This document shows positions 1 through 64,000 of a stretch of DNA of 64,000 nt, piece after piece. The notes beneath the pieces were generated by a model. That model did no database searches. It was not told where the DNA came from and saw only the letters and a program-made list of their open reading frames with translations. Source of the DNA: Nitrosophilus labii (GTDB taxonomy: Bacteria; Campylobacterota; Campylobacteria; Campylobacterales; Nitratiruptoraceae); contig NZ_AP022826.1 in assembly GCF_014466985.1 (NCBI RefSeq), positions 248,001 to 312,000 of the forward strand, read 5' to 3'. The first letter of the stretch is position 1; each line of letters begins with the position of its first letter. A program made the translations under genes and the position numbers.

Positions 1-957
1 AAAACCGGAGATATTTTAGCTTTGGTTGGAGGGGTCGATTATAAAAAAAGCTCCTTTAGCAGGGCTACCCAGTCAAAAAGGCAGCCGGGAAGCTCTTTTA
101 AGCCTTTTATATATCAAGCGGCCCTCAATATGGGCTACTCTACCGTATCTTTGATTCCAGATGTTGCTCGAACCTACGAGTTTGATAACGGGGATGAGGT
201 TAAAAAATGGCAGCCTAAAAATTATGAGAAAGATTTTAAAGGTCTTATAACTCTTAGAGAGGCTTTGGTCCATTCAAGAAACCTAGCTACCATAAACCTT
301 GTAAATGAGATAGGACTTTTGAATGTTTACAAAGAGTTAAAAAGATTTGGCTTTAAAGACTTGCCTATGGATCTCTCCTTGTCTTTGGGAAGTCTAGGGA
401 TTTCACCTTATGAGTTTGCAGGTTTTTATTCGATCTTTTCCAACTATGGAACGAAAGTAAAACCAAGACTTATTTTGCAAATTAGTGATAAAAACGGAGA
501 TGTAATCTATGAAAAAGAGGAAAAAAAAGAGTATCTATTTGAACCAAAACAGGCCTTTTTGATGATAGATATATTAAAAGATGTGGTAAAGAGAGGAACC
601 GGAAAAAGAGCTAGAGTAAAAGGGTTAGAGGTAGCCGGAAAAACCGGAACAACAAACAACAATATAGACGCATGGTTTTGCGGTTTTACGCCGGAATTAG
701 AGGCTATTGTTTGGTTTGGAAAAGATAACAATACCCCTATGAGAAAGGGAGAATCGGGTGGTGTGGCAGCAGCGCCGGTTGTAGGGAAATTTTTTAAAGA
801 GCTTTTGAAAAAACATCCTGAAATTAAAAGAGAGTTTGATGCTCCAAAAGGTATTATAATAACTAAATATAATGGTAAAAGAGAGGTATTTACTGATATC
901 TCAAAACCTCCTGCTATGAAAGAGGAGCCGGTTATTGAAGATAAACTACTTTTTTAA
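1..957 (+). CDS. Penicillin-binding protein 1A, C-terminal transpeptidase part (5' truncated by window)
   Basis: Class A PBP that cross-links peptidoglycan at the outer face of the inner membrane. Only the last 318 residues are in the window; the reading frame is open from base 1, so the TTG at 22 is not the start. All three transpeptidase motifs are visible: SSFK (S31-K34 of the visible part, in a PGSSFKP context), SRN about 65 residues later, and KTGT in AGKTGTTNNN. The N-terminal glycosyltransferase domain lies outside. A small Cys-rich gene follows after 9 bases, so the two are probably co-transcribed. Confidence 0.93.
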   Translation, partial: KTGDILALVGGVDYKKSSFSRATQSKRQPGSSFKPFIYQAALNMGYSTVSLIPDVARTYEFDNGDEVKKWQPKNYEKDFKGLITLREALVHSRNLATINLVNEIGLLNVYKELKRFGFKDLPMDLSLSLGSLGISPYEFAGFYSIFSNYGTKVKPRLILQISDKNGDVIYEKEEKKEYLFEPKQAFLMIDILKDVVKRGTGKRARVKGLEVAGKTGTTNNNIDAWFCGFTPELEAIVWFGKDNNTPMRKGESGGVAAAPVVGKFFKELLKKHPEIKREFDAPKGIIITKYNGKREVFTDISKPPAMKEEPVIEDKLLF

Positions 958-966
958 AGGGAAATT

Positions 967-1377
967 ATGTTGTTTGTAATGGAAGGAATCTGTCCAAAAT
1001 GTAAACAAAAAGGACAAAAGGTCTCTCATGAGGTACTGATGGCACATCTAAAAGATATATCAAAAATAAAAAAGGATAAAGGGTATTACTTTTGTTGGAG
1101 CGGTGATTGTGAAAATATCTATTTTGCGATAGGAGAAAATCTAACGCAAGAGGATGTTATAAGAGAAGTTGGATATAAAAATTTCTCAAGTGAAGATGGA
1201 ATAGTATGTTTTTGTTTTAACTATACAAAAGGGAGTATTGGTCCCGACTCTTTTAAAGAGAAAAAGTTGAAAGTTAAACTCCACGGATGTAACTGCGCTC
1301 TTAGAAATCCTAGCGGGGGATGCTGTACCAGTTGGTTTAAAAATTATGTAAAAGAGAAATTTAAGAGGGGTGATTAA
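967..1377 (+). CDS. Cysteine-rich CopZ-type zinc/iron-sulfur domain protein
   Basis: A 136-residue soluble protein with a CPKC pair near the N-terminus, a central Cys (about C43), CFC near residue 80 and a C-terminal CNC...CC group. This spacing resembles the zinc-binding plus [2Fe-2S] domain of Archaeoglobus-type CopZ and the BFD-like ferredoxin domain. No HMA copper-chaperone domain follows, so it is a stand-alone metal/redox domain. The ATG at 967 has AAAGGG about 6 bases upstream; the ATG three codons later is less well placed. It directly follows the PBP1A gene. The physiological partner cannot be told from the sequence. Confidence 0.7.
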   Translation: MLFVMEGICPKCKQKGQKVSHEVLMAHLKDISKIKKDKGYYFCWSGDCENIYFAIGENLTQEDVIREVGYKNFSSEDGIVCFCFNYTKGSIGPDSFKEKKLKVKLHGCNCALRNPSGGCCTSWFKNYVKEKFKRGD

Positions 1378-1397
1378 TTTTTAATCAAAAAATAAAA

Positions 1398-1424
1398 TTT
1401 AATTAAATTTGATTTAGATATAAT
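1398..1424 (+). promoter_or_regulatory. Probable sigma-70 promoter of glnA
   Basis: A perfect -10 box TATAAT lies at 1419-1424 in an AT-rich stretch. TTTAAT at 1398-1403 is a weak -35 candidate, as is usual in Campylobacterota, where the -35 is poorly conserved. It sits about 36 bases upstream of the glnA ATG and just downstream of the preceding stop codon. Confidence 0.6.
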
Positions 1425-1460
1425 TTTTGGTGAATTCAAAAAAATATAAAAGGAGTATAT

Positions 1461-2903
1461 ATGTTTCAAATAGATGAAGCAAAGCTTCAAAAACTCTTTG
1501 ATACTATCAAAGAGCATGAGATTGAATTTATAGACTTTAGATTTACTGACATTAAAGGTGCTTGGCATCATGTTACTTATAATGTAAAGGCTATTAGTGA
1601 GGAAACTTTTAGAAATGGACTTCCATTTGACGGTAGTTCTCTTCCAGCTTGGCAGCCTATCAATAAGTCCGATATGGTTTTAGTGCCAGAAGCTGGAACT
1701 GAATTTGTTGATCCTTTTACAGCTGATCCGACTTTAGTCGTAATTTGTGATGTTTATGATATATACAAAAACCAGCCATATGAAAAGTGTCCAAGAAGCA
1801 TAGCAAAAAAAGCTCTAAAATATCTACAAGAGAGCGGAATTGGAGATGTTGCTTATTTTGGACCTGAAAATGAATTTTTTGTTTTTGACAACATTACAAT
1901 CAGAGATGAGATAAATTGTCAAAGCTATGAGGTTGATACAAGTGAAGGAGAGTGGAATAGAGGTGTTGATAATCCTGAAAACGATGTTTACAATATTGGA
2001 CACAGACCAGGAACAAAAGGTGGATATTTCCCAGTTCCTCCAGTAGATAGCTTAATGGATATAAGAGCTGAAATGAGTAAAGTAATGGAGGAAATTGGAC
2101 TTGAGACATATGTAATACACCATGAAGTTGCCCAGGGACAAGGCGAAATTGGTGTGAAATTTGGAACGCTTATAGAAGCAGCCGATAATGTTCAAAAGTT
2201 AAAATATGTTGTTAAAAATGTTGCGCATATAAATGGTAAAACTGCAACATTTATGCCAAAGCCTTTGTATGGAGATAACGGTAACGGTATGCATACTCAC
2301 ATCTCTATCTGGAAAGATGGAAAGAACCTATTTTATGGAGATGGGTATGCAAATCTAAGTGAAACAGGACTTCATTTTATAGGTGGGGTTTTAAAACATG
2401 CTCGAGCAGTTGCAGCCTTTACAAATGCTTCTACAAACTCTTATAAAAGATTAATTCCTGGATTTGAGGCACCTTCAATTTTGACCTATTCGGCTCAAAA
2501 CAGAAGTGCAAGTTGTAGAATTCCTTGGGGAGCCGGTGAAAAGAGCGTAAGGACTGAGTTTAGATTTCCTGATAGCTCTTCAAATCCATATTTGGCTTTT
2601 ACTGCTTTGCTTCTTGCAGGTATTGATGGTATAAAAAATAAGATTCATCCTGGTGAACCTATGGAAATGGATTTGTTTGAACTTAGTCTAGATGAAATTA
2701 GAGAAAAGGGAATTAAACAGATGCCTCATACTTTAAGGGAAGCTGTGGAAGCAATGCTAAAAGAGAAAGAGTTATTTAAAGTTGGTGAAGTAATGACAGA
2801 AGAGTTTATTCAAACATACCAGCATTACAAGTTTGAGACAGAAATCTGGCCGTGGGAAGGAAGACCGCATCCATACGAATTTATAACTACATACTCTTGC
2901 TAA
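1461..2903 (+). CDS. glnA: Glutamine synthetase, type I
   Basis: Makes glutamine from glutamate, ammonia and ATP. The 480-residue length and motifs fit GSI: DGSS near residue 57, the catalytic NGMHTH around 275, and the NRSASCRIP block. The start ATG has AAAGGAG 7 bases upstream. The position where enterobacterial GSI has the adenylylated Tyr (NLYDLP) here reads DLFELS, so the modified Tyr is replaced by Phe and control by GlnE-type adenylylation is unlikely (inference). It has its own promoter upstream and a hairpin downstream, so it is probably monocistronic. Confidence 0.97.
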
Positions 2904-2906
2904 TTT

Positions 2907-2923
2907 TTGGGGCTTTGCCCCAA
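2907..2923 (+). terminator. Hairpin between convergent glnA and PHP-domain gene
   Basis: TTGGGGC and GCCCCAA form a perfect 7-bp stem around a 3-base TTT loop immediately after the glnA stop codon, followed by an AT-rich run. Intrinsic terminator for glnA; it might also serve the opposing gene, though the run on that side is A-rich. Confidence 0.7.
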
Positions 2924-2925
2924 TA

Positions 2926-3744
2926 TTAAAATTTAATCAATATTTTTTCTTTATTTCTAAATATTGCAAATTCTGAATATCCAATCCCTTTTGCTAAACT
3001 TTTTAACTCTTCTATTTTAAAACCTACTTGTTCAGGTTTGTGGGCATCACTTGCAAAAGTGATAGGTATATCCATTTCATACGCCATCTCTAAAAGTTCT
3101 TTGCTGGGATAGATTTCACCTACCGGTTTTCTTAGTCCAGCACTAGAGATTTCCAAAACCATATCAGATTTTTTTATAGCTTTTAAAGCATTTCTTGCAA
3201 TCACTCTTACATCTTTTTTGGGTTTGTAATTAAAAACTTTTATAAGATCTAAGTGACCGACTATATCAAAAAGTCTTTTTTTTGCCATTGCCTCTATCGC
3301 ATCAAAATAGTCTTGCCAGATTTTATCTATATCTTGATTTTTATATTCGCCGATAAACTCGGGATTGTCAAAACCCCAAAGATTTTGATGTATTAATATC
3401 TCTTTGTGAGAGCTAGTTTTAGGCAGAAAATGTACCGAGCCTATGAGATAATCCACTTTTGCATTTAAGACTCTATCTTCTATGAGTCCGGGTAAAAAAT
3501 CCACCTCATAGGCTAAAAGAATCTCTATTTTATCTTTGTATCTCTCTTTTGTTTCTTTAACCATCTGTTCATATATCGCTATCTGTGATAGTTTCATTCT
3601 GTATTTTGGGTCAAAGTTCATTGGTGCGTGATCACTAAATCCAAAAATATCTATCTTTTTTTCGATTGCGGCTTCTATATACTCTTCAATTTCACCTTCT
3701 GCGTGGTTACAAAGTTTTGTGTGATTGTGAAGATCGACTCTCAT
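2926..3744 (-). CDS. PHP-domain phosphoesterase, histidinol-phosphatase (HisJ/HisK) type
   Basis: 272 residues beginning with the PHP metal-binding motif DLHNHT (residues 4-9) and followed by FGFSDHAPM, a conserved GSVHFLP and a late SDAHKPEQVG. These are the metal ligands of the HisJ-type histidinol-phosphate phosphatase family, which would act in histidine biosynthesis. Some family members are phosphoesterases of unknown substrate, and no his genes are nearby, so the substrate is inferred. The gene is convergent with glnA and divergent from the ankyrin gene. Confidence 0.85.
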   Translation of the reverse strand: MRVDLHNHTKLCNHAEGEIEEYIEAAIEKKIDIFGFSDHAPMNFDPKYRMKLSQIAIYEQMVKETKERYKDKIEILLAYEVDFLPGLIEDRVLNAKVDYLIGSVHFLPKTSSHKEILIHQNLWGFDNPEFIGEYKNQDIDKIWQDYFDAIEAMAKKRLFDIVGHLDLIKVFNYKPKKDVRVIARNALKAIKKSDMVLEISSAGLRKPVGEIYPSKELLEMAYEMDIPITFASDAHKPEQVGFKIEELKSLAKGIGYSEFAIFRNKEKILIKF

Positions 3745-3765
3745 TTTCTCCCTTTTAATATTTGA

Positions 3766-3771
3766 TATAAT
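3766..3771 (+). promoter_or_regulatory. -10 box upstream of the ankyrin-repeat gene
   Basis: A perfect TATAAT 30 bases upstream of the ATG at 3802, in the 57-base space between divergent genes. No clear -35. Confidence 0.5.
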
Positions 3772-3801
3772 ATTATCTTAATTATAGCAGATGGGGGATT
3801 T

Positions 3802-4281
3802 ATGAATATTTTTAACGAGATTAAAAGAGACAATATTTTGGGGGTAAAAGAGCTACTTGAGGAGATAGATGATGTCTCTTCTTTAAAAAATGAAAACGGA
3901 GAATCGCTTCTTAGATTTGCCATTAAAAATGGATGCAGTTTAGGAGTATTTAAACTTTTAGCAAAAAGCGGCGCTGATATTTTTGAAGTTGATGAGGAAG
4001 GGGTCTCACTTTTGGATGACGCTATCAAAAAAGGAAGACTCGATATTGTTACTTTTTTAGTTGAGAGTGGATTAGATCCTAATACTACCAAAAGAAAGTC
4101 TGGTTTTACACCTCTAATGGCCGCTGTTAGCTATGGGGATGAAGAGATTACTAGATATCTCTTATCCCTTGGTGTGGATACTACAACTAAAGATGGTTTC
4201 AACTACAGTGCGAAAGATTATGCGAGAATGACGGGATATAAAAGATTTATAAAAATCATAGAAGAGTATGAGAATAAGTGA
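3802..4281 (+). CDS. Ankyrin-repeat protein
   Basis: 159 residues composed of about four ankyrin repeats, with typical turns such as ENGESLLRFAIKNG, GADIFEVDEEGVSLLDDAI and GFTPLMAAVSYGDEEITRYL. No signal peptide or membrane segment, so probably a small cytoplasmic protein-binding module. The stop codon overlaps the Shine-Dalgarno of the U32 peptidase-family gene, which suggests translational coupling. Binding partner unknown. Confidence 0.88.
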   Translation: MNIFNEIKRDNILGVKELLEEIDDVSSLKNENGESLLRFAIKNGCSLGVFKLLAKSGADIFEVDEEGVSLLDDAIKKGRLDIVTFLVESGLDPNTTKRKSGFTPLMAAVSYGDEEITRYLLSLGVDTTTKDGFNYSAKDYARMTGYKRFIKIIEEYENK

Positions 4282-4288
4282 GGATAGA

Positions 4289-5563
4289 GTGAAAAAAGTA
4301 GAGCTGTTAAGTCCTGCCGGAAATCTAGAAAAACTAAAAATCGCCATCAATTATGGGGCCGATGCCGTTTACGGAGGTGTAAGCCATTTTAGTTTGAGAA
4401 TTAGAAGCGGAAAAGAGTTTACGATCGAGAGTTTTAAAGAAGGGATCGATTACGCTCACGCAAGAGGAAAGAAGGTTTATTGTACAATAAATGGATTTCC
4501 TTTCAATTCGCAAATAAAGCTTTTTAGAAAACATGTTGAGAAGATGGCTGAGCTGGAGCCTGATGCTTTCATCGTCAGTACCCCGGGCGTTATCAATCTT
4601 TGTAAAGAGATTGCTCCTCATATAGACTTGCACCTTTCCACTCAGGCAAACGTTATGAACTATTTAGACGCTCAGGTATATTTTGAACTTGGAGTAAAAA
4701 GAATCATAGTAGCAAGAGAAATTAGCCTAAAAGATGTTCAGATAATAAAAGAGAAATTGCCTGAACTTGAGCTAGAGGTTTTTGTTCACGGAAGTATGTG
4801 TTTTGCTTATAGCGGAAGATGTCTTATATCGACTATGCAAAGCGGAAGGGTACCAAATAGAGGTAGCTGCGCAAATGACTGTAGGTTTCCTTATACTCTT
4901 TATGCGGAAAATCCAGAGACCGGAACACTTTTTAAACTAGAAGAGGTGGCAGGTGAGGGAACATATATCATGAATGCAAAAGATCTAAATCTAGCAAGCC
5001 ACATAAAAGAGATTTTAGATAGCAAAGCAGTAGATAGCTTAAAAATCGAAGGAAGAACAAAAAGTCCTTACTATACCGCGATAACAACTAAAGTTTATAG
5101 ATGTGCGATAGATGATTATTATAATGGCAGATTTTATCCTGAAATCTATCAAAAAGAGTTGCATACTACTAAACATAGAGGTTTTACCGATGCATATCTT
5201 ATTCAAAGACCTTATGAGAAGGCAGATACACAAAAGTTAGACAGCTCTATCAGTGAAGGAACTCATCAAGTAACGGCTGAAGTTACGGAAGATGGGCTTT
5301 ACTTTTTGACAAAAGATAAGATGTGTAAAGGTGATGAGGTAGAGATAGTTTCACCTAATGGGGAGTTGACGGAGTGTGAAAACGAGATAGGAAAAGTTTA
5401 CAAAAAAGAGGATTCTTGGTTTGTGAAATTTTACAAAATCAAGACCGAGTCCGGTAAAGAGATGGAGTGTATTCACAGCGGAAATCAAAATAGAGTAAAG
5501 CTTCCATGTAAAATGGAGCCTTTCTCGTTTTTTAGGAGAAAAATTGGAAAAAGTAACGATTAA
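4289..5563 (+). CDS. U32 peptidase family protein (TrhP/YegQ-like tRNA hydroxylation factor family)
   Basis: About 424 residues from the GTG at 4289, which has GAGGA 5 bases upstream and gives the usual family start, VKKVELLSPAGN. An in-frame ATG at 4268 adds 7 residues but has a poorer ribosome site. Family signatures are present: YGADAVYGG, and the U32 block EVFVHGSMC followed by SGRC and NRGSCANDCR with its conserved cysteines. Relatives (TrhP) act in prephenate-dependent 5-hydroxyuridine formation in tRNA; others are called collagenase-like proteases. The tRNA role is the better-supported family function but is inferred here. Confidence 0.9.
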   Translation: MKKVELLSPAGNLEKLKIAINYGADAVYGGVSHFSLRIRSGKEFTIESFKEGIDYAHARGKKVYCTINGFPFNSQIKLFRKHVEKMAELEPDAFIVSTPGVINLCKEIAPHIDLHLSTQANVMNYLDAQVYFELGVKRIIVAREISLKDVQIIKEKLPELELEVFVHGSMCFAYSGRCLISTMQSGRVPNRGSCANDCRFPYTLYAENPETGTLFKLEEVAGEGTYIMNAKDLNLASHIKEILDSKAVDSLKIEGRTKSPYYTAITTKVYRCAIDDYYNGRFYPEIYQKELHTTKHRGFTDAYLIQRPYEKADTQKLDSSISEGTHQVTAEVTEDGLYFLTKDKMCKGDEVEIVSPNGELTECENEIGKVYKKEDSWFVKFYKIKTESGKEMECIHSGNQNRVKLPCKMEPFSFFRRKIGKSND

Positions 5564-5840
5564 AGAGATAGTTCCAATCTGGTGGGCATGGCAGTGGAGG
5601 GCTATGGTTGCTACATTAGTAGGTACTTTGGTATTTAGTTTTTTGATAGGTTTGATAGGAGGTATCTTAGGGTTTTCTAAAGAGAGTATATATATACTTA
5701 CAAATCTGGTTTCTTTAGCGGTAGCCATATATGCCTCTTTATACTTTTTTGCGTATATTTTCAATATGAGGTTTAAAAAGTATAAACTCTGTATAATGGA
5801 AGATAGTAATCATTACGCTAAAAAGGCGGCTTTGATTTAA
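5544..5840 (+). CDS. Small two-helix membrane protein, function unknown
   Basis: 98 residues starting at a TTG with AGGAGA 4 bases upstream; the start overlaps the end of the U32 gene by 20 bases. Two hydrophobic segments, about residues 22-44 and 48-73, flank a short loop, and there is a basic/polar C-terminal tail. Aromatic-rich N-terminus (IWWAWQWR). No family recognised. The tight overlap implies co-translation with the U32 gene, and the pair lies just upstream of purE. Confidence 0.75.
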   Translation: MEKVTIKEIVPIWWAWQWRAMVATLVGTLVFSFLIGLIGGILGFSKESIYILTNLVSLAVAIYASLYFFAYIFNMRFKKYKLCIMEDSNHYAKKAALI

Positions 5841-5894
5841 AGATAGATAGATTTTTCCAAAAATTTTTAATCAAACCAAACGTAAAGGAGTATT

Positions 5895-6389
5895 ATGAGA
5901 TTCGTATCTATTATAATGGGAAGTAAAAGCGATTATGAGATTATGAAAGAGTGTGCTAATGTACTTGAAAAGTTTGGCGTTCAGTATGAGTTGCTCATCT
6001 CTAGCGCTCACAGAAGTCCTCATAGAACAAAAAGTTATGTTGTAGAGGCTGAAAAAAAGGGTGCCAAAGTATTTATCTGTGCCGCCGGGATGGCCGCTCA
6101 TTTGGCAGGTGTGGTAGCATCTTTAACCGTTAAACCCGTTATAGGCGTACCTATGAAGGGAGGATTTATGGACGGAATGGATGCACTTTTAAGTACAGTT
6201 CAAATGCCTGCTGGTATGCCTGTTGCTACGGTAGCGGTGGGAAAAGCTGGAGCGGTTAACGCGGCATATCTAGCTATGCAGATTTTAGCTATAGATGATG
6301 ATGAACTAAAGACAAAACTTGAAGAAGACCGCATAGCAAAAGCGAAAAAAGTTGAAGCAGATTCTAGTCAGATAGAAGTATTATTGTAG
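5895..6389 (+). CDS. purE: N5-carboxyaminoimidazole ribonucleotide mutase
   Basis: Class I PurE converting N5-CAIR to CAIR in purine synthesis. 164 residues with the signature GSKSDYEIM near the N-terminus, SAHRSPHRT around residue 41, the GMAAHLAGV loop and GGFMDGMDALLSTVQMP. The catalytic His is in SAHR. The ATG has AAAGGAG 6 bases upstream. Its TAG stop is the first triplet of an 8-base tandem repeat that fills the space to the next gene. Confidence 0.96.
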   Translation: MRFVSIIMGSKSDYEIMKECANVLEKFGVQYELLISSAHRSPHRTKSYVVEAEKKGAKVFICAAGMAAHLAGVVASLTVKPVIGVPMKGGFMDGMDALLSTVQMPAGMPVATVAVGKAGAVNAAYLAMQILAIDDDELKTKLEEDRIAKAKKVEADSSQIEVLL

Positions 6390-6460
6390 TTAATTAGTTG
6401 AATAGTTGAGTGGTTGAGTAATAGCGGTTTTTTTCTACTCAACTACTTAACTTTTTTAAC
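6387..6460. repeat. 8-base-period inverted degenerate repeat
   Basis: Arm 1 (6387-6418) is four 8-mers: TAGTTAAT, TAGTTGAA, TAGTTGAG, TGGTTGAG. Arm 2 (6435-6450) is the same pattern on the other strand: CTACTCAA, CTACTTAA. The arms pair 14 of 16 around a short T-rich loop. The purE stop codon is inside the first unit, so this could also act as an attenuating hairpin. Confidence 0.8.
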
Positions 6461-6486
6461 CAGTCCACAAAACAACAAGGAAAATA

Positions 6487-7347
6487 ATGTATATGAAACC
6501 AGATTGTTTGGCTTGTCTTTATAACCAGACATTGAGAGTTGTAAAAGCGATAAATTGTGAAGAAGATTGTGCTGTCAAGGTTTTGAAAGAGTCTGCAAAA
6601 CTTATATCCAAACTGAAAATAGAGCAGACTCCACCTGAGGCCGCGTCGCTTTTGTACCCTAAGATTTCTGAGATTGTCGGTAAAATCGATCTTTATGAAG
6701 AGAAAAAGATAGAATCTACCGATAAAGCTTTGAAACTATTAGAACTAGTCCTAAAAAAAATGAATAATTCTGAAGATATTGTGGATACGGCTTTAAGAGC
6801 CGCAGTAGCAGGGAACGTCATAGATTTTGCCACTGAAGTTACTTTTGATATAAAAAAAGAGATTGAGACTATTTTTGAAGCCGAGTTTGCCGTGGATCAT
6901 AAAGAGCTTTTCAAAAAGAGACTAAAAGAGGCGAAATCTTTGATGGTAATAGGAGATAACGTAGGAGAACATCTCTTTGATAAAGTTATGATAGAGACAT
7001 TTTTAGATTTCAATCCAAAACTAGATATCTACTATGTTGTAAGAGGAAGGCCTATAATTAACGATGTTACCGTATCTGATGCGAAAGCTATAGATATGGA
7101 CAAAATCGCCACTATTGTAGATAGCGGGGTTGATACTCCCGGATTTATCTTAGATAGAGCAAATGAAGAGACAAAAGAGCTTTTTAAAAAGGCGGAACTG
7201 ATACTTGCCAAAGGTATGGGGAATTTTGAGTGTATGGAAGAGATGAAAGATGAGAGGCTCTTTTTTCTTTTCAAAGTAAAGTGTTCCGTAGTAGCCGATA
7301 AAATAGGTAAAAATGTTGGGGACTTGATTTGCATGAGCGCAGGATAG
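6487..7347 (+). CDS. DUF89 / ARMT1-like metal-dependent phosphatase family protein
   Basis: 286 residues. It begins with CLACLYNQ (a CxxC seen in prokaryotic subfamily members) and carries the family block IGDNVGEHLFDKV (around residue 155) followed by VRGRPIINDVT with downstream acidic residues, all expected metal or phosphate ligands. DUF89 proteins are damage-control phosphatases acting on reactive sugar-phosphate by-products; the substrate here is unknown. AAGGA lies 6 bases before the ATG. Flanked on both sides by inverted degenerate repeats. Confidence 0.85.
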   Translation: MYMKPDCLACLYNQTLRVVKAINCEEDCAVKVLKESAKLISKLKIEQTPPEAASLLYPKISEIVGKIDLYEEKKIESTDKALKLLELVLKKMNNSEDIVDTALRAAVAGNVIDFATEVTFDIKKEIETIFEAEFAVDHKELFKKRLKEAKSLMVIGDNVGEHLFDKVMIETFLDFNPKLDIYYVVRGRPIINDVTVSDAKAIDMDKIATIVDSGVDTPGFILDRANEETKELFKKAELILAKGMGNFECMEEMKDERLFFLFKVKCSVVADKIGKNVGDLICMSAG

Positions 7348-7411
7348 TTAAAATGGTTGAAGAGTTTAGCAGTTGAAATAATTAACATCTTTAACTACTC
7401 AACCATTTTAA
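7345..7411. repeat. Near-perfect inverted repeat with about 8-base internal period
   Basis: Arm 7348-7366 and arm 7393-7411 are reverse complements at 17 of 19 positions, separated by 26 bases. Internally the units (GGTTGAAG, AGTTTAGC, AGTTGAAA, TAATTAAC) keep an 8-base step. It begins at the stop codon of the DUF89 gene and ends shortly before the Shine-Dalgarno of the glutaredoxin gene. A short T-run follows, so terminator activity is possible. Confidence 0.75.
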
Positions 7412-7445
7412 TTTTTAATAAATATTCTAAATTTAAGGAGGTGAA

Positions 7446-7697
7446 ATGAGTGGAAAAAAACCTCAAAAAAAAGTTGTTATATTTACAGGACCAGGTTGCC
7501 ATTGGTGTGTAAAAGCTAAAAACTACTTTAAAGCCAAAGGTATAAAGTTTAAAGAGATAGATATAAGCAAAGACCAAAAAGCTGCCAAAGATTGTGAAAG
7601 ACATGGTTGCAGAGGTGTTCCGGTTGTACTTATAGGGAGTAGATGGATCTGCGGATTCGATCAGGCTAAGATAGAAAAAGAGCTGGGAATCAGATAA
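7446..7697 (+). CDS. Glutaredoxin-like thiol-disulfide protein
   Basis: 83-residue thioredoxin-fold protein with active site CHWC (residues 18-21), the cis-proline motif RGVPVV and the glutathione-site-like GFDQ near the C-terminus. Likely reduces disulfides or glutathionylated/low-molecular-weight-thiol adducts in the cytoplasm. The ATG is preceded by AAGGAGGTGAA, one of the strongest ribosome sites in the window. Twelve bases separate it from glyQ. Confidence 0.9.
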   Translation: MSGKKPQKKVVIFTGPGCHWCVKAKNYFKAKGIKFKEIDISKDQKAAKDCERHGCRGVPVVLIGSRWICGFDQAKIEKELGIR

Positions 7698-7709
7698 AAA
7701 GGAAGATTA

Positions 7710-8579
7710 ATGATAACTTTTAGCGAATTGCTACTTAAACTCCAAAATTTTTGGGCAAAGGAGGGTTGTACAATAGTGCAGCCTTATGATTTTCCAAGTG
7801 GTGCAGGTACTTTTCACCCAGCAACTTTTTTAAAATCTCTTGACGACAAACCGTGGGCAACAGCTTATGTTGCTCCTTCACGTCGTCCCACTGATGGCAG
7901 ATATGGAGAAAATCCTAACAGACTAGGAGCTTATTATCAGTTTCAAGTACTTATAAAGCCAAGCCCAGACAATATACAAGAGTTTTATCTCAAAAGCCTG
8001 GAGGCTTTGGGACTGGATATTAAAAATCATGATATAAGGTTTGTAGAGGATAACTGGGAGAGCCCTACTCTTGGTGCTTGGGGGTTAGGTTGGGAAGTTT
8101 GGTTAGATGGAATGGAGGTTACTCAATTTACCTATTTTCAGCAGGTGGGGGGATTTTCTTGCGATCCTGTGGCTGTTGAGATAACGTACGGGACGGAGAG
8201 ACTAGCTATGTATCTGCAGGGAGTCGAGAGTGTTTTTGATATAGTCTGGAACAAAAATCCTGACGGTAGTTGTGTAACTTATGCGGATGTTCATAAAAGA
8301 AGCGAGTTTGAATTTAGCAGATACAATTTCGAAGTGGCAGATACTTCGATGCTGTTTAGGCATTTTGAAGATGCGGCTAAGGAGTGTAAAAGATGTTTAG
8401 AACAAAAAATCCCTTTGGCTGCATATGATTATTGTCTTTTAGCTAGTCATATATTTAATACTTTAGATGCAAGAAAGGCTATAAGTGTAACTGAGAGACA
8501 AAATTTTATTTTAAAAGTAAGAGAGCTTGCAAGAGGTTGTGCAACAGTCTATAAAGAAGTGAGTGGGGAGTGGGTGTGA
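7710..8579 (+). CDS. glyQ: Glycyl-tRNA synthetase alpha subunit
   Basis: Catalytic subunit of the heterotetrameric (alpha2beta2) bacterial GlyRS. 289 residues with the family signatures [24 protein letters not shown] near the N-terminus, [17 protein letters not shown] and [19 protein letters not shown]. The beta subunit gene glyS is not in the window. In this phylum glyQ precedes the Nif3-like gene, as here. The last residues (VSGEWV) and the stop codon fall inside a 7-base repetitive stretch that continues into the spacer. Confidence 0.97.
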
Positions 8580-8712
8580 AGGAGTGAAGCAGTGAAAGGG
8601 TGTTGGTGTTAGTGTTAAGAATTAAGTGTTAAGAGTTAGGATTATCTAATATATCAATTCCCAATACACTAATATACCAATGCACCAATGTCTAATATCC
8701 AATGTCCAATAA
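8559..8712. repeat. Degenerate 7/8-base repeat running from the glyQ 3' end to the next gene
   Basis: Units on the first side include GTGAGTG, GGGAGTG, AGGAGTGA, AGCAGTGA, GTGTTAA, GAATTAA, GTGTTAA, GAGTTAG. Units on the far side include CCAATAC, ACTAATA, TACCAATG, CACCAATG, CCAATGT, CCAATAA. The strand bias flips in the middle (G/T-rich to C/A-rich), as in the other loci, but here 7- and 8-base steps are mixed. No gene in this spacer. Confidence 0.7.
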
Positions 8713-8721
8713 GGAAATTTT

Positions 8722-9444
8722 ATGAAAGTTAAAGAAATTTACAATATTTTGGATGAAATAAGTCCTTTTGAACTTCAAGAGAGTTGGGATAACAGCGGAC
8801 TTCAGATTGGAAGTTCCGATGACGAAGTAGATAGAGTTGTTGTCTCTATGGATATAGATTTTGAGCTTTTATCCTCTCTTGATGTAAAAACATTGGTTGT
8901 AACACACCATCCTCTTATTTTTAAAGGCATAAAAGAGCTGGATTTCTCTTCATATCCTTCAAATCTTATAAAAGAGTTTATAAAAAAAGATATCTCTTTG
9001 ATATCGATGCACACAAATTTTGATAAAACACATCTAAACAGCTATGTTGCAAAAAAAGTTTTAGGTTTTAGCTCAGCTATTTGCGAAGATTTTATATGCT
9101 ATTTTGAAGTGGATAAAAGTTTTGAAGAGATGGTACGGTTGGTAAAAGAGGCTTTCAGCTTGGAAAAAGTTAGAGTACTTAAGTGCAAAGAGAGAATAAA
9201 AAGCGTAGCTCTTACCACGGGAGCCGGCGGATCTTTGATAAAAGATGTAAAAGCGGATCTCTTTTTGACAGGAGATATAAAGTATCATGATGCAATGGAG
9301 GCAAAGTCTTTGGGACTTAGTCTCATAGATATAGAGCACTACTCAAGCGAGTGCTTCTTTGGGCAGATTTTAGCTGATGAATTGAAAAAAAATCAAATAG
9401 AAGCTATAATTTCATCAACAAAAAATCCCTTCGGATTAATCTGA
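8722..9444 (+). CDS. Nif3-like dinuclear metal-centre protein
   Basis: 240-residue NIF3/YbgI family protein (GTP cyclohydrolase I type 2 / DUF34). Metal ligands are recognisable: VVTHHPLIF near residue 60, SMHTNFDK near 98, and a late DIEHYSSE. Family function is unsettled; metal insertion or metal-dependent hydrolysis has been proposed. The short form lacks the PII-like insert. It lies between glyQ and the FlgZ-like gene, as in Helicobacter. Confidence 0.9.
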   Translation: MKVKEIYNILDEISPFELQESWDNSGLQIGSSDDEVDRVVVSMDIDFELLSSLDVKTLVVTHHPLIFKGIKELDFSSYPSNLIKEFIKKDISLISMHTNFDKTHLNSYVAKKVLGFSSAICEDFICYFEVDKSFEEMVRLVKEAFSLEKVRVLKCKERIKSVALTTGAGGSLIKDVKADLFLTGDIKYHDAMEAKSLGLSLIDIEHYSSECFFGQILADELKKNQIEAIISSTKNPFGLI

Positions 9445-9448
9445 AAAA

Positions 9449-9494
9449 TCTATAAAATCCATAATTTTAAAAGATTTTTTCGCAATTTTATAGA
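9449..9494. repeat. 10-bp inverted repeat between nif3-like and flgZ-like genes
   Basis: TCTATAAAAT at 9449-9458 is the exact reverse complement of ATTTTATAGA at 9485-9494, with 26 bases between. It follows the Nif3-like stop codon and precedes the AAAAGG ribosome site of the next gene. Possible operator or weak terminator; no T-run directly after it. Confidence 0.5.
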
Positions 9495-9526
9495 AAAAAG
9501 TAGCAATTAGCACTAAAAGGAAAAAG

Positions 9527-10246
9527 ATGAAACAGTTTATAGAACAGCTTGTAGAACTATCCAAAATAGATAAAGATATAGATGCTTTTGAACCAAAAAT
9601 TGCAGAGATAAGAGCAAGGTTAGAAAAAGTAGAAAAAGAAAAGAGAACTATAGAAACTGCAATAAAACAGTTAAACGATGAGATTCAAGAGTGTGAACTC
9701 AAAAAGAGAAAGAATGAGCTTCATCTGCAGGAACTTGCTGAAAAGCTAGAGGAACTCTCTAAAAAAAGTGCTAATGTTAAAACAGAAAAAGAGGCAAAAG
9801 CTATTGGGCTTGAAGAGGAAATTGCAAAAGAGCAGATAAGCTTTGCAAACGAAGAGATTGCAAGACTTGAAAATCTTTGTGAAACAAAGCTTGAAGAGAA
9901 AGAGGCTTTAGAAAATCAGTTAATAGAGATTGAAGAGAAGCTTGAAAAGATAAAAGAGTCTGTAGAGGTTGAACTAAAAGAGATAGAAGATGAAAGAACA
10001 AAAGTTTTTGAAAAAAAACAAGAACTTGTTTCAAAAATCCCTCAAAAAATTTTGGCTTTTTATGAAAAGATAAGAAGATGGGCCGGAAACAGCGCCGTTG
10101 TCCCGGTAAAAAAGCAGGCTTGCATGGGATGCTTTATGAAAATAAACGACAAAACATTCTCTAAAGTTATTAAAGCCGAAGAGATTGTAACCTGTCCTCA
10201 CTGCGGCAGAATACTCTATCTTGAAAAAGAGGAAGAAACGGTATAG
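9527..10246 (+). CDS. flgZ: Coiled-coil zinc-ribbon protein of the FlgZ/HP0958 family
   Basis: 239 residues: a long charged coiled coil (about 10-170, Glu/Lys-rich heptads) followed by a C4 zinc ribbon with CMGC and CPHC. This is the architecture of Helicobacter HP0958 (FlgZ), which protects the flagellar sigma factor RpoN from turnover and binds flaA mRNA, and of chlamydial CdsZ. The neighbours are also those of HP0958 (glyQ, Nif3-like, waaA), which supports orthology. Whether it controls flagella in this organism is inferred. Confidence 0.85.
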   Translation: MKQFIEQLVELSKIDKDIDAFEPKIAEIRARLEKVEKEKRTIETAIKQLNDEIQECELKKRKNELHLQELAEKLEELSKKSANVKTEKEAKAIGLEEEIAKEQISFANEEIARLENLCETKLEEKEALENQLIEIEEKLEKIKESVEVELKEIEDERTKVFEKKQELVSKIPQKILAFYEKIRRWAGNSAVVPVKKQACMGCFMKINDKTFSKVIKAEEIVTCPHCGRILYLEKEEETV

Positions 10247-10310
10247 GAATTAGTAATCAGGAATTAGGAATTAGAAAAATCCTAATTCCCAATTCCTAGT
10301 TCCAAATTCC
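10246..10310. repeat. 7-base-period inverted degenerate repeat (nine units, no indel)
   Basis: Starting at the last base of the flgZ stop: GGAATTA, GTAATCA, GGAATTA, GGAATTA, GAAAAAT, CCTAATT, CCCAATT, CCTAGTT, CCAAATT. The period is exactly 7 through both arms and the central turn. It fills almost the whole spacer up to the waaA ribosome site. Confidence 0.9.
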
Positions 10311-10321
10311 AAAGAGGTTTA

Positions 10322-11476
10322 ATGTTTCCATTTATCTACACAGTTTTATTAACTTTTTTTTATATAGTTTTAATTCCCTTTTTATTAATAATTTCTTTCA
10401 AAAACAAGTATAAAAGATCGATTCCATCGAGATTTTTTCTTTTTAAAAATCCTTCTTTCAAAGATAAAACCATCCATTTTCATTCATGCAGTCTTGGAGA
10501 AACCCTATCTTTAAAGCCTTTGATAGAAAGTTTTGACAAAGTTAATCTCTCAGTTATAACCGATACCGGATTCGAGGCAGCTAGAAAGTATTCAAATGCG
10601 GATGTGAGATTTTTGCCTTTTGAGATATTTTTGTGGTTTTGGCTAAAACCAGGTAGAGTTCTTGTAGTAACGGAAGCGGAACTATGGTACCTTCTTTTTT
10701 ATCTATCTAAAAAAAGAGGGGGCAAAACCTTTTTGATAAACGCGAGAATCAGCGATAGAAGCTACAAAAGCTATCTGAGACTTAGGTGGTTTTATAAAAA
10801 GATTTTTGAAAATATAGATTTTGTATTTGCTCAGACAGAAACGGATAGAGAGAGACTAAAAACTCTTGGCGCTAAAAATGTAGAGGTGGCCGGAAATATA
10901 AAACTGGCAGTAAAACCTGTAATTACCAAAAGTTATGAAAAACCGAAAAAAAGAGTGATTGTTGCGGCAAGCACTCATGAACCTGAAGAGGAGATCATTT
11001 TTACTGCCTGGCTTAAAAATAACAAAGATTCGGTTCTGGTTATTGTTCCAAGACATCCAGAAAGATTTGACGAAGTAGATGAGCTTCTTTCATCTAGATG
11101 CAAGGCTGAGAGGCTTAGTTATCATAGATTTAGTCAAAAGAGCAGTTTTGATGCGGATGTGGTTTTAGTAGATAAAATGGGAGAATTGATAAATATTTAT
11201 ACCATTAGCGATCTAGTTATTCTTGGCGGAAGTTTTGTCAACGTGGGAGGTCATAACCCTTTAGAGCCGGCATTTTTCAATAAACCTATAATCAGCGGGA
11301 AAAATATCTATAACCAAAAAGAGTCATATTCATATGTTGGCGGTATAGAACTTATAGAAGCGGATGAACTTGAAGAGGTTTTTGAAAAAAAAGATTTTAA
11401 GCCTACAAAAATCGTTGCAAAAGCGGATATAAAAAAGATTTTAAAAAAGATAAAAGAGGCTTATGATGTGGTATGA
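10322..11476 (+). CDS. waaA: 3-deoxy-D-manno-octulosonic acid (Kdo) transferase
   Basis: Adds Kdo to lipid A precursor at the cytoplasmic face of the inner membrane. 384 residues: N-terminal membrane anchor (about 5-27), then a GT-B fold. Family features include FHSCSLGE, VTEAELW, AASTHEPEEE and the late GGSFVNVGGHNPLEPA that binds CMP-Kdo. GAGG lies 6 bases before the ATG. The end overlaps the DUF167 gene by 14 bases. Confidence 0.94.
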   Translation: MFPFIYTVLLTFFYIVLIPFLLIISFKNKYKRSIPSRFFLFKNPSFKDKTIHFHSCSLGETLSLKPLIESFDKVNLSVITDTGFEAARKYSNADVRFLPFEIFLWFWLKPGRVLVVTEAELWYLLFYLSKKRGGKTFLINARISDRSYKSYLRLRWFYKKIFENIDFVFAQTETDRERLKTLGAKNVEVAGNIKLAVKPVITKSYEKPKKRVIVAASTHEPEEEIIFTAWLKNNKDSVLVIVPRHPERFDEVDELLSSRCKAERLSYHRFSQKSSFDADVVLVDKMGELINIYTISDLVILGGSFVNVGGHNPLEPAFFNKPIISGKNIYNQKESYSYVGGIELIEADELEEVFEKKDFKPTKIVAKADIKKILKKIKEAYDVV

Positions 11477-11756
11477 GATAAGAGATGATTTTGTCATTTT
11501 TTATATAAAAGCTCAGCCAAATTCGAGTAAAAACAAAATTGCAGGAATTTTAGGAGATAGTTTAAAAATAAACATAAAAGCTCCGGCCGTAGATGGGGAA
11601 GCTAATAAAGAGCTAGTAAAATTTTTAAGTAAAAGCTTCAAGATTGCAAAAAACGATATACATTTTATTAGCGGCGAGACAAGTAAAAGGAAAAAACTAA
11701 AACTTCCAATAAATGAAAATATACAAAAGTTTATAGAAGATATGGAAAAAATATAA
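11463..11756 (+). CDS. DUF167 (YggU) family protein
   Basis: 97 residues with the compact DUF167 fold signatures VQP-like KAQPNSSKNKI, KINIKAPAVDGEANKEL and SGETSKRKKLKL. Function unknown in the family. It overlaps the end of waaA and ends 9 bases before the pseudouridine synthase gene, so it is part of the same operon. Confidence 0.88.
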   Translation: MMWYEIRDDFVIFYIKAQPNSSKNKIAGILGDSLKINIKAPAVDGEANKELVKFLSKSFKIAKNDIHFISGETSKRKKLKLPINENIQKFIEDMEKI

Positions 11757-11765
11757 AGGAAAAGT

Positions 11766-12497
11766 TTGAAGGATAAAGCATACAAAGTTTTAGCAAAACA
11801 GCTGGATATCTCCAATAAAAAGGCTAAAGAGCTTATAGACAGAGGTTTGGTATATGTTGGAAACAAAAAGGTAAAAATAGCAAGAGGAGAGATAGATACT
11901 AAAACGAAACTAAGGGTTAAAGATATTCCTAAATTAGATGTGATATATGAGGATGAAAATATTTTAGCTATAAACAAACCAGCTTTTATAACCAGTGAAG
12001 AGATAGAAAAAGATAGTGGTTACAGACTTCTTCACAGGCTTGACAAAGAGACGAGTGGAGTTTTGCTTCTAGTTAAGAATGAAGAGTTTAGAAAAGAGGC
12101 GATAGAAGCTTTCAGACAGGGAAAGGTTTATAAAGAGTATTTTGCTTGGGTTGAAGGAATTTTGCCTGAAGAAACAACTATTGATCTTCCGATTTTGACT
12201 ATCAAAAAGGGAGGAAGAGCAAAGAGCAAAATCTCTTACTCCAAAGGAAAAGAGGCTTTAACCGTAGTAGAGCCTTTGGAGGTGATGGCCAAATATACAA
12301 AAGTAAAAGCCCTTATAAAAACGGGAAGAACACATCAAATAAGAGTTCATTTAGCAAGAATAGACCATCCCATTTTGGGCGATACTCTATATGGAGGAAA
12401 AGAGTGGGACAGAATTATGCTGCACGCGGCTAAGATAGAGCTATTTGGTTACTCTTTTGAATCACCCGAACCTGATGAGTTTAAAAAATTGTTGTAG
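11766..12497 (+). CDS. RluA-family pseudouridine synthase
   Basis: 243 residues starting at TTG 11766 (AAAGGA 5 bases upstream). An N-terminal S4-like RNA-binding segment (about 1-60) is followed by the catalytic block HRLDKETSGVLL (Asp in HRLDKETSG) and the C-terminal GRTHQIRVHLARIDHPILGD. It isomerises uridine in rRNA or tRNA; the exact target (RluC/RluD/TruC-like) cannot be assigned. Shorter than E. coli RluD (326). Confidence 0.9.
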   Translation: MKDKAYKVLAKQLDISNKKAKELIDRGLVYVGNKKVKIARGEIDTKTKLRVKDIPKLDVIYEDENILAINKPAFITSEEIEKDSGYRLLHRLDKETSGVLLLVKNEEFRKEAIEAFRQGKVYKEYFAWVEGILPEETTIDLPILTIKKGGRAKSKISYSKGKEALTVVEPLEVMAKYTKVKALIKTGRTHQIRVHLARIDHPILGDTLYGGKEWDRIMLHAAKIELFGYSFESPEPDEFKKLL

Positions 12498-12613
12498 TAT
12501 TGAGAACTTTTGAATTTTAAATTTAGCTAAAATTAATCTTTTTTTAAGTAAAATTCACACTCACGTAAAAGTAGGTAATTTTAACAATATTTTTAAATAG
12601 AAGGATTTAATAG

Positions 12614-13960
12614 GTGTTTGAAGCTATATCCAACTCATTTAGCAACGCTATAAAAAAGATCAGATTTCAAGATGATGAGAAAGCTCTTAAAAAGGCACTC
12701 TCTGAGCTTAAAAAGTCGTTGTTAAAATCAGATGTTCACCATAAAGTTGTAAAAGAGCTTCTAAACAAAGTTGAGTTGGATACAAAAAAAGCCGGTATAG
12801 GAAAAGAGAATTTTTTAAAGGCTTTAGAGAAAAATCTAAAAGATATTTTAGAAGTTGAGGGGAAGCAGGGTTTTGTTTTTGCCTCTAAACCTCCTACCGT
12901 AGTTTTGATGACTGGCCTTCAAGGAAGCGGAAAAACCACTACTACGGGAAAACTTGGATACTATCTAAAGCTTCGAAAAAAGAAAGTTTTGATGGTTGCT
13001 GCTGACCTTCAAAGGCTTGCAGCGGTAGAACAACTAAAACAGATAGGACAGCAGATAGAAGTTGACGTTTTTAGCGAAGAGGGAAGCGAGCCTGTAAAAG
13101 TTGTAAAAGATGCGTTGGATTACGCAAACAAAAATCTTTATGATGTAGTTTTGATAGATACTGCCGGTCGCCTTGCTATCGATGAAGCTTTGATGGAAGA
13201 GCTAAAAAGAGTGAAAGAGGCGGCAAATCCTGACGATATCTTTTATGTAGCCGACTCTTTAACGGGGCAAGATGCTGTTAGAAGTGCAGCTAAGTTTAAT
13301 GAAGAGATAGGTATAACTGGGGTAATTCTTACAAAATTTGACGGCGATAGCAAAGGTGGCGTGGCTATCGGTATAGCTCACCAAATAGGTGTGCCGTTAA
13401 GATTTATAGGAACTGGCGAAAAGATGCCGGACTTGGAAGTTTTTATTCCTGATCGTATAACTAGCCGTTTGATGGGTGCTGGTGATATAGAGTCTTTGGC
13501 TGAAAAGACATCAGCTGTAATTGATGAGAAAAAAGCTAAAGAGTTAACCAAAAAGATAAAAAAAGGAAAATTCAATTTCGAAGACTTTCTAGAGCAGCTT
13601 GAGTCTTTAAAAAAGATGGGAAGTCTTAAGTCTTTGATATCTATGATTCCTGGTATGGGAAATATTGCAAGCGCTTTGAAAAATGTTGATCTTGACAACT
13701 CAAAAGAGATCAAAAAAATCAAAGCAATGATAAGCTCTATGACTCCTAAAGAGAGAAAGGACCCAGATCTTATCATGAAAAACAACAGCAGAAAAAGAAG
13801 AATTGCCCAAGGTGCCGGTTTGAGTCAGCAAGAGGTTAATAAAATCTTGAAACAGTTTAACAATGCAGCTAAATTTGCTAAGAAGTTTTCTGGTAAAAAA
13901 GGTATGCAAGATCTACAAAACATGATGAATCAGATGAAAACTGGAGGAATTCCTAGATAA
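12614..13960 (+). CDS. ffh: Signal recognition particle protein Ffh (SRP54)
   Basis: GTPase that targets nascent membrane proteins with SRP RNA and FtsY. 448 residues: N domain (1-90), G domain with GLQGSGKTTTTGKLG (about 100), DTAGR, TKFDGDSKGG and the M domain (about 300-448) rich in Met and containing the RNA-binding SRKRRIAQGAG. GTG start with AAGGA 8 bases upstream. It is the first gene of a translation operon that continues with rpsP. Confidence 0.97.
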   Translation: MFEAISNSFSNAIKKIRFQDDEKALKKALSELKKSLLKSDVHHKVVKELLNKVELDTKKAGIGKENFLKALEKNLKDILEVEGKQGFVFASKPPTVVLMTGLQGSGKTTTTGKLGYYLKLRKKKVLMVAADLQRLAAVEQLKQIGQQIEVDVFSEEGSEPVKVVKDALDYANKNLYDVVLIDTAGRLAIDEALMEELKRVKEAANPDDIFYVADSLTGQDAVRSAAKFNEEIGITGVILTKFDGDSKGGVAIGIAHQIGVPLRFIGTGEKMPDLEVFIPDRITSRLMGAGDIESLAEKTSAVIDEKKAKELTKKIKKGKFNFEDFLEQLESLKKMGSLKSLISMIPGMGNIASALKNVDLDNSKEIKKIKAMISSMTPKERKDPDLIMKNNSRKRRIAQGAGLSQQEVNKILKQFNNAAKFAKKFSGKKGMQDLQNMMNQMKTGGIPR

Positions 13961-14025
13961 GTTGAGTAAGGTGAGTAAGTTGAGTAGTTACACATACCTT
14001 ATTTAACTTACTCACCTTACTTAAC
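13961..14025. repeat. 9-base-period inverted degenerate repeat
   Basis: Arm 1: GTTGAGTAA, GGTGAGTAA, GTTGAGTAG. Arm 2 (13999-14025): TTATTTAAC, TTACTCACC, TTACTTAAC. Both arms keep a 9-base step, different from the 7- and 8-base loci elsewhere. It begins directly after the ffh stop codon and ends just before the rpsP ribosome site. Confidence 0.85.
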
Positions 14026-14046
14026 TATAAAAAAGGAGAAATTTAA

Positions 14047-14274
14047 ATGACAGTTATTAGACTAACTAGAATGGGAAGAAAAAAAAGACCATTTTACAGA
14101 ATCGTTGTAACGGATAGTAGAAAAAGAAGAGATGGAGGCTGGATTGAGTCTATAGGATATTATAATCCTTTAACTGAGCCTGCAACGGTGAAATTTGACG
14201 AAGAGAGATTAAACTACTGGCTTAGCGTAGGCGCTAAAATGAGTGAAAGAGTTAAAAAAATCACCGGAAAATAA
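14047..14274 (+). CDS. rpsP: 30S ribosomal protein S16
   Basis: 75 residues, standard length for the phylum, with the N-terminal signature [19 protein letters not shown] and YYNPL. AAAGGAG precedes the ATG. First gene of the rpsP-khpA-rimM-trmD-rplS ribosome-assembly operon. Confidence 0.98.
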
Positions 14275-14275
14275 G

Positions 14276-14521
14276 ATGATTGAAAAATTTGTGGAAAAGT
14301 ATGCGAAGCTTATCGCTACTGTTCCAGAAGATATAGAAGTCAAAAGGAATGATGTCAACGAAGGTTTTAGCGAGATAACAATCATTGCAAATAGAGTTGA
14401 CGCCGGGAAACTGATAGGGAAAGAGGGCAAGATGATAGGCGCTATCAAAACCCTAATTTCCGGCTGCAAAGCAAAAGACGGAATCAGTTACAAGGTAAAT
14501 GTTCAGATCAGGGAGGATTAG
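14276..14521 (+). CDS. khpA: KH-domain RNA-binding protein KhpA
   Basis: 81 residues from the ATG at 14276, one base after the rpsP stop; an upstream in-frame ATG inside rpsP (14243) is unlikely. Single type II KH domain with the GKLIGKEGKMIGAIKTLI loop that contacts RNA. Family members act with KhpB in RNA metabolism and cell elongation; in this position the gene accompanies S16 and RimM. Confidence 0.93.
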   Translation: MIEKFVEKYAKLIATVPEDIEVKRNDVNEGFSEITIIANRVDAGKLIGKEGKMIGAIKTLISGCKAKDGISYKVNVQIRED

Positions 14522-14523
14522 TT

Positions 14524-15045
14524 TTGCAAAAGGTAGATGTTGCAAAACTGGGCCGCTCTGTTGGTTTGAAAGGGGAGATGAAACTTCATCTTATCAGCGA
14601 TTTTCCCGAACAGTTCAAAAAAGGCGCAAAATTTAAAATAGCCGATAAAGAACTGATTATAGAGTATTATAATCCCAATAGAGGAATTATAAAATTTTTA
14701 GGTATAAACACTCCAGAAGATGCAAAGAAACTCACCAATAAAATCATAACTTCATCTGTAGAAGATACCAGAAAATCTTGCAAACTCGAAGAGGGTGAAT
14801 ATTTTTGGTTCGATATTATCGGATGTGAAGTCTTTGAAAACGGACAAAGAGTAGGGATAGTTAAAGATATTCAAAGATTACCTTCAAGCGACTATCTTTT
14901 AGTAAATACAGATGATGAACTGATTAAAAGCGGTAAAGCAAAAAATTTTATGATACCTTTTATAGATAGATTTATAGAAGATGTTGATATAAAATCAAAA
15001 AGAGTCGATGTAAAAGAGGCTTTGGATATTTTGGACGCTTCATGA
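14524..15045 (+). CDS. rimM: 16S rRNA processing protein RimM
   Basis: 173 residues, TTG start with GGGAGG 7 bases upstream. N-terminal RimM barrel ([15 protein letters not shown]) and C-terminal PRC-barrel domain ([24 protein letters not shown]). Assists late 30S assembly with S19. Its stop overlaps the trmD start in ATGA. Confidence 0.95.
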
Positions 15046-15710
15046 GATTTAGTTTTATTACTCTCTTTAGAGAACTGATGGAGTGTTATTTTCAAGACTC
15101 CATCTTAAAAAGAGCCATTGAAGAAGAGCTTATATCTATAGATTTTCACAATCCAAGAGACTATAGCAAAAATAGACACAAAAAGGTAGATGCTCCAAAA
15201 ATTGGTGGAGGGGCCGGAATGCTTATGACTCCTCAGCCTCTGATTGATTGTATAAGAGATATGAAAAAAGAAGATAGCTGGGTAATATTTGTTACCCCCG
15301 CGGCAAAAAGATTTAATCAAAAAGATGCAAAAAGACTTAGCCAAAAGAGGCATTTAATCTTTGTTAGTGGCAGATATGAAGGGATAGATGAGAGGGTTAT
15401 CGAAAAAGAGGCCGATGAGGTCTTATCTATAGGTGATTTTATATTGACTGGAGGAGAGCTTGCAGCTCTTTGTATGACTGATGCAATTGCTAGAAATATT
15501 CCCGGAGTTTTGGGTAATCCAGATTCACTAGAAGAGGAGAGTTTCGAAAACTCTTTATTAGAGTCGCCTGCTTTTACGAAGCCAAATATTTTTGAAGGTA
15601 GCTTTGTGCCTTCAGAATTTTTAAAGGGCAATCATAGTAAAATAAGCGCCTTAAAAAAAGCAATGGCAATTTATAGAACAAATTATTACAGACCTGGCTT
15701 AAAAGCGTAA
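15042..15710 (+). CDS. trmD: tRNA (guanine-37-N1)-methyltransferase
   Basis: SPOUT methyltransferase that methylates G37 with SAM, preventing frameshifting. 222 residues with [23 protein letters not shown] and the trefoil-knot [15 protein letters not shown]. The length is typical for Campylobacterota. Overlaps rimM by 4 bases. Confidence 0.97.
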
Positions 15711-15730
15711 CATCAGCTAAAGGATTAAAG

Positions 15731-16087
15731 ATGAGAAACAGATATATAGAGCATTTTGAGAAATCTCAAATAGAATCGAAAGATGTTCCTGAATTCAAAG
15801 CGGGAGATACTGTAAGAGTATCAGTTGAGATTAAAGAGGGAAACAAAACGAGAATACAGGATTTTGAAGGTGTTTGCATATCAATCAAAGGTGAAGGTAC
15901 AGGTAGAACTTTTACCGTTAGAAAGATAGGTGCAAACAATGTAGGCGTTGAGAGAATATTCCCTCTATACAGCGACTCTATAAAAGGAATTAAAGTAGTA
16001 AGACGCGGACGTGTAAGAAGAGCGAAACTTTACTATCTAAGAGATAGACAGGGTAAATCAGCAAGAATTAAAGAGCTTAGAAAATAA
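15731..16087 (+). CDS. rplS: 50S ribosomal protein L19
   Basis: 118 residues; signatures [27 protein letters not shown] and [28 protein letters not shown]. Last gene of the operon; followed by a hairpin terminator. Confidence 0.98.
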
Positions 16088-16097
16088 CTTTTATGTT

Positions 16098-16118
16098 TGA
16101 GGTTCTTCTCGAACCTCA
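16098..16118 (+). terminator. Intrinsic terminator after rplS
   Basis: TGAGGTTC and GAACCTCA form an 8-bp perfect stem with a TTCTC loop, followed by a T-rich tract. Ends the rpsP operon in the convergent space before smpB. Confidence 0.85.
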
Positions 16119-16205
16119 TTTCTTTGATTTTTCTAACACTTAAACCATTTTCTAAAAGCTTTAAAAAACGTTACAAACAATATAACTAAAAAGCTTTGAA
16201 GCAAA

Positions 16206-16655
16206 TTAGTAGTTTTTCATAGCCGCTTTTGCTTCTCTATCCATTATTTTTCTTTTTATAGCTTCTCTCTTATCATGAAGTGTTTTACCTTTTGCAAGAG
16301 CAATTTCTAGTTTAGCGAGATTTTTATTGTTGAAATATAGTTTCAAAGGAACTATGGTATAACCTTTTTCACTGGTTTTTCCTATCAGTTTGTTTATCTC
16401 TTTTTTGTGTAAAAGAAGTTTTCTAGGTCTTTTTTCATCAGGTTTAAAGTGAGGGTTTGCAGTGCTAAGATGAGAAATATGCATACCGAAAATGAATGGC
16501 TCTCCTTTTACAATTTTAATAAAACTATCTTTTAGATTCACTTTCCCGGCACGGATGGCTTTTACTTCACTTCCTTCCAAAACGATACCGGCTTCTAGCT
16601 TTTCAATAATCTCAAAATCGTGGAAAGCCTTTTTATTTGTGGATACTATTTTCAT
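16206..16655 (-). CDS. smpB: SsrA-binding protein SmpB
   Basis: 149 residues. Binds tmRNA and brings it to stalled ribosomes. Motifs: [25 protein letters not shown] and the C-terminal basic tail [15 protein letters not shown]. The ssrA gene itself was not found in the window. It sits 1 base after the ispE stop. Confidence 0.97.
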
Positions 16656-16656
16656 T

Positions 16657-17421
16657 TTACTCCTTCAGCTTAAAAAGTGTGCTTCCGCTTCCGCTTAGAA
16701 ACCATCTATCTTTAAAAGAGTCTAGTTTAGGACAAAGATCTATTGCGCTTTTATATAAATCATTTGCTTTTAGAGGCGAAATTTTAGTCAAAATCTTATA
16801 TGATGGCAAGTTTTTAAGCTCATTTGAAAGCTCTATCTCGAAAATTTTCATAAATTTTTCTCTATAGTTTTTATAAACTCTGGCTGTATCGCACCTCTCA
16901 TCTATAAACTTTAGCTCAATATCTGGAACCTCTTCTTCAAATTTTTCTATAATCTCTCCGACGCCGCTAACGTTTGCACTCTCATAATCGTATATGAAAA
17001 AGGGGATATCAGCTCCTATTGTAGCTCCTATTTCTGAAAGTCGTTTTATGGAAAGTCTAAGGTCGATAACATCGTTGCAAAGTTTCATAAAAGCGGCCGC
17101 ATCGCTACTTCCGCCGCCAAGCCCTCCTCCTTGAGGTATTCTTTTTTTAACCACTACTTTATGATAATAGAAAAACTCTATGATAGCCGGATTTTGCGTA
17201 TATTCGTTAAGTTTAATAAAAGCTTTGTATATGAGATTTTCCTCTCTTTTTATCCCCTCGCATCCCTCTATAGTAAATTTTTCAAAGTTTCCCGGGATAA
17301 ACTCTATCACATCATACAGCTCTTTTATCTTGACAAATCTTGAGATGAGTTCGTGATAGTCGCCTCTGGTACCAACTATTTTTAAAAAGATATTTACTTT
17401 TGCATGAGCTTTTGTTTTCAT
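16657..17421 (-). CDS. ispE: 4-diphosphocytidyl-2-C-methyl-D-erythritol kinase
   Basis: GHMP kinase of the MEP isoprenoid pathway. The start at 17421 gives the usual [15 protein letters not shown]-terminus, with GGAG 10 bases upstream; in-frame ATGs at 17430 and 17439 overlap truB and are less likely. About 254 residues with the ATP motif [15 protein letters not shown]. Overlaps or abuts truB and smpB, so they are co-transcribed. Confidence 0.93.
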
Positions 17422-17426
17422 TTTAT

Positions 17427-18350
17427 TCATTCTCCACAATCTATATTTAACCCAATATGATTTAAAAGATACTTCACCTTTTTATCTTTAATCTCTATTA
17501 TTGTGAAAAAATTATCGAAAACTAGATGGAAGACTCCTTCCTCTTTGATTTTTAGATCTTTTAGAAATATCTTTTTGCCGTTTTTTATCTCATCTTTTGA
17601 CAGGCAGGTAAAGTTCTCTTTAGTATTTAGATATTTTACCGGATTTAAAGCTTTTTCATTTTCATATACAAACTCTCCTTCTCTGAGTCTCTCAAGACTG
17701 CTTAGGGTACCGACAGTACCAAGTTTTTTAGCTATTAGCTCTCCTAAACTTCTTATATAAGTCCCTTCGCTTACTTTTGCTTTAAAGGTTATAAAAGGGT
17801 GTGAATAGTTTATAAGTTCGATATCATAAACAAAAGATGTAACTTCTGGAAGTTTTACATCCTTTTCTTTTCTGGCAAGTTCGTAAGATCTAATACCTCC
17901 AACTTTTTTTGCGCTATATTTAGGCGGAGTATATCTTATCTCTCCTTTGAAAGACTCTACTACATCTTTTACTTTTTTGTAGTTTATAGGCAAAATATTT
18001 TTAATATCATCTATATCTTCTATATCTAATGTTTCGCTTTTAGCTCCAAGCCACAAGGTGGCTTCATAAACTTTTGGTGTTTTTTTTAAAAATCTAAAAA
18101 GTTTTGTGTATTCTCCAAAAGCCACTATCAAAACGCCTTTGGCGAAAGGATCTAATGTTCCAGAATATCCGGCCTTTTTGATTTTATATTTTTTTTTAAT
18201 TTGAGAAAGAAATCTATTTGAGCCAATAAAAGGGGGTTTGTATGTTACAAAAAGAGAGGTGCTAGAAGGTAGAAGGTAGAAGGTTGAAGGAATAATTTCA
18301 TTTTTCAATTTTTTACTTTCTATCTTTAACCTTCTTCCTTCTTCCTTCAT
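17427..18350 (-). CDS. truB: tRNA pseudouridine-55 synthase with a repeat-encoded N-terminus
   Basis: Makes pseudouridine 55 in the T-loop of tRNAs. The catalytic block GYSGTLDPFAKGVL (Asp in GTLDP) is intact and the body matches campylobacterial TruB from LFVTYKPPFIGSN onward. The roughly 28 residues before that (rich in Lys, Glu, Ser and Leu) have no counterpart I know of and are translated from a 7-base tandem repeat. No ATG, GTG or TTG lies at the usual family start, so translation must begin inside the repeat (ATG 18350 with AAGG upstream, or the internal TTG at codon 15). Confidence 0.93.
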   Translation of the reverse strand: MKEEGRRLKIESKKLKNEIIPSTFYLLPSSTSLFVTYKPPFIGSNRFLSQIKKKYKIKKAGYSGTLDPFAKGVLIVAFGEYTKLFRFLKKTPKVYEATLWLGAKSETLDIEDIDDIKNILPINYKKVKDVVESFKGEIRYTPPKYSAKKVGGIRSYELARKEKDVKLPEVTSFVYDIELINYSHPFITFKAKVSEGTYIRSLGELIAKKLGTVGTLSSLERLREGEFVYENEKALNPVKYLNTKENFTCLSKDEIKNGKKIFLKDLKIKEEGVFHLVFDNFFTIIEIKDKKVKYLLNHIGLNIDCGE

Positions 18351-18362
18351 CCTTCAACCTTT
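18265..18362. repeat. 7-base-period inverted degenerate repeat (14 units, no indel) overlapping the truB start
   Basis: On the + strand: GAAGGTA, GAAGGTA, GAAGGTT, GAAGGAA, TAATTTC, ATTTTTC, AATTTTT, TACTTTC, TATCTTT, AACCTTC, TTCCTTC, TTCCTTC, ATCCTTC, AACCTTT. 98 bases in unbroken 7-base phase. The G-rich arm and the C-rich arm are inverted relative to each other. The repeat supplies the truB start codon and AAGG motifs in front of it. Confidence 0.92.
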
Positions 18363-18364
18363 AC

Positions 18365-20419
18365 TTATATTTTTTCAACAAAAGAAGCCAAAATATCTCT
18401 TTTTTGTCCGCTAAAATTTATAGAGAGTTTAAACTCGCGTCCCACTTTGCTAACACCCGTTACCCTGCCTATGCCAAAGATTTTATGTTTGACCAAATCG
18501 CCTTTTTTAAAAGATGTGGATTTTTCCAAAGAGAGGCTTCCTTCACAAAGCCCCGCCTCTTTTAAAAATCGACTTTTAATCAGTTCGGTTCTTCTGCCTT
18601 TATAAAACCTGCTGTGAACGTGGCTTAAAACAAGTTCCTCTTGTGCTCTTGTTATAGCAACGTAGCCCAAGCGTCTCTCTTCTTCTATATCGCTACCATC
18701 ACCGGTTAGGGGAAAGAAACCCTCTTCAAGTCCTATTACGAAAAGGTATCTAAACTCTAGTCCTTTACTTGCATGTACGCTCATAATAGAGATAGATTCA
18801 CCATCTATCTGATCCTGATCGCTTTGTAGTGAAAGTTCGTTTAAAAAATCGTCTAGTGTACTTTCGGGATTTTGTTTTATGAAATCTCTAAAAAGTCCGT
18901 AGAATTCGTCTATATTTAAAACTCTTTCCATGCCGTCTGGCATACTTTCATAATATCTTCTTAGTCCAAAAATATTTTCAATCTCATCTACAAATTTGTA
19001 TAAAGATTCCTGTGATAAAGATTTTAACAGACTCAAGCCTTCTATGAACTCTTTTATAGTTTTATAGTTTTTTTTACCTATTAAAGAGATAAGTTCTTTT
19101 TCATCGGCTTCTGTTAAATAACTTATGATAGGTTTTCTGTTTTCGTATGCGGCTTTTTGGAGTTTGTCAAATGTAATTTTTCCTATGCCTCTTTTTGGTC
19201 TATTGATAACTCTTTTTAAAGAAAAGTCGTCATAAGGGTTTGCAACAATTCTAAGATAACTTATAAGATCTTTTATCTCAGCTCTTTCGTAAAACCTCAT
19301 AGCGCCCACGAGTTTATAAGGTATTTTAGCTTTATTAAGTCCCTCTTCAAGTGAGCGGCTAAGAGCGTTGATTCTAAATAAAACGGCAATCTCTTTAGGA
19401 TCGGCACCTGCATTTAAAAGTTCTTTTATCTTCTTGGCTATTTTTGCCGACTCTTCAATTTCATCTTTCGACTCGTATATCTCAATAGGCTTCCCTTTTC
19501 CAATAACAGCTTCCAATTTTTTGCCTAAGCGGTTTCTATTATGCTCTATCAAAGAGTTGGCTGCTTTTAGTATCTCTTGAGTAGATCTATAGTTTTTTTC
19601 GAGTTTAACTACTTTTGTGTTTGGAAAATGGTTAGGAAATTCCAAAATATTTTTTATATTTGCGCCTCTCCATCCGTAGATACTCTGATCGTCATCACCT
19701 ACTACGCATATATTGTTATGTGTGTAGCAGAGTTTTTTCACAAGCAGATACTGAAGTTCGTTAGTGTCTTGGTATTCGTCTATCATTATGTATTGATATC
19801 TTTGACTGATTTGAGTGCATAAATCATCATTTTTGTCCAAAATTTTGTAAGTTAAAACTAAAAGATCATCAAAGTCTACCAGATTGTTCTCTTTTAGATA
19901 GTTTTGATATTTTTGATAGATTGCAGCAATCTTTTTAAAATTTGGAAGCTGAGCGCTTTCAAGTGCAATTTCTGGCTCTATCAATGAGTTTTTGTATCTT
20001 GAAATTTCGCTTGCAATTAAAGGGATTGGGATGTCCGGTTCAAAAGATTTTAGGATTCTCTTTTTATCATCTGTATCTATTATTACGAAAGTGTTGCTTC
20101 TTCCTAATTCTTGTATATAAAATTTTAAAAACAGAAGGCCAAATTTGTGAAAAGTGCAAAGAAGGGGAGGATAAACGCTATCTTCTATCAATGAAAGAGC
20201 CCTCTCTCTCATCTCTTTTGCTGCTTTGTTGGTAAATGTTAGAGTTAAAGTATTGGCAGGATCAATTCCAAGTTTTAATAGATAGGCTAGCCTAGAAGTT
20301 ATAGTTTTGGTTTTGCCGCTTCCTGCTCCGGCTAAAATTAGAAGAGGACCATCTATGGTCTCTACCGCTTCTTTTTGAGATTCGTTTAAATGGTTGAAAA
20401 TTTTATCCATATTGTTCAT
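18365..20419 (-). CDS. uvrD: UvrD/PcrA/Rep-type superfamily 1 DNA helicase
   Basis: 684 residues. Motifs in order: AGAGSGKTKT (Walker A, about residue 32), TFTNKAAKEM, DEYQDTNELQ (Walker B), VVGDDDQSIYGWRGA, and late VMSVHASKGLEF and VAITRAQEEL. 3'-5' helicase for nucleotide-excision and mismatch repair or replication restart. The C-terminus carries a short Tudor-like segment (GDLVKHKIFGIGRV) typical of PcrA. The start is ATG 20419 or the one three codons later. Confidence 0.95.
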   Translation of the reverse strand: MNNMDKIFNHLNESQKEAVETIDGPLLILAGAGSGKTKTITSRLAYLLKLGIDPANTLTLTFTNKAAKEMRERALSLIEDSVYPPLLCTFHKFGLLFLKFYIQELGRSNTFVIIDTDDKKRILKSFEPDIPIPLIASEISRYKNSLIEPEIALESAQLPNFKKIAAIYQKYQNYLKENNLVDFDDLLVLTYKILDKNDDLCTQISQRYQYIMIDEYQDTNELQYLLVKKLCYTHNNICVVGDDDQSIYGWRGANIKNILEFPNHFPNTKVVKLEKNYRSTQEILKAANSLIEHNRNRLGKKLEAVIGKGKPIEIYESKDEIEESAKIAKKIKELLNAGADPKEIAVLFRINALSRSLEEGLNKAKIPYKLVGAMRFYERAEIKDLISYLRIVANPYDDFSLKRVINRPKRGIGKITFDKLQKAAYENRKPIISYLTEADEKELISLIGKKNYKTIKEFIEGLSLLKSLSQESLYKFVDEIENIFGLRRYYESMPDGMERVLNIDEFYGLFRDFIKQNPESTLDDFLNELSLQSDQDQIDGESISIMSVHASKGLEFRYLFVIGLEEGFFPLTGDGSDIEEERRLGYVAITRAQEELVLSHVHSRFYKGRRTELIKSRFLKEAGLCEGSLSLEKSTSFKKGDLVKHKIFGIGRVTGVSKVGREFKLSINFSGQKRDILASFVEKI

Positions 20420-20500
20420 TATTTACTCTTATAGTTATATAAAGTATATTTATTATATCAAAATATGAATTTATATTGCATATAACCGTTTAGATAAGTA

Positions 20501-20530
20501 TATATTTTCATTATATAAAACGAAAATATA
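20501..20530. promoter_or_regulatory. Inverted repeat upstream of lysR-type gene (possible operator)
   Basis: TATATTTTC and GAAAATATA form a perfect 9-bp inverted repeat with a 12-base AT spacer, 20 bases upstream of the -35 of the lysR-type gene and in the divergent space with uvrD. LysR proteins commonly bind interrupted dyads near their own promoters; the AT-richness makes chance occurrence possible. Confidence 0.4.
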
Positions 20531-20550
20531 TGAAATATTAGAAAAAGTTA

Positions 20551-20579
20551 TTGAATTATTCATTATATTTTGTTATAAT
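20551..20579 (+). promoter_or_regulatory. Sigma-70 promoter of lysR-type gene
   Basis: TTGAAT (20551-20556) and a perfect TATAAT (20574-20579) are separated by 17 bases, an unusually complete -35/-10 pair for this genome. It lies about 50 bases upstream of the ATG. Confidence 0.7.
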
Positions 20580-20629
20580 TTCACCAATAAGATAATTTTT
20601 GCTAATAATGCTGAAAATGAGGGAAGATT

Positions 20630-21532
20630 ATGCTAAAAGATTTCTCAAAATTGGAAACATTTTTAACGGTTGTAAGAGAGAAAAGTTTTTCCAAAGCTTC
20701 AGCTAAACTTGGGATTTCTCAACCTGCTGTTACTCAGCAGATAAAGTTTTTAGAAGATTATCTGGAAACTAAGATTGTAGAAAGGAAAAAAAACGGAATA
20801 AGACTTACAAAGGAGGGTGAAGAGGTATATAGAATCGCTCAGAAGATGGAGAGATGTATTAATAATGCCGAAAAAGAGCTTTTTAAGATAATCAATAAAG
20901 AGATTACTTTTATAATAGGTGCCTCTTTTACTATAGGAAACTATGTATTGCCTGAAGTTTTGAACAATATAAAACAGGCTATAAATAACGATGTTTTTAT
21001 AAAAGTTGAAGTTAGCGAAAAGATACTCAATGAGGTTTTGGATAAGAAGTGCGATATAGGTCTAATTGAGTCTCCAATTTTTAAAGATGGACTTATATAT
21101 AGAGAATGGATGGAAGATGAGTTGGTTCTTTTTAGTAACACTCCTCTTCCAAAATATATCAAAAAAGAGGATCTTTACAATTTTAACTGGATATGTCGGG
21201 AAGAGGGTAGTCATACTAGAAAGATGGTTTCGGAGCTTTTTGAATCGATGGGCGTAGAGTGTAAAAATTTTAATGTTATTAGCGAAGTTAGCAGTTCTAC
21301 CGCAGTTGTTCAGACAATTCTTAGAAGTCCGGTTGATAAAAATAATCCAACGGTATCTATTATCTCAAAGTATGCAATCGCAAGTGAAGTAGAAAGTGGA
21401 AAACTTTATGAGGCTAGAATTAAGGGACATAAACTAAAAAGAAAGTTTTTTATAGTTTATACAAAAGATAGAAAACATGATGCTTTTATAGAAAAAGTTG
21501 TGGATTTTCTTTTGAAACTAAAAAATAAATGA
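20630..21532 (+). CDS. LysR-family transcriptional regulator
   Basis: 300 residues: N-terminal winged helix (FLTVVREKSFSKASAKLGISQPAVTQQIKFLE, about 10-42), linker helix, and a periplasmic-binding-protein-like effector domain from about residue 90. Effector and target genes are unknown. The flanking genes (uvrD, SspB-like, aminotransferase, cysK) give no direct hint, although cysK 2 kb away would fit a CysB-like role. A dyad upstream may be its own operator. Confidence 0.92.
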   Translation: MLKDFSKLETFLTVVREKSFSKASAKLGISQPAVTQQIKFLEDYLETKIVERKKNGIRLTKEGEEVYRIAQKMERCINNAEKELFKIINKEITFIIGASFTIGNYVLPEVLNNIKQAINNDVFIKVEVSEKILNEVLDKKCDIGLIESPIFKDGLIYREWMEDELVLFSNTPLPKYIKKEDLYNFNWICREEGSHTRKMVSELFESMGVECKNFNVISEVSSSTAVVQTILRSPVDKNNPTVSIISKYAIASEVESGKLYEARIKGHKLKRKFFIVYTKDRKHDAFIEKVVDFLLKLKNK

Positions 21533-21928
21533 GTGAGGACAAGCTAAAAGCTTAGTAAAGCAACTGCTTGCTTTGCGTGTCTGAGTGAAAGTTGTGTGTA
21601 TATGCGAATCCTAAGTTTTATTAGTGATGAGCATATGCACAGCTGAATTACTTTGAAGAAAATCTTTGCTTAGAATCAGCACAAGATTTTTAGTTAATAA
21701 ATAATATTTTTAATCGGTAACCTGGCGTATACTATGCAAAAAATTTGCATAAATGCTTTTTCTAGCGTATTGTGGCGCAAAGATAAACTTTGCAGATCAC
21801 TATACCCATGCTAGCTAAAATCGTGAAGCATTTCACGATTTTTAACGACTCTTCTGTGCGGAGCTATAAATATAAAGCAGTTGGCTTTTAATTACCGTTC
21901 TTTGTGTGCTTGAGTATAAAATTATAAA
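21533..21928. other. 396-base gene-free structured interval, candidate ncRNA
   Basis: No open reading frame. It holds several strong stems: AAAGCAA/TTGCTTT (21558-21575); TATGCAAA/TTTGCATA (21733-21751); a long hairpin 21762-21814 built from CTAGC/GCTAG, GTATTGTG/CACTATAC (7 of 8 complementary) and GCAAAG/CTTTGC; and an 11-bp stem with GCAT loop followed by Ts (21817-21843). The two ends resemble each other (21556-21588 and 21872-21916, for instance CTTTGCGTG versus CTTTGTGTG). It is less AT-rich than other spacers. No tRNA, tmRNA, RNase P or SRP RNA signature seen. Confidence 0.5.
21817..21843 (+). terminator. Strong hairpin followed by T-run
   Basis: AAAATCGTGAA and TTCACGATTTT form a perfect 11-bp stem with a GCAT loop, ending in five Ts on the + strand (A-run on the other side, so possibly bidirectional). 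Likely terminates a transcript from the structured interval or lysR. Confidence 0.7.
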
Positions 21929-22381
21929 CTACTTTTTCTTCTTTTTCAAAAGTTTTTGATTTTCCGGATTTGATAAAAGCGCCTCCATCGAACTTTTAAT
22001 ACCTTCTTCTTTTCTTGGTTTGTTGATTGTTGCCGTTAGATTTACAAATATGGGAGTTTCATCAACTATGATCTGTAAAATCGATTCTATAGGAACCGTA
22101 ACAACACTTCCTATATTTTCGCTTCCAAAACCAGCTTCAAAAATTAGCTTGCTATCTTCTGTGTAGGCACTTTCTAAAGTATAATTAACAAGCAAAAATA
22201 GTGTAAATTCAGCAAAAGTCTCTTTTATCTCTTTTGGAATATCTGGATTGAAACTTAATGTCTCCGTTCTCGCTAAAACTCCAAAAGGCTCATCTTTTTC
22301 CAAAAAATATCTAATCAAATCAGTTGCGTGATTTTTAAGTATTGCGCTAAATTCATCTTCTTGTAAAATATCGTAAAGCAT
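21929..22381 (-). CDS. Possible SspB-like ClpXP adaptor-fold protein
   Basis: 150 residues, no membrane segment. The central part, LIFEAGFGSENIGSVVTVP followed by IESILQIIVDE, matches the spacing of the SspB family core (F-x-A-x-F-G ... V-x-V-P ... I-L-x-I). SspB tethers ssrA-tagged proteins to ClpXP. The N-terminal helical part differs from enterobacterial SspB, and the tail ends in a Lys run (LLKKKKK) rather than the usual ClpX-binding motif. The assignment is pattern-based; a conserved unknown of Campylobacterota is the alternative. Confidence 0.5.
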   Translation of the reverse strand: MLYDILQEDEFSAILKNHATDLIRYFLEKDEPFGVLARTETLSFNPDIPKEIKETFAEFTLFLLVNYTLESAYTEDSKLIFEAGFGSENIGSVVTVPIESILQIIVDETPIFVNLTATINKPRKEEGIKSSMEALLSNPENQKLLKKKKK

Positions 22382-22438
22382 AGTTTCCTTTCAAAAAGGA
22401 TTTATGGATAACTTTATAAATTTTAAATAGTTATGCCC

Positions 22439-23020
22439 TTATATAATTATACCCTCTTTGATTTCGTAAAATCCAATCATTGCATTCATAAGAGCAAATT
22501 TTTCAAACTTTTTTAGATCTTTTACTTTTATATCGGCTAAAAAAACTTTTTGTTCTTTTAAAAGTCTCTCTCTAGTTGTCCCTTTTAGCAAAGGTTTTTT
22601 TGGTGTTAGCCATTTTTTACCGTCGAAAAAGGCTATATTAGCTATTGATGTGTCTGTTATATATCCCTCTTTTACAATCAAAACATCATCCGCTTCGCCT
22701 CTTTTTTCAAAGAGAGTGTCTATGTCGTTTCTATCTAGATACTTGTATGAATAGTCAATATCCGACTTTATAAGTTTTAACTTTTTTATCTCTCTTATTT
22801 TGTATGGATAGTAAGAGATTTGTAAAATATCTCTATCATATATTATTTTACATCTATAAAGGCCACTGGGTGGCGACTCTATAAAGTTTTGTAGTTTTAT
22901 ATCCTTTTTTAAGCCAAAATTGTCTGTTATAGTTTTATTTAACCTTTTATTGTGATAATCTATATGAAATACTTTCCCATCTTCTATCTTAATTGTTTCA
23001 AAAAAGATTTTTTCTTTCAC
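22439..23020 (-). CDS. Aminotransferase class IV protein (PabC-like)
   Basis: 193 residues, short for fold-type IV PLP enzymes (usually 270-300), but with the expected landmarks: FFETIKIEDGKVFHIDYHNKRL at the start, a Lys in DYSYKYLDRN at the usual PLP-lysine place, and VKEGYITDTSIANIAFF with LLKGTTRERLL. Aminodeoxychorismate lyase (folate pathway) is the most likely activity and would suit folC elsewhere in the window. It lies 4 bases after cysK. Confidence 0.8.
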   Translation of the reverse strand: MKEKIFFETIKIEDGKVFHIDYHNKRLNKTITDNFGLKKDIKLQNFIESPPSGLYRCKIIYDRDILQISYYPYKIREIKKLKLIKSDIDYSYKYLDRNDIDTLFEKRGEADDVLIVKEGYITDTSIANIAFFDGKKWLTPKKPLLKGTTRERLLKEQKVFLADIKVKDLKKFEKFALMNAMIGFYEIKEGIII

Positions 23021-23024
23021 TATT

Positions 23025-23939
23025 TTACTCGAACAGCTCTGTACTTAAGTATCTTTCACCCGTATCGCAAAGAATCGTCACTATCGTTTTTCCCGGATTT
23101 TTCTTTGCCACTTCGCAGGCCGCTACAAGATTGGCCCCGCTAGATATCCCTACTAAAAGTCCTTCTTCTTTTGCTATCTTTTGGCTCATTTTAATGGCAT
23201 CTTCGTCTCTTACCTGAATAACTTCGCTGTAGATTTTGGTATTTAATATTTTTGGAACAAATCCGGCGCCTATGCCTTGAATCTTGTGAGGCCCAGGGTT
23301 TCCTCCTGAGAGCACGGGAGAGTTTTTAGGCTCCACCGCATAGATTTTGATATTGGGATTATGCTCTTTTAAAACTTCCGACGTTCCTGTTATAGTTCCG
23401 CCGGTACCAATTGCGGCTACAAAGCAATCGATATCTCCGTTTGTGTCTCTTAAAATCTCTTTAGCGGTAGTTAATCGATGGATCTCAGGATTGTATGGAT
23501 TGTCAAACTGATTTGGCATATATGAGTTTTCTATCGTTTCAAGTAGCTCGTAAGCTTTATCTATAGCTCCTTTCATACCTAATTCAGCCGGGGTTAGTTC
23601 CAGTTTGGCACCAAAAGCTTTTAGAAGCTTTCTTCTCTCAAGACTCATAGATTCTGGCATTGTAAGTATCAGTTTTAGTCCAAAAGATGCGCATACACTA
23701 GCTAGCGCTATACCAGTATTGCCGCTTGTTGGTTCAATAATAGTGGTTTTTTCGTTTATTTTACCATTCTCTATGGCTCTTCTTATCATATTGAATCCTA
23801 TTCTATCTTTAACGGAACTTGTCGGATTCATAAATTCGCATTTTCCAATGATTTTTGCGCCAAATTCGCTAGATAGAGAGTTAATCATAACTAATGGAGT
23901 ATTTCCGATAAGTTCTGTTATATTTTTTGCTATCTTCAT
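23025..23939 (-). CDS. cysK: Cysteine synthase A (O-acetylserine sulfhydrylase)
   Basis: 304-residue fold-type II PLP enzyme. Landmarks: NPTSSVKDRIGF with the PLP Lys at about residue 42, EPTSGNTGIALA, and GTGGTITGTSEVL. Makes cysteine from O-acetylserine and sulfide. It precedes the PabC-like gene and is preceded by lnt on the same strand. Confidence 0.95.
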   Translation of the reverse strand: MKIAKNITELIGNTPLVMINSLSSEFGAKIIGKCEFMNPTSSVKDRIGFNMIRRAIENGKINEKTTIIEPTSGNTGIALASVCASFGLKLILTMPESMSLERRKLLKAFGAKLELTPAELGMKGAIDKAYELLETIENSYMPNQFDNPYNPEIHRLTTAKEILRDTNGDIDCFVAAIGTGGTITGTSEVLKEHNPNIKIYAVEPKNSPVLSGGNPGPHKIQGIGAGFVPKILNTKIYSEVIQVRDEDAIKMSQKIAKEEGLLVGISSGANLVAACEVAKKNPGKTIVTILCDTGERYLSTELFE

Positions 23940-23993
23940 GATTTTTCCTTTGCTCGTTATGTGTATGCAAGAGCTTTTATTTACTTAGAAATA

Positions 23994-25244
23994 TTACCAA
24001 ATAACCGCTGTTTTTGCAATATTAGTCGAGTGATAAACTACGATTCTATGGCTTTTTGCGTAATATTTTATTATAAGATTTTGTAATGTGGGCTCAATGG
24101 AGGGTGTAAACCAGGCGTTGTTGCTGATTGCTATCAGATATTTTGGAGTATTTTTATAAAGAAGAGGATGAGTCGCTTCATAACAGATAGCGTTTCTAAA
24201 TCTAACTCCATTTATCTCAAAATCTGTAGGATACTTTGCTCTTTTATAATCCTCTGCTCCGTTAAAAAAAACTTTGTTTACCAGTTTAGCTAAAGGTTTT
24301 GGTAAAGGCACAGCTTCTCCAAAAGGAACCAAAACTACTTTGTCTGCGATAATGTAATCTCCATTTGTAAAAATATAAGTTGAGTTGTAAGAGAGTCCCT
24401 CTTTTAGATGTAGAGCTCCGGCGACTATGGAGATTTTTTCGCTCATTTTCTTAAGGGTGTTCAAAATATTTTTTCTGGTATTTAGATATAGAGGAAAAGC
24501 GGTCTCTGGCAATACAACCAAGTCATATCTTTTTTTAATCGCTTCTTCTATGATTTTGAAATTTTCGTCGATTATCTTCGTTTGAAGTAGCGGGTCCCAC
24601 TTCTTATCTTGGGGTATGGTAGTTTGAGAAAGATATATTTTAATTGGTGCCAATTTTGGTTCTGTTTGCATCTCTTTTTTTGCAAATATCAACAAACTAA
24701 TAGCTGCCAAAACAAAGACTACTTTTTTTTTCATCTCAAAGCGGTTGTAGAGTGTTAAAAATGAAATTGATAGCAAAATTATTAAAAAGCTAGATTTGTT
24801 TGATTCTAAATAGCTGTTTAAAAAGATTAGCTCAGGAATAAACCAGTTAAATCCAAAAGGGTGAATATAGTTTAATATCGATAAAAATAGACTTTTTATA
24901 AAAGGCTGAAGATAGATTGAAAAAGAGGAAAAAATATTCGTTGTCAACTCGGTTAATTTTCCAATCAACCAAAAAATTATCCCGTAAACTACGCCTACAA
25001 ATAAAATTACTATGGGGATCATCCAAAAAAGATTATAATATCTAAAACTAAGTCCTATCCAGTAAAACCACAAAATACCTATGAAAAAGCCTATCCAAAA
25101 TAGCTCTTTTTTGTCGGCTTTGAGGATAAAGTAGATAGCTACAACACCAGTTAAGGTATTTAATAGTTCAGAACTTTTACCCAAAGCTTCAACGTATATA
25201 AAAAAACTAAAAGCCGCTGCAATTAAAAAGGCTTTTATTAGCAA
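23994..25244 (-). CDS. lnt: Apolipoprotein N-acyltransferase
   Basis: Adds the third acyl chain to lipoproteins at the inner membrane. N-terminal half has six or more hydrophobic helices; the C-terminal nitrilase-like domain carries LPETAFPLYL (catalytic Glu) and NAICYEATHP (catalytic Cys), plus ISNNAWF. The reading frame is open upstream to an ATG at 25346, but that would overlap yajC on the other strand. The TTG at 25244 matches where related proteins begin, giving 416 residues; no good ribosome site is seen, so the start is uncertain. Confidence 0.88.
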   Translation of the reverse strand: MLIKAFLIAAAFSFFIYVEALGKSSELLNTLTGVVAIYFILKADKKELFWIGFFIGILWFYWIGLSFRYYNLFWMIPIVILFVGVVYGIIFWLIGKLTELTTNIFSSFSIYLQPFIKSLFLSILNYIHPFGFNWFIPELIFLNSYLESNKSSFLIILLSISFLTLYNRFEMKKKVVFVLAAISLLIFAKKEMQTEPKLAPIKIYLSQTTIPQDKKWDPLLQTKIIDENFKIIEEAIKKRYDLVVLPETAFPLYLNTRKNILNTLKKMSEKISIVAGALHLKEGLSYNSTYIFTNGDYIIADKVVLVPFGEAVPLPKPLAKLVNKVFFNGAEDYKRAKYPTDFEINGVRFRNAICYEATHPLLYKNTPKYLIAISNNAWFTPSIEPTLQNLIIKYYAKSHRIVVYHSTNIAKTAVIW

Positions 25245-25287
25245 ATAGATGTTAAAATAGCGTGAAATTTTTTTAAAAAGGATGGAT

Positions 25288-25572
25288 ATGGAAGGACAAG
25301 CTGTAGGAGCTACAGGGATTTTGGGTTCACTTTTACCACTCATCATAATCTTTGCTATCTTTTATTTTTTGATCATCAGACCGCAACAGCAACAGGCTAA
25401 AAAGCACAAAGAGATGATAAACTCTTTGCAAAAAGGTGACAAAGTCGTCACTAACGGCGGTTTGATCGTTGAGGTTGTAAAACCTGAAGAGGATTTTATC
25501 AAAGCTAAGCTTAATGAGGAAGTAATAGTCAAAATTGACAAAAACTTTATAGCCAAAAAATTAGAGAGTTAA
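25288..25572 (+). CDS. yajC: Sec translocon accessory protein YajC
   Basis: About 94 residues: one N-terminal membrane helix ([18 protein letters not shown], about 15-32), then the cytoplasmic [15 protein letters not shown] and [14 protein letters not shown]. The ATG at 25288 has AAGGA 5 bases upstream; the ATG at 25282 overlaps that site. First gene of yajC-secD-secF. Confidence 0.94.
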
Positions 25573-25573
25573 A

Positions 25574-27151
25574 ATGAGGGTTTTAAACTATCGTTTAGTT
25601 ATCTTCCTCATAGCTCTTATGGGGGGGATAGCACTTTCTATCCCCTCTTTTTTAAATCTCAAAGAGGGACCGAAGATAACGCTTGGTTTGGATTTGCAAG
25701 GTGGTCTTCATATGCTTTTGGGAGTAGATACGGATGCAGCTATCAAATCAAAAATCAAATCTATTGCCTCAAGCATAAAATATTTTGCCGAAGATAACGA
25801 TATATTGCTCGAAGACTTAAAAATAGAAGATAAAGATATAAAATTTACTCTGCTTGATAAAGATGATGAGCCTAAAATGGATGAGATGTTAAAAAACATT
25901 TCCGGGTTGAAAGTAGAAAAACACTCTCTTCACTACGTTGTTACTTTAACGCCTCAGGAGATAGAGTCTGTAAAAGAGTACGCGATAAATCAGGCGGTAG
26001 ATACCATAAGAAACAGGCTTGATCAGTTTGGATTAGCCGAACCAAATGTGGCAAAACAAGGAAAAGATAAGATTTTGGTAGAGCTTCCTGGGATAAAAAC
26101 TCCTAAGCAAGAACAAAGGATCAGATCTCTTATAGCAAAAGCGGCGCATCTACAACTTATGGCCGTAGATGAGGACAGGGCGGCAAGAGTATATCAGATG
26201 AGTCCTGAAGAGGCCGCTGAGTATGGTGATGTGATATTAAGTGATGCTAAAAATCCGAAGATAAAGTATCTTTTAAAAGAGATCCCTATACTTGACGGTT
26301 CTATGATAATTGATGCGAAGGTTGCATTTGATCAAAACAATCAGCCCGTAATTAACTTCACTTTAAACAGTGAAGGTGCTAAGATTTTTGGTGATTTTAC
26401 CGCTAAAAGTGTTGGAAAACATTTAGCGATCGTTTTAGATAACAAAGTATATTCAGCGCCGGTAATCAGAGAGAGAATAGGCGGCGGAAGCGGTCAGATA
26501 AGCGGAGGTTTTAGCGTTCAAGAGGCGCACGACGTAGCTATCGCCCTAAGAAGCGGCGCTTTACTAGCTCCCGTATTTTTACTAGAAAAAAGGAGTGTTG
26601 GACCAAGTCTAGGCGCCGATAGTATAAAAGCGAGTCTTATAGCGCTTATAAGCGGATTTGTGATCGTTGTTTTGTTTATGATTTTTTACTATGGAATTGC
26701 CGGGATTATAGCCGATATTGCTCTGGTTGCCAATCTATTTTTGATAATAGGTGTAATGGCTCTCTTTGGCGCTACGCTCACGCTTCCTGGGATGGCGGGT
26801 ATTGTTTTAACTGTCGGTATGGCGGTGGATGCCAACGTTATTATAAGTGAGCGAATAAGGGAGCTTTTAAGAGAAGGTGTAAGTATAAAAAAAGCGATAG
26901 AGCAAGGATATAAGAACGCTATGAGCGCTATTTTGGACGCAAATATCACCACATTGATAGCGGCTGTTGTGCTTTACGCATACGGAACGGGACCTATTAA
27001 AGGTTTTGCTATTACCATAAGCATTGGTATTTTAGCTTCTATGCTTACCGCTATATTGGGAACGCACGGCATTTATGAGGCTCTTTTGCCAAAGATTGAA
27101 AAAAGCAAAAATCTATCTTTGTGGTTTGGTTTAAAAGTAAAGGGTAAATGA
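25574..27151 (+). CDS. secD: Protein translocase subunit SecD
   Basis: 525 residues: N-terminal helix, large periplasmic domain starting at [14 protein letters not shown], then five C-terminal helices with the RND-type [17 protein letters not shown]. Uses the proton gradient to pull proteins across the membrane with SecF and YajC. A G7 run near the start codes for part of the first helix. Confidence 0.97.
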
Positions 27152-28122
27152 TGGAGTTTTTTAAGACGGATAAAATATACGATTTTATGGGCAAAAGCAA
27201 ACTATTTATATCTATATCTTTGTTTTTGATACTAGGTTCTTACATACTTCTTTTTACCAAAGGACTTAATTTCGGTATCGACTTTACCGGCGGAACAATC
27301 GTTCAGGTTAGGTACGATAAGCCTGTAAATATAAAAGAGATAAGAGAGGCTCTCAAAAAAAGTGAGATTTTTAAAGACGCCGCCGTTACAAAGTTTGGAA
27401 GTGATGAAGAGATTATTATCAGAGTTAAAACCTCAACCAAAAAGCTCGGTCAAGATATAGGAGATATAGCGAGAGAAGTTTTACAAGGGACGGGCAATTA
27501 TGAGATAAGAAGAGTGGATATAGTAGGACCCAAAGTTGGAAGTGAGTTAAGAGAAAAGGGTATGATGGCTATGGTTATAGCCATTATTGGTATTTTGATA
27601 TATGTTTCTATCAGATTTGAGTATCGATTCGCTTTAGCTTCCGTATTGGCTCTAGTTCACGACGTCTCGATAGCTTTAGGCGCCATAAGCCTTTTTAACG
27701 TTCCGGTTAACTTGGATATTTTAGCGGCTCTTTTGACGATTTTAGGTTATTCGCTAAACGATACCATCATAGTTTTTGATAGGATCAGAGAGGGTATAGT
27801 CGAGGCTAAAACAAACGATCTAAACAGAGTCATCAACGAGTCGATTACTAAAACTTTATCTAGAACCACTCTTACCTCTTTAACCACTTTTTTCGTTGTT
27901 TTAACGCTATTTTTGTTTGGAGGAGAGATTATTAAAGGGTTTAGTTTTACTTTGCTCGTAGGTGTAGTTGTAGGTACCTACAGCTCCATTTTCGTGGCTT
28001 CTCCGCTGTTGGGCTGGCTAGGTTTTAATCTGCAAAAATATAGGGCTAAATTAGCTGAGAAGAAAAAGAGAGCTCAGGAAAAAGAGAGAATGAGAGCGAT
28101 GTATGAACAAGGAGTTGTGTAA
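27148..28122 (+). CDS. secF: Protein translocase subunit SecF
   Basis: 324 residues, six membrane helices, [18 protein letters not shown] after the first helix and [16 protein letters not shown] in helix 4-5. Overlaps the secD stop by 4 bases. Followed by a 91-base 7-mer repeat before leuS. Confidence 0.97.
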
Positions 28123-28213
28123 TAGTCATTAGTCAGTAGTCGTTAGCTAACAGATAATCTAAAGATTAACGACTGATGGCTAAAGACTAACGACTAAAAA
28201 CTAACGACTAAAG
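28123..28213. repeat. 7-base-period inverted degenerate repeat (13 units, no indel)
   Basis: Directly after the secF stop: TAGTCAT, TAGTCAG, TAGTCGT, TAGCTAA, CAGATAA, TCTAAAG, ATTAACG, ACTGATG, GCTAAAG, ACTAACG, ACTAAAA, ACTAACG, ACTAAAG. The TAGTC-type arm and the GACTA-type arm are inverted. Ends exactly where the leuS Shine-Dalgarno GGAG begins. Confidence 0.92.
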
Positions 28214-28217
28214 GGAG

Positions 28218-30674
28218 ATGATGGGTTACGAACCTAAAAGTATAGAAAAAAAGTGGCAAGAGTTTTGGAAAAAAGATAGATATTACGAACCAAAAAATGA
28301 CTATACAAAGGAAAAAAGATATATTTTGAGTATGTTTCCTTATCCAAGCGGACGTATCCACATGGGGCATGTTAGAAACTACGCTATAGGTGATGCTATT
28401 GCTAGATACTACAGAAAAATCGGGAAAAACGTTCTTCATCCTATCGGCTGGGATGCGTTTGGGATGCCTGCAGAGAATGCGGCTATAAAAAAAGGTGTAC
28501 ACCCTAAAAAATGGACTTATGAAAATATAGACTATATGAGAAAGGAACTAGACTCTTTAGGTTTTAGTTTTTCTCAAGAGAGGGAGTTTGCCACTTGCGA
28601 TGAGATATATACTAAGTTTGAACAAGAATTTACCGTTGATATGTTTGAAAAAGGGCTTCTGTATAGAAGCAGTGCTACCGTAAACTGGTGTCCTCACGAT
28701 AAAACCGTTTTGGCAAACGAGCAGGTGATAGAGGGTAGATGTTGGAGATGTGATACGGAAGTAGTCCAAAAAGAGATGGACCAATACTTTTTAAAGATCA
28801 CTGATTATGCGGAGGAGCTTTTAAGAGATCTTGAAAAACTGGAGGGTAAATGGCCAAAACAGGTCATTGCTATGCAAAGAAACTGGATAGGTAGAAGCGA
28901 AGGGTTAGAGTTTGAATTAAAGCTTGACGATGATAGCAAAAAGAGGTTAGGTGAAAAGTTTGAGGGTTTTAAAGTTTTTACTACAAGAGCCGATACTATC
29001 TATGGAGTTACCTATACGGCTTTGGCGCCAGAGCATGAGATAGTAAAATATCTTGTAAATAATACTCTTTTAGATAGCGAGTCGATCCAAAAGATTAAAA
29101 AGATGCAAAATACTCCGCCAAAACTTAGAGCCCAGGCAGAAAAAGAGGGGTTATTTCTAAATCTTTACGTAATCCATCCGCTAACAAAAGAGAAGATTCC
29201 GGTATGGGTGGCAAATTTTGTTTTGACTGAGTATGGAAGCGGCGCGGTGATGGCCGTACCTGCCCATGATGAGAGAGATTTTGAGTTTGCTAAAAAATAC
29301 AATCTTTCTATCAGATATGTTATAAAGCCTAAAGATGGCAAAATCGATAGCGATAGAGCTGTTGTAGAGCCTGGAGTCCTCTTTGATAGCGAAGAGTTTA
29401 GTGGTTTAGAGAGCGAAAAAGCTAAAAAAGCGATAATTGACTATTTCGAAAAAGAGGGGTTAGGAAAAAAAACTATAAATTATAAACTTAAAGATTGGTT
29501 GGTTAGTAGACAAAGATACTGGGGGACGCCAATTCCTCTTGTTAAGTGTCCAAAATGTGGACTTGTGGCAGAGAAAAAAGAGAATCTCCCCGTAACTTTA
29601 CCGGAAGATGTGCAGATTACCGGTGAAGGAAATCCTTTAGAGCTACATCCAACCTGGAAATATACAAAATGTCCAAATTGTGGCGAGGATGCTATAAGAG
29701 AGACGGATACTTTAGATACTTTTGTGGAGTCTAGTTGGTACTTTCTAAGATTTACCACTCAAAAAGAGTATTGGGATAAGCTGCCTTTCAAAAAAGAGGA
29801 TACCGACTACTGGATGAGCGTTGATCAGTATATCGGCGGTATAGAGCATGCTATATTGCATCTTTTATATTCTAGGTTTTTTACAAAAGCTTTAAGAGAT
29901 TTAGGATACGTAGATATTGACGAGCCTTTTGAGAGACTGCTTACCCAGGGTATGGTTTTAAAAGATGGAGCTAAGATGAGTAAGTCTAAAGGCAACGTGG
30001 TAGATCCGGACTCGATTGTGGAAAAATTCGGTGCCGATACCGCAAGACTCTTTATCCTTTTTGCGGCCCCTCCTTCAAAAGAGCTTGAGTGGAACGACAG
30101 TGCGGTTGAAGGGGCTTATAGATTTATAAAGAGATTTTTTGATAGATCTTTGGATGTAAAACCTTGCGAAAATTTACCTGCTATAGATCACTCAAAACTC
30201 TCAAAAGAGGAGAAACTTGCTAGAAAGAAAGTTTACGAGGCTTTGAAAAAATCGAAAGATGTTTATGAAAAAAACTACACTTTCAACACTCTAATAGCCG
30301 CTTCTATGGAAGCTTTAAATGCTTTAAACGCACAAAAAAATGAAGAGGTATGGAGCGAAGGATACTGGATACTATCAAATATATTAGAGCCTATTATTCC
30401 TCACGTATGCTGGGAGATATCTGATAGACTTTTTAATAGAAACAATTTTGAAAATATCGAGATAAAAGAGGAAGTTTTCCAAGAAGATAGCGTAACTTTG
30501 GCGGTAACTATAAACGGGAAAAGAAGAGCCGAGATAGAAGTGCCCGTAAATGCTTCCAAAGAGGAGATTTTACGAACAGCTAAAGAGAAAGCTAAAAAGT
30601 GGATAGAGGATAAAGAGATAGTTAAAGAGATTGTGGTTCCAAATAGACTTGTAAATATAGTGGTAAAAGGGTAG
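28218..30674 (+). CDS. leuS: Leucyl-tRNA synthetase
   Basis: 818 residues. [19 protein letters not shown] holds the HIGH-type motif; [12 protein letters not shown] is the KMSKS loop; the CP1 editing domain (about 220-420) and a Cys4 zinc-like insertion (CPKCG, CPNCG) are visible. Two ATGs are adjacent (28218, 28221); AGGGAG touches the first, so the second has the better spacing. Confidence 0.97.
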
Positions 30675-30676
30675 AT

Positions 30677-30753
30677 TTGAGATTAGAGATGAGAGATTTT
30701 ATTTCGGCATTTAGGAGAGTTTTTCTCCTTTTGCCTTCAGCCTTTATCCTTGT
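30677..30753. repeat. 7-base-period repeat within the lptE signal-peptide coding region
   Basis: In phase from the TTG start: TTGAGAT, TAGAGAT, GAGAGAT, TTTATTT, CGGCATT, TAGGAGA, GTTTTTC, TCCTTTT, GCCTTCA, GCCTTTA, TCCTTGT. The first three and last four units are clear; the middle is decayed. The strand bias flips as in the intergenic copies. Confidence 0.6.
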
Positions 30754-31228
30754 ATATTTAATAACCGGTTGCGGATACAAACCAACTTCGGTATATACGA
30801 AAAAAGTTTTGGGCGAAAAGATCTACTCCCAGGTTGAGGTCTATCTAAGAGATCCTGAAAACGCAGTTTTGATAAAGGACGCCTTAAACGAAGCTATAGT
30901 AAGCAGATTTAAAGGCTCTTTGGTACCAAAACAGTATGCCGATAGTGAACTAATAGTTAGCTTAAGAGGAGTTAGTTTTAGGCCACTTCAATATGACAAA
31001 AACGGATATGTTATTTACTATAGAGCTATTACCTCTCTAAAAATAGTCTATAAAAGTAGAAAAGGAGAAACGAAAATATTGACGGTTTCCGGCAATTACG
31101 ATTTTCCTATTGAGCCAAACAGTGTTATTTCGGATACTAAAAGATTTGAAGCTATAAGGGAGAGCTCTAAGAAAGCTTTGGATAAGTTTATTTCGCAAAT
31201 CTCTATCATAGGATATCAAGAGAGTTAA
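30677..31228 (+). CDS. lptE: LPS-assembly lipoprotein LptE
   Basis: 183 residues with a lipoprotein signal: hydrophobic stretch about 16-29 and lipobox LITGC (lipidated Cys32), followed by GYKPTSVYTKKVLG and the LptE-type beta domain. Works with LptD to place LPS in the outer membrane. TTG start 3 bases after leuS. The first 25 codons lie in an 11-unit 7-base periodic stretch, so the signal peptide core is encoded by repeat-like sequence. Confidence 0.85.
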   Translation: MRLEMRDFISAFRRVFLLLPSAFILVYLITGCGYKPTSVYTKKVLGEKIYSQVEVYLRDPENAVLIKDALNEAIVSRFKGSLVPKQYADSELIVSLRGVSFRPLQYDKNGYVIYYRAITSLKIVYKSRKGETKILTVSGNYDFPIEPNSVISDTKRFEAIRESSKKALDKFISQISIIGYQES

Positions 31229-31234
31229 GTTTTA

Positions 31235-32386
31235 ATGACTATAAAAGATTTCCTAAACTCCAAGCCTCGTTATTATAAAAATATCGATTACACAAGAATG
31301 CCTAGAGCGTATGAGAGCGTAAAAGAGAAATTGTCTCTACCTAAAATTATCCATATCGTAGGAACTAACGGCAAAGGTAGCACCGGCAGATTTTTAGCTT
31401 ATATGCTCTTTAAAAAAGGGTATAAAACCGGACACTATACTTCTCCCCATATCTTAAAATTTAACGAAAGAATCTGGATAAACGCAAAAGATATAGATGA
31501 CGAATCCTTGGAGAATACTCATAAAAAGCTTTTAAATATATTGCCAAAAGAGTTTCAAGAGAGTCTTAGTTATTTTGAGTACACAACTCTTTTGGCCGCC
31601 GTATCTTTTGAAGGGCTGGATTTTGCTGTTATGGAGGCCGGTCTTGGAGGCGAGTTTGACGCTACGAACGTTTTTGATAAGGAGCTAAGTTTAATAACCG
31701 CGATAGATTTTGATCATCAAGCCTTTTTGGGAAACAGCATAGAAAAGATTGCGAAAACAAAGATAAGAAGTATCCGCAAAGAAGCGATTTTAGGATATCA
31801 AAAACATAAAAGTGTAGAAGAGATAGCAAAAGAGGTGGCAAAAGAGATAGGATGTAAACTTTATATGGTTGATGAGCTTTTGAGCAAAGAGGAAAAGAGT
31901 GATATAAAAGAGTTCATAAGCAAAAAAGCTTATCCGATATTTTTTAGTGAAAATCTATCATTGGCTTTTGCGGCTGGCAAAGTGTTGGGAGTGAGTCTTG
32001 AGATAGAAGATTGTTTTGATTTGCAGATTTTTGGTAGGTTCCAAAAAGTTGCCGATAATGTTGTTTTGGATGTGGGGCACAACCCTCTAGCAGCAAAAGC
32101 GATAGAGCGTGAACTTAGGCCAGATACGGTTTTGGTTTACAACGCTTATGAAGATAAGGATTTTAAAGAGGTTTTAAAGATATTAAAACCGAAAATTAAA
32201 AGAGTAGAGATTATAGATATAGAAGACGAAAGAGCGGTTGATAAAGAGGAGCTCATAAATGTTTTGAGAGAACTGGGTATAAAATATGGAGATTTTAAGA
32301 GGGTAGAGAAGGAAGAAGAGTATCTTGTTTTTGGTTCATTTAGAGTAGCTGAAGAGTTTTTAAAAGGAGGCTTTTCTGCAAGCTAA
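31235..32386 (+). CDS. folC: Folylpolyglutamate/dihydrofolate synthase
   Basis: 383 residues, Mur-ligase fold. ATP loop GTNGKGSTGRFLAYML near residue 42, HYTSPHILKFNERI, AGLGGEFDATNV and a late DVGHNPLAAKAI. Adds glutamates to (dihydro)folate. Its last codons overlap the start of mfd. Confidence 0.94.
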   Translation: MTIKDFLNSKPRYYKNIDYTRMPRAYESVKEKLSLPKIIHIVGTNGKGSTGRFLAYMLFKKGYKTGHYTSPHILKFNERIWINAKDIDDESLENTHKKLLNILPKEFQESLSYFEYTTLLAAVSFEGLDFAVMEAGLGGEFDATNVFDKELSLITAIDFDHQAFLGNSIEKIAKTKIRSIRKEAILGYQKHKSVEEIAKEVAKEIGCKLYMVDELLSKEEKSDIKEFISKKAYPIFFSENLSLAFAAGKVLGVSLEIEDCFDLQIFGRFQKVADNVVLDVGHNPLAAKAIERELRPDTVLVYNAYEDKDFKEVLKILKPKIKRVEIIDIEDERAVDKEELINVLRELGIKYGDFKRVEKEEEYLVFGSFRVAEEFLKGGFSAS

Positions 32387-35327
32387 AGTTTTTGAGTTTT
32401 TAAAAAAAGAGATTCCCGATATTTTAGTAGTAACAGATGAAAAAGAGGCAAAAGAGGTATTGGACGTAGCTAAATATTTAGATATAGAAGCTGTAGTTTT
32501 GCCAGACTTTAGGGCAAGATTTGGCGATGATCTAAGAAGCTTCAAAGAGGAACTTGAAGAGCTACTAAGCGCTCTTGATATATACTACACAAAAAAGACT
32601 CTTTTGATCTCTGCGTATCAGACACTCTCAAACTATCTCCCCTCGCCAAAATATTTTAAAAGCTTTTCGCTCGAATTTGGAGATAGAGTTGATCTAGGCG
32701 AACTTAAAAATAGACTACTTTATTGGGGCTATGAGTTTGTAGATATTGTGGAAACGAAAGGCGAGGTCTCTTTTAGAGGAGATATTATAGATATATATCC
32801 TAAAGATTCAAAACCGGTTAGAATCAGTCTTTTTGATGATGAGATAGAGAGTATTAGATATTTTGACGAAACTACGCAAAAGAGTTTTAAGGATGAACTT
32901 GAGAGCATAAGAGTCACGCCCGCACTCTTTGGTCTTGATGAAAGCGAGTATGAGAAGCTTTTAAATAGGATCAAAGAGACTGAGAGCGACGTATTTGTTA
33001 AAGATATTGCCTCTTTGGGTTTTTGGTATCTTGATGAAAAGATAAATCTGTTGGATGGTAAAAGAGCCTTTTTAGTTAGCGGTATAAAAGATGAGATTGA
33101 CTCTTTGTATGAAGAGAGTTTCGAGTTTGTTCCAAAAAGTTCTTTTGATTTGCCTATTATCGAGGAAGCTAGAGACTATAAAGATATTGAAGTTATAAAC
33201 ATAAACTCTCTTATAAAGTTCAGAAAAGATAAAAAGATAAAAGTTATCGCTAAAAACGAAACGGTAGTTAGAAGAAGCGCACTAGATAGTTTTGAAGGGT
33301 TAAAATTTATCTATAAAGATATAGTTTTAAATATCGAAAGCGATGAAGAACTGATAATATCTCTAAACAAAAGAGAAAAATTTAAAAGGGTGAAAAAAGC
33401 CAAAGTTTTACTTGATGAACTAAAACCCGGCGATTATGTAGTTCACGATAATCACGGTATCGCGATTTTTAGCGGTATCGAAGCGGTAACCGTTCTTGGG
33501 GCGACTAAAGATTTTTTGGTTCTTAAATACCAAGGTGATGATAGGCTTTTGGTTCCTGTTGAGAATATAGACTTGATAGATAGGTATATTGCTGATAGTG
33601 GAGCAATACCGGTTTTAGATAGACTTGGAAGCAGCTCTTTTGCAAAGCTAAAGAAAAAGGTAAAAGAGAAACTTTTTGAGATAGCAAACGAAATAGTAAG
33701 GCTTGCGGCAAAAAGAGAGCTTTTAAAAGGTGTAGTTTGCAATGTAGAAAATCCAGAAATTAAAATCTTCCAAAAAGAGGCCGGATTTGAGTATACGCCG
33801 GATCAAAAAGAGGCGATAGAGGAGATCTTTAAAGATCTATCTAGCGGTAAGGTTATGGACAGGCTTCTAAGCGGAGATGTGGGTTTTGGAAAAACAGAAG
33901 TTGCTATGAACGCCATTTTTGCCGTGGTAAAAAGCGGATATCAGGCTGCTTTTTTGGCTCCTACAACGCTACTTTCAAATCAACACTACAAAACTTTACA
34001 AGAGAGGTTTGAAAAGTTCGGTATAAAAGTAGCTAGGCTTGATAGATTTGTAAGTTCCAAAGAGAAAAAGATAGTTCTGCAAAAATTGAAAGAGGGAAGT
34101 ATAGATGTGGTAGTGGGAACTCACTCCATTTTGGGAGTAGAGTTTGCAAAGCTAGCCCTGATAGTGATAGACGAAGAGCATAAATTTGGCGTAAAACAGA
34201 AAGAGAAGCTTAAAGCGATGAGCGAAAATGTTCACGTTCTTAGTATGAGTGCTACTCCGATTCCAAGAAGTCTTAATATGGCTTTAAGTCGTCTTAAAGA
34301 GTTTAGTGAACTAAGAACGCCCCCTCAAGGTAAAAAAGAGGTTAGAACCTATGTTAAAGAGTATAACGAAAAGCTCGTTAAAGAGGTAATTTTAAGGGAG
34401 CTTAGGCGAGGAGGACAGATATTTTACATCTTCAACTCCATAGCAAATATAGAGTCTAAAAAAGAGGAACTTTTAGAGATTTTGCCAAATCTTAAGATTT
34501 TGGTGCTTCACTCAAAGGTTAGCGCCTCCGTTACCGAAAAGGAGCTTTTGAACTTTTATCAAAAAAAATATGATCTGCTTCTATCCACATCTATAGTAGA
34601 ATCTGGACTTCATATGCCAAACGTAAATACGATCATAGTAGATGGAGCCGATAGATTCGGAATGGCAGATCTTCATCAGCTAAGAGGCCGCGTTGGAAGA
34701 GGTAAAAAAGAGGGGTATTGCTACTTTATGGTGGAAAATAAAGAGAGATTAACTGATGAAGCTAAAAAGAGACTTGTGGCGCTTGAGTCCAACTCATATC
34801 TTGGAAGCGGACAGGTTTTGGCTATGCACGATTTGGAGATAAGAGGAGGAGGAAACATCATAGGGGCTCAGCAAAGCGGTCATATAAAAAATATCGGATA
34901 TAGCTTGTATCTGAAAATGCTAGAAGAGGCTTTAAACTTACTAACAACTGGTAAGATGGAAGAAAAACCGAAAATCGAGATAAAGCTTGCCATAAACGCT
35001 TATATCTCAAAAGAGCTTGTTAGCGAAGATAGGCTGAGACTAGATCTTTATAGAAGATTAGGCCAGTGTGAAGAAGTGGATGAAGTTTATGATATAGAAG
35101 AGGAGATTGCCGATAGATTTGGCAAACTTGACAATGTTACAAAACAGTTTTTGGATGTTGTTATTATGAAGATATTGGGACTTAAAAAAGGTATTAAAAC
35201 TATCTCTAACTATAATGAAAATATAACTATCGAGTATAATGACGGGAAAAAAGAGTTTTTAAAAGCTAGAAGCAAAGATGAAGATGATCTTATAGATACC
35301 GTACTTAGAAAACTTAGGGGAAGTTGA
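32376..35327 (+). CDS. mfd: Transcription-repair coupling factor Mfd, apparent CTG start
   Basis: About 983 residues. RNA-polymerase-interacting CarD-like domain around 320-400 (KPGDYVVHDNHGIAIFSG), SF2 helicase LLSGDVGFGKTEVAM, VIDEEHKFG, SMSATPIPRSLNMAL and TRCF C-terminal domain. Releases stalled RNA polymerase and recruits UvrA. The frame is conserved back to LQAKVFEFLKKE, where the only start-like codon is CTG at 32376 with a perfect AAGGAGG 5 bases upstream. The next ordinary start (TTG 32460) would delete 28 conserved-looking residues. Overlaps folC by 11 bases. Confidence 0.94.
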   Translation: MQAKVFEFLKKEIPDILVVTDEKEAKEVLDVAKYLDIEAVVLPDFRARFGDDLRSFKEELEELLSALDIYYTKKTLLISAYQTLSNYLPSPKYFKSFSLEFGDRVDLGELKNRLLYWGYEFVDIVETKGEVSFRGDIIDIYPKDSKPVRISLFDDEIESIRYFDETTQKSFKDELESIRVTPALFGLDESEYEKLLNRIKETESDVFVKDIASLGFWYLDEKINLLDGKRAFLVSGIKDEIDSLYEESFEFVPKSSFDLPIIEEARDYKDIEVININSLIKFRKDKKIKVIAKNETVVRRSALDSFEGLKFIYKDIVLNIESDEELIISLNKREKFKRVKKAKVLLDELKPGDYVVHDNHGIAIFSGIEAVTVLGATKDFLVLKYQGDDRLLVPVENIDLIDRYIADSGAIPVLDRLGSSSFAKLKKKVKEKLFEIANEIVRLAAKRELLKGVVCNVENPEIKIFQKEAGFEYTPDQKEAIEEIFKDLSSGKVMDRLLSGDVGFGKTEVAMNAIFAVVKSGYQAAFLAPTTLLSNQHYKTLQERFEKFGIKVARLDRFVSSKEKKIVLQKLKEGSIDVVVGTHSILGVEFAKLALIVIDEEHKFGVKQKEKLKAMSENVHVLSMSATPIPRSLNMALSRLKEFSELRTPPQGKKEVRTYVKEYNEKLVKEVILRELRRGGQIFYIFNSIANIESKKEELLEILPNLKILVLHSKVSASVTEKELLNFYQKKYDLLLSTSIVESGLHMPNVNTIIVDGADRFGMADLHQLRGRVGRGKKEGYCYFMVENKERLTDEAKKRLVALESNSYLGSGQVLAMHDLEIRGGGNIIGAQQSGHIKNIGYSLYLKMLEEALNLLTTGKMEEKPKIEIKLAINAYISKELVSEDRLRLDLYRRLGQCEEVDEVYDIEEEIADRFGKLDNVTKQFLDVVIMKILGLKKGIKTISNYNENITIEYNDGKKEFLKARSKDEDDLIDTVLRKLRGS

Positions 35328-36139
35328 TGAAGATAGGTTTTATTGGAGATATCATAGGAAAACCCGGCAGAAAGATGGTAGCAAGACACCTAAAAGAGAT
35401 AAGAGAGAAAGAAGGACTTGATTTTGTTATTGCAAATTATGAAAATGCAAGTCACGGTTTTGGTCTGACTGAGAAAAACGCCAAAGAGCTTTTTAGGTGC
35501 GGTATCGATTTGATGACAGGAGGAAATCATACCTGGGATAAAAAGGATATTTTTGCTCTTTTAGATAGCTATCCCATACTTAGGCCCGTTAATTACCCTG
35601 AAGGGGTTCCCGGACGCGGGATGGAAGTTGTAGAGGTAAAAGAAGAAAAACTTGCGATTGTAAATCTTATGGGATACTACTCCATGCCGATGGTTGATAA
35701 TCCTTTTATAACAATAAAGAGAGTTGTTGAAAAGCTTCATGAAGATGGGGTAAAAAACATATTTATTGATATGCACGCAGAAGCAACCAGCGAAAAAAGA
35801 GCTCTTTTAATGATGCTAAAAAATAGTGTCAGTGCCATAGCCGGGACACATACCCATGTGGGAAGCGATGATTTGCAAATTTTTCATGATGTTGGTTATA
35901 TTACTGATGTGGGACTTACGGGCTGTAGAGACAATGTGATAGGGATGGAGAAGAGTGTGCCTATAAAGAGGTTTTTAACAGGACTTCCAGGACGATTCGA
36001 TGTGCCTGATAAGTGCAAAAAGATATTTCAGATGGTGATTTTTGAGATAGAAGATGGAAAATGCAAGGATGCTTATAAAGTGAAAGCCTACGATGAAGAG
36101 GAGTATTTTGTTTCGCAAAGGGCGTTTAAAGAAGAGTAA
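35327..36139 (+). CDS. TIGR00282 (YmdB-like) metallophosphoesterase
   Basis: 270 residues from ATG 35327, which overlaps the mfd stop as TGATG with AGGGGA 5 bases upstream. Motifs: FIGDIIGKPGRKMV, GGNHTWDKKDI, and GTHTHVGSDD metal ligands. Homologues hydrolyse 2',3'-cyclic nucleotides; the role in this phylum is undefined. The stop TAA lies in the first unit of an 8-base repeat. Confidence 0.92.
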   Translation: MKIGFIGDIIGKPGRKMVARHLKEIREKEGLDFVIANYENASHGFGLTEKNAKELFRCGIDLMTGGNHTWDKKDIFALLDSYPILRPVNYPEGVPGRGMEVVEVKEEKLAIVNLMGYYSMPMVDNPFITIKRVVEKLHEDGVKNIFIDMHAEATSEKRALLMMLKNSVSAIAGTHTHVGSDDLQIFHDVGYITDVGLTGCRDNVIGMEKSVPIKRFLTGLPGRFDVPDKCKKIFQMVIFEIEDGKCKDAYKVKAYDEEEYFVSQRAFKEE

Positions 36140-36215
36140 TAAAGTGATGAAGTGAAAAAGTGAGGAGTTAAAATATAGTTATTGTTTAGTGACTTTGAAA
36201 CTTGCTACCTTGTTA
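36136..36215. repeat. 8-base-period inverted degenerate repeat (ten units, no indel)
   Basis: GTAATAAA, GTGATGAA, GTGAAAAA, GTGAGGAG, TTAAAATA, TAGTTATT, GTTTAGTG, ACTTTGAA, ACTTGCTA, CCTTGTTA. It contains the stop codon of the preceding gene and ends just before the AAAAGG ribosome site of magIII. Confidence 0.82.
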
Positions 36216-36228
36216 CAAAAGGATGCTA

Positions 36229-36909
36229 ATGATAGAAAACAGTTTTGAACTGTTAAAAAGATTAAAAGAGCTTGGATTTTTAAAAGATGAAAGAGATCCT
36301 TACTGGTGGCCTAACAGTGGAACGTTTGAGGTTGTGGTAGGGGCTATTTTGACTCAAAATACAAGATGGGAAAAAGTTGAAGAGGCTCTTTTAAATCTAA
36401 AAAATTATATGAACGATATAGAGCTTGAAAAGCTAGCCCAGATTGATCAAAAACTGCTCTCTACTCTTATAAAACCGGCCGGTTTTTACAATACAAAAGC
36501 TTTTAGACTAAAAAAACTATCACAAAATATTTTGAATGAGTTTGGAAGTTTTGAAATTTTTCAAAAGAGGGTCAGCAGATACTGGCTTTTAAATCAAAAG
36601 GGAATAGGCAAAGAGACAGCCGATTCTATACTCAATTATGCCTGTTATAAAGATTTTATGGTGGTTGACAGCTATACTGCCAGGATACTCGGTATTACAG
36701 GATATGAGTTTAGCGAGTATGATGATATTGCTGATTTCTTAACGGAAGGGGTTTTTCAAAATTTAGACGAAATCTATGAGCTTTACAATAAAGAGATACC
36801 CTTAAATCAAATATATGCAAGATTTCATGGCAAAATTGTAGATTTTTGCAAAGAGTATTTTAAGGGAAAACAAAGGGAAGATAAAGTTAAAAAACTACTT
36901 TTTACCTAA
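36229..36909 (+). CDS. 3-methyladenine DNA glycosylase MagIII (endonuclease III superfamily)
   Basis: About 226 residues from ATG 36229 (AAAGG 6 bases upstream; earlier in-frame TTG/ATG codons are in repeat sequence). Helix-hairpin-helix glycosylase closely following the Helicobacter MagIII layout: WWPNSGTFEVVVGAILTQNT, NQKGIGKETADSIL (HhH), catalytic Asp in MVVDSYTAR, and FHGKIVDF whose Lys corresponds to the modified active-site lysine of MagIII. It lacks the [4Fe-4S] cysteines of EndoIII. Removes alkylated purines. Confidence 0.9.
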   Translation: MIENSFELLKRLKELGFLKDERDPYWWPNSGTFEVVVGAILTQNTRWEKVEEALLNLKNYMNDIELEKLAQIDQKLLSTLIKPAGFYNTKAFRLKKLSQNILNEFGSFEIFQKRVSRYWLLNQKGIGKETADSILNYACYKDFMVVDSYTARILGITGYEFSEYDDIADFLTEGVFQNLDEIYELYNKEIPLNQIYARFHGKIVDFCKEYFKGKQREDKVKKLLFT

Positions 36910-37062
36910 ATCTTTTAAAAATTTCATCAAAAGATATATTTATCTGATAGATATCTATATCAAACGTAAATATTTCTTTATCAAATTCTCCTAGTTTAAC
37001 CCGGATTTTGCAATAGAATTTGTTTCAATAGTACTTTTGCTTGAGATTTAGAGGCTTTTTAA

Positions 37063-37100
37063 AAATTTTGAAGCCCTATCTAAATTTTGAAGCCCTATCT
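37063..37100. repeat. Perfect 19-base tandem duplication
   Basis: AAATTTTGAAGCCCTATCT occurs twice in direct succession (37063-37081 and 37082-37100) with no mismatch. Probably a recent slippage or repair duplication beside the mobile-element remnants. Confidence 0.9.
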
Positions 37101-37185
37101 ATAGGATGATAAGTAAAAAAAATTTTTAATTGCCTATAAACGGGGTGTTAGTGCTGGTAGTGTACAATAAAGTTCGCAATTTTAC

Positions 37186-37436
37186 TTGAAGACTCTTTTT
37201 GAGATTTTGAAATCTTCAAAAGAGTTGGATGGACTTCTCAGTAAGGAATAAAGCAAGTATGAGGAAACCAATCTAAAAGAAATAATAGCAAAAAAATAGA
37301 TGAGACAAAAATATTTAAAGAGATAATGATGCAGCTTGTGGGAGAGGTGGTTCCACTTTTATCAATGATGAAATGGATGACGGAGCAATTGATGAGGATA
37401 GAGTCTGAGATAAAAGTTGGAAAATATACACGCTAA
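37186..37436 (+). pseudogene. Degenerate unrecognised coding fragment
   Basis: One frame reads LKTLFEILKSSKELDGLLSKE, an in-frame stop, then SKYEETNLKEIIAKK. After a shift at a run of seven As a second frame continues as IDETKIFKEIMMQLVGEVV and on to KVGKYTR and a stop at 37434. Helical, charged, no family recognised. The joined reading needs one stop repaired and one frameshift, so it is dead if it ever was a gene. Confidence 0.4.
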
Positions 37437-37524
37437 GGTTTTAAGGGCTTTAGGTGGTTTACACAGTTTATTTTACAGTCCCCATAAATCAACTTCCTGA
37501 ATTGTGCGGAAAGACACCCAAAAA

Positions 37525-37794
37525 TTAGGTATTGAATATAGCGGAGTAAATTAGAGATTGATAATTGTTAAAATTAAAAAGTTTAATAGAGTCTTTGGTT
37601 TCAATGGCTTTCATATTTTTTATAAGTTCAATTATAAGTTTTTTAGAAAAAGTAAATTGCATATTATGAAGTTTTAACCTTCTTTCAAATTCTTTATAGA
37701 TTGCATAAGCTACAAAGGCTACGAGGATATGGGCTTTGATTCTATGTTCTAATCTATGATGAATCGGTCTGATTTTTAGGTCAGTTTTAGATGA
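37525..37794 (-). pseudogene. C-terminal fragment of an IS1634/IS4-type DDE transposase
   Basis: Open frame of 89 codons running into the left end of the IS256 element. It reads SSKTDLKIRPIHHR then LEHRIKAHILVAFVAYAI and KEFERRLK, the characteristic end of IS1634/IS4-family transposases (K-T-D-L ... R-P-I-x-H-R ... R-I-x-A-H). The N-terminal three quarters are absent and are not found on the other side of the IS256 copy. Confidence 0.8.
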
Positions 37795-37837
37795 GACCGT
37801 TCATAATTTTGTGTCACCGATAGTTCATAGGATTATA

Positions 37838-39071
37838 TCATAGCTCGAGAGCTTTCTCGAGTCTTCCTTCAAAAAATATAGCCAATTGGGAGAGAGTAAG
37901 ACTCCAGTTTCTAATTGGCATTGTCCACTTTTTTTGAGCATTCTGAATACCAAGATAGAGCAGCTTTAAAAGGCTGTTTTCATTGGGAAACGCTCCTTTT
38001 GTTTTAGTAAGTTTTCGAAACTGTCGATGGACAGATTCTATGATATTTGTAGTATAGACGATACGACGGATATCTTCAGGATATTTGAAATAATAGGAGA
38101 GATTTTCCCATTTATTTCTCCACGAGTTGATAACAATGGGGTATTTTTTGCCCCATTTCTCTTCAAGCCGATCCAATTCCGTTTCGGCAGCCTCTTTGGA
38201 TATTGCCTGATACACTTTTTTAAGGTCTTTCATGAACTCTTTGGAGTCTTTAGAAGCTACATATTTAAGGGAATTTCTTATTGTCCTCGGCTTCGCCTGC
38301 GGGGTTGTCGCTTCGCTCGGACGATGAATAATGCAAAGTTGCACTTCGGTCTTAGGAAATATTGCATTGATAGCCTCTGAAAACCCTTTGAGTCCATCCA
38401 CTGATAATAAGTATATCTTCGACTCCTCTATTGTTTAAATCTGTTAAAATAGATAGCCAGAAATTGGCACCTTCAGACTCTGATAGATAAAGTCCCAATA
38501 TCTCTTTTTTGCCTTCCAAATTTACTCCAAGAATAGTATAAACAGCTTTATTAACATATTTACCATTATCTTTGATTTTATAGTGTATTGCATCAAGCCA
38601 AATGAAAGGATATACTGCCTCTAATGGTCTTTGCTGCCACTCTTTTAACATTGGAATAATCTTATCTGTAACAGCACTAATAGTGGCTTTGGAAAATTCA
38701 ATACCATAAAGTTCTTTAATATGCTGGGCTATCTGGCTATAGGAGTTTCCAAGAGCATAGAGTAATAGTATTTTCTGCTCTATTTGATCGCTCATATAAG
38801 TTTGATACTTTTTAACGATTTGAGGTTCGAATGTCCCTTTTCTATCTCTTGGAACCACTAGTTCAAACTCGCCAACTGAACTCTTCATTGTTTTTGAAGA
38901 TTTGCCATTTTTGCGGTTTTTTATCTCTTTAGCTAGATGTGATTCAAGTTCTGCTTCTAAAGCAGCCTCTGTGAGTTGTTTAATAAGTGGTGCAAGTACT
39001 CCATCTTTGCCATCTATTTTTGCTCCAGCCTTGATAGCCTCAAGAGCTTCATTCAAATCGAAGTTTTCCAT
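37838..39071 (-). pseudogene. IS256-family (mutator-type) transposase, frameshifted
   Basis: The N-terminal part (39071 to about 38400) carries LIKQLTEAALEAELESHL, the first catalytic Asp in IWLDAIHYKIKD, and EDILIIS. The frame then shifts (about 2 bases missing) exactly at the expected ISVDGLKG, the second catalytic Asp. The C-terminal part (38401-37838) restarts at MDGLKGFSEAINA and has TTNIIESVHRQFRKL with the catalytic Glu. A 39-base net insertion between CIIH and IRNSLKYV adds 13 residues. Not expected to be active. Confidence 0.88.
38283..38322. repeat. GC-rich 40-base insertion inside the transposase
   Basis: 28 of 40 bases are G or C in a genome that is otherwise AT-rich. The ends are GTCC and GGAC, and a GCGAAGC motif occurs twice. 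It sits in frame where IS256-family transposases read CIIHQIRNSLKY, replacing one codon by fourteen. Resembles small palindromic repeat elements that enter coding sequence; no second copy in the window. Confidence 0.65.
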
Positions 39072-39131
39072 ATTGTGTCTCTCCTTTAGATTATTTTATT
39101 CTATCGGATTGACACAAAATTTCTAACGCTC

Positions 39132-39180
39132 CCAAATTAATTGATTCTTTCCAAACTTCTAAATCTTTGTTATTTTTCAT
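39132..39180 (-). pseudogene. 5' fragment of an S23-like four-helix-bundle gene, cut by the IS256 element
   Basis: Sixteen codons starting at ATG 39180 with AAAGGA 6 bases upstream read MKNNKDLEVWKESINL, the usual opening of S23 ribosomal-intervening-sequence / four-helix-bundle proteins. The frame stops at the right end of the IS256 copy, and no continuation is found left of it. Confidence 0.65.
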
Positions 39181-39222
39181 AAATATTCCTTTTTGCTTTT
39201 CCCTGTTTAAATTCATCATTTT

Positions 39223-39278
39223 TTACAATTACTACTTACCAATTACTTGTCACCGATTACTCATCACTCATAATCAAT
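39223..39278. repeat. 7-base-period degenerate repeat (single arm) after ccoS
   Basis: TTACAAT, TACTACT, TACCAAT, TACTTGT, CACCGAT, TACTCAT, CACTCAT, AATCAAT in unbroken 7-base phase. It overlaps the ccoS stop codon. Unlike the others it has only one arm; the IS256 insertion lies 90 bases away. Confidence 0.8.
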
Positions 39279-39507
39279 CCGGCATTATCCTTTTATCTTT
39301 TCTTCTCTTTTCTAAAGCTTTTTTTCTCTTCTCTTCCATCATAATGGCATCTTTTAGTTCTTCTTCTCCATCAAATCTAGCGACGTCCAAAAACTTAGAT
39401 GTGTCGTCGAACTGTCCTGTTCTTAGTCCCCACAACAAAGCCGCCAATCCTAAAGCACCAAGAAGCGTCGAAACACCCAACATCATAGCTATTATACCGG
39501 CACTCAT
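39274..39507 (-). CDS. ccoS: cbb3-type cytochrome oxidase assembly protein CcoS
   Basis: 77 residues: one N-terminal membrane helix (about 4-28, ending LLWGLRTGQFDD, the FixS signature) and a charged cytoplasmic tail. Needed for cofactor insertion into cbb3 oxidase. Lies after ccoI, separated by a 7-base repeat. Confidence 0.92.
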   Translation of the reverse strand: MSAGIIAMMLGVSTLLGALGLAALLWGLRTGQFDDTSKFLDVARFDGEEELKDAIMMEEKRKKALEKRRKDKRIMPD

Positions 39508-39526
39508 TTTTTTCCTTTTAGTATTT

Positions 39527-39582
39527 AGTGATCAGTAACGGGTAATCGATAAACTCATCACTCGTCACTTATTACTCAACTT
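39527..39582. repeat. 7-base-period inverted degenerate repeat between ccoI and ccoS
   Basis: AGTGATC, AGTAACG, GGTAATC, GATAAAC, then TCATCAC, TCGTCAC, TTATTAC, TCAACTT: eight units, inverted arms, no indel. The last codons and stop of ccoI (KLSNK) lie in the right arm. Confidence 0.85.
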
Positions 39583-42039
39583 AATTCTAAACGAATTACC
39601 AACAACCAACAATGAACTTAAAGACATGGAAATAGCGGCTACCAAAGGATTTACAAACCCCATCACCGCTACTGGAACCGCAAAAGTGTTATATATCAAA
39701 GAGAGTGCGAGATTCTCTTTAACAGCTTTAAAGGTTCTTCTACTTATCTTATAAGCCTCATATATACTTTTTGGCTTTTCATCAAGTAAAACTATATCGC
39801 TAACGCTTATGGCCACATCCGCCCCACTACCCATCGCGATAGCTATATCGCTGCAAGCAAGGGCTATAGAGTCGTTTATACCGTCTCCGGCCATTACGAT
39901 GATGTGTCCCCCTTTATGAAACTTATCTATGTAGGCACTTTTGTCTTGTGGCAAAAGTTTTGCGTAAAACTCTTCTATCCCAAGCGTATCGGCTACTTTT
40001 TTGGCTACCTTTTCATTATCGCCGGTTAACATTACAACTCTTATACCCATTTCTTTTATTTTCGCAATTGCTTCTGCAGCTCCCTCTTTTATCTTATCGC
40101 TAAGTTCAAAAATAGCTACAAGCTCGTTTTCTATCGCAACCAAAAATATACTATTTTCACTCTCTATTTCTATATCTATCCCAAACTCTTTTAAAAGCTC
40201 AATATTTCCTCCCAAAACTCTTTTACCATCAATTTTAGCAATCATCCCTTTTGCTTTTATCTCTTTAAACTCTTCGACCTTCAATATTGAAGTGTGTGTG
40301 TGAGTGTGAGTGTGGGTACAAAAATATTCATCTTCACTCCTTCCCTCCTTCACCCCTTGCCACCTTACCACCTTCTCTACTATAAACCTCTCCACTCCTT
40401 TACTAATAGGATGATTCGAGTTTTTTACTAGTTCTAAAACGATACTCTCATCAAAATCTTTTAACTTCTCATAGGTAATAACCGTTGGCTTTCCTTCCGT
40501 TATCGTTCCAGTTTTATCCAAAACAAGCATGTCGCTTTTTGCCATAGTTTCCAAAAACGCTGCCTCTTTAAAAAGAAGTCCTCTCTTAGCGGCTATACCT
40601 ATGCCTACCAAAGTAGCCATCGGAGTAGCAAGCCCCAAAGCGCAAGGACAGGCTATAACTACCACAGAAATAGCTACTATCAAAGCCTTTTCAAACTCTC
40701 CCGCATAAAAATACCACCCTAAAAAAGTTAAAAAAGCGATAGAAAGAATCGTAACGCTAAAATATCCCGAGATCTGATTTACTAGTCTCTCTATTTTAGG
40801 CTTTTTAGTTATGGAGTCTTCAAGTAGTGAAACGATATTTGATAAAAGTGATGTGGAAAAATCTTTTTTCGCTCTATATCTGACTACCCCGTCTAAACAG
40901 ATGGAACCGCTTAATACCTCATCACCCTCTTTTTTAAATACCGGCTCGCTCTCTCCGGTTAAAGAGCTTTCGTCAAAGGAAGCGCTTCCGTTTACTATAA
41001 TCCCGTCAATAACAACTTTTTCGCCAGGTTTTATCTCTATGATATCTCCGGGCTCCACATTTTCCACCATCACTAGAGCTTTTTCGTTCTCCTTTACAAC
41101 CGTAACTTCGGTAGGAATAGTACCCAAGATAGAGTCTAGAGTATCAACCGCCTGTTTTTTACTTAAAACTTCAAGATATTTTCCAACCAAGATAAATGTT
41201 ACTATCATAGTTACAGAATCAAAGTAAACCTCTCCAGTTCGGGTAACCATGGCATAAATGGAATAGATATAAGCTAGCGTAGCTCCTGTTGCTACGAGCA
41301 GATCCATATTGACAAAGCGATGCTTCAAGCCATAATAGGCACTTCTGTAATATACCCATCCGCTATAAAAAAGAGTAGGAGTAGCCAAAACGAACTCGGC
41401 AAAATTCAATATATCTTTGATATCTCGTCTCATTCCGGTAAAAAGTCCTACATACTGAGCTATAGCTATCCACATAATATTCATTGTTGCAAAAACAGCT
41501 ACTAGTATGCGAGCATAGTAGTCTCTCCTTTGTTTTACTGCTCTCTCTTCTTGAAGTTTTGGATCGTAAGGATAAGCGTTATACCCTATGGAGCGGATCG
41601 TTTCTATAATCTTAGAGAGTTTTATCTCTTCTGGAACCCAAACAATTTTTGCTTTATTGTTGGTATAGTTGATAGTAGCCTCTATGACTCCGGGAGTTTG
41701 GTGAAGAACCTTTTCGTTAAGCCATACGCAAGCTGCACAGTGAATCCCCTCCATTATGAGATTTATCTCGTGCAACCCGTCATCTCTAACTTTTACATAC
41801 TTTTTGATAAAACCTTCTAGATCAAACTTTTTTAGATCATCCTCTTTCTTAACCGCAGGCTGAAGCTTCGTGCTCCCTAGTTTATCGTAAAAACTATCAA
41901 GACCTTCCTCTTTTAAAAGATGATAAACTCCCCGACACCCTTTACAACAAAAATACTTCTTTTCTCCATCAATCTCATCTTCTATCATAACCTTTTCGTC
42001 AAATTCGAGATTGCAGTGATCGCAGCTTATTTTCGACAA
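39565..42039 (-). CDS. ccoI: Copper-exporting P1B-type ATPase for cbb3 oxidase assembly (CcoI/FixI)
   Basis: 824 residues: N-terminal Cys cluster (CDHC, CCKGC), an HMA-like GIHCAACVW, eight membrane helices with the CPC motif (ACPCALGLATP), DKTGT phosphorylation site and GDGINDS. Supplies copper to CcoN. The nucleotide-binding domain carries an extra loop (about residues 553-584) with alternating Thr-His (THTHTHTHT) and a Lys/Arg/Glu-rich part, encoded by TG-rich and 8-base repeats. The start overlaps the asparaginase-like gene by 13 bases. Confidence 0.94.
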   Translation of the reverse strand: MSKISCDHCNLEFDEKVMIEDEIDGEKKYFCCKGCRGVYHLLKEEGLDSFYDKLGSTKLQPAVKKEDDLKKFDLEGFIKKYVKVRDDGLHEINLIMEGIHCAACVWLNEKVLHQTPGVIEATINYTNNKAKIVWVPEEIKLSKIIETIRSIGYNAYPYDPKLQEERAVKQRRDYYARILVAVFATMNIMWIAIAQYVGLFTGMRRDIKDILNFAEFVLATPTLFYSGWVYYRSAYYGLKHRFVNMDLLVATGATLAYIYSIYAMVTRTGEVYFDSVTMIVTFILVGKYLEVLSKKQAVDTLDSILGTIPTEVTVVKENEKALVMVENVEPGDIIEIKPGEKVVIDGIIVNGSASFDESSLTGESEPVFKKEGDEVLSGSICLDGVVRYRAKKDFSTSLLSNIVSLLEDSITKKPKIERLVNQISGYFSVTILSIAFLTFLGWYFYAGEFEKALIVAISVVVIACPCALGLATPMATLVGIGIAAKRGLLFKEAAFLETMAKSDMLVLDKTGTITEGKPTVITYEKLKDFDESIVLELVKNSNHPISKGVERFIVEKVVRWQGVKEGRSEDEYFCTHTHTHTHTSILKVEEFKEIKAKGMIAKIDGKRVLGGNIELLKEFGIDIEIESENSIFLVAIENELVAIFELSDKIKEGAAEAIAKIKEMGIRVVMLTGDNEKVAKKVADTLGIEEFYAKLLPQDKSAYIDKFHKGGHIIVMAGDGINDSIALACSDIAIAMGSGADVAISVSDIVLLDEKPKSIYEAYKISRRTFKAVKENLALSLIYNTFAVPVAVMGFVNPLVAAISMSLSSLLVVGNSFRIKLSNK
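40287..40382. repeat. TG-rich and 8-base-period repeat inside ccoI
   Basis: On the + strand, a GTGTGTGTGAGTGTGAGTG-type tract (about 40290-40316) faces five 8-mers CACTCCTT, CCCTCCTT, CACCCCTT, GCCACCTT, ACCACCTT (40335-40374), again G/T-rich against C/T-rich. Located in the variable loop of the ATP-binding domain, in frame overall. Confidence 0.75.
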
Positions 42040-42521
42040 AAAACTCCCCTCTCTCTATCTTTTATAATTTTATTATAAGGAAGAACCAAAGAGTGCATAG
42101 CTATAAAAACCCCATGCTCATAATCCAAAAGAAGTTTTGCTAAAGCCAAAGTAAAATTTGCCGTCGCTTCGACCGGATTTATGGAAAAAGGCTCCATAGC
42201 ACCGGTAAATACGACACATTTTTCTTCAATATTTTTTGCTATGAAGGCCGCACTCTTTTGCATAGTATCCGTTCCGTGAACTATTAAAACCTTTTTAGTT
42301 TGAGCATTTTTTATCTCGTTTAGCAGACTCTCTCTATCTTTATCGTCCATTTCAAGACTATCTTTAAATATCATCCCTTTTAGTACATAATCTAAGTTTG
42401 TATGATAACTTTTTAAAATATTCTCTATAGCTAAGTTATCTTTGGGAACTATCAACTCTCCCTTTATGGGATCATATCTTTTATTGAAGGTCCCTCCGGT
42501 ATTGATAATCGCTATCTCCAA
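42027..42521 (-). CDS. Short asparaginase-like protein (N-terminal domain only)
   Basis: 164 residues with both Thr motifs of the asparaginase I/II family: INTGGTFNKRYD at the start and VHGTDTM around residue 80, plus VFTGAMEPFS. Full asparaginases have about 330 residues; here the C-terminal domain is absent and the frame ends in ccoI. The N-terminal domain carries the catalytic Thr pair, but dimer contacts would differ. Activity is uncertain. Co-transcribed with ccoI. Confidence 0.8.
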   Translation of the reverse strand: MEIAIINTGGTFNKRYDPIKGELIVPKDNLAIENILKSYHTNLDYVLKGMIFKDSLEMDDKDRESLLNEIKNAQTKKVLIVHGTDTMQKSAAFIAKNIEEKCVVFTGAMEPFSINPVEATANFTLALAKLLLDYEHGVFIAMHSLVLPYNKIIKDRERGVFCRK

Positions 42522-42568
42522 CTCTACCTCTTTAGTTAATATTCAACCATATTTTATTCATTTTTGAT

Positions 42569-42574
42569 TAAAAT
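42569..42574 (+). promoter_or_regulatory. Possible -10 box of the 42.6-kb membrane protein gene
   Basis: TAAAAT about 30 bases before the ATG in the 82-base divergent space; no clear -35. Confidence 0.35.
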
Positions 42575-42603
42575 AGCGAAAAGTTTTTATATTAGTAGGA
42601 GTT

Positions 42604-42993
42604 ATGGAAGATAAAGCTTTATATCTAATCGTTTTAATAATTTTTGAGCTATACGAGGCATCTTGGCAAAAAGCGGACAGTTTTAAAGGTATAATCGACA
42701 ATATTTTTAAAAAGTATGAAAATGGCCAAATCTACTTTTTCTTATCTCATCCTAGCTACTGGTTTGTTTTATATATAGCTATAAAATCTGGAATATCAAA
42801 TATATGGATGATTAGTATCTTGCTTTTAAAAACTTCCGATATAGCCTTTAAACTATGGCTCATTCAATCTAAAATAAAAGGCAAAGATATAGATGAGATT
42901 TTAGGTATCCCTCAAGATTTTCAGATGTCTTCTAGTATGATATACTTAAATACAGTCGTTTATACTGTATTGTTTTATTTTGCACTCTTTTGA
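42604..42993 (+). CDS. Small membrane protein of unknown function
   Basis: 129 residues, GTAGGAG 4 bases before the ATG. Hydrophobic segments at about 5-20, 48-75 and 108-128 suggest three membrane helices. A conserved-looking ILGIPQDFQMSSS precedes the last. Opposite strand to both neighbours and followed by a hairpin. No family recognised. Confidence 0.8.
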   Translation: MEDKALYLIVLIIFELYEASWQKADSFKGIIDNIFKKYENGQIYFFLSHPSYWFVLYIAIKSGISNIWMISILLLKTSDIAFKLWLIQSKIKGKDIDEILGIPQDFQMSSSMIYLNTVVYTVLFYFALF

Positions 42994-43039
42994 TAAAGAA
43001 CTAATAACTTACACATAAACAGCTTTTTTATCTTTTTCT

Positions 43040-43064
43040 TTTTTGAACTATAATAATTCAAAAA
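43040..43064. terminator. Bidirectional hairpin between the membrane protein gene and pglB
   Basis: TTTTTGAA and TTCAAAAA form an 8-bp stem around a 9-base loop, with T-runs on both strands, in the space between convergent genes. Confidence 0.65.
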
Positions 43065-43080
43065 CGAAAAAATAGCAAGA

Positions 43081-45282
43081 TTATATCTTAACACGATAAA
43101 TCTTGCTCCAAGGAGATATAACTATTGGCTCAAACAGATCTTTATCATAGTTGTCAAAAACAAACATCTGGATATATAAAGAGTTTAACATCTCATCATC
43201 GACTATCAAAAAAGATTGATAACTTGACAAAGAGATCACGCTTAAAGGAGCGTTTTTGCGCAGACTCTGTTTTTGTTTAACAACTTTTCCATCTTTTGTA
43301 AACCCTACCGTAAAAAAATCTTTTATAGGGACTTTCTGTTTACCGATAAGTAAAACTCCACTTTTTTTATCAAGCGCCACTCCTCTTTCAAATATGAGGA
43401 GATCTTTTGTATCTTTAAATCTTTCACTATAGAACATAAAAGGTGAGGAAGTTTTTTTGCCGGTTTTTAGATCTATACTGCTAAAAAGTTTTACGGTTGA
43501 AAAAATCTCCATCATTCTAAGAGGCAGATAGATATATATCTCTCTCGTCTTTTTTGGAAGTTTTACGTCACCATATTTTAGCTCTTCTAAAAAGTCGTTT
43601 GGATCTATCTGGCTCTTTTTACCGTTTTGAAAGATTACATCTGCAACCGGAAAACCCGGATTTGCTACAAAAGATTTCCTCCCTTTTTTTTGAAATATAA
43701 ACTCTTCTGGAATTTCAGATAAATCAAGTCCTTCTTCTTTATATCTTTTATACCACTCTACCTGTTTGACGTAAGTCTCAACGGAGATCCTAGCTAGTCT
43801 AGCGGCTTGTAGTTGTGAATTGGTTGAGAGAATTGTTGAAACTATAAAATTGTCATGATTGTGTTTTCCACCGTCTATTAACGTACATTTATCCGCATAG
43901 TACCAGATGGGATAGCCGTAATCCCACCAGGTTAGCACAAAATCTTTAGATGAACCTATATTTTTAAGTCTATTAAGGTCTGCAACCTCTTTTTTCGTAA
44001 AAACGGTAGGGACTTTATAATCCACAACGTGGAGGATATTAGGTAGTAGCGTAAAAAAAGTCAAGACACCAACAAGTAGATATCTAAAAATATTTTTTTC
44101 TATTTTATAGAACATGAACCAAAAAAGATATACCAAAGAAAAAGCCAAAAATGGTACGGCGTAAATGGTAAATCTAAGTCCCCCCGTTATAGCAAAAAGT
44201 CCAAGTCCTACCAAAACCAAGCTTATCCAAAAACTTCTCTCTTTAAATAAAAGTACGATATATCCTACCATTGCAAGCAAAAAGGTGGCTACATGGCCGC
44301 TTATCCTGTTTGCGAGAGTCTCAAATGGTATCGAGGAGGCTTCTCTGACGGTTTGCATAACCTTAAAAAAGTGTAAACCCTGATTTTCCGTTCCGTGTTT
44401 GAAAAAATATGCGTCAATCTTTTGCCAGATCCTTAAAAGCGCATCACTCCAAAGGAAAAATATAGCAATAACTCCAAAAGCTATATACTTCTCATACTGT
44501 TTTGAGATAAACTCTTTTTTCAACACTATAAATGAAACTATTACCAATATGAGTTTAAAAATAAAAAATAGAGGAAAAAGCGAAATATAAAGTACAATTA
44601 GCGACGGATAGAAAAAGGAGTCTCTTCTATGAAAAATTGCCAAATAGATAGTATATGCTATGATAAGTCCGTATAAAACGTTCTGTCCAGGAATATAAAA
44701 AAAAGGATATATAGCACTAACAACAGCAGCCCAAAAGGTATCATAATAGTTTTTTCTCTTTATAGAAGCAACTAAAAAGTAAAACACGAACATCAAAATC
44801 GATACGCTAAACATATCCGTATCGTAGTAGCCTATCATGGTCCTGTTGTAATAACTCCAAACTATAGAGCCTAAAAGTGCAGCAAAAAAACCGATCCAAC
44901 TATTACCGTAAAGCCGTCCCAATAAAACAAGAGGAATTACTATAAAACTAGAAAAAAAAGCGGATATAAAAAGGATTATCGTATCTAGAGAAAAGGGTAA
45001 AACCTTAGCTAAAATAGTGGTTATAAAAACAAGCCCCCTATCCCAAAAGCCTGGGACTAACGGATTAAACTGATGCATCCCAAATAGCTCTTTTTGAGCG
45101 CCGCTAGCAAAAAAGTAACCGTCATTGGTATTTATCATAATCTGATTGTTCCAGTAAAACCCATCTATTCCCGATGCCCAATAGTACCAATAAAAACGAA
45201 CGGTTATAGAGAAAATAAAAGCTAAAACTATAAAAACAATAATCTCTTTTTTTGATATATTCTCTTCCTTGTTACTAAACAC
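43081..45282 (-). CDS. pglB: Oligosaccharyltransferase PglB (STT3 family)
   Basis: Transfers lipid-linked glycan to Asn in periplasmic D/E-x-N-x-S/T sequons. 733 residues: N-terminal half with about 13 membrane helices, C-terminal periplasmic domain. Catalytic landmarks are present: Asp54 in NTNDGYFFASGA, Glu in MQTVREASS, Arg in GGLRFTIY, and WWDYG at 452-456 followed by LIDGGKHNHDNF. Closely follows the Campylobacter PglB pattern. Its own weak promoter is likely, as 81 bases separate it from pglF. Confidence 0.96.
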   Translation of the reverse strand: MFSNKEENISKKEIIVFIVLAFIFSITVRFYWYYWASGIDGFYWNNQIMINTNDGYFFASGAQKELFGMHQFNPLVPGFWDRGLVFITTILAKVLPFSLDTIILFISAFFSSFIVIPLVLLGRLYGNSWIGFFAALLGSIVWSYYNRTMIGYYDTDMFSVSILMFVFYFLVASIKRKNYYDTFWAAVVSAIYPFFYIPGQNVLYGLIIAYTIYLAIFHRRDSFFYPSLIVLYISLFPLFFIFKLILVIVSFIVLKKEFISKQYEKYIAFGVIAIFFLWSDALLRIWQKIDAYFFKHGTENQGLHFFKVMQTVREASSIPFETLANRISGHVATFLLAMVGYIVLLFKERSFWISLVLVGLGLFAITGGLRFTIYAVPFLAFSLVYLFWFMFYKIEKNIFRYLLVGVLTFFTLLPNILHVVDYKVPTVFTKKEVADLNRLKNIGSSKDFVLTWWDYGYPIWYYADKCTLIDGGKHNHDNFIVSTILSTNSQLQAARLARISVETYVKQVEWYKRYKEEGLDLSEIPEEFIFQKKGRKSFVANPGFPVADVIFQNGKKSQIDPNDFLEELKYGDVKLPKKTREIYIYLPLRMMEIFSTVKLFSSIDLKTGKKTSSPFMFYSERFKDTKDLLIFERGVALDKKSGVLLIGKQKVPIKDFFTVGFTKDGKVVKQKQSLRKNAPLSVISLSSYQSFLIVDDEMLNSLYIQMFVFDNYDKDLFEPIVISPWSKIYRVKI

Positions 45283-45307
45283 TTATTCACCTTTAAAGTA
45301 AATTTTT

Positions 45308-45313
45308 ATAATA
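45308..45313 (-). promoter_or_regulatory. Possible -10 box of pglB
   Basis: TATTAT on the - strand about 25 bases upstream of the pglB start, in the AT-rich gap after pglF; no good -35 at the right distance. Confidence 0.35.
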
Positions 45314-45363
45314 TTAACATTATTGTTTATCAATATACTTTAAAAACAAAAAACTATTTTTTA

Positions 45364-47157
45364 TCAACTTTTTTTATAATGATTGGGCTGAAACTCTTTA
45401 ACTATCTCTTTTAACTTTGCAACTATACCGTTTTCATCGGTTTTTAAAAGTTCTTCTATATTTTTTTCAAGCACATCAATATCATAAATGGTCGGTCTTG
45501 TCACATAGATAGATTCATACTTTGTTTTTTGCTCCCTCTCATCTAGCAATAGTTCTTCAAAAAGTTTTTCTCCGGGTCTAAGACCGGTAAATACTATCTC
45601 TATCTCTTTCTCTTTTCCGTAAAGCTTTAGCATTTTTTTAGCTAAATCTACTATCTTCACAGGTTCTCCCATATCTAGTATAAAAATCTCTCCTCCCTTA
45701 GCGATTGCAGCTGCTTGAAGAACCAACTGGCAAGCCTCGGGAATAAGCATAAAGTATCTTGTAACTTTAGGATGCGTTACGGTTATAGGGCCGCCTTTTT
45801 TTATCTGCTCTTTGAACTTAGGTATGACACTTCCACTACTTCCTAGTACGTTGCCAAATCTAACAGCGACAATCTCGGTATCTTTAGCATCCACATTTTG
45901 TGCGTATAGTTCACAAACTCTTTTTGTCGCACCCATTACGTTCGTAGGTCTAACAGCTTTGTCTGTTGAAATAAGTACAAATTTCTTTACTCCGTACTTA
46001 ATAGAAGCGTCAATTACATTTTTTGTTCCTAGTATATTGTTTATTACTGCCTCTTTAGGATTAAACTCAACTAGAGGAACGTGTTTATACGCTGCCGCGT
46101 GAACTATGATATCCGGTCTATATTTTTTTATAGTTTTGTTGATAGCTTCTCTATCCACAACCGTTTGCAATAAAGAAACTATATCGTAATGTAAGAGCTC
46201 TTCTGTTATAGTGTATAGATTATATTCGCTATTGTCTAAAAGAATCAGTTTTTTTGCTCCAAATCTACTACACTGTCTTGCTATCTCGCTTCCTATACTA
46301 CCGCCTGCACCTGTTATCAAAACAGTTTTATTTTCTATAAAATCTTTGATAACTTTAATATCTAAATCTTTTGGTTTTCTAGCTAAGAGATCCTCTATGG
46401 ATATATCATTTAACTCTTCGACTCTATCTCCCAAAAGCTTTACCAATTTAATATCTTCTATACCTAAATCTTTAAGCTTTTCAAAAATTTTATCTAACTC
46501 TTTCGTATCATAATCTTTTGCGATAATAACGGAACTTATATTTAATTTCTCTATAAGTCTTTCTAAATTTCGCAAATCATATACTTTTATATTTGCAAGA
46601 TAAGTATTTATCATCGAACTATTATCATCAACTATAGCAACAGGCCAATAATCTACTTTTTCCGTTACAAAATGTCTTATAAGAGAAACCGCCTTTGGAG
46701 TAGCCCCTATAATCATAGTCGGTTTAACTTCACCTTTTTTTGAAAACTCTAAAAATAGTCTTTTTAAAAAACGAAAACCGCCTATAAAAAATATAGATAA
46801 GAAAAAGTCTATTAAAATAACGCTTCTTGGCATAGGTATAAAAAACTCTTTGAAAAATAAAAATAGAATCGTAAAACCAAAATAAGCTGCAATATGAGCA
46901 AAAAGTAGTTTTTTAGCTTCATTTAAAGAAAAAAATCTCCAAGCAAAAAAGTAGATCTTAAAAGCAAAGAAAAATAAAATCTTTAAAGATACCAATACAA
47001 CGAATACTTTTGGAAAATTGTGTAGATGATCAGCCGGTATGTGAAAATTAAATCTTAAAAGATATGACAAATATAGCGTGAAAAGAGAGATTAAAAGATC
47101 AAATATCAAAAAAAATATCGCCCTATTTGCAACTGTTGGTTTAAAAATATTCATCAA
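45364..47157 (-). CDS. pglF: PglF/WbpM-type UDP-GlcNAc 4,6-dehydratase
   Basis: 597 residues: four N-terminal membrane helices (about 10-130), a first Rossmann-like domain, then the SDR catalytic domain with TGAGGSIGSEIARQ, STDKAVRPTNVMGATKR (SMK-type active site of this subfamily) and PGEKLFEELL. Produces UDP-4-keto-6-deoxy-GlcNAc, the entry compound for bacillosamine, QuiNAc and FucNAc. Overlaps the GT4 gene by 4 bases. Confidence 0.93.
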   Translation of the reverse strand: MMNIFKPTVANRAIFFLIFDLLISLFTLYLSYLLRFNFHIPADHLHNFPKVFVVLVSLKILFFFAFKIYFFAWRFFSLNEAKKLLFAHIAAYFGFTILFLFFKEFFIPMPRSVILIDFFLSIFFIGGFRFLKRLFLEFSKKGEVKPTMIIGATPKAVSLIRHFVTEKVDYWPVAIVDDNSSMINTYLANIKVYDLRNLERLIEKLNISSVIIAKDYDTKELDKIFEKLKDLGIEDIKLVKLLGDRVEELNDISIEDLLARKPKDLDIKVIKDFIENKTVLITGAGGSIGSEIARQCSRFGAKKLILLDNSEYNLYTITEELLHYDIVSLLQTVVDREAINKTIKKYRPDIIVHAAAYKHVPLVEFNPKEAVINNILGTKNVIDASIKYGVKKFVLISTDKAVRPTNVMGATKRVCELYAQNVDAKDTEIVAVRFGNVLGSSGSVIPKFKEQIKKGGPITVTHPKVTRYFMLIPEACQLVLQAAAIAKGGEIFILDMGEPVKIVDLAKKMLKLYGKEKEIEIVFTGLRPGEKLFEELLLDEREQKTKYESIYVTRPTIYDIDVLEKNIEELLKTDENGIVAKLKEIVKEFQPNHYKKS

Positions 47158-48119
47158 AAGGCCTTTTTTGTATCTATAAACTTTGTCAAAAAGTATAAAG
47201 CGACAATATATATTAAAAAGAAGTAAAAAATCTCTTTTGTCCCTTTTAAAACGTATAAAATAGAAAAAGCGACTAAATTAATAATCATTGCGACAATAAT
47301 GGTCTGCTTATGCGTAAACCCGGCTTGTACGACTCTTTGATAGGCATGTTTTTTATGAGGTTTCGTAAAAGGTTCTCCGTTTTTTATCCTTCTTACAAGG
47401 GTTAAAGTAGCATCAAACCAAAACAGGGCAAGTAAAATAAGCCAATAGATTATGGAGACTTCCTTATGTATATAATAGACTATAAACACCGCAAATACAA
47501 AACCCAAAAAAGCGCTGCCCACGTCACCCATGAAAATCTTGGCTTTTGGCCAGTTAAAGGGTAAAAAACCGCTAACCGACACCGCCAAAAGCAAAAAGAT
47601 CTCATTTTGAAACAGAATGTACGCTCCAATAGATACGAAAATCGCTTCCGTAGCCGCATACGCGTCTATACCATCTATAAAATTGTAAAGATTAATAAGC
47701 CAAACCATACCCAAAAGTATCAAAAGATTAATCCATTCTCCTTCGATTTTAAACAGAACGAAATCTAGCTTATCGACTCCCCCTAACAAGTAAAGAGCCA
47801 AAGCGGCACTTGCCGTCTGAACAATAAATCTTACTTTAGAACTCACCGTTACGATATCGTCAACTAAACTAACTATAACGATGGGTAATGAGCATATTAA
47901 AGCAAAAAAAAGCTCACTAGAAATTTTACCATTAAGATAAAAAATCACAAGACCGATATAAAAAGAGATCACTATCGCCAAACCGCCGCCTCTTGGCGTA
48001 GGAACACTATGAGAGCTTCTTTCGTTTGGAACGTCGATAATTTTTTTTCTAAGAGCATACTCTCTTACGAGAAATGTTAATATCAACGATAAAATTATAA
48101 TCGATATATAAAAAGTCAT
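47154..48119 (-). CDS. Undecaprenyl-phosphate sugar-1-phosphate transferase, WbpL/WecA type
   Basis: 321 residues, about ten membrane helices, MraY/WecA superfamily. Motifs: SLVDDIVTV, NLYNFIDGIDA, FMGDVGSAFLGF and the WbpL-like C-terminal HKKHAYQRVV. Starts glycan assembly by moving a sugar-1-phosphate (in WbpL relatives FucNAc/QuiNAc-1-P or GlcNAc-1-P) onto undecaprenyl phosphate. It replaces PglC, which is not seen in the window. Confidence 0.88.
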   Translation of the reverse strand: MTFYISIIILSLILTFLVREYALRKKIIDVPNERSSHSVPTPRGGGLAIVISFYIGLVIFYLNGKISSELFFALICSLPIVIVSLVDDIVTVSSKVRFIVQTASAALALYLLGGVDKLDFVLFKIEGEWINLLILLGMVWLINLYNFIDGIDAYAATEAIFVSIGAYILFQNEIFLLLAVSVSGFLPFNWPKAKIFMGDVGSAFLGFVFAVFIVYYIHKEVSIIYWLILLALFWFDATLTLVRRIKNGEPFTKPHKKHAYQRVVQAGFTHKQTIIVAMIINLVAFSILYVLKGTKEIFYFFLIYIVALYFLTKFIDTKKAF

Positions 48120-48141
48120 TTGATCCTCGTTTCTAAAAATC

Positions 48142-49017
48142 CTAAAAACTTTTCAACTTCTCGCCATCAATCATAAACTTAATTCCCTCTTGAGTCGTAT
48201 AGGGATTTTTGAGTCCTAATCTCTTCATAGTCTCTTTATTATCTACTACTAGATTCCCGTAAAGCCTTTTATAATAATCTCTCTTTAAAGTTTTCAACAA
48301 AAAGGAAAACATCGGAATTTTAACCAAATTTACTTTTTGCCCTAAACTTTGAGCTATTAGTTCAATCAATCTAGTAGTACTTATAGCCTCATCGTCGCTC
48401 GCCAAAAAAATACCGTTTTTTTCCTGTTTTACAATCTCATCTATCAAATGAGACAAATTTCCAACATATACCATACTTCTTCTGTTGTTAATATCCGCAA
48501 AAGGCAGTATAGGAAACCTTTTTACCAAAGTTACAAGACTTCTCATATTTGCCTTAACGCCGTATCCGTAAACGATAGGTGCTCTTACTATAGATACTTT
48601 AAAATCGATATCTTCTATTTTTTTTAATTCCAATTCTGCTTTCAATTTACTTTTTCCATAATAATCTTCAGGCTTGCATATAGATTTTTCAGTATATACC
48701 TCATCACTCTCTTCGCCGTAAACTTTTACACTGCTCATAAAAACAAACTGCTTTACGTCGCTCTCTTTTGCTTTTCTTGCCAAATCAAGAGTTTGCTTTA
48801 CGTTGATCTTTTCATAATCTCTAATATCTCCACATCTCATCTGATGCACCAAAGCAGATAGATGTATAACTACGTCAACATCTTTTAAATCCAGTTCGCT
48901 AAAATTATCTTTTAAAAAGGAAAATGTTTTTATATGGTAAGTTTGTCTATGTTTTTTTATAAAGTATCTTCCTATAAAACCACTTGCTCCTGTAAGTAAA
49001 ACTTTTTTTTTCTTCAT
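48142..49017 (-). CDS. NAD-dependent epimerase/dehydratase, WbpV/WreQ-like 4-reductase
   Basis: 291-residue extended SDR: GASGFIGRYFIKKH cofactor loop, SALVHQM, SSVKVYGE and YGKSK (catalytic Tyr/Lys). Next to a WbpL-type transferase and PglF, relatives reduce the 4-keto sugar to UDP-QuiNAc or UDP-FucNAc. UDP-sugar 4-epimerase is the alternative reading. Confidence 0.82.
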   Translation of the reverse strand: MKKKKVLLTGASGFIGRYFIKKHRQTYHIKTFSFLKDNFSELDLKDVDVVIHLSALVHQMRCGDIRDYEKINVKQTLDLARKAKESDVKQFVFMSSVKVYGEESDEVYTEKSICKPEDYYGKSKLKAELELKKIEDIDFKVSIVRAPIVYGYGVKANMRSLVTLVKRFPILPFADINNRRSMVYVGNLSHLIDEIVKQEKNGIFLASDDEAISTTRLIELIAQSLGQKVNLVKIPMFSFLLKTLKRDYYKRLYGNLVVDNKETMKRLGLKNPYTTQEGIKFMIDGEKLKSF

Positions 49018-50177
49018 AATGCATATACTTCTTGTGCTAATTTTTTCATAATATTTTTCCTGCTAAATTTTTTTACAAATTCTCTTCTATCAATCTTAAC
49101 TTCTACAATCTTATTAAATTTACTCTTAAAATCGTTTATATCACAGGGTGTAAACACCATTGAAGCAGTAACATTTTTTTCTATAAACTCCTTTGCATAA
49201 CCATCTACTCCGGCAATAATAAACTTATTTGTAGCTGCATATTCAAAAATTTTAGAAGGAAGTACTTTTTTAAAAGCCTCATAACTGTTTAAATGCAAAA
49301 AAAGGAAATCACTATTTGCATATTCTTTCAATAATCGACTTCTTTCCATAGGAGGAATTATTTTTACATTTTCTAATCCTTTAACGGCATTTGCCAACTT
49401 TATTTTTGTTCCACCATCACCTATAATTTTGATTTCATATTCACTACCCAAAAATTTGGCCATATTGGGAATTATCTTTTCTAAACCCTGACCCTCTCCA
49501 ATATTTCCTGCATAAGTAATCACCTTTTTTTTATCTTCTCTTTTTTTTTCAAATGAAGTATTTATAAAGATTTCATCTACTCCATTGGGATAAAAACTGT
49601 ATTTAATATTTGGGTTTATATTTTGAAAATATTCTGAAAATCCCTCAGAAACTAAATTAATACAATCAGCAGAGTTTATAGTATATTTTTCTACTATTTT
49701 AAATAGGGGAATTATATGTTTTACTTTGCTTTTTTCAAATATAGAATTTAGTGTGTCTGTAAAAATATCTCTTATATCCAAATATAACTTAGCCTGTGTA
49801 TGTCTTTTTACCAAGCTACCTAAAAATGCGGTCATCAAACGAGAAGAAGTCGCAAAAACAATATCATATTTTTTTTTTGTTCTTAAAATTTTAAATACTG
49901 CAATTGCATACTGAAGAAATAGATATGACTGATCTATAAAACCGCTTTTATGTTTTGATAATTCTACTCTATATATAGTTATATTGTTATACTTCTCTAT
50001 TTTTTTTGCGTTTTTATTAAAAGTGTTATATCTGTTTGGTAAAGTCGTTATAATATCGATTTGATCATTATCAGAAACTATTTTTTTTAATTCCTCAACA
50101 AAAGCGGTCATTCTAAACGAACCAGCAGATAAATCGGGCTTGTAATAAAAAGTTAATATCAATATTTTTTTACTCAT
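49014..50177 (-). CDS. Glycosyltransferase family 4 (GT-B)
   Basis: 387 residues; N-terminal ILTFYYKPDLSAGSFRM acceptor-side start, C-terminal donor domain with TYAGNIGEGQGLEKIIP, KIIGDGGTK and PSKIFEYAATNKFII (E-x7-E-like nucleotide-sugar site). Likely extends the lipid-linked oligosaccharide in the cytoplasm. Overlaps both neighbours by 4 bases. Confidence 0.88.
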   Translation of the reverse strand: MSKKILILTFYYKPDLSAGSFRMTAFVEELKKIVSDNDQIDIITTLPNRYNTFNKNAKKIEKYNNITIYRVELSKHKSGFIDQSYLFLQYAIAVFKILRTKKKYDIVFATSSRLMTAFLGSLVKRHTQAKLYLDIRDIFTDTLNSIFEKSKVKHIIPLFKIVEKYTINSADCINLVSEGFSEYFQNINPNIKYSFYPNGVDEIFINTSFEKKREDKKKVITYAGNIGEGQGLEKIIPNMAKFLGSEYEIKIIGDGGTKIKLANAVKGLENVKIIPPMERSRLLKEYANSDFLFLHLNSYEAFKKVLPSKIFEYAATNKFIIAGVDGYAKEFIEKNVTASMVFTPCDINDFKSKFNKIVEVKIDRREFVKKFSRKNIMKKLAQEVYAL

Positions 50178-51157
50178 ATGACAAAATAATTTTCAAAAGT
50201 AATAATATTTTTGTGAATTTTAACAAACTCATCTATTTTTCTTATAGAAAAACGGCTTTGTGCTTTAGGATGTCCAATAATGACTAAATTGTTATAATTT
50301 TTGTTTTTTTCATATAACTCATAAGCTTTTTCTAAAAGAATGCTTCTATATCCATCGCATGATACGACATTGTACGATGGAAAAGCTAACAGTTTTAAAA
50401 TATCTTTTTTTGAAAAACCTATAGGGTTTCCGTCTCCAAAAACTTTATGAGTAGTACTCTTAACTTTTTTTGCTATTATAAGTTTCCAAAAAAATTGCGG
50501 ATATATTTTAATATAGCCAATAGGAATTTCAGTAAATGTGCCATTTGGCTGCTCTATAAGAGGATCATCTTCAAATTTCCATAAGGTTTTTTTTGGAGCA
50601 TTTCTAAAATCAAAATAGTGTGTTTTTGATAGATTATTTCCTCCATAATAAATAGTGCTATCTAACCAAATATTATTCTTTTTTAATGCTTCTTTTATTT
50701 TCTTAAAAGGCTGTATACACCATCCACCTGCTCTATAAGCAAATATGTTATCACTAAAATTTTCTAAAACTTTTTTATATCTTTTAACTATATCTTCTAT
50801 TTCATATTTAGTAAAACTATGAAGCCTATATCTTTTTAAATCAAAAACCCATTTTTTACCATCATAAAAACTATCTTCCCAATGAGAATGAATATGTAAT
50901 TGAATCTCATGTCCTTTTTTTGACAACTCTTCTAACTGAGAAAATACTAAATCATATTCTTTTTTTATATAACTATATTTTTTTTTATATTCTTGTAATC
51001 TTAATAAATATCCACTATCCACAAAAAATATATATTTCACTCCATAAACATCAGCAATTTTAATAAGTTCATTAGTTGGTTCAATAATAGATTTTAGAGC
51101 TGTTCCACTTTTTCTACCAAAAAATAATTCATAATCAAATGTAAAAAAAATATTCAT
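50174..51157 (-). CDS. Polysaccharide deacetylase-like (NodB-homology) protein
   Basis: 327 residues without a signal peptide. Metal and base residues of the NodB fold are visible: TFDYELF (Asp8), HIHSHWED (His88/90/92) and YRAGGW (Arg). Cytoplasmic members occur in O-antigen and glycan loci, where they de-N-acetylate a sugar before further modification. Substrate unknown. Confidence 0.78.
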   Translation of the reverse strand: MNIFFTFDYELFFGRKSGTALKSIIEPTNELIKIADVYGVKYIFFVDSGYLLRLQEYKKKYSYIKKEYDLVFSQLEELSKKGHEIQLHIHSHWEDSFYDGKKWVFDLKRYRLHSFTKYEIEDIVKRYKKVLENFSDNIFAYRAGGWCIQPFKKIKEALKKNNIWLDSTIYYGGNNLSKTHYFDFRNAPKKTLWKFEDDPLIEQPNGTFTEIPIGYIKIYPQFFWKLIIAKKVKSTTHKVFGDGNPIGFSKKDILKLLAFPSYNVVSCDGYRSILLEKAYELYEKNKNYNNLVIIGHPKAQSRFSIRKIDEFVKIHKNIITFENYFVI

Positions 51158-52119
51158 TTACATTTCCTAATACTATCAATGGGTTCTTCATATTTTAGTC
51201 CTTTTAATCCCAAATATGTTTTTACAACTATATTAAAAAGTTTAAATTTTAATGGATTTATTACTATTCTAAACGTATATCCCTTTTTTAACTCGGCTCC
51301 AAATCTGCTTTTAAATTTTTGAATTCCTTCAAATTTTGAGCCTTTATTTACACAAAGTCTTGCCCCTACAAAATCATAAAACCTAACCCCTTTATCTCTT
51401 AAAATCTTCATCGCTTCATATTGTAATAAATTTATACTACCTATATAAGGCTTTTGAATACTTCCTCCATACATATAATAGCCCTTCTCATTGTCATAAA
51501 TTATGATAGCGCTTCCTTGAATAACATTATTTTTTTTTGCAATCAACAAAAGCAAATTATCACTAATATTTGCCTTTAAACATTCAATATATGATAAAGA
51601 TGGAAAATATGGCGATTTTTGTCTTAATAAAGTTTCTTTTATATTTTTAAATATTAATTTAGTATCATTTGTAACTTCAATCTTAACTCCATCTTTAATA
51701 GCTTTTCTAATAACATTTCTATGTTTTGAATGAAATGATTTTAATAGTTCTTCATTATTTTTGTCTATATCGGTTATATATGTCCCCCATTCAATACAAT
51801 CACTATTTTTAGGACAATAATTAAAATATACATTAGATTGAGGTTTTGCAATAAAATCGCAAATTTTTAATTTCTTTACAAAATCAACTAACTCATCTAA
51901 AAACTCTTTTTCATCATTCAAACCAAACTCCCCTTTAGGTATCAAAGCCATTGTAAATACCATTCTTTTAAAAACTAATCTTTTATCTATAAAAAAAGGT
52001 AAAACAAAATTTTCATTCTCAAACCAACCATATTCACTACTTTTACATTTTAAATAATTCTCCGTCGCTAATACTGGCAAATTTATTTTTATTTCATTAT
52101 AATCTTTTACTATTTTCAT
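51154..52119 (-). CDS. FemAB/BioF2-like acyl- or aminoacyltransferase (GNAT fold)
   Basis: 321 residues. C-terminal half has the tandem-GNAT signatures of the FemABX/BioF2-like group: [39 protein letters not shown] and [22 protein letters not shown] followed by [10 protein letters not shown]. FemX-type enzymes move aminoacyl groups from tRNA; exopolysaccharide-locus relatives are thought to acylate sugars. The donor cannot be told. Confidence 0.78.
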
Positions 52120-52768
52120 CTAATACCTTTATAAATTCGGCTATATCATCAAAATAATCTTGATATCTTAAAATATCTTTTATATTCATATCCCACCATT
52201 TTAATTCTAATAATTTTTCAATAATATCTTCGCTAAATCTATATCTTATAACTTTTGCTGGGTTACCTGCGACTATTGCATATGGTGGAACATCTTTGGT
52301 CACAACTGATCCGGTACCAATTACGGCACCATTTCCCACTTTAACTCCCGCTAAAATAATAGCATTTGCGCCTATCAATACATCATTTCCTATTTCTGTA
52401 TATCCTTTATCTTCAAACTCATTATATAACTGTTTCTTAACATATCCCCTATAAGGTTCATAAAAAACTGGACTTGTAGAAAAGAAATGCAAAGGATGAG
52501 GTCCCAGACCTATTTTTACTCCGTGAGAGATAGAACAAAACTTTCCTATTTTTTTTGTGTTGGTATCAATTTGAGTATTTTCGTTGACAAATGTATAATC
52601 TCCTATTTCTACGTCTTTTTGAATTTTACAACCTTCTCTAATAATTACATATTTTCCTATTTTCACCCCTGGCATTATAAAATTGGTATAGATTTTTGCT
52701 GTTGGATATTTAAAAAATTTAATGAAAAAAAAATAGACGTAATACATTTTTTTTAAAATAGTTTTCAT
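52097..52768 (-). CDS. Hexapeptide-repeat O- or N-acyltransferase
   Basis: 223 residues with left-handed beta-helix repeats ([67 protein letters not shown]) and the catalytic His region [23 protein letters not shown], as in CatB/WbbJ-type acetyltransferases. Overlaps the FemAB-like gene by 23 bases. Confidence 0.85.
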
Positions 52769-54033
52769 ATTTTTATTTCCTCAATATTTTTTATAAAAAT
52801 AAATTTTTCAGGATATTTGCAATTATAATATTTCATTATATTTCCGTCTAATATATCCAAAATATATGTTTTTTTATGAAAATGTACTGCATCAAAATGA
52901 CAAGATGAATATATAGAAATATGCGCAATACTACTATAAATATATTGTTCAGTTAAAAACTTTTTTGAGTTTAAAATCTTAATATATTTATTATCAATTT
53001 TAAACTCAAAATTTTCCGTAGGATGAGGTAAATAAAGCAAATAAATATCTTTTTTTTTTAAAAAGTTTATTGAGTCTTTCAGAAAAAGCACTATCTCTTT
53101 TTGTTTAATGCCTTGTCCGGTAAATACAATAAATGGTTTATCATAGATTTGAATATCCTTTACTAATTTATATTGATATTTAGGATAAATTCTGATTTGT
53201 TTTTCATCATAATATCCAGCATTTAATATCTCACTTTTCCAAAATTCATCGTAAACTAGTATTTTATTTGGAGTAGGTAAAAGAGGAGATTTTACTTTAT
53301 AATTGTATCCTCTATGCATTTCTCCTATAATTCCATGTTGTAATTCTATAATTTCTATTCCCTTTTCTTTTAAAACTGCTATTATTTCTGTATTTGAATA
53401 TGCAGAAACAATATAAGCTTTTTTTATCTTAAAAAACTCAAATACTATTTTATATATCCAATATCCCACTATAAATTTAGCATATATATATCGTATCTGC
53501 TCATCAAATATTTCGAAATTATTTTTTTTTAAATATTTTTTTATATCTCGAATATCTAATTTAATAAATTTTTTAAGAATTTTAGCAAAAATGTTTCTCA
53601 ATGGAGAAAACAGAAAACTATGAACAATTACTCTATGATTTTTAAAATATTCTTTATGAAGATACATTCTATCTATTAAATCTGCACTTGCAAAATATAA
53701 AATATCATCTTTTATTAAATCTTTTGGATAATAAATATCTATAACTTTTCCATCTATTTTTAAAATACCGGAACTTGCTCCAACAAATAAAACAACTTCC
53801 CTTTTTGATAAAATTAAATTTTTCAAACTATTTATTACGAAAAAAAACAATTTTTTAAATTCAAATTTATATTTATTTTCTATAAAAAATCCAATATTCA
53901 AACTCTGAGCATATATATAATTTTTTATATTTATCCATACGGTAGATTTTTTATATTTAAACTTTTCGATAATATTAAAGTTTTTTTCTATTTCGAATAA
54001 AACTTCAACATTTTTTGGTAAACTATTACTCAT
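52765..54033 (-). CDS. Putative glycosyltransferase, polysialyltransferase/KpsS-like (LQHG motif)
   Basis: 422 residues, very AT-rich gene. No confident family hit by eye, but [54 protein letters not shown] and [16 protein letters not shown] follow the order seen in GT-B enzymes of the polysialyltransferase / capsule group (LQHG; HP; SxxxxxA). A role in adding the nonulosonate residue is plausible given the legionaminic acid genes upstream. Confidence 0.55.
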
Positions 54034-54119
54034 ATTATCTAATAATCCTATTATGATTTTTGAAGTGTGCTCATTATTGATATAAAAATTTTTTCAGAAA
54101 TATTATTTAATAACATAAT

Positions 54120-55529
54120 TTATATTTTCATTTTAAGAAGTAAACTTTTAAATTTTAAGTTAAGAATTAGTTTAAAATAGGTTATAATAATCATACTACT
54201 AAAAAGTAGTTTTAATATAATTGAATCTATAAAATTATTAATGAAAAATAGTATTAAAATATATAAAATATAAATTGCGTTGTTAAATCTAAAATCGGTA
54301 TATTTTTTTACAAGAAAAATAAAATATAATATACTTACTAATAAACCTAATAAGGAACCTATAGCAACACCTATAGCTCCTAAATATTTTATAAGCAACA
54401 AACTAAAAATAATATTGACAACTATTCCATATATTATTCCAAAAACTTTTTTTCTATTTAACAAAGCTGAAATAGAAAGTGCATTGGTGTTTATAAAATA
54501 AACAATCCCAAAAATATAATATAAAATAAATATAGGAACGATGTTTTTTGCTTCAATATATGAACTATTTATGATATTAAACAATAAAGGATAAAAAAAT
54601 AATAATAAAACTTCAACTATCCCGGCTATAAAAACAAGTTTATTTATAATAGAATAGATTTCTTTAAATTCTAATCTATTTTTATTTTTTTCATAAAGTT
54701 TAAAGAAAATCGGAACATATGCACTGTTTATTGCCAGCATTATTATTTGTGCTATACTGCCAATTTGCAAACCTAGATAATATACACCTACAACTCCACC
54801 TCCAATGATATTCAATAATAAAAATCTATCAATAGAACTATTTATAATATTAACTACTCTAAGAGGTATTATAGAAATAGAGTAATTAAAAATAAGTTTT
54901 ATAATCTTTTTATTGATAGTTAGATTTATTTTCTTATTTAATTTATATAGCGCAATTACTGCAAACAATATATTTGAATATAACATTCCATTTAAATATA
55001 ATAAATCTTTTTTAAAATTAAAAAAAATTACGAAATATAAAACAAAAGAAGTTTGCGACAAAAAATAAAAATTATAAAATATTGCAAATTCTTTTATATT
55101 TTGAACAACTTTCAAAAAAGAAATGTATAATATATTAATCATTTTAAAAGATACAATAAGTATCGCAATGAAAATATAAGGGTAAAAACTGAGATTAGAA
55201 AAGATTATTTTAAAGAAAAAAGGACCAACAATTGATAACACAGTAATCCAAAAAACTATGGAGAAAATTGATATTAATATTACGGTACCTAAAAAATCTT
55301 TTTTAAGTTTTTCATTTTTGAGTCTTACGTAATATCTCATTATCGTTGACTCTAAAGAAAAAGCGAATATAATTTGAAAAAAAGCTATAAAGATAAAGAT
55401 AATTGATATATTTCCATATTCTTCAGGAGTTATGTAATAAGTTAATAATGGAGTTATGAAAAAAAACAAACCTTTTTGAAAACCTTCTATTGCGGAATAA
55501 GAAAATGCAAGTTTTAATATTTTTTTCAT
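54120..55529 (-). CDS. wzx: Wzx-type oligosaccharide flippase
   Basis: 469 residues, about 12-14 hydrophobic helices throughout, low GC. N-terminal AFSYSAIEGFQKGLFFF and TPLLTYYITPEEYGNI are typical for the MOP/Wzx family. Flips lipid-linked glycan to the periplasm. In Campylobacter this job is done by the ABC protein PglK, which is not seen here. Confidence 0.9.
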   Translation of the reverse strand: MKKILKLAFSYSAIEGFQKGLFFFITPLLTYYITPEEYGNISIIFIFIAFFQIIFAFSLESTIMRYYVRLKNEKLKKDFLGTVILISIFSIVFWITVLSIVGPFFFKIIFSNLSFYPYIFIAILIVSFKMINILYISFLKVVQNIKEFAIFYNFYFLSQTSFVLYFVIFFNFKKDLLYLNGMLYSNILFAVIALYKLNKKINLTINKKIIKLIFNYSISIIPLRVVNIINSSIDRFLLLNIIGGGVVGVYYLGLQIGSIAQIIMLAINSAYVPIFFKLYEKNKNRLEFKEIYSIINKLVFIAGIVEVLLLFFYPLLFNIINSSYIEAKNIVPIFILYYIFGIVYFINTNALSISALLNRKKVFGIIYGIVVNIIFSLLLIKYLGAIGVAIGSLLGLLVSILYFIFLVKKYTDFRFNNAIYILYILILFFINNFIDSIILKLLFSSMIIITYFKLILNLKFKSLLLKMKI

Positions 55530-55532
55530 ATA

Positions 55533-57314
55533 TCAATATTTCTCGCTCTCTTCTATATGTATATCTAATAATTTATCATACTCTTGATTTTCAATTATTA
55601 TTAAAATAAGTTTTATTTTAAGTAACTGTTCGACAAGCAAATTATACCTTCCGTAATTAAATACTTTTTTAACATCTTCTGAATCAAAAAATTCATCAAA
55701 CGTTTTACATTCATAATTTTGAATTTTTTTGACAAACGTTTTCACTTTTTTATTCTTCCACCAATCATTATAATTTATTACTAAGCCTCTAATAATAAAG
55801 TTCAATAAACTTATAATTTTATATAAAAAATTATAATATTTATTTATAGGTTTATTTTTAAATGTAAGCGGTAGTTCAAAAGTTTGTAAAGGTATAGATG
55901 CTATATTTTTATCTTTCCATAACAAAAACTCTTCCATTATTTTTCTTTTTTTTAAAAAATTCTTATCCCATTCTTTAGATAACTCATAAATGTAGGGATA
56001 ATAAATAGAATATGATTTTACTTGACCGTGCAAACTTTCAAAAGCCCCTCGAATAGTATGCCTACTTAGATGCAAATTCATTATTAATGTTAAGTTATTT
56101 CCTGCAATATTCTCAAAAAATTTTTCATACTCTTTAATTATTTTTACTCTTATTTCTGAAGGAATCAAAAAATTACTTTTTTTAAAATTATCTAATTTTT
56201 CGTGTAAATTAGCTCTTATTTTAGATAGTCCAAAAAAGGATAAAATTTTATATAAACTTTTTTTAATAAAAATCGATTGTGCCTTGCCAGTTTCCAATTG
56301 TTCTAAATCAGAGATAGATGAATAAAATAAAAATAATTTATTTATCAATTCTTTTCTTTCTTTAGAACTTAATAATTCATCATTTAATATTCTACCACCT
56401 ATCATGCCCCCATATGCTCCTGTAATTAAAATATTAAATTTTTCATTTTCGTCAAAATATCTTTTTTTATCAATCGCTTTTAAAATATTACTTGGACCTA
56501 TAGGATTTCTTGATATATCTATCATAGCTTTTTTATAAAAATCAATACTAAAAGGATTAATTAATTTTAATCTTAATCCAAAATACTTGGCAATTTTTTT
56601 AGCACTTTTAAAATCCAAGGCATCCAAAAATTTTTTATTTATACCAATCAAATAAGCTATTTTTTTAGAAAATCTTTCTAAATAAAAAAGAGGAAAACGA
56701 GAATCTAATCCTCCACTTATAGTTACCGCAATAAAAGGATCGTTGTTTTTTGAAAAAATTTTATCAGTTGTCTTTTCAAATGCTTTATCTATCTTATTAA
56801 ATAGTTCCTCTTTGCTATTATATTTTTTAGAAATCCTATACTCTATAGGCTTATAAGTTTTTATACTAAATTTACGTTTTTTTTTCGAATAAACTAATAT
56901 ACTGCCTTTTGGAACCACTTTTATCCGTTTAAAAAATGTTTTGTTATTAAGAGGAAAATACATAACTAAAGTTTCATATAAAGCTAAGACATCCAAATCT
57001 TTAGTAGTTAAACCTTTTTCTTTTACTAAATACCATAAATTATTGCTTACTAAAAAACTATTCTCATCATAAAAATAAAACCATTTTATGCTGCCCAATT
57101 CATCGTTAATAATATAAACATTTTCTTTATCTTCAAACAAATAAGAGAACTCTCCTAAAAAGTCTTTAATATTTTCGGATTTAATTCTTTTATAAATCTC
57201 CTTTATATCAATGTCAGGTTCAAAAATTTCTCCGGCATTATAAAAATAAAAACTATCTTTCTCTTTTAAATTTATACGTTTAACATTTTCTTTTTCAATT
57301 TGCAACACAAACAT
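55533..57314 (-). CDS. Asparagine-synthase-like amide-forming enzyme without glutaminase Cys
   Basis: 593 residues: N-terminal half (1-150) looks like a class II glutaminase fold (GEFSYLFEDKENVYIINDELG, then SFLVSNNLWYL), but the chain begins MFVLQ, so the catalytic Cys2 is missing. The synthase domain has the PP-loop ISGGLDSR (200-206) and GAYGGMIGGR. It should adenylate a carboxylate and form an amide with ammonia or another amine, as beta-lactam synthetase relatives do. WbpS/WbtH amidate uronic acids in O-antigen loci. Target here unknown. Confidence 0.75.
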   Translation of the reverse strand: MFVLQIEKENVKRINLKEKDSFYFYNAGEIFEPDIDIKEIYKRIKSENIKDFLGEFSYLFEDKENVYIINDELGSIKWFYFYDENSFLVSNNLWYLVKEKGLTTKDLDVLALYETLVMYFPLNNKTFFKRIKVVPKGSILVYSKKKRKFSIKTYKPIEYRISKKYNSKEELFNKIDKAFEKTTDKIFSKNNDPFIAVTISGGLDSRFPLFYLERFSKKIAYLIGINKKFLDALDFKSAKKIAKYFGLRLKLINPFSIDFYKKAMIDISRNPIGPSNILKAIDKKRYFDENEKFNILITGAYGGMIGGRILNDELLSSKERKELINKLFLFYSSISDLEQLETGKAQSIFIKKSLYKILSFFGLSKIRANLHEKLDNFKKSNFLIPSEIRVKIIKEYEKFFENIAGNNLTLIMNLHLSRHTIRGAFESLHGQVKSYSIYYPYIYELSKEWDKNFLKKRKIMEEFLLWKDKNIASIPLQTFELPLTFKNKPINKYYNFLYKIISLLNFIIRGLVINYNDWWKNKKVKTFVKKIQNYECKTFDEFFDSEDVKKVFNYGRYNLLVEQLLKIKLILIIIENQEYDKLLDIHIEESEKY

Positions 57315-57328
57315 TTAAACTCTTTTTT

Positions 57329-58648
57329 TTATATATTTTCAATAATTTTTTTATAATGTTTTATTACTTTTTCTCTTTCGTCCTCTAATGTTTTTATTTC
57401 ACACTCATCAATATCACTAATAACTTTATTCAACGCAAATTGTAAAATATATTCAGGCGTTCTTTTCGCACCTTCCCCAATATTAACTATAACCAAATCT
57501 CCATCCTTTATTAAATTTTTCCTTACAGCCTTAAATAAACCTTCAATTGCAATACCCGCAGCAGGTCCAATTTTTACCGTTTCAAGCACAGCTATTAATT
57601 TAGTAGTTAATTTTGTAAACTCTTCATCAACGCCTATAATATCTCCTTCACTATCTTTTACTATTTTTGCGACATATGGATATAAAGTGGGATTTCCCGT
57701 AGCAATCGTAGTTATTTTAGTATCAGGATTATTATAAATAGGATATTCTAAAAACCAATTACCTTTAAAGTCATTTTTTTTAGCATTTTGGTAAGCATCT
57801 GCCATAGGTGCGCATTTATTACTTTGAATCAATATCAATTTAGGTAGTTTTGATAGCAAATTGTTACTCATCAACTCTTTTGAACCCTTATATACTCCTA
57901 TAGGACCGGTTCCACCGCTTAATGCTTGAATATAAACGTCAGGCTCTCTTTTTAATTGTCTTAATATCTCATATATCATAATTTTTTTTGCTTCAATTCT
58001 TGTAGGATCTATTCCAGTTGCGGCAAGTAAAAAGTTGTGTTTTTTAGCAAATTTTTTAGCTAGTATTTTTGCTTTATGATAATCCCCATCAACTTTATAT
58101 ACAACTCCTCCATTGCTTCTAATTTCAGCTTCTTGCATAGAAGATGAGTCTTTTGGCAAAAATGCATACAAGTTTATATCGTTTATTGCTAAATATCTTG
58201 AAAATACCGCGGCTATATTTCCCGTTGATGCAACTACATAATTTTTAATATTGTTTTCTTTTAATACAGATGAAACCATAGTTCCTGCTAAATCTTTAAA
58301 TGTTCCAGTTCCTGGATTATTATCATTTCTAATTACTCTGATTTCACACTCTATATTGAAAATATCTTTAACTATATTTTCAACTCTTTGCCATCTATCT
58401 ATAGGTAAAACACCTTCTCCTAAAGTAGTAATATTTTCTTTTCTTTCCAATGGTAAAATATCAAAATAATGCCACATACTTTGTACACATTCTCTAGTTA
58501 ATAAACTAACAAAATCAACATTTTCATAATCATATATAGCTTTAACATAAATTTCTCCACATTTAAGACATTTTTGCCCTATTTCAAACCACTCTACAAA
58601 AGAATTTACAATATGGCCACACTTCGTACATTCAAATTTATACTTCAT
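57329..58648 (-). CDS. Threonine-synthase-like PLP enzyme with N-terminal zinc ribbon
   Basis: 439 residues: zinc ribbon C7-C10-C27-C30, then fold-type II PLP domain with GTGTFKDLAG (PLP Lys118), STGNIAAVFSRYLA, SGGTGPIG and GPAAGIAIEG. Primary threonine synthase is normally elsewhere in such genomes; placed between legF and an asparagine-synthase-like gene, with an 11-base overlap with legF, this copy probably makes a specialised beta-substituted or dehydrated amino acid, or feeds the glycan (inference). Confidence 0.75.
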   Translation of the reverse strand: MKYKFECTKCGHIVNSFVEWFEIGQKCLKCGEIYVKAIYDYENVDFVSLLTRECVQSMWHYFDILPLERKENITTLGEGVLPIDRWQRVENIVKDIFNIECEIRVIRNDNNPGTGTFKDLAGTMVSSVLKENNIKNYVVASTGNIAAVFSRYLAINDINLYAFLPKDSSSMQEAEIRSNGGVVYKVDGDYHKAKILAKKFAKKHNFLLAATGIDPTRIEAKKIMIYEILRQLKREPDVYIQALSGGTGPIGVYKGSKELMSNNLLSKLPKLILIQSNKCAPMADAYQNAKKNDFKGNWFLEYPIYNNPDTKITTIATGNPTLYPYVAKIVKDSEGDIIGVDEEFTKLTTKLIAVLETVKIGPAAGIAIEGLFKAVRKNLIKDGDLVIVNIGEGAKRTPEYILQFALNKVISDIDECEIKTLEDEREKVIKHYKKIIENI

Positions 58649-59336
58649 TTTTATCCTTTAATATAACTTCAGCTAATTTAAAATCAACTTCGTCATCAAT
58701 ATCAACTGAATTTTTTCTATCCATTATATAAGCATAAATATTGTTTTTAATAAAGAAAGAATTTTCCTTTAATAATCTTTCAACTTTATAAATATAAATA
58801 GCACCATTAATTTTATAAAATTTTGGTAAATCTTGACTTCTTTTATTTTTGATTTCATCTTTCAAAAAATTATTCATACTTAAGTCATCTGGAAGAGTAT
58901 TGCTCCATAGGGGAGAATGTTCTGCTTCGCAAACTGAAATAATAGCGTCTGCTTTTTTTTGTTCTAATAATTCAATCGCTTCATCTATATGTTTTTCATT
59001 TCTTAAAGGACTTGTAGGTTGTAATAAAACTAAATAATCATATTTTTCATTTACATTTTCAATAGCATGTTTAATTACATCTATCGACTTAGCAGTATCA
59101 CTTGCAAGATAATCAGGCCTTTTTATAGTTACAACATCATAATTCCTTGCAATTTCTAATATTTTATTGCTATCGCTTGAAACTACGGTTGTATCAATAT
59201 ATTTTGATTTTTTAGCAGCTTCTATACTCCAAACTATAAGAGGCTTTCCTGCTAAATTTAAAATATTCTTATTTGGAAGCCTTTTACTACCTCCTCTTGC
59301 AGGAATTATTGCTAAAAATGTTTTGTTTTTGTACAT
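58638..59336 (-). CDS. legF: CMP-legionaminic acid synthetase (NeuA family)
   Basis: 232 residues. CMP-nonulosonate cytidylyltransferase with the signature IIPARGGSKRLPNKNI (residues 10-25), LLQPTSPLR and NGAIYI. Activates the nonulosonate with CTP. The position after ptmE and legG/legI is that of PtmB/LegF in Campylobacter, so legionaminic rather than pseudaminic acid is the likely substrate. Confidence 0.88.
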   Translation of the reverse strand: MYKNKTFLAIIPARGGSKRLPNKNILNLAGKPLIVWSIEAAKKSKYIDTTVVSSDSNKILEIARNYDVVTIKRPDYLASDTAKSIDVIKHAIENVNEKYDYLVLLQPTSPLRNEKHIDEAIELLEQKKADAIISVCEAEHSPLWSNTLPDDLSMNNFLKDEIKNKRSQDLPKFYKINGAIYIYKVERLLKENSFFIKNNIYAYIMDRKNSVDIDDEVDFKLAEVILKDKNEV

Positions 59337-60382
59337 TAAAAAATCCTCTTATATTCTTCATTCGCTCTTTCATACTCTTCTATTCTTCCAATATCAAGCC
59401 AATATTCTCTAATAGGAAAAGATATTGTCTTTTGTTTTTGTGCAATTAATCTCTCAAAAAGATTTGGCATATCAAAATATTCATTTTTTGGAATAAGTTC
59501 TATAGTTTCCGGATTTAACATATAAATACCTGCACTTACAAAAAAATTATATTTAGGTTTTTCCTCAATTGAAATTATTTTATTACCATCTAAATTCACA
59601 ACTCCAAAAGGTACTTGATATTCATATTCTCTTACACACATTGTAGCAATTGCATCATTTTGCAAATGATATTCAAGTAGATGCTCAAAATTTATGTTTG
59701 TAAGCAAATCTCCATTCATTACAAAAAAAGGCTCTTTTGGTTTTTCATTTAATAAACTAAGTGCTCCTGCCGTTCCCATCCTTTTACTTTCTAAAACATA
59801 TTCAATATTAACTCCAAACTTGCTTCCATCACCAAAATAATCTTGAATAATATTTGATTTATAATTTACACACATTATTATATTTATAAATCCATAGCTT
59901 GCAAATTTTTCTACTATTGTTTGTAAAATTGGCTTTCCACCTACATGAAGCATAGGTTTTGGAGTATTTTCAGTTAATGGTCTAAGCCTAGTTCCAAGCC
60001 CCCCTACCATTAAAATTACTCTATTTGGATACTCTTTTGGTTTTAAAAGTTCATCTAATAAAGCAATTTTTATAACTTTTCCTTCCTTATCTACAACAGG
60101 TACTTGATAAATTTTTTTTGAAGCACATAAATTAATAATATTTTCTCTATTTTCATCAATAGAAACAGTTATAGGATTTTTAAAATACACATCTTCTATA
60201 TTATCATCTAAACTTTTCCCATTAAGTATAGCTCTTCTTATATCTCCATCTGTAATAGTACCAAGTAAAACATTATTTTTATCAACTACTAATGCAATTT
60301 TAATAGCACCACTATCAATTATTTGAAGGGCTTCCTTTATCGTAGATTTAGGTGATAATTTTATTTTTTCCAAGTTTTTCAT
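59336..60382 (-). CDS. ptmE: PtmE-like nucleotidyltransferase with CBS pair
   Basis: 348 residues: two N-terminal CBS motifs (about 1-110; TITDGDIRRAIL), then a sugar-nucleotide transferase domain with MVGGLGTRLRPLTENTPKPML and FFVMNGDLLTN. In Campylobacter PtmE makes GDP-glucosamine for the GDP-based legionaminic acid route; same neighbours here. The CBS pair suggests nucleotide control. Confidence 0.88.
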   Translation of the reverse strand: MKNLEKIKLSPKSTIKEALQIIDSGAIKIALVVDKNNVLLGTITDGDIRRAILNGKSLDDNIEDVYFKNPITVSIDENRENIINLCASKKIYQVPVVDKEGKVIKIALLDELLKPKEYPNRVILMVGGLGTRLRPLTENTPKPMLHVGGKPILQTIVEKFASYGFINIIMCVNYKSNIIQDYFGDGSKFGVNIEYVLESKRMGTAGALSLLNEKPKEPFFVMNGDLLTNINFEHLLEYHLQNDAIATMCVREYEYQVPFGVVNLDGNKIISIEEKPKYNFFVSAGIYMLNPETIELIPKNEYFDMPNLFERLIAQKQKTISFPIREYWLDIGRIEEYERANEEYKRIF

Positions 60383-61551
60383 TTGATACCTTTTATGTCA
60401 TAAAATTCTTTTTTTAATAAATTTTTCAAATCAAAAGATTTAATAGTCTTAACAATTTTCTTACTTGGCAATTCATTTTGTTCATAAGGATTTTTTACAC
60501 TCTTTAATCTTTCTTGAAAGTCCGTGGAGTAAAGCTTTTCAAATGCTTTTCTTATATCCTCTTTTTTAGGTTTACAATCAATAACACTTTTAGCTTTTGT
60601 TCTACCTTTTTGTCTATCTCCTATATTTATAGTCCCAATTTTAAAAGATGGTGCCTCTAATAAACCACTTGAACTATTCCCTACAACTGCATCTACAAAC
60701 TGCAATGCACTTAAATATCTAAGCTGTCCCATAGAAGTAAATGCTACTGCTTTATCACTGTTTTTAACCACATAATAATCAATCATTTGGTTGATGATTC
60801 TACCATCAGTATCACTATTGGCTTTTGTAAAAATAATATTTGTTTCTGATAATTCATCGATAGCACTTAATAGCTCTTGAAATTGTTCTTTAGCAGTTGA
60901 GTTTTCAAGAGTTACTGGATGAAAAGTTACTAATATATTTTTTTTATTAAGTTTAAAACCTATAGACTTTTCAAACTCCTCTTTTGAAAGAAGTTTTAGG
61001 CGTTTAATATTTTCTATACCCATTCCACCGACATTAAAAACTCTTTCAGGACTCTCTCCAAGTTGTATAACTCTTTTTTTATAACTCTCAGTAGCTGTAA
61101 AGTGCAAATGACTCATCTTTGTGATAGAGTGTCTTATGGATTCATCAAATGCACCTTCAGTAGTTTCCCCACCATGCAAATGTGCAATAGGTATACGGGC
61201 TATCATCGCTGCACTCGCAGCTGAAAATATCTCATATCTATCTCCCAACACAACAACAATATCTGGTTTTAATTCATTATAAGCCTCAGCAAAAGAAATT
61301 TGCGCTAAACCCATTGATTTTGAGATACCTATAGGTGTATCAGACGATAATAGCATCTCAATTTTTTTATCTATTTTAAATTCTTTTTCTATTTCTTTGT
61401 AAGTTAAGCCAAATTCAGGACTTAAATGCATACCGGTAGCAATAATTTGTAACTCTAAGTCTTTATCTGCTTCAATCTCTTTCATAAGCCAATAAAGTAA
61501 TCCATACTCTGCTCTTGTACCAGTAACAACACAAACTTTGCGTTTACTCAT
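60379..61551 (-). CDS. legG: LegG/NeuC-type hydrolysing 2-epimerase
   Basis: 390 residues, GT-B-like epimerase fold. VVTGTRAEYGLLYWLM at the start, VVVLGDRYEIFSAA, HLHGGETTEGAFDESIRH and VGNSSSGLLEAPSF. Converts the NDP-di-N-acetyl-trideoxyhexose to free 2,4-diacetamido-mannose derivative. Distinguished from UDP-GlcNAc NeuC mainly by context. Confidence 0.88.
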   Translation of the reverse strand: MSKRKVCVVTGTRAEYGLLYWLMKEIEADKDLELQIIATGMHLSPEFGLTYKEIEKEFKIDKKIEMLLSSDTPIGISKSMGLAQISFAEAYNELKPDIVVVLGDRYEIFSAASAAMIARIPIAHLHGGETTEGAFDESIRHSITKMSHLHFTATESYKKRVIQLGESPERVFNVGGMGIENIKRLKLLSKEEFEKSIGFKLNKKNILVTFHPVTLENSTAKEQFQELLSAIDELSETNIIFTKANSDTDGRIINQMIDYYVVKNSDKAVAFTSMGQLRYLSALQFVDAVVGNSSSGLLEAPSFKIGTINIGDRQKGRTKAKSVIDCKPKKEDIRKAFEKLYSTDFQERLKSVKNPYEQNELPSKKIVKTIKSFDLKNLLKKEFYDIKGIK

Positions 61552-62543
61552 ATTAAATCATCCTTGTCATAATCTCTTTGTGCCACTTTACCAATTATCT
61601 CATTCCATCTCATTGGAGATATTCCACTACCTGGTCTTTTAACGGTTAAATTTTCCTCACTAAATATTTCACCTTTTTTTATATTTCTTCTTGCAACAAT
61701 ACTTTTTCTCGCAATTTCTTTGTTTTTACTCTCACTCTTGCTTGGTTTTTTAATACTATTTCCAAGTGCTTTTTCAATATTTCTAATGGCCGCTACCATA
61801 GCCTTTAGCTCATCAGGTTCTAAGCTTGCCTTATGGTCAGGTCCAGGCAAATTTTTATCAAGTGTAAAATGTTTTTCTATCACTTCTCCACCCATTGCAA
61901 CGGCTGCGATTGGCACTTCTATTCCTAAGGTATGGTCACTATACCCAACTTTTACATCAAAAGCACAAGCAATCGTTTGCATTGCTTTTAAATTCACATC
62001 CTCTATAGGAGTTGGATACTCAGTATTTGCATGTAAAATGGTTATATTGTCTTTTTTTGTTCCTGCGTCTATTAACACATCCAAAGCATCCTCAATCTCA
62101 CCCAAATCAGCCATTCCAGTTGAAAGAATAACTTTTTTGTTTAATCTTCCAATAGCTCTTAGATAAGGCAGATTTGTTATCTCTCCGCTTGGTATTTTAA
62201 AAATTTCAAGTCCTAAATCATTTAAAAATTCAATACTTTCTAAATCAAAAGGAGTAGATAAAAAAGTAATGCCTTTTTCATCACAATATTTTTTTAATTC
62301 TGCAAACTCATCAAAACTTAACTCTAACTTTTTAATCATTTCAAGTTGAGATTCATCTTTATTAGTAGTTTTCTTTTGATAATCTGCTTTTTGAGCATTT
62401 TTACTAACTAAATTTTTCGCTTTAAATGTTTGAAACTTAACTGCATCGACCCCTGCTTCTTTCGCCTTATCTACTAGTTTTTTAGCAAGTTCCAAATTGC
62501 CATTATGATTTACTCCTGCTTCAGCTATTATAAACACACTCAT
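61548..62543 (-). CDS. legI: N,N'-diacetyllegionaminate synthase (NeuB family)
   Basis: 331 residues: TIM-barrel NeuB domain (IIAEAGVNHNGNLELAKKLV, KFQTFKA, HFTLDKNLPGPDHKASLEP) and C-terminal SAF antifreeze-like domain (ARRNIKKGEIFSEENLTVKRPG). Condenses the mannose derivative with phosphoenolpyruvate. ATGA overlaps on both sides. Confidence 0.92.
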   Translation of the reverse strand: MSVFIIAEAGVNHNGNLELAKKLVDKAKEAGVDAVKFQTFKAKNLVSKNAQKADYQKKTTNKDESQLEMIKKLELSFDEFAELKKYCDEKGITFLSTPFDLESIEFLNDLGLEIFKIPSGEITNLPYLRAIGRLNKKVILSTGMADLGEIEDALDVLIDAGTKKDNITILHANTEYPTPIEDVNLKAMQTIACAFDVKVGYSDHTLGIEVPIAAVAMGGEVIEKHFTLDKNLPGPDHKASLEPDELKAMVAAIRNIEKALGNSIKKPSKSESKNKEIARKSIVARRNIKKGEIFSEENLTVKRPGSGISPMRWNEIIGKVAQRDYDKDDLI

Positions 62544-63118
62544 TTAACTAAACTCCTAGCTTTTATAAAAGAGTTTTCTTCTATTTTTATATATTCTTTT
62601 GCAATGGCACCACTTCCAAAAAAACTGTTTTTACCTAAAACCACACCGCCATTTACAGTAGCACCTGTTGAAATATGACAATTATCTTCTATAACCACAT
62701 CATGTTCAATCAGTGCTTTTGAATTAATTATGCAGTTTTTTCCTACTTTTGCATTCGCATTGATTAATACATCATGCATAACAACTGTTCCTTCATCAAT
62801 AAAAGAGTGTTTTGAAACATAAGCCCGTGGAGAAATAATGACAGGTAAATTATAATTTAAATTTTTGAGTAAGCTAAATAATTTTATTCTAATTTCTGCT
62901 GACTTAATTTGTCCAATTGTAACTAATGCATAATCATATTTTTTTCTTAATTTTTCTAATTCATCATCACATCCTATTACTTCATAACCTAAAATCTTAT
63001 CACCAATTTCTAAATTATTATCAACAATTCCTGCAATTTTAAATTTTCCTTCCATTTCTATAACATCTATAACACTCCTGCAATGTCCACCTCCACCTAT
63101 TAAAATAATTTCTTTCAA
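62540..63118 (-). CDS. legH: NeuD/PglD-family acetyltransferase (LegH-like)
   Basis: 192 residues: N-terminal sugar-binding Rossmann-like part (LIGGGGHCRSVIDVIEMEG) and C-terminal beta-helix with GTVVMHDVLINANAKVGKNCI and EHDVVIEDNCHIS, including the catalytic His region. Acetylates the 4-amino group produced by LegC. The exact sugar is assigned by context. Confidence 0.82.
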   Translation of the reverse strand: MKEIILIGGGGHCRSVIDVIEMEGKFKIAGIVDNNLEIGDKILGYEVIGCDDELEKLRKKYDYALVTIGQIKSAEIRIKLFSLLKNLNYNLPVIISPRAYVSKHSFIDEGTVVMHDVLINANAKVGKNCIINSKALIEHDVVIEDNCHISTGATVNGGVVLGKNSFFGSGAIAKEYIKIEENSFIKARSLVK

Positions 63119-64000
63119 AGTAGAACTCCACTTGGAATATTTACAACTCTCTCTTCTAAATAATCAGCATTTTTAAGACTATCTCTTTGGCAACTTTTAT
63201 ACATAGGCAATTTATTCATAAGTCTCCAAATAGGTCTTGTCATTACATCATTATTATTTGAGTACTCTAAAAATTCATCTCTCTCTTCTTTGTTGTCAAA
63301 CATTATTGCATTTAGCCAAAAGTTACTTTTAGCATATTGTGGTTCATTTACAAATTTTATACCTAAACTTTCAAAAAACTCTTTATATTTAAAAGCCAGA
63401 TCTCTTTTTATTTTTAAAAATTTATCCAAATTTTCAAGCTGGGCTAAAAGAAGAGCCGCATTTATATTCGGCATCCTGTAGTTATATCCTATCTCATCGT
63501 GAAAATATTCCCATTTGTGAGACACTTTTGCAGTAGTTGTCAAATGTTTGGCTCTTTTAGCCAACTCTTCATCATCTGTTACTATTATCCCTCCACCACC
63601 ACTAGTTACAATTTTATTGCCGTTAAAACTAAACACACCAATTTTTCCAAAAGTTCCTGTATGTTTGTTTTTATAAAAACTTCCAAGAGATTCTGCCGCA
63701 TCCTCTATTAAAACAATATTCCATTCATCGCAAATCTCTTTTATTTCAACAATTTTGCAAGGATGTCCAAATGTATGCATAGGCACACAAGCTTTGATGA
63801 TTTTTCCAGTTTTTTTATTTATACACTGGTTATTTTTTATTTCACAATTTTGCTCTAAAAAAAGTTTTAATGAATCTGGACTAAGACCTAAAGTATCCAA
63901 ATCTACATCAATAAAAACTGGTTTTGCCCCTGTATAATTTATTGCATTTACAGTTGCAACAAACGTTAAAGGTTGAGTTATCACTTCACTATTTTCATCA
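63115..64000 (-). CDS. legC: LegC-type DegT/DnrJ/EryC1 aminotransferase (5' end beyond window)
   Basis: The frame is open to the window edge (codons from 63999: DENSEVITQPLTFVATVNAI), so the GTG at 63984 is not the start. PLP enzyme with GDP/UDP-4-keto sugar site: EDAAESLGSFY, FSFNGNKIVTSGGGG (PLP Lys), GYNYRMPNINAALLLAQL and RPIWRLMNK. Transfers an amino group to C4. First visible gene of the legionaminic acid set. Confidence 0.9.
   Translation of the reverse strand, partial: DENSEVITQPLTFVATVNAINYTGAKPVFIDVDLDTLGLSPDSLKLFLEQNCEIKNNQCINKKTGKIIKACVPMHTFGHPCKIVEIKEICDEWNIVLIEDAAESLGSFYKNKHTGTFGKIGVFSFNGNKIVTSGGGGIIVTDDEELAKRAKHLTTTAKVSHKWEYFHDEIGYNYRMPNINAALLLAQLENLDKFLKIKRDLAFKYKEFFESLGIKFVNEPQYAKSNFWLNAIMFDNKEERDEFLEYSNNNDVMTRPIWRLMNKLPMYKSCQRDSLKNADYLEERVVNIPSGVLL

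Follow-up and report, generated by a model that had tools for sequence, protein, structure and literature searches.

The truB gene and its start region in Nitrosophilus labii

Nitrosophilus labii is a deep-sea vent bacterium. The 64,000-nucleotide stretch of its genome that we analyzed (the window, to which the coordinates below refer) contains on its minus strand a gene for a 307-residue protein (17427–18350) that was assigned as truB, encoding tRNA pseudouridine(55) synthase, by matches to TIGR00431 (162.7 bits, cut-off 151.45) and PF01509 (160.8 bits, cut-off 27.3). Upstream and in the same direction is a UvrD/PcrA-type helicase gene (uvrD, 18365–20419, minus strand), whose TAA stop codon (18365–18367) is 14 nt ahead of the truB ATG. 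Downstream, ispE (16657–17439, minus strand) overlaps the 3' end of truB by 13 nt.

The truB start region is made up of 14 consecutive 7-base units in a single phase (18263–18360). On the plus strand, units 1–7 are TAGAAGG (three times), TTGAAGG, AATAATT, TCATTTT and TCAATTT, and units 8–14 are TTTACTT, TCTATCT, TTAACCT, TCTTCCT (twice), TCATCCT and TCAACCT. The self-match of this array at period 7 was 0.71, compared with 0.46 or less at periods that are not multiples of 7, and all six matches to GAAGGNNGAAGG in the whole window fell within 18265–18355, where dinucleotide shuffles gave an expectation of 0.08 for the window. The array was absent from the TRF list at score 50 and had no match in Rfam. 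The original prediction had described an unbroken array of 14 heptamers; the number of units was correct, but the units change strand midway and are degenerate, with 11 different sequences among the 14. The array comprises two tandem arrays facing opposite ways, which make it palindromic overall. Its first arm (18263–18290, plus strand, TAGAAGG three times and TTGAAGG) reads CCTTCAA followed by three CCTTCTA in the truB sense and encodes PSTFYLLPS. The A/T-rich, degenerate centre (18291–18329) keeps the 7-base phase, and the second arm (about 18330–18362, minus strand) reads AAAGG, TTGAAGG, ATGAAGG, AAGAAGG and AAGAAGG in the truB sense. Read in that sense, the uvrD stop is therefore followed by GTAAAGGTTGAAGGATGAAGGAAGAAGGAAGAAGG, a degenerate A-rich stretch, ATTATTCCTTCAACCTTCTACCTTCTACCTTCTAGCACCTCT and then CTT TTT GTA, the codons for the LFV motif at the start of the conserved TruB core.

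The truB frame is open from an ATG within an array unit (18348–18350, minus strand), with LFV beginning at codon 33. This ATG is the only truB start preceded by a Shine-Dalgarno (SD)-like sequence, AAGG (18358–18361, minus strand), located 7 nt upstream. Between the ATG and LFV there is no further in-frame ATG or GTG and only one TTG (codon 15, within the array and lacking an SD), and from codon 15 to LFV there is no ATG, GTG, TTG or CTG codon and no good SD. These observations agreed with the original prediction that the family-typical start before LFVxYKP is absent, in that no canonical, SD-preceded start is present there in frame, and that the array itself provides the ATG and the SD. The array was also expected to contribute about 28 codons, and this is the number derived from it among the 32 that precede LFV. 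The resulting N-terminal extension (18255–18350, minus strand; MKEEGRRLKIESKKLKNEIIPSTFYLLPSSTS) is predicted to be disordered, as the AlphaFold model of TruB had pLDDT values below 50 for residues 1–27 and its fold begins with a strand at residue 33. One predicted tryptic peptide of the extension is NEIIPSTFYLLPSSTSLFVTYKPPFIGSNR.

RNA folding predicted a hairpin over the truB start that pairs the SD and ATG region (-29.9 kcal/mol, z -2.9 relative to shuffles). For a longer leader, the predicted folding energy weakened from -40.7 kcal/mol (37 °C) to -20.9 kcal/mol (55 °C), as that of any hairpin would. The palindromy had been overlooked in the original prediction, as had the membership of the array in a genome-wide family and the several other genes affected.

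The uvrD-truB junction in other Campylobacterota

To determine where TruB proteins normally begin, we compared 106 campylobacterotal truB loci, using as criterion an ATG, GTG or TTG no more than 10 codons from the LFV motif. Such a start was present at 101 of the 106 loci, and the alignment agreed with the expectation that relatives begin at LFVxYKP. Typically, the truB ATG overlaps or touches the uvrD stop codon. The five exceptions were N. labii (G000), G003, N. alvini (G005), a Hydrogenimonas MAG (L126) and a distant MAG (L148). Palindromic or heptamer-type arrays were found in three of these and an octamer array in one, L148, whose TruB extension consists of four CTCAGTCA octamers after a TTG with GGAG; L126 had no array.

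The extension had been predicted to be limited to the N. labii lineage, which the comparison did not support. The closest relative, G002, whose truB is ~92% identical, has no array at the gene and starts GTG ATT GAA, whereas G003 and N. alvini have their own array-type insertions at the uvrD-truB junction, as L148 has its own array ahead of TruB. In G004, truB starts ATG AAA AAT AGA. Judged from these sequences, the truB arrays of G000, G003 and G005 appear to have been gained separately, but so few genomes do not allow gain to be fully distinguished from loss.

A dispersed family of palindromic heptamer arrays

We searched the N. labii genome by pattern and sampled it by stretches. A three-unit GAAGG pattern (up to 2 mismatches) gave 94 matches (49 + 45), compared with 13 (7 + 6) for the reversed control, and these 94 matches formed about 28 clusters, one of which was the truB array. 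In clusters with both arms, the GAAGG arm mostly came first and the CCTTC arm second. The truB array is thus one member of a dispersed family of the form [GAAGGNN]n - A/T-rich centre - [CCTTCNN]n. A strict palindromic pattern had 16 matches in N. labii, 5 in G003 and 8 in N. alvini, and it was present in 6 of 397 Campylobacterota genomes; the control gave 0. The array-rich genomes were G000, G002, G003 and G005 (26 to 76 matches), and GAAGG matches were at control level in G001, G004 and 16 Nitratiruptor-type genomes (genus g3). A single genus is split in this respect, with G001 and G004 lacking GAAGG arrays and G000, G002 and G003 being rich in them.

Members of the family are also found in divergent, convergent and 3' positions and in rRNA spacers. 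Their units and centres vary by locus, such that only the period and the core are common to all, and the arms pair imperfectly at the NN positions. Some arrays begin with GGTAGAAGG, one among several NN variants, and by eye there was no consensus beyond GAAGG. In a period scan of nine 20-kb chromosome stretches (180 kb), period 7 was not more common than periods 8, 9 or 11 at the threshold used, and we consequently make no claim about density beyond the GAAGG class.

Arrays at the starts of other genes

The truB gene had been referred to as essential-type, which is a loose term as truB is dispensable in E. coli; murD and tsaC are better examples. In N. labii an array supplies the start codon of tsaC (a TTG directly after the carB stop), of murD (an ATG 4 nt past the mraY TAG, with the TAG itself in the first unit) and of a LolD-like ABC gene after tsf, in each case in frame with the conserved core. 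In hldE and waaF, the array lies just past the start ATG and is likewise in frame with the conserved core. Both arms are present at truB, tsaC, murD and the LolD-like gene, and mainly the CCTTC-type arm at hldE and waaF. The predicted peptides of the array-bearing proteins are VLQPSTFNLQPDK (TsaC), IEDLFLYPSSDSIPSISLFGYGK (MurD), TDPSTFNLQPSTFLLK (LolD-like protein), MISSSFNLHPSTYIPK (HldE) and FFYSPSTFNLQPSTSLHQVEK (WaaF). The open reading frame with a TTG start at the 1675493 array (L078) was not counted among these genes, as it likely has a native ATG further in.

The CCTTCAA arm translates as PSTFNLQ. A second array, FYSPSTFNLQPSTS, lies inside waaF and is in frame. At L063 (waaF, 4890–5891) the array-derived, in-frame insert in heptosyltransferase II is PSTFNLQPSTS, and the waaF orthologues of G003 and G005 have inserts at this internal site and at a second internal site. 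A tblastn search of plasmids with PSTFNLQ returned only weak matches, 16 of 17 with no annotated gene beneath them.

Filled and empty sites were distributed differently for each gene. G000, G002 and G003 have an array at the tsaC site, whereas the gene has native starts in G004 (MKIVDP) and G001 (MKILDP). The murD site is filled in G000 and G002, separately in G005, and is empty in G001, G003 and G004. The waaF site is filled in G000, G002, G003 and G005. At the G003 tsf-lolD junction there is a period-8 palindrome that is open in frame from a GTG.

Reading frame is kept at orthologous arrays

Arrays were classed as coding or untranslated from N. labii alone and then set against their orthologues, with one genome per species. 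Coding arrays had lengths of 96/93/90 nt (tsaC), 94/91 nt (murD) and 51/51/51/72 nt (waaF), giving differences of -3, -6, -3 and +21, all multiples of 3. By comparison, lengths of untranslated arrays were 62/60 nt (rpsD-rpoA), 74/73/67 nt (RND 3' end) and 109/112 nt (moeA), and their differences (-2, -1, -7 and +3) were mostly not multiples of 3. The probability of all four nonzero coding differences being divisible by three by chance is about 0.01, a value that comes from only four differences.

Where the tsaC and murD arrays of G000 and G002 differ by substitutions, no preference for third positions was visible by eye. Together, these comparisons suggest that it is the frame, not the sequence, that appears to be kept in the tsaC and murD arrays. 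The array sequence is not visibly conserved, as expected of a disordered tail. The hldE and waaF arrays are very likely translated, since each is preceded by a good ATG and followed by the conserved core, which makes translation hard to avoid. The avoidance of stop codons by the NN dinucleotides of translated GAAGG units was suggestive, but the numbers were too small and the units are related, and we did not use it.

Proposed origin of the array-borne start codons

Based on the recurrence of arrays at other genes and in other genomes, and on the frame being kept at orthologous arrays, we consider it probable that stop/start junctions tolerate dispersed palindromic arrays, which then come to serve as in-frame sites of initiation and to encode disordered tails. 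In some Nitrosophilus genomes, palindromic heptamer arrays would form time and again at sites that tolerate them, and at the uvrD-truB junction, where stop and start overlap or nearly touch in relatives, an array would have replaced the native start region. The unit NTGAAGG could meet the needs of initiation, with AAGG acting as the SD and NTG available at the next unit boundary, and the 7-base period would set AAGG 7 nt before NTG, near the usual SD spacing. Because the unit carries both elements at this distance, an array at a stop/start junction could restore initiation once its frame fits. Ribosomes that finish uvrD, or that bind AAGG, would then start at the ATG at 18350 and read through the array, adding a disordered tail of 32 residues to an otherwise normal TruB.

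Translation of truB from this ATG is thus what we infer, and it is likely coupled to that of uvrD because the uvrD stop is only 14 nt from the truB start. The tail presumably has no function of its own. A point against this reading is that the hairpin over the SD and ATG would slow initiation unless the ribosome leaving uvrD opens it; alternatively, growth near 53 °C would weaken the hairpin and ease initiation. Another concern is raised by Di Nocera et al. 2013 (PMC3733652), who argue for other bacteria that, where a REP overlaps the 5' end of an ORF, the annotated start is in many cases wrong. At truB, however, there is no downstream canonical start to which the annotation could be moved.

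An alternative view is that the array is an untranslated leader, serving only as an RNA hairpin or spacer, with TruB beginning at a non-canonical codon near LFV. Most REPs at annotated ORF 5' ends in Pseudomonas putida, Citrobacter koseri and Stenotrophomonas are believed to be non-coding (PMC3733652), and the truB hairpin is better than its shuffles. We nevertheless find this view quite improbable, given the absence of ATG, GTG, TTG or CTG codons and of a good SD from codon 15 to LFV, the frame kept among the tsaC, murD and waaF orthologues, and the hldE and waaF arrays that follow a good ATG and so are very likely translated. The hairpin might instead be the selected feature and control truB, either by coupling translation between the cistrons or as an RNA thermometer, with the tail as a by-product. 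This is compatible with the array-borne start that we favour, and its z value, its predicted weakening from 37 °C to 55 °C and the arrays found directly past stop codons in operons are consistent with it. It seems to us rather unlikely, as the element is missing at truB in the closest relative and in most of the family, the arms pair imperfectly at NN positions, and arrays are also found in the divergent, convergent, 3' and rRNA-spacer positions described above. That the heptamers are a phase-variation device, in which slippage by one unit would shift the truB frame and switch the gene off, could be suspected from a period that is not a multiple of 3, from the location of the truB start in the second unit of the array, and from the N. 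alvini waaF array differing by exactly 3 units. The 11 different sequences in 14 units would discourage slippage, though, the length differences found keep the frame, and a housekeeping gene is an unlikely target for a switch, all of which makes this proposal barely credible.

The array could also be a copy from a REP or RPE (Rickettsia palindromic element) family moved by a transposase. Elements of these types lie in frame in ORFs, truB included, in Rickettsia conorii, S. maltophilia, E. litoralis and S. alaskensis (PMC3733652), and the junctions at truB, tsaC and murD are conserved apart from the arrays that interrupt them. Against this, G000, G002, G003 and G005 had no match to Y1_Tnp (PF01797) in searches in which control genomes were positive, centres and units vary by locus with only period and core shared, and the G003 tsf-lolD junction has a period-8 version. 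We had also considered mobile copying for three identical arrays in N. alvini and rejected it, as these belong to the three copies of the rRNA operon. No target duplication was seen by eye at arrays. Copying by a transposase is, in our judgement, very improbable, and we favour, with low confidence, local generation by slippage and strand switching. We further speculate, tentatively, that an active, non-transposase process in some Nitrosophilus builds period-7 (occasionally 8) palindromic arrays anew at junctions, and that these arrays act as portable initiation modules, through the well-spaced SD and NTG of the unit, and repeatedly create new N-termini for housekeeping proteins.

Comparison with known repeats

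The N. labii arrays resemble the Rickettsia palindromic elements (RPE-1, RPE-4 and RPE-6) in being short, dispersed, tolerated palindromes that occur in frame within housekeeping proteins, such as TruB, or at their N-terminus, and they share with RPEs the defining property of an in-frame palindrome in conserved ORFs. They differ in that RPEs are copies of defined sequence families, whereas the arrays share just a 7-base period and the GAAGG core, and in that the start codon and SD come from the repeat itself in N. labii. GTAG/CGTC REPs are also palindromes found at gene ends, where they give stop codons (as for the mraY TAG here), or in the 5' ends of ORFs, and they affect truB in several unrelated bacteria (PMC3733652). 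Unlike these REPs, the N. labii arrays are tandem heptamers instead of one stem, with no shared 20–40 bp consensus seen by eye, and, unlike RAYT-associated REPs, they occur in genomes (G000, G002, G003 and G005) with no Y1 transposase.

Heptamers near gene starts are known from the TAACTGA repeats of Beggiatoaceae, Cyanobacteria and Bacteroidetes (MacGregor 2015, PMC4679880). These direct repeats are enriched just upstream of start codons, and some overlap ORFs; they consist of a single invariant heptamer that has little resemblance to an SD and contains stops in every forward frame, are almost never inverted (169 direct sets and one indirect), and overlap the expected ribosome-binding site, with no supply of start codons reported (PMC4679880). 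In contrast, the N. labii arrays have a GAAGG/CCTTC core and inverted arms, and so do not share the single orientation of TAACTGA. The cyanobacterial STRR heptanucleotide repeats are likewise intergenic tandem heptamers, but they have fixed sequences and are not palindromic, and they are not known to serve as start codons of operon genes. A literature search, which excluded most subscription papers, returned no description of palindromic heptamer arrays that supply both SD and start codon. In-frame palindromic elements and heptamers ahead of starts were known already, and what differs here is the type of repeat.

Operon genes normally have conserved start codons. Within a single genome, one type of repeat appears here to have assumed the initiation of several conserved housekeeping genes, and the empty sites in sister genomes serve as controls, such that the birth of new N-termini can be traced stepwise. 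This raises the question of what makes locus-specific, palindromic period-7 DNA in some genomes of one genus. For annotators, array-borne starts should be regarded as real candidates and not as errors.

Other period-7 arrays

Four further period-7 stretches, mostly palindromic and with different cores, are found in the window. Two of these (8609–8672 and 39517–39573) are degenerate. A third (10234–10334) is a palindromic array with the core AATTAGG...CCTAATT that spans the end of one ORF (9527–10246) and the start region of the next (10322–11476). The fourth (28145–28229, CTAAAGA/CTAACGA) lies directly before an ORF of 818 residues (28218) that resembles an aminoacyl-tRNA synthetase, and its last unit gives AAAGGGAG ahead of the ATG. 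A tRNA gene in an rRNA operon spacer of N. alvini has a palindromic period-7 array on either side (L207, about 2168–2400), and the first of these two arrays occurs in all three rRNA operons.
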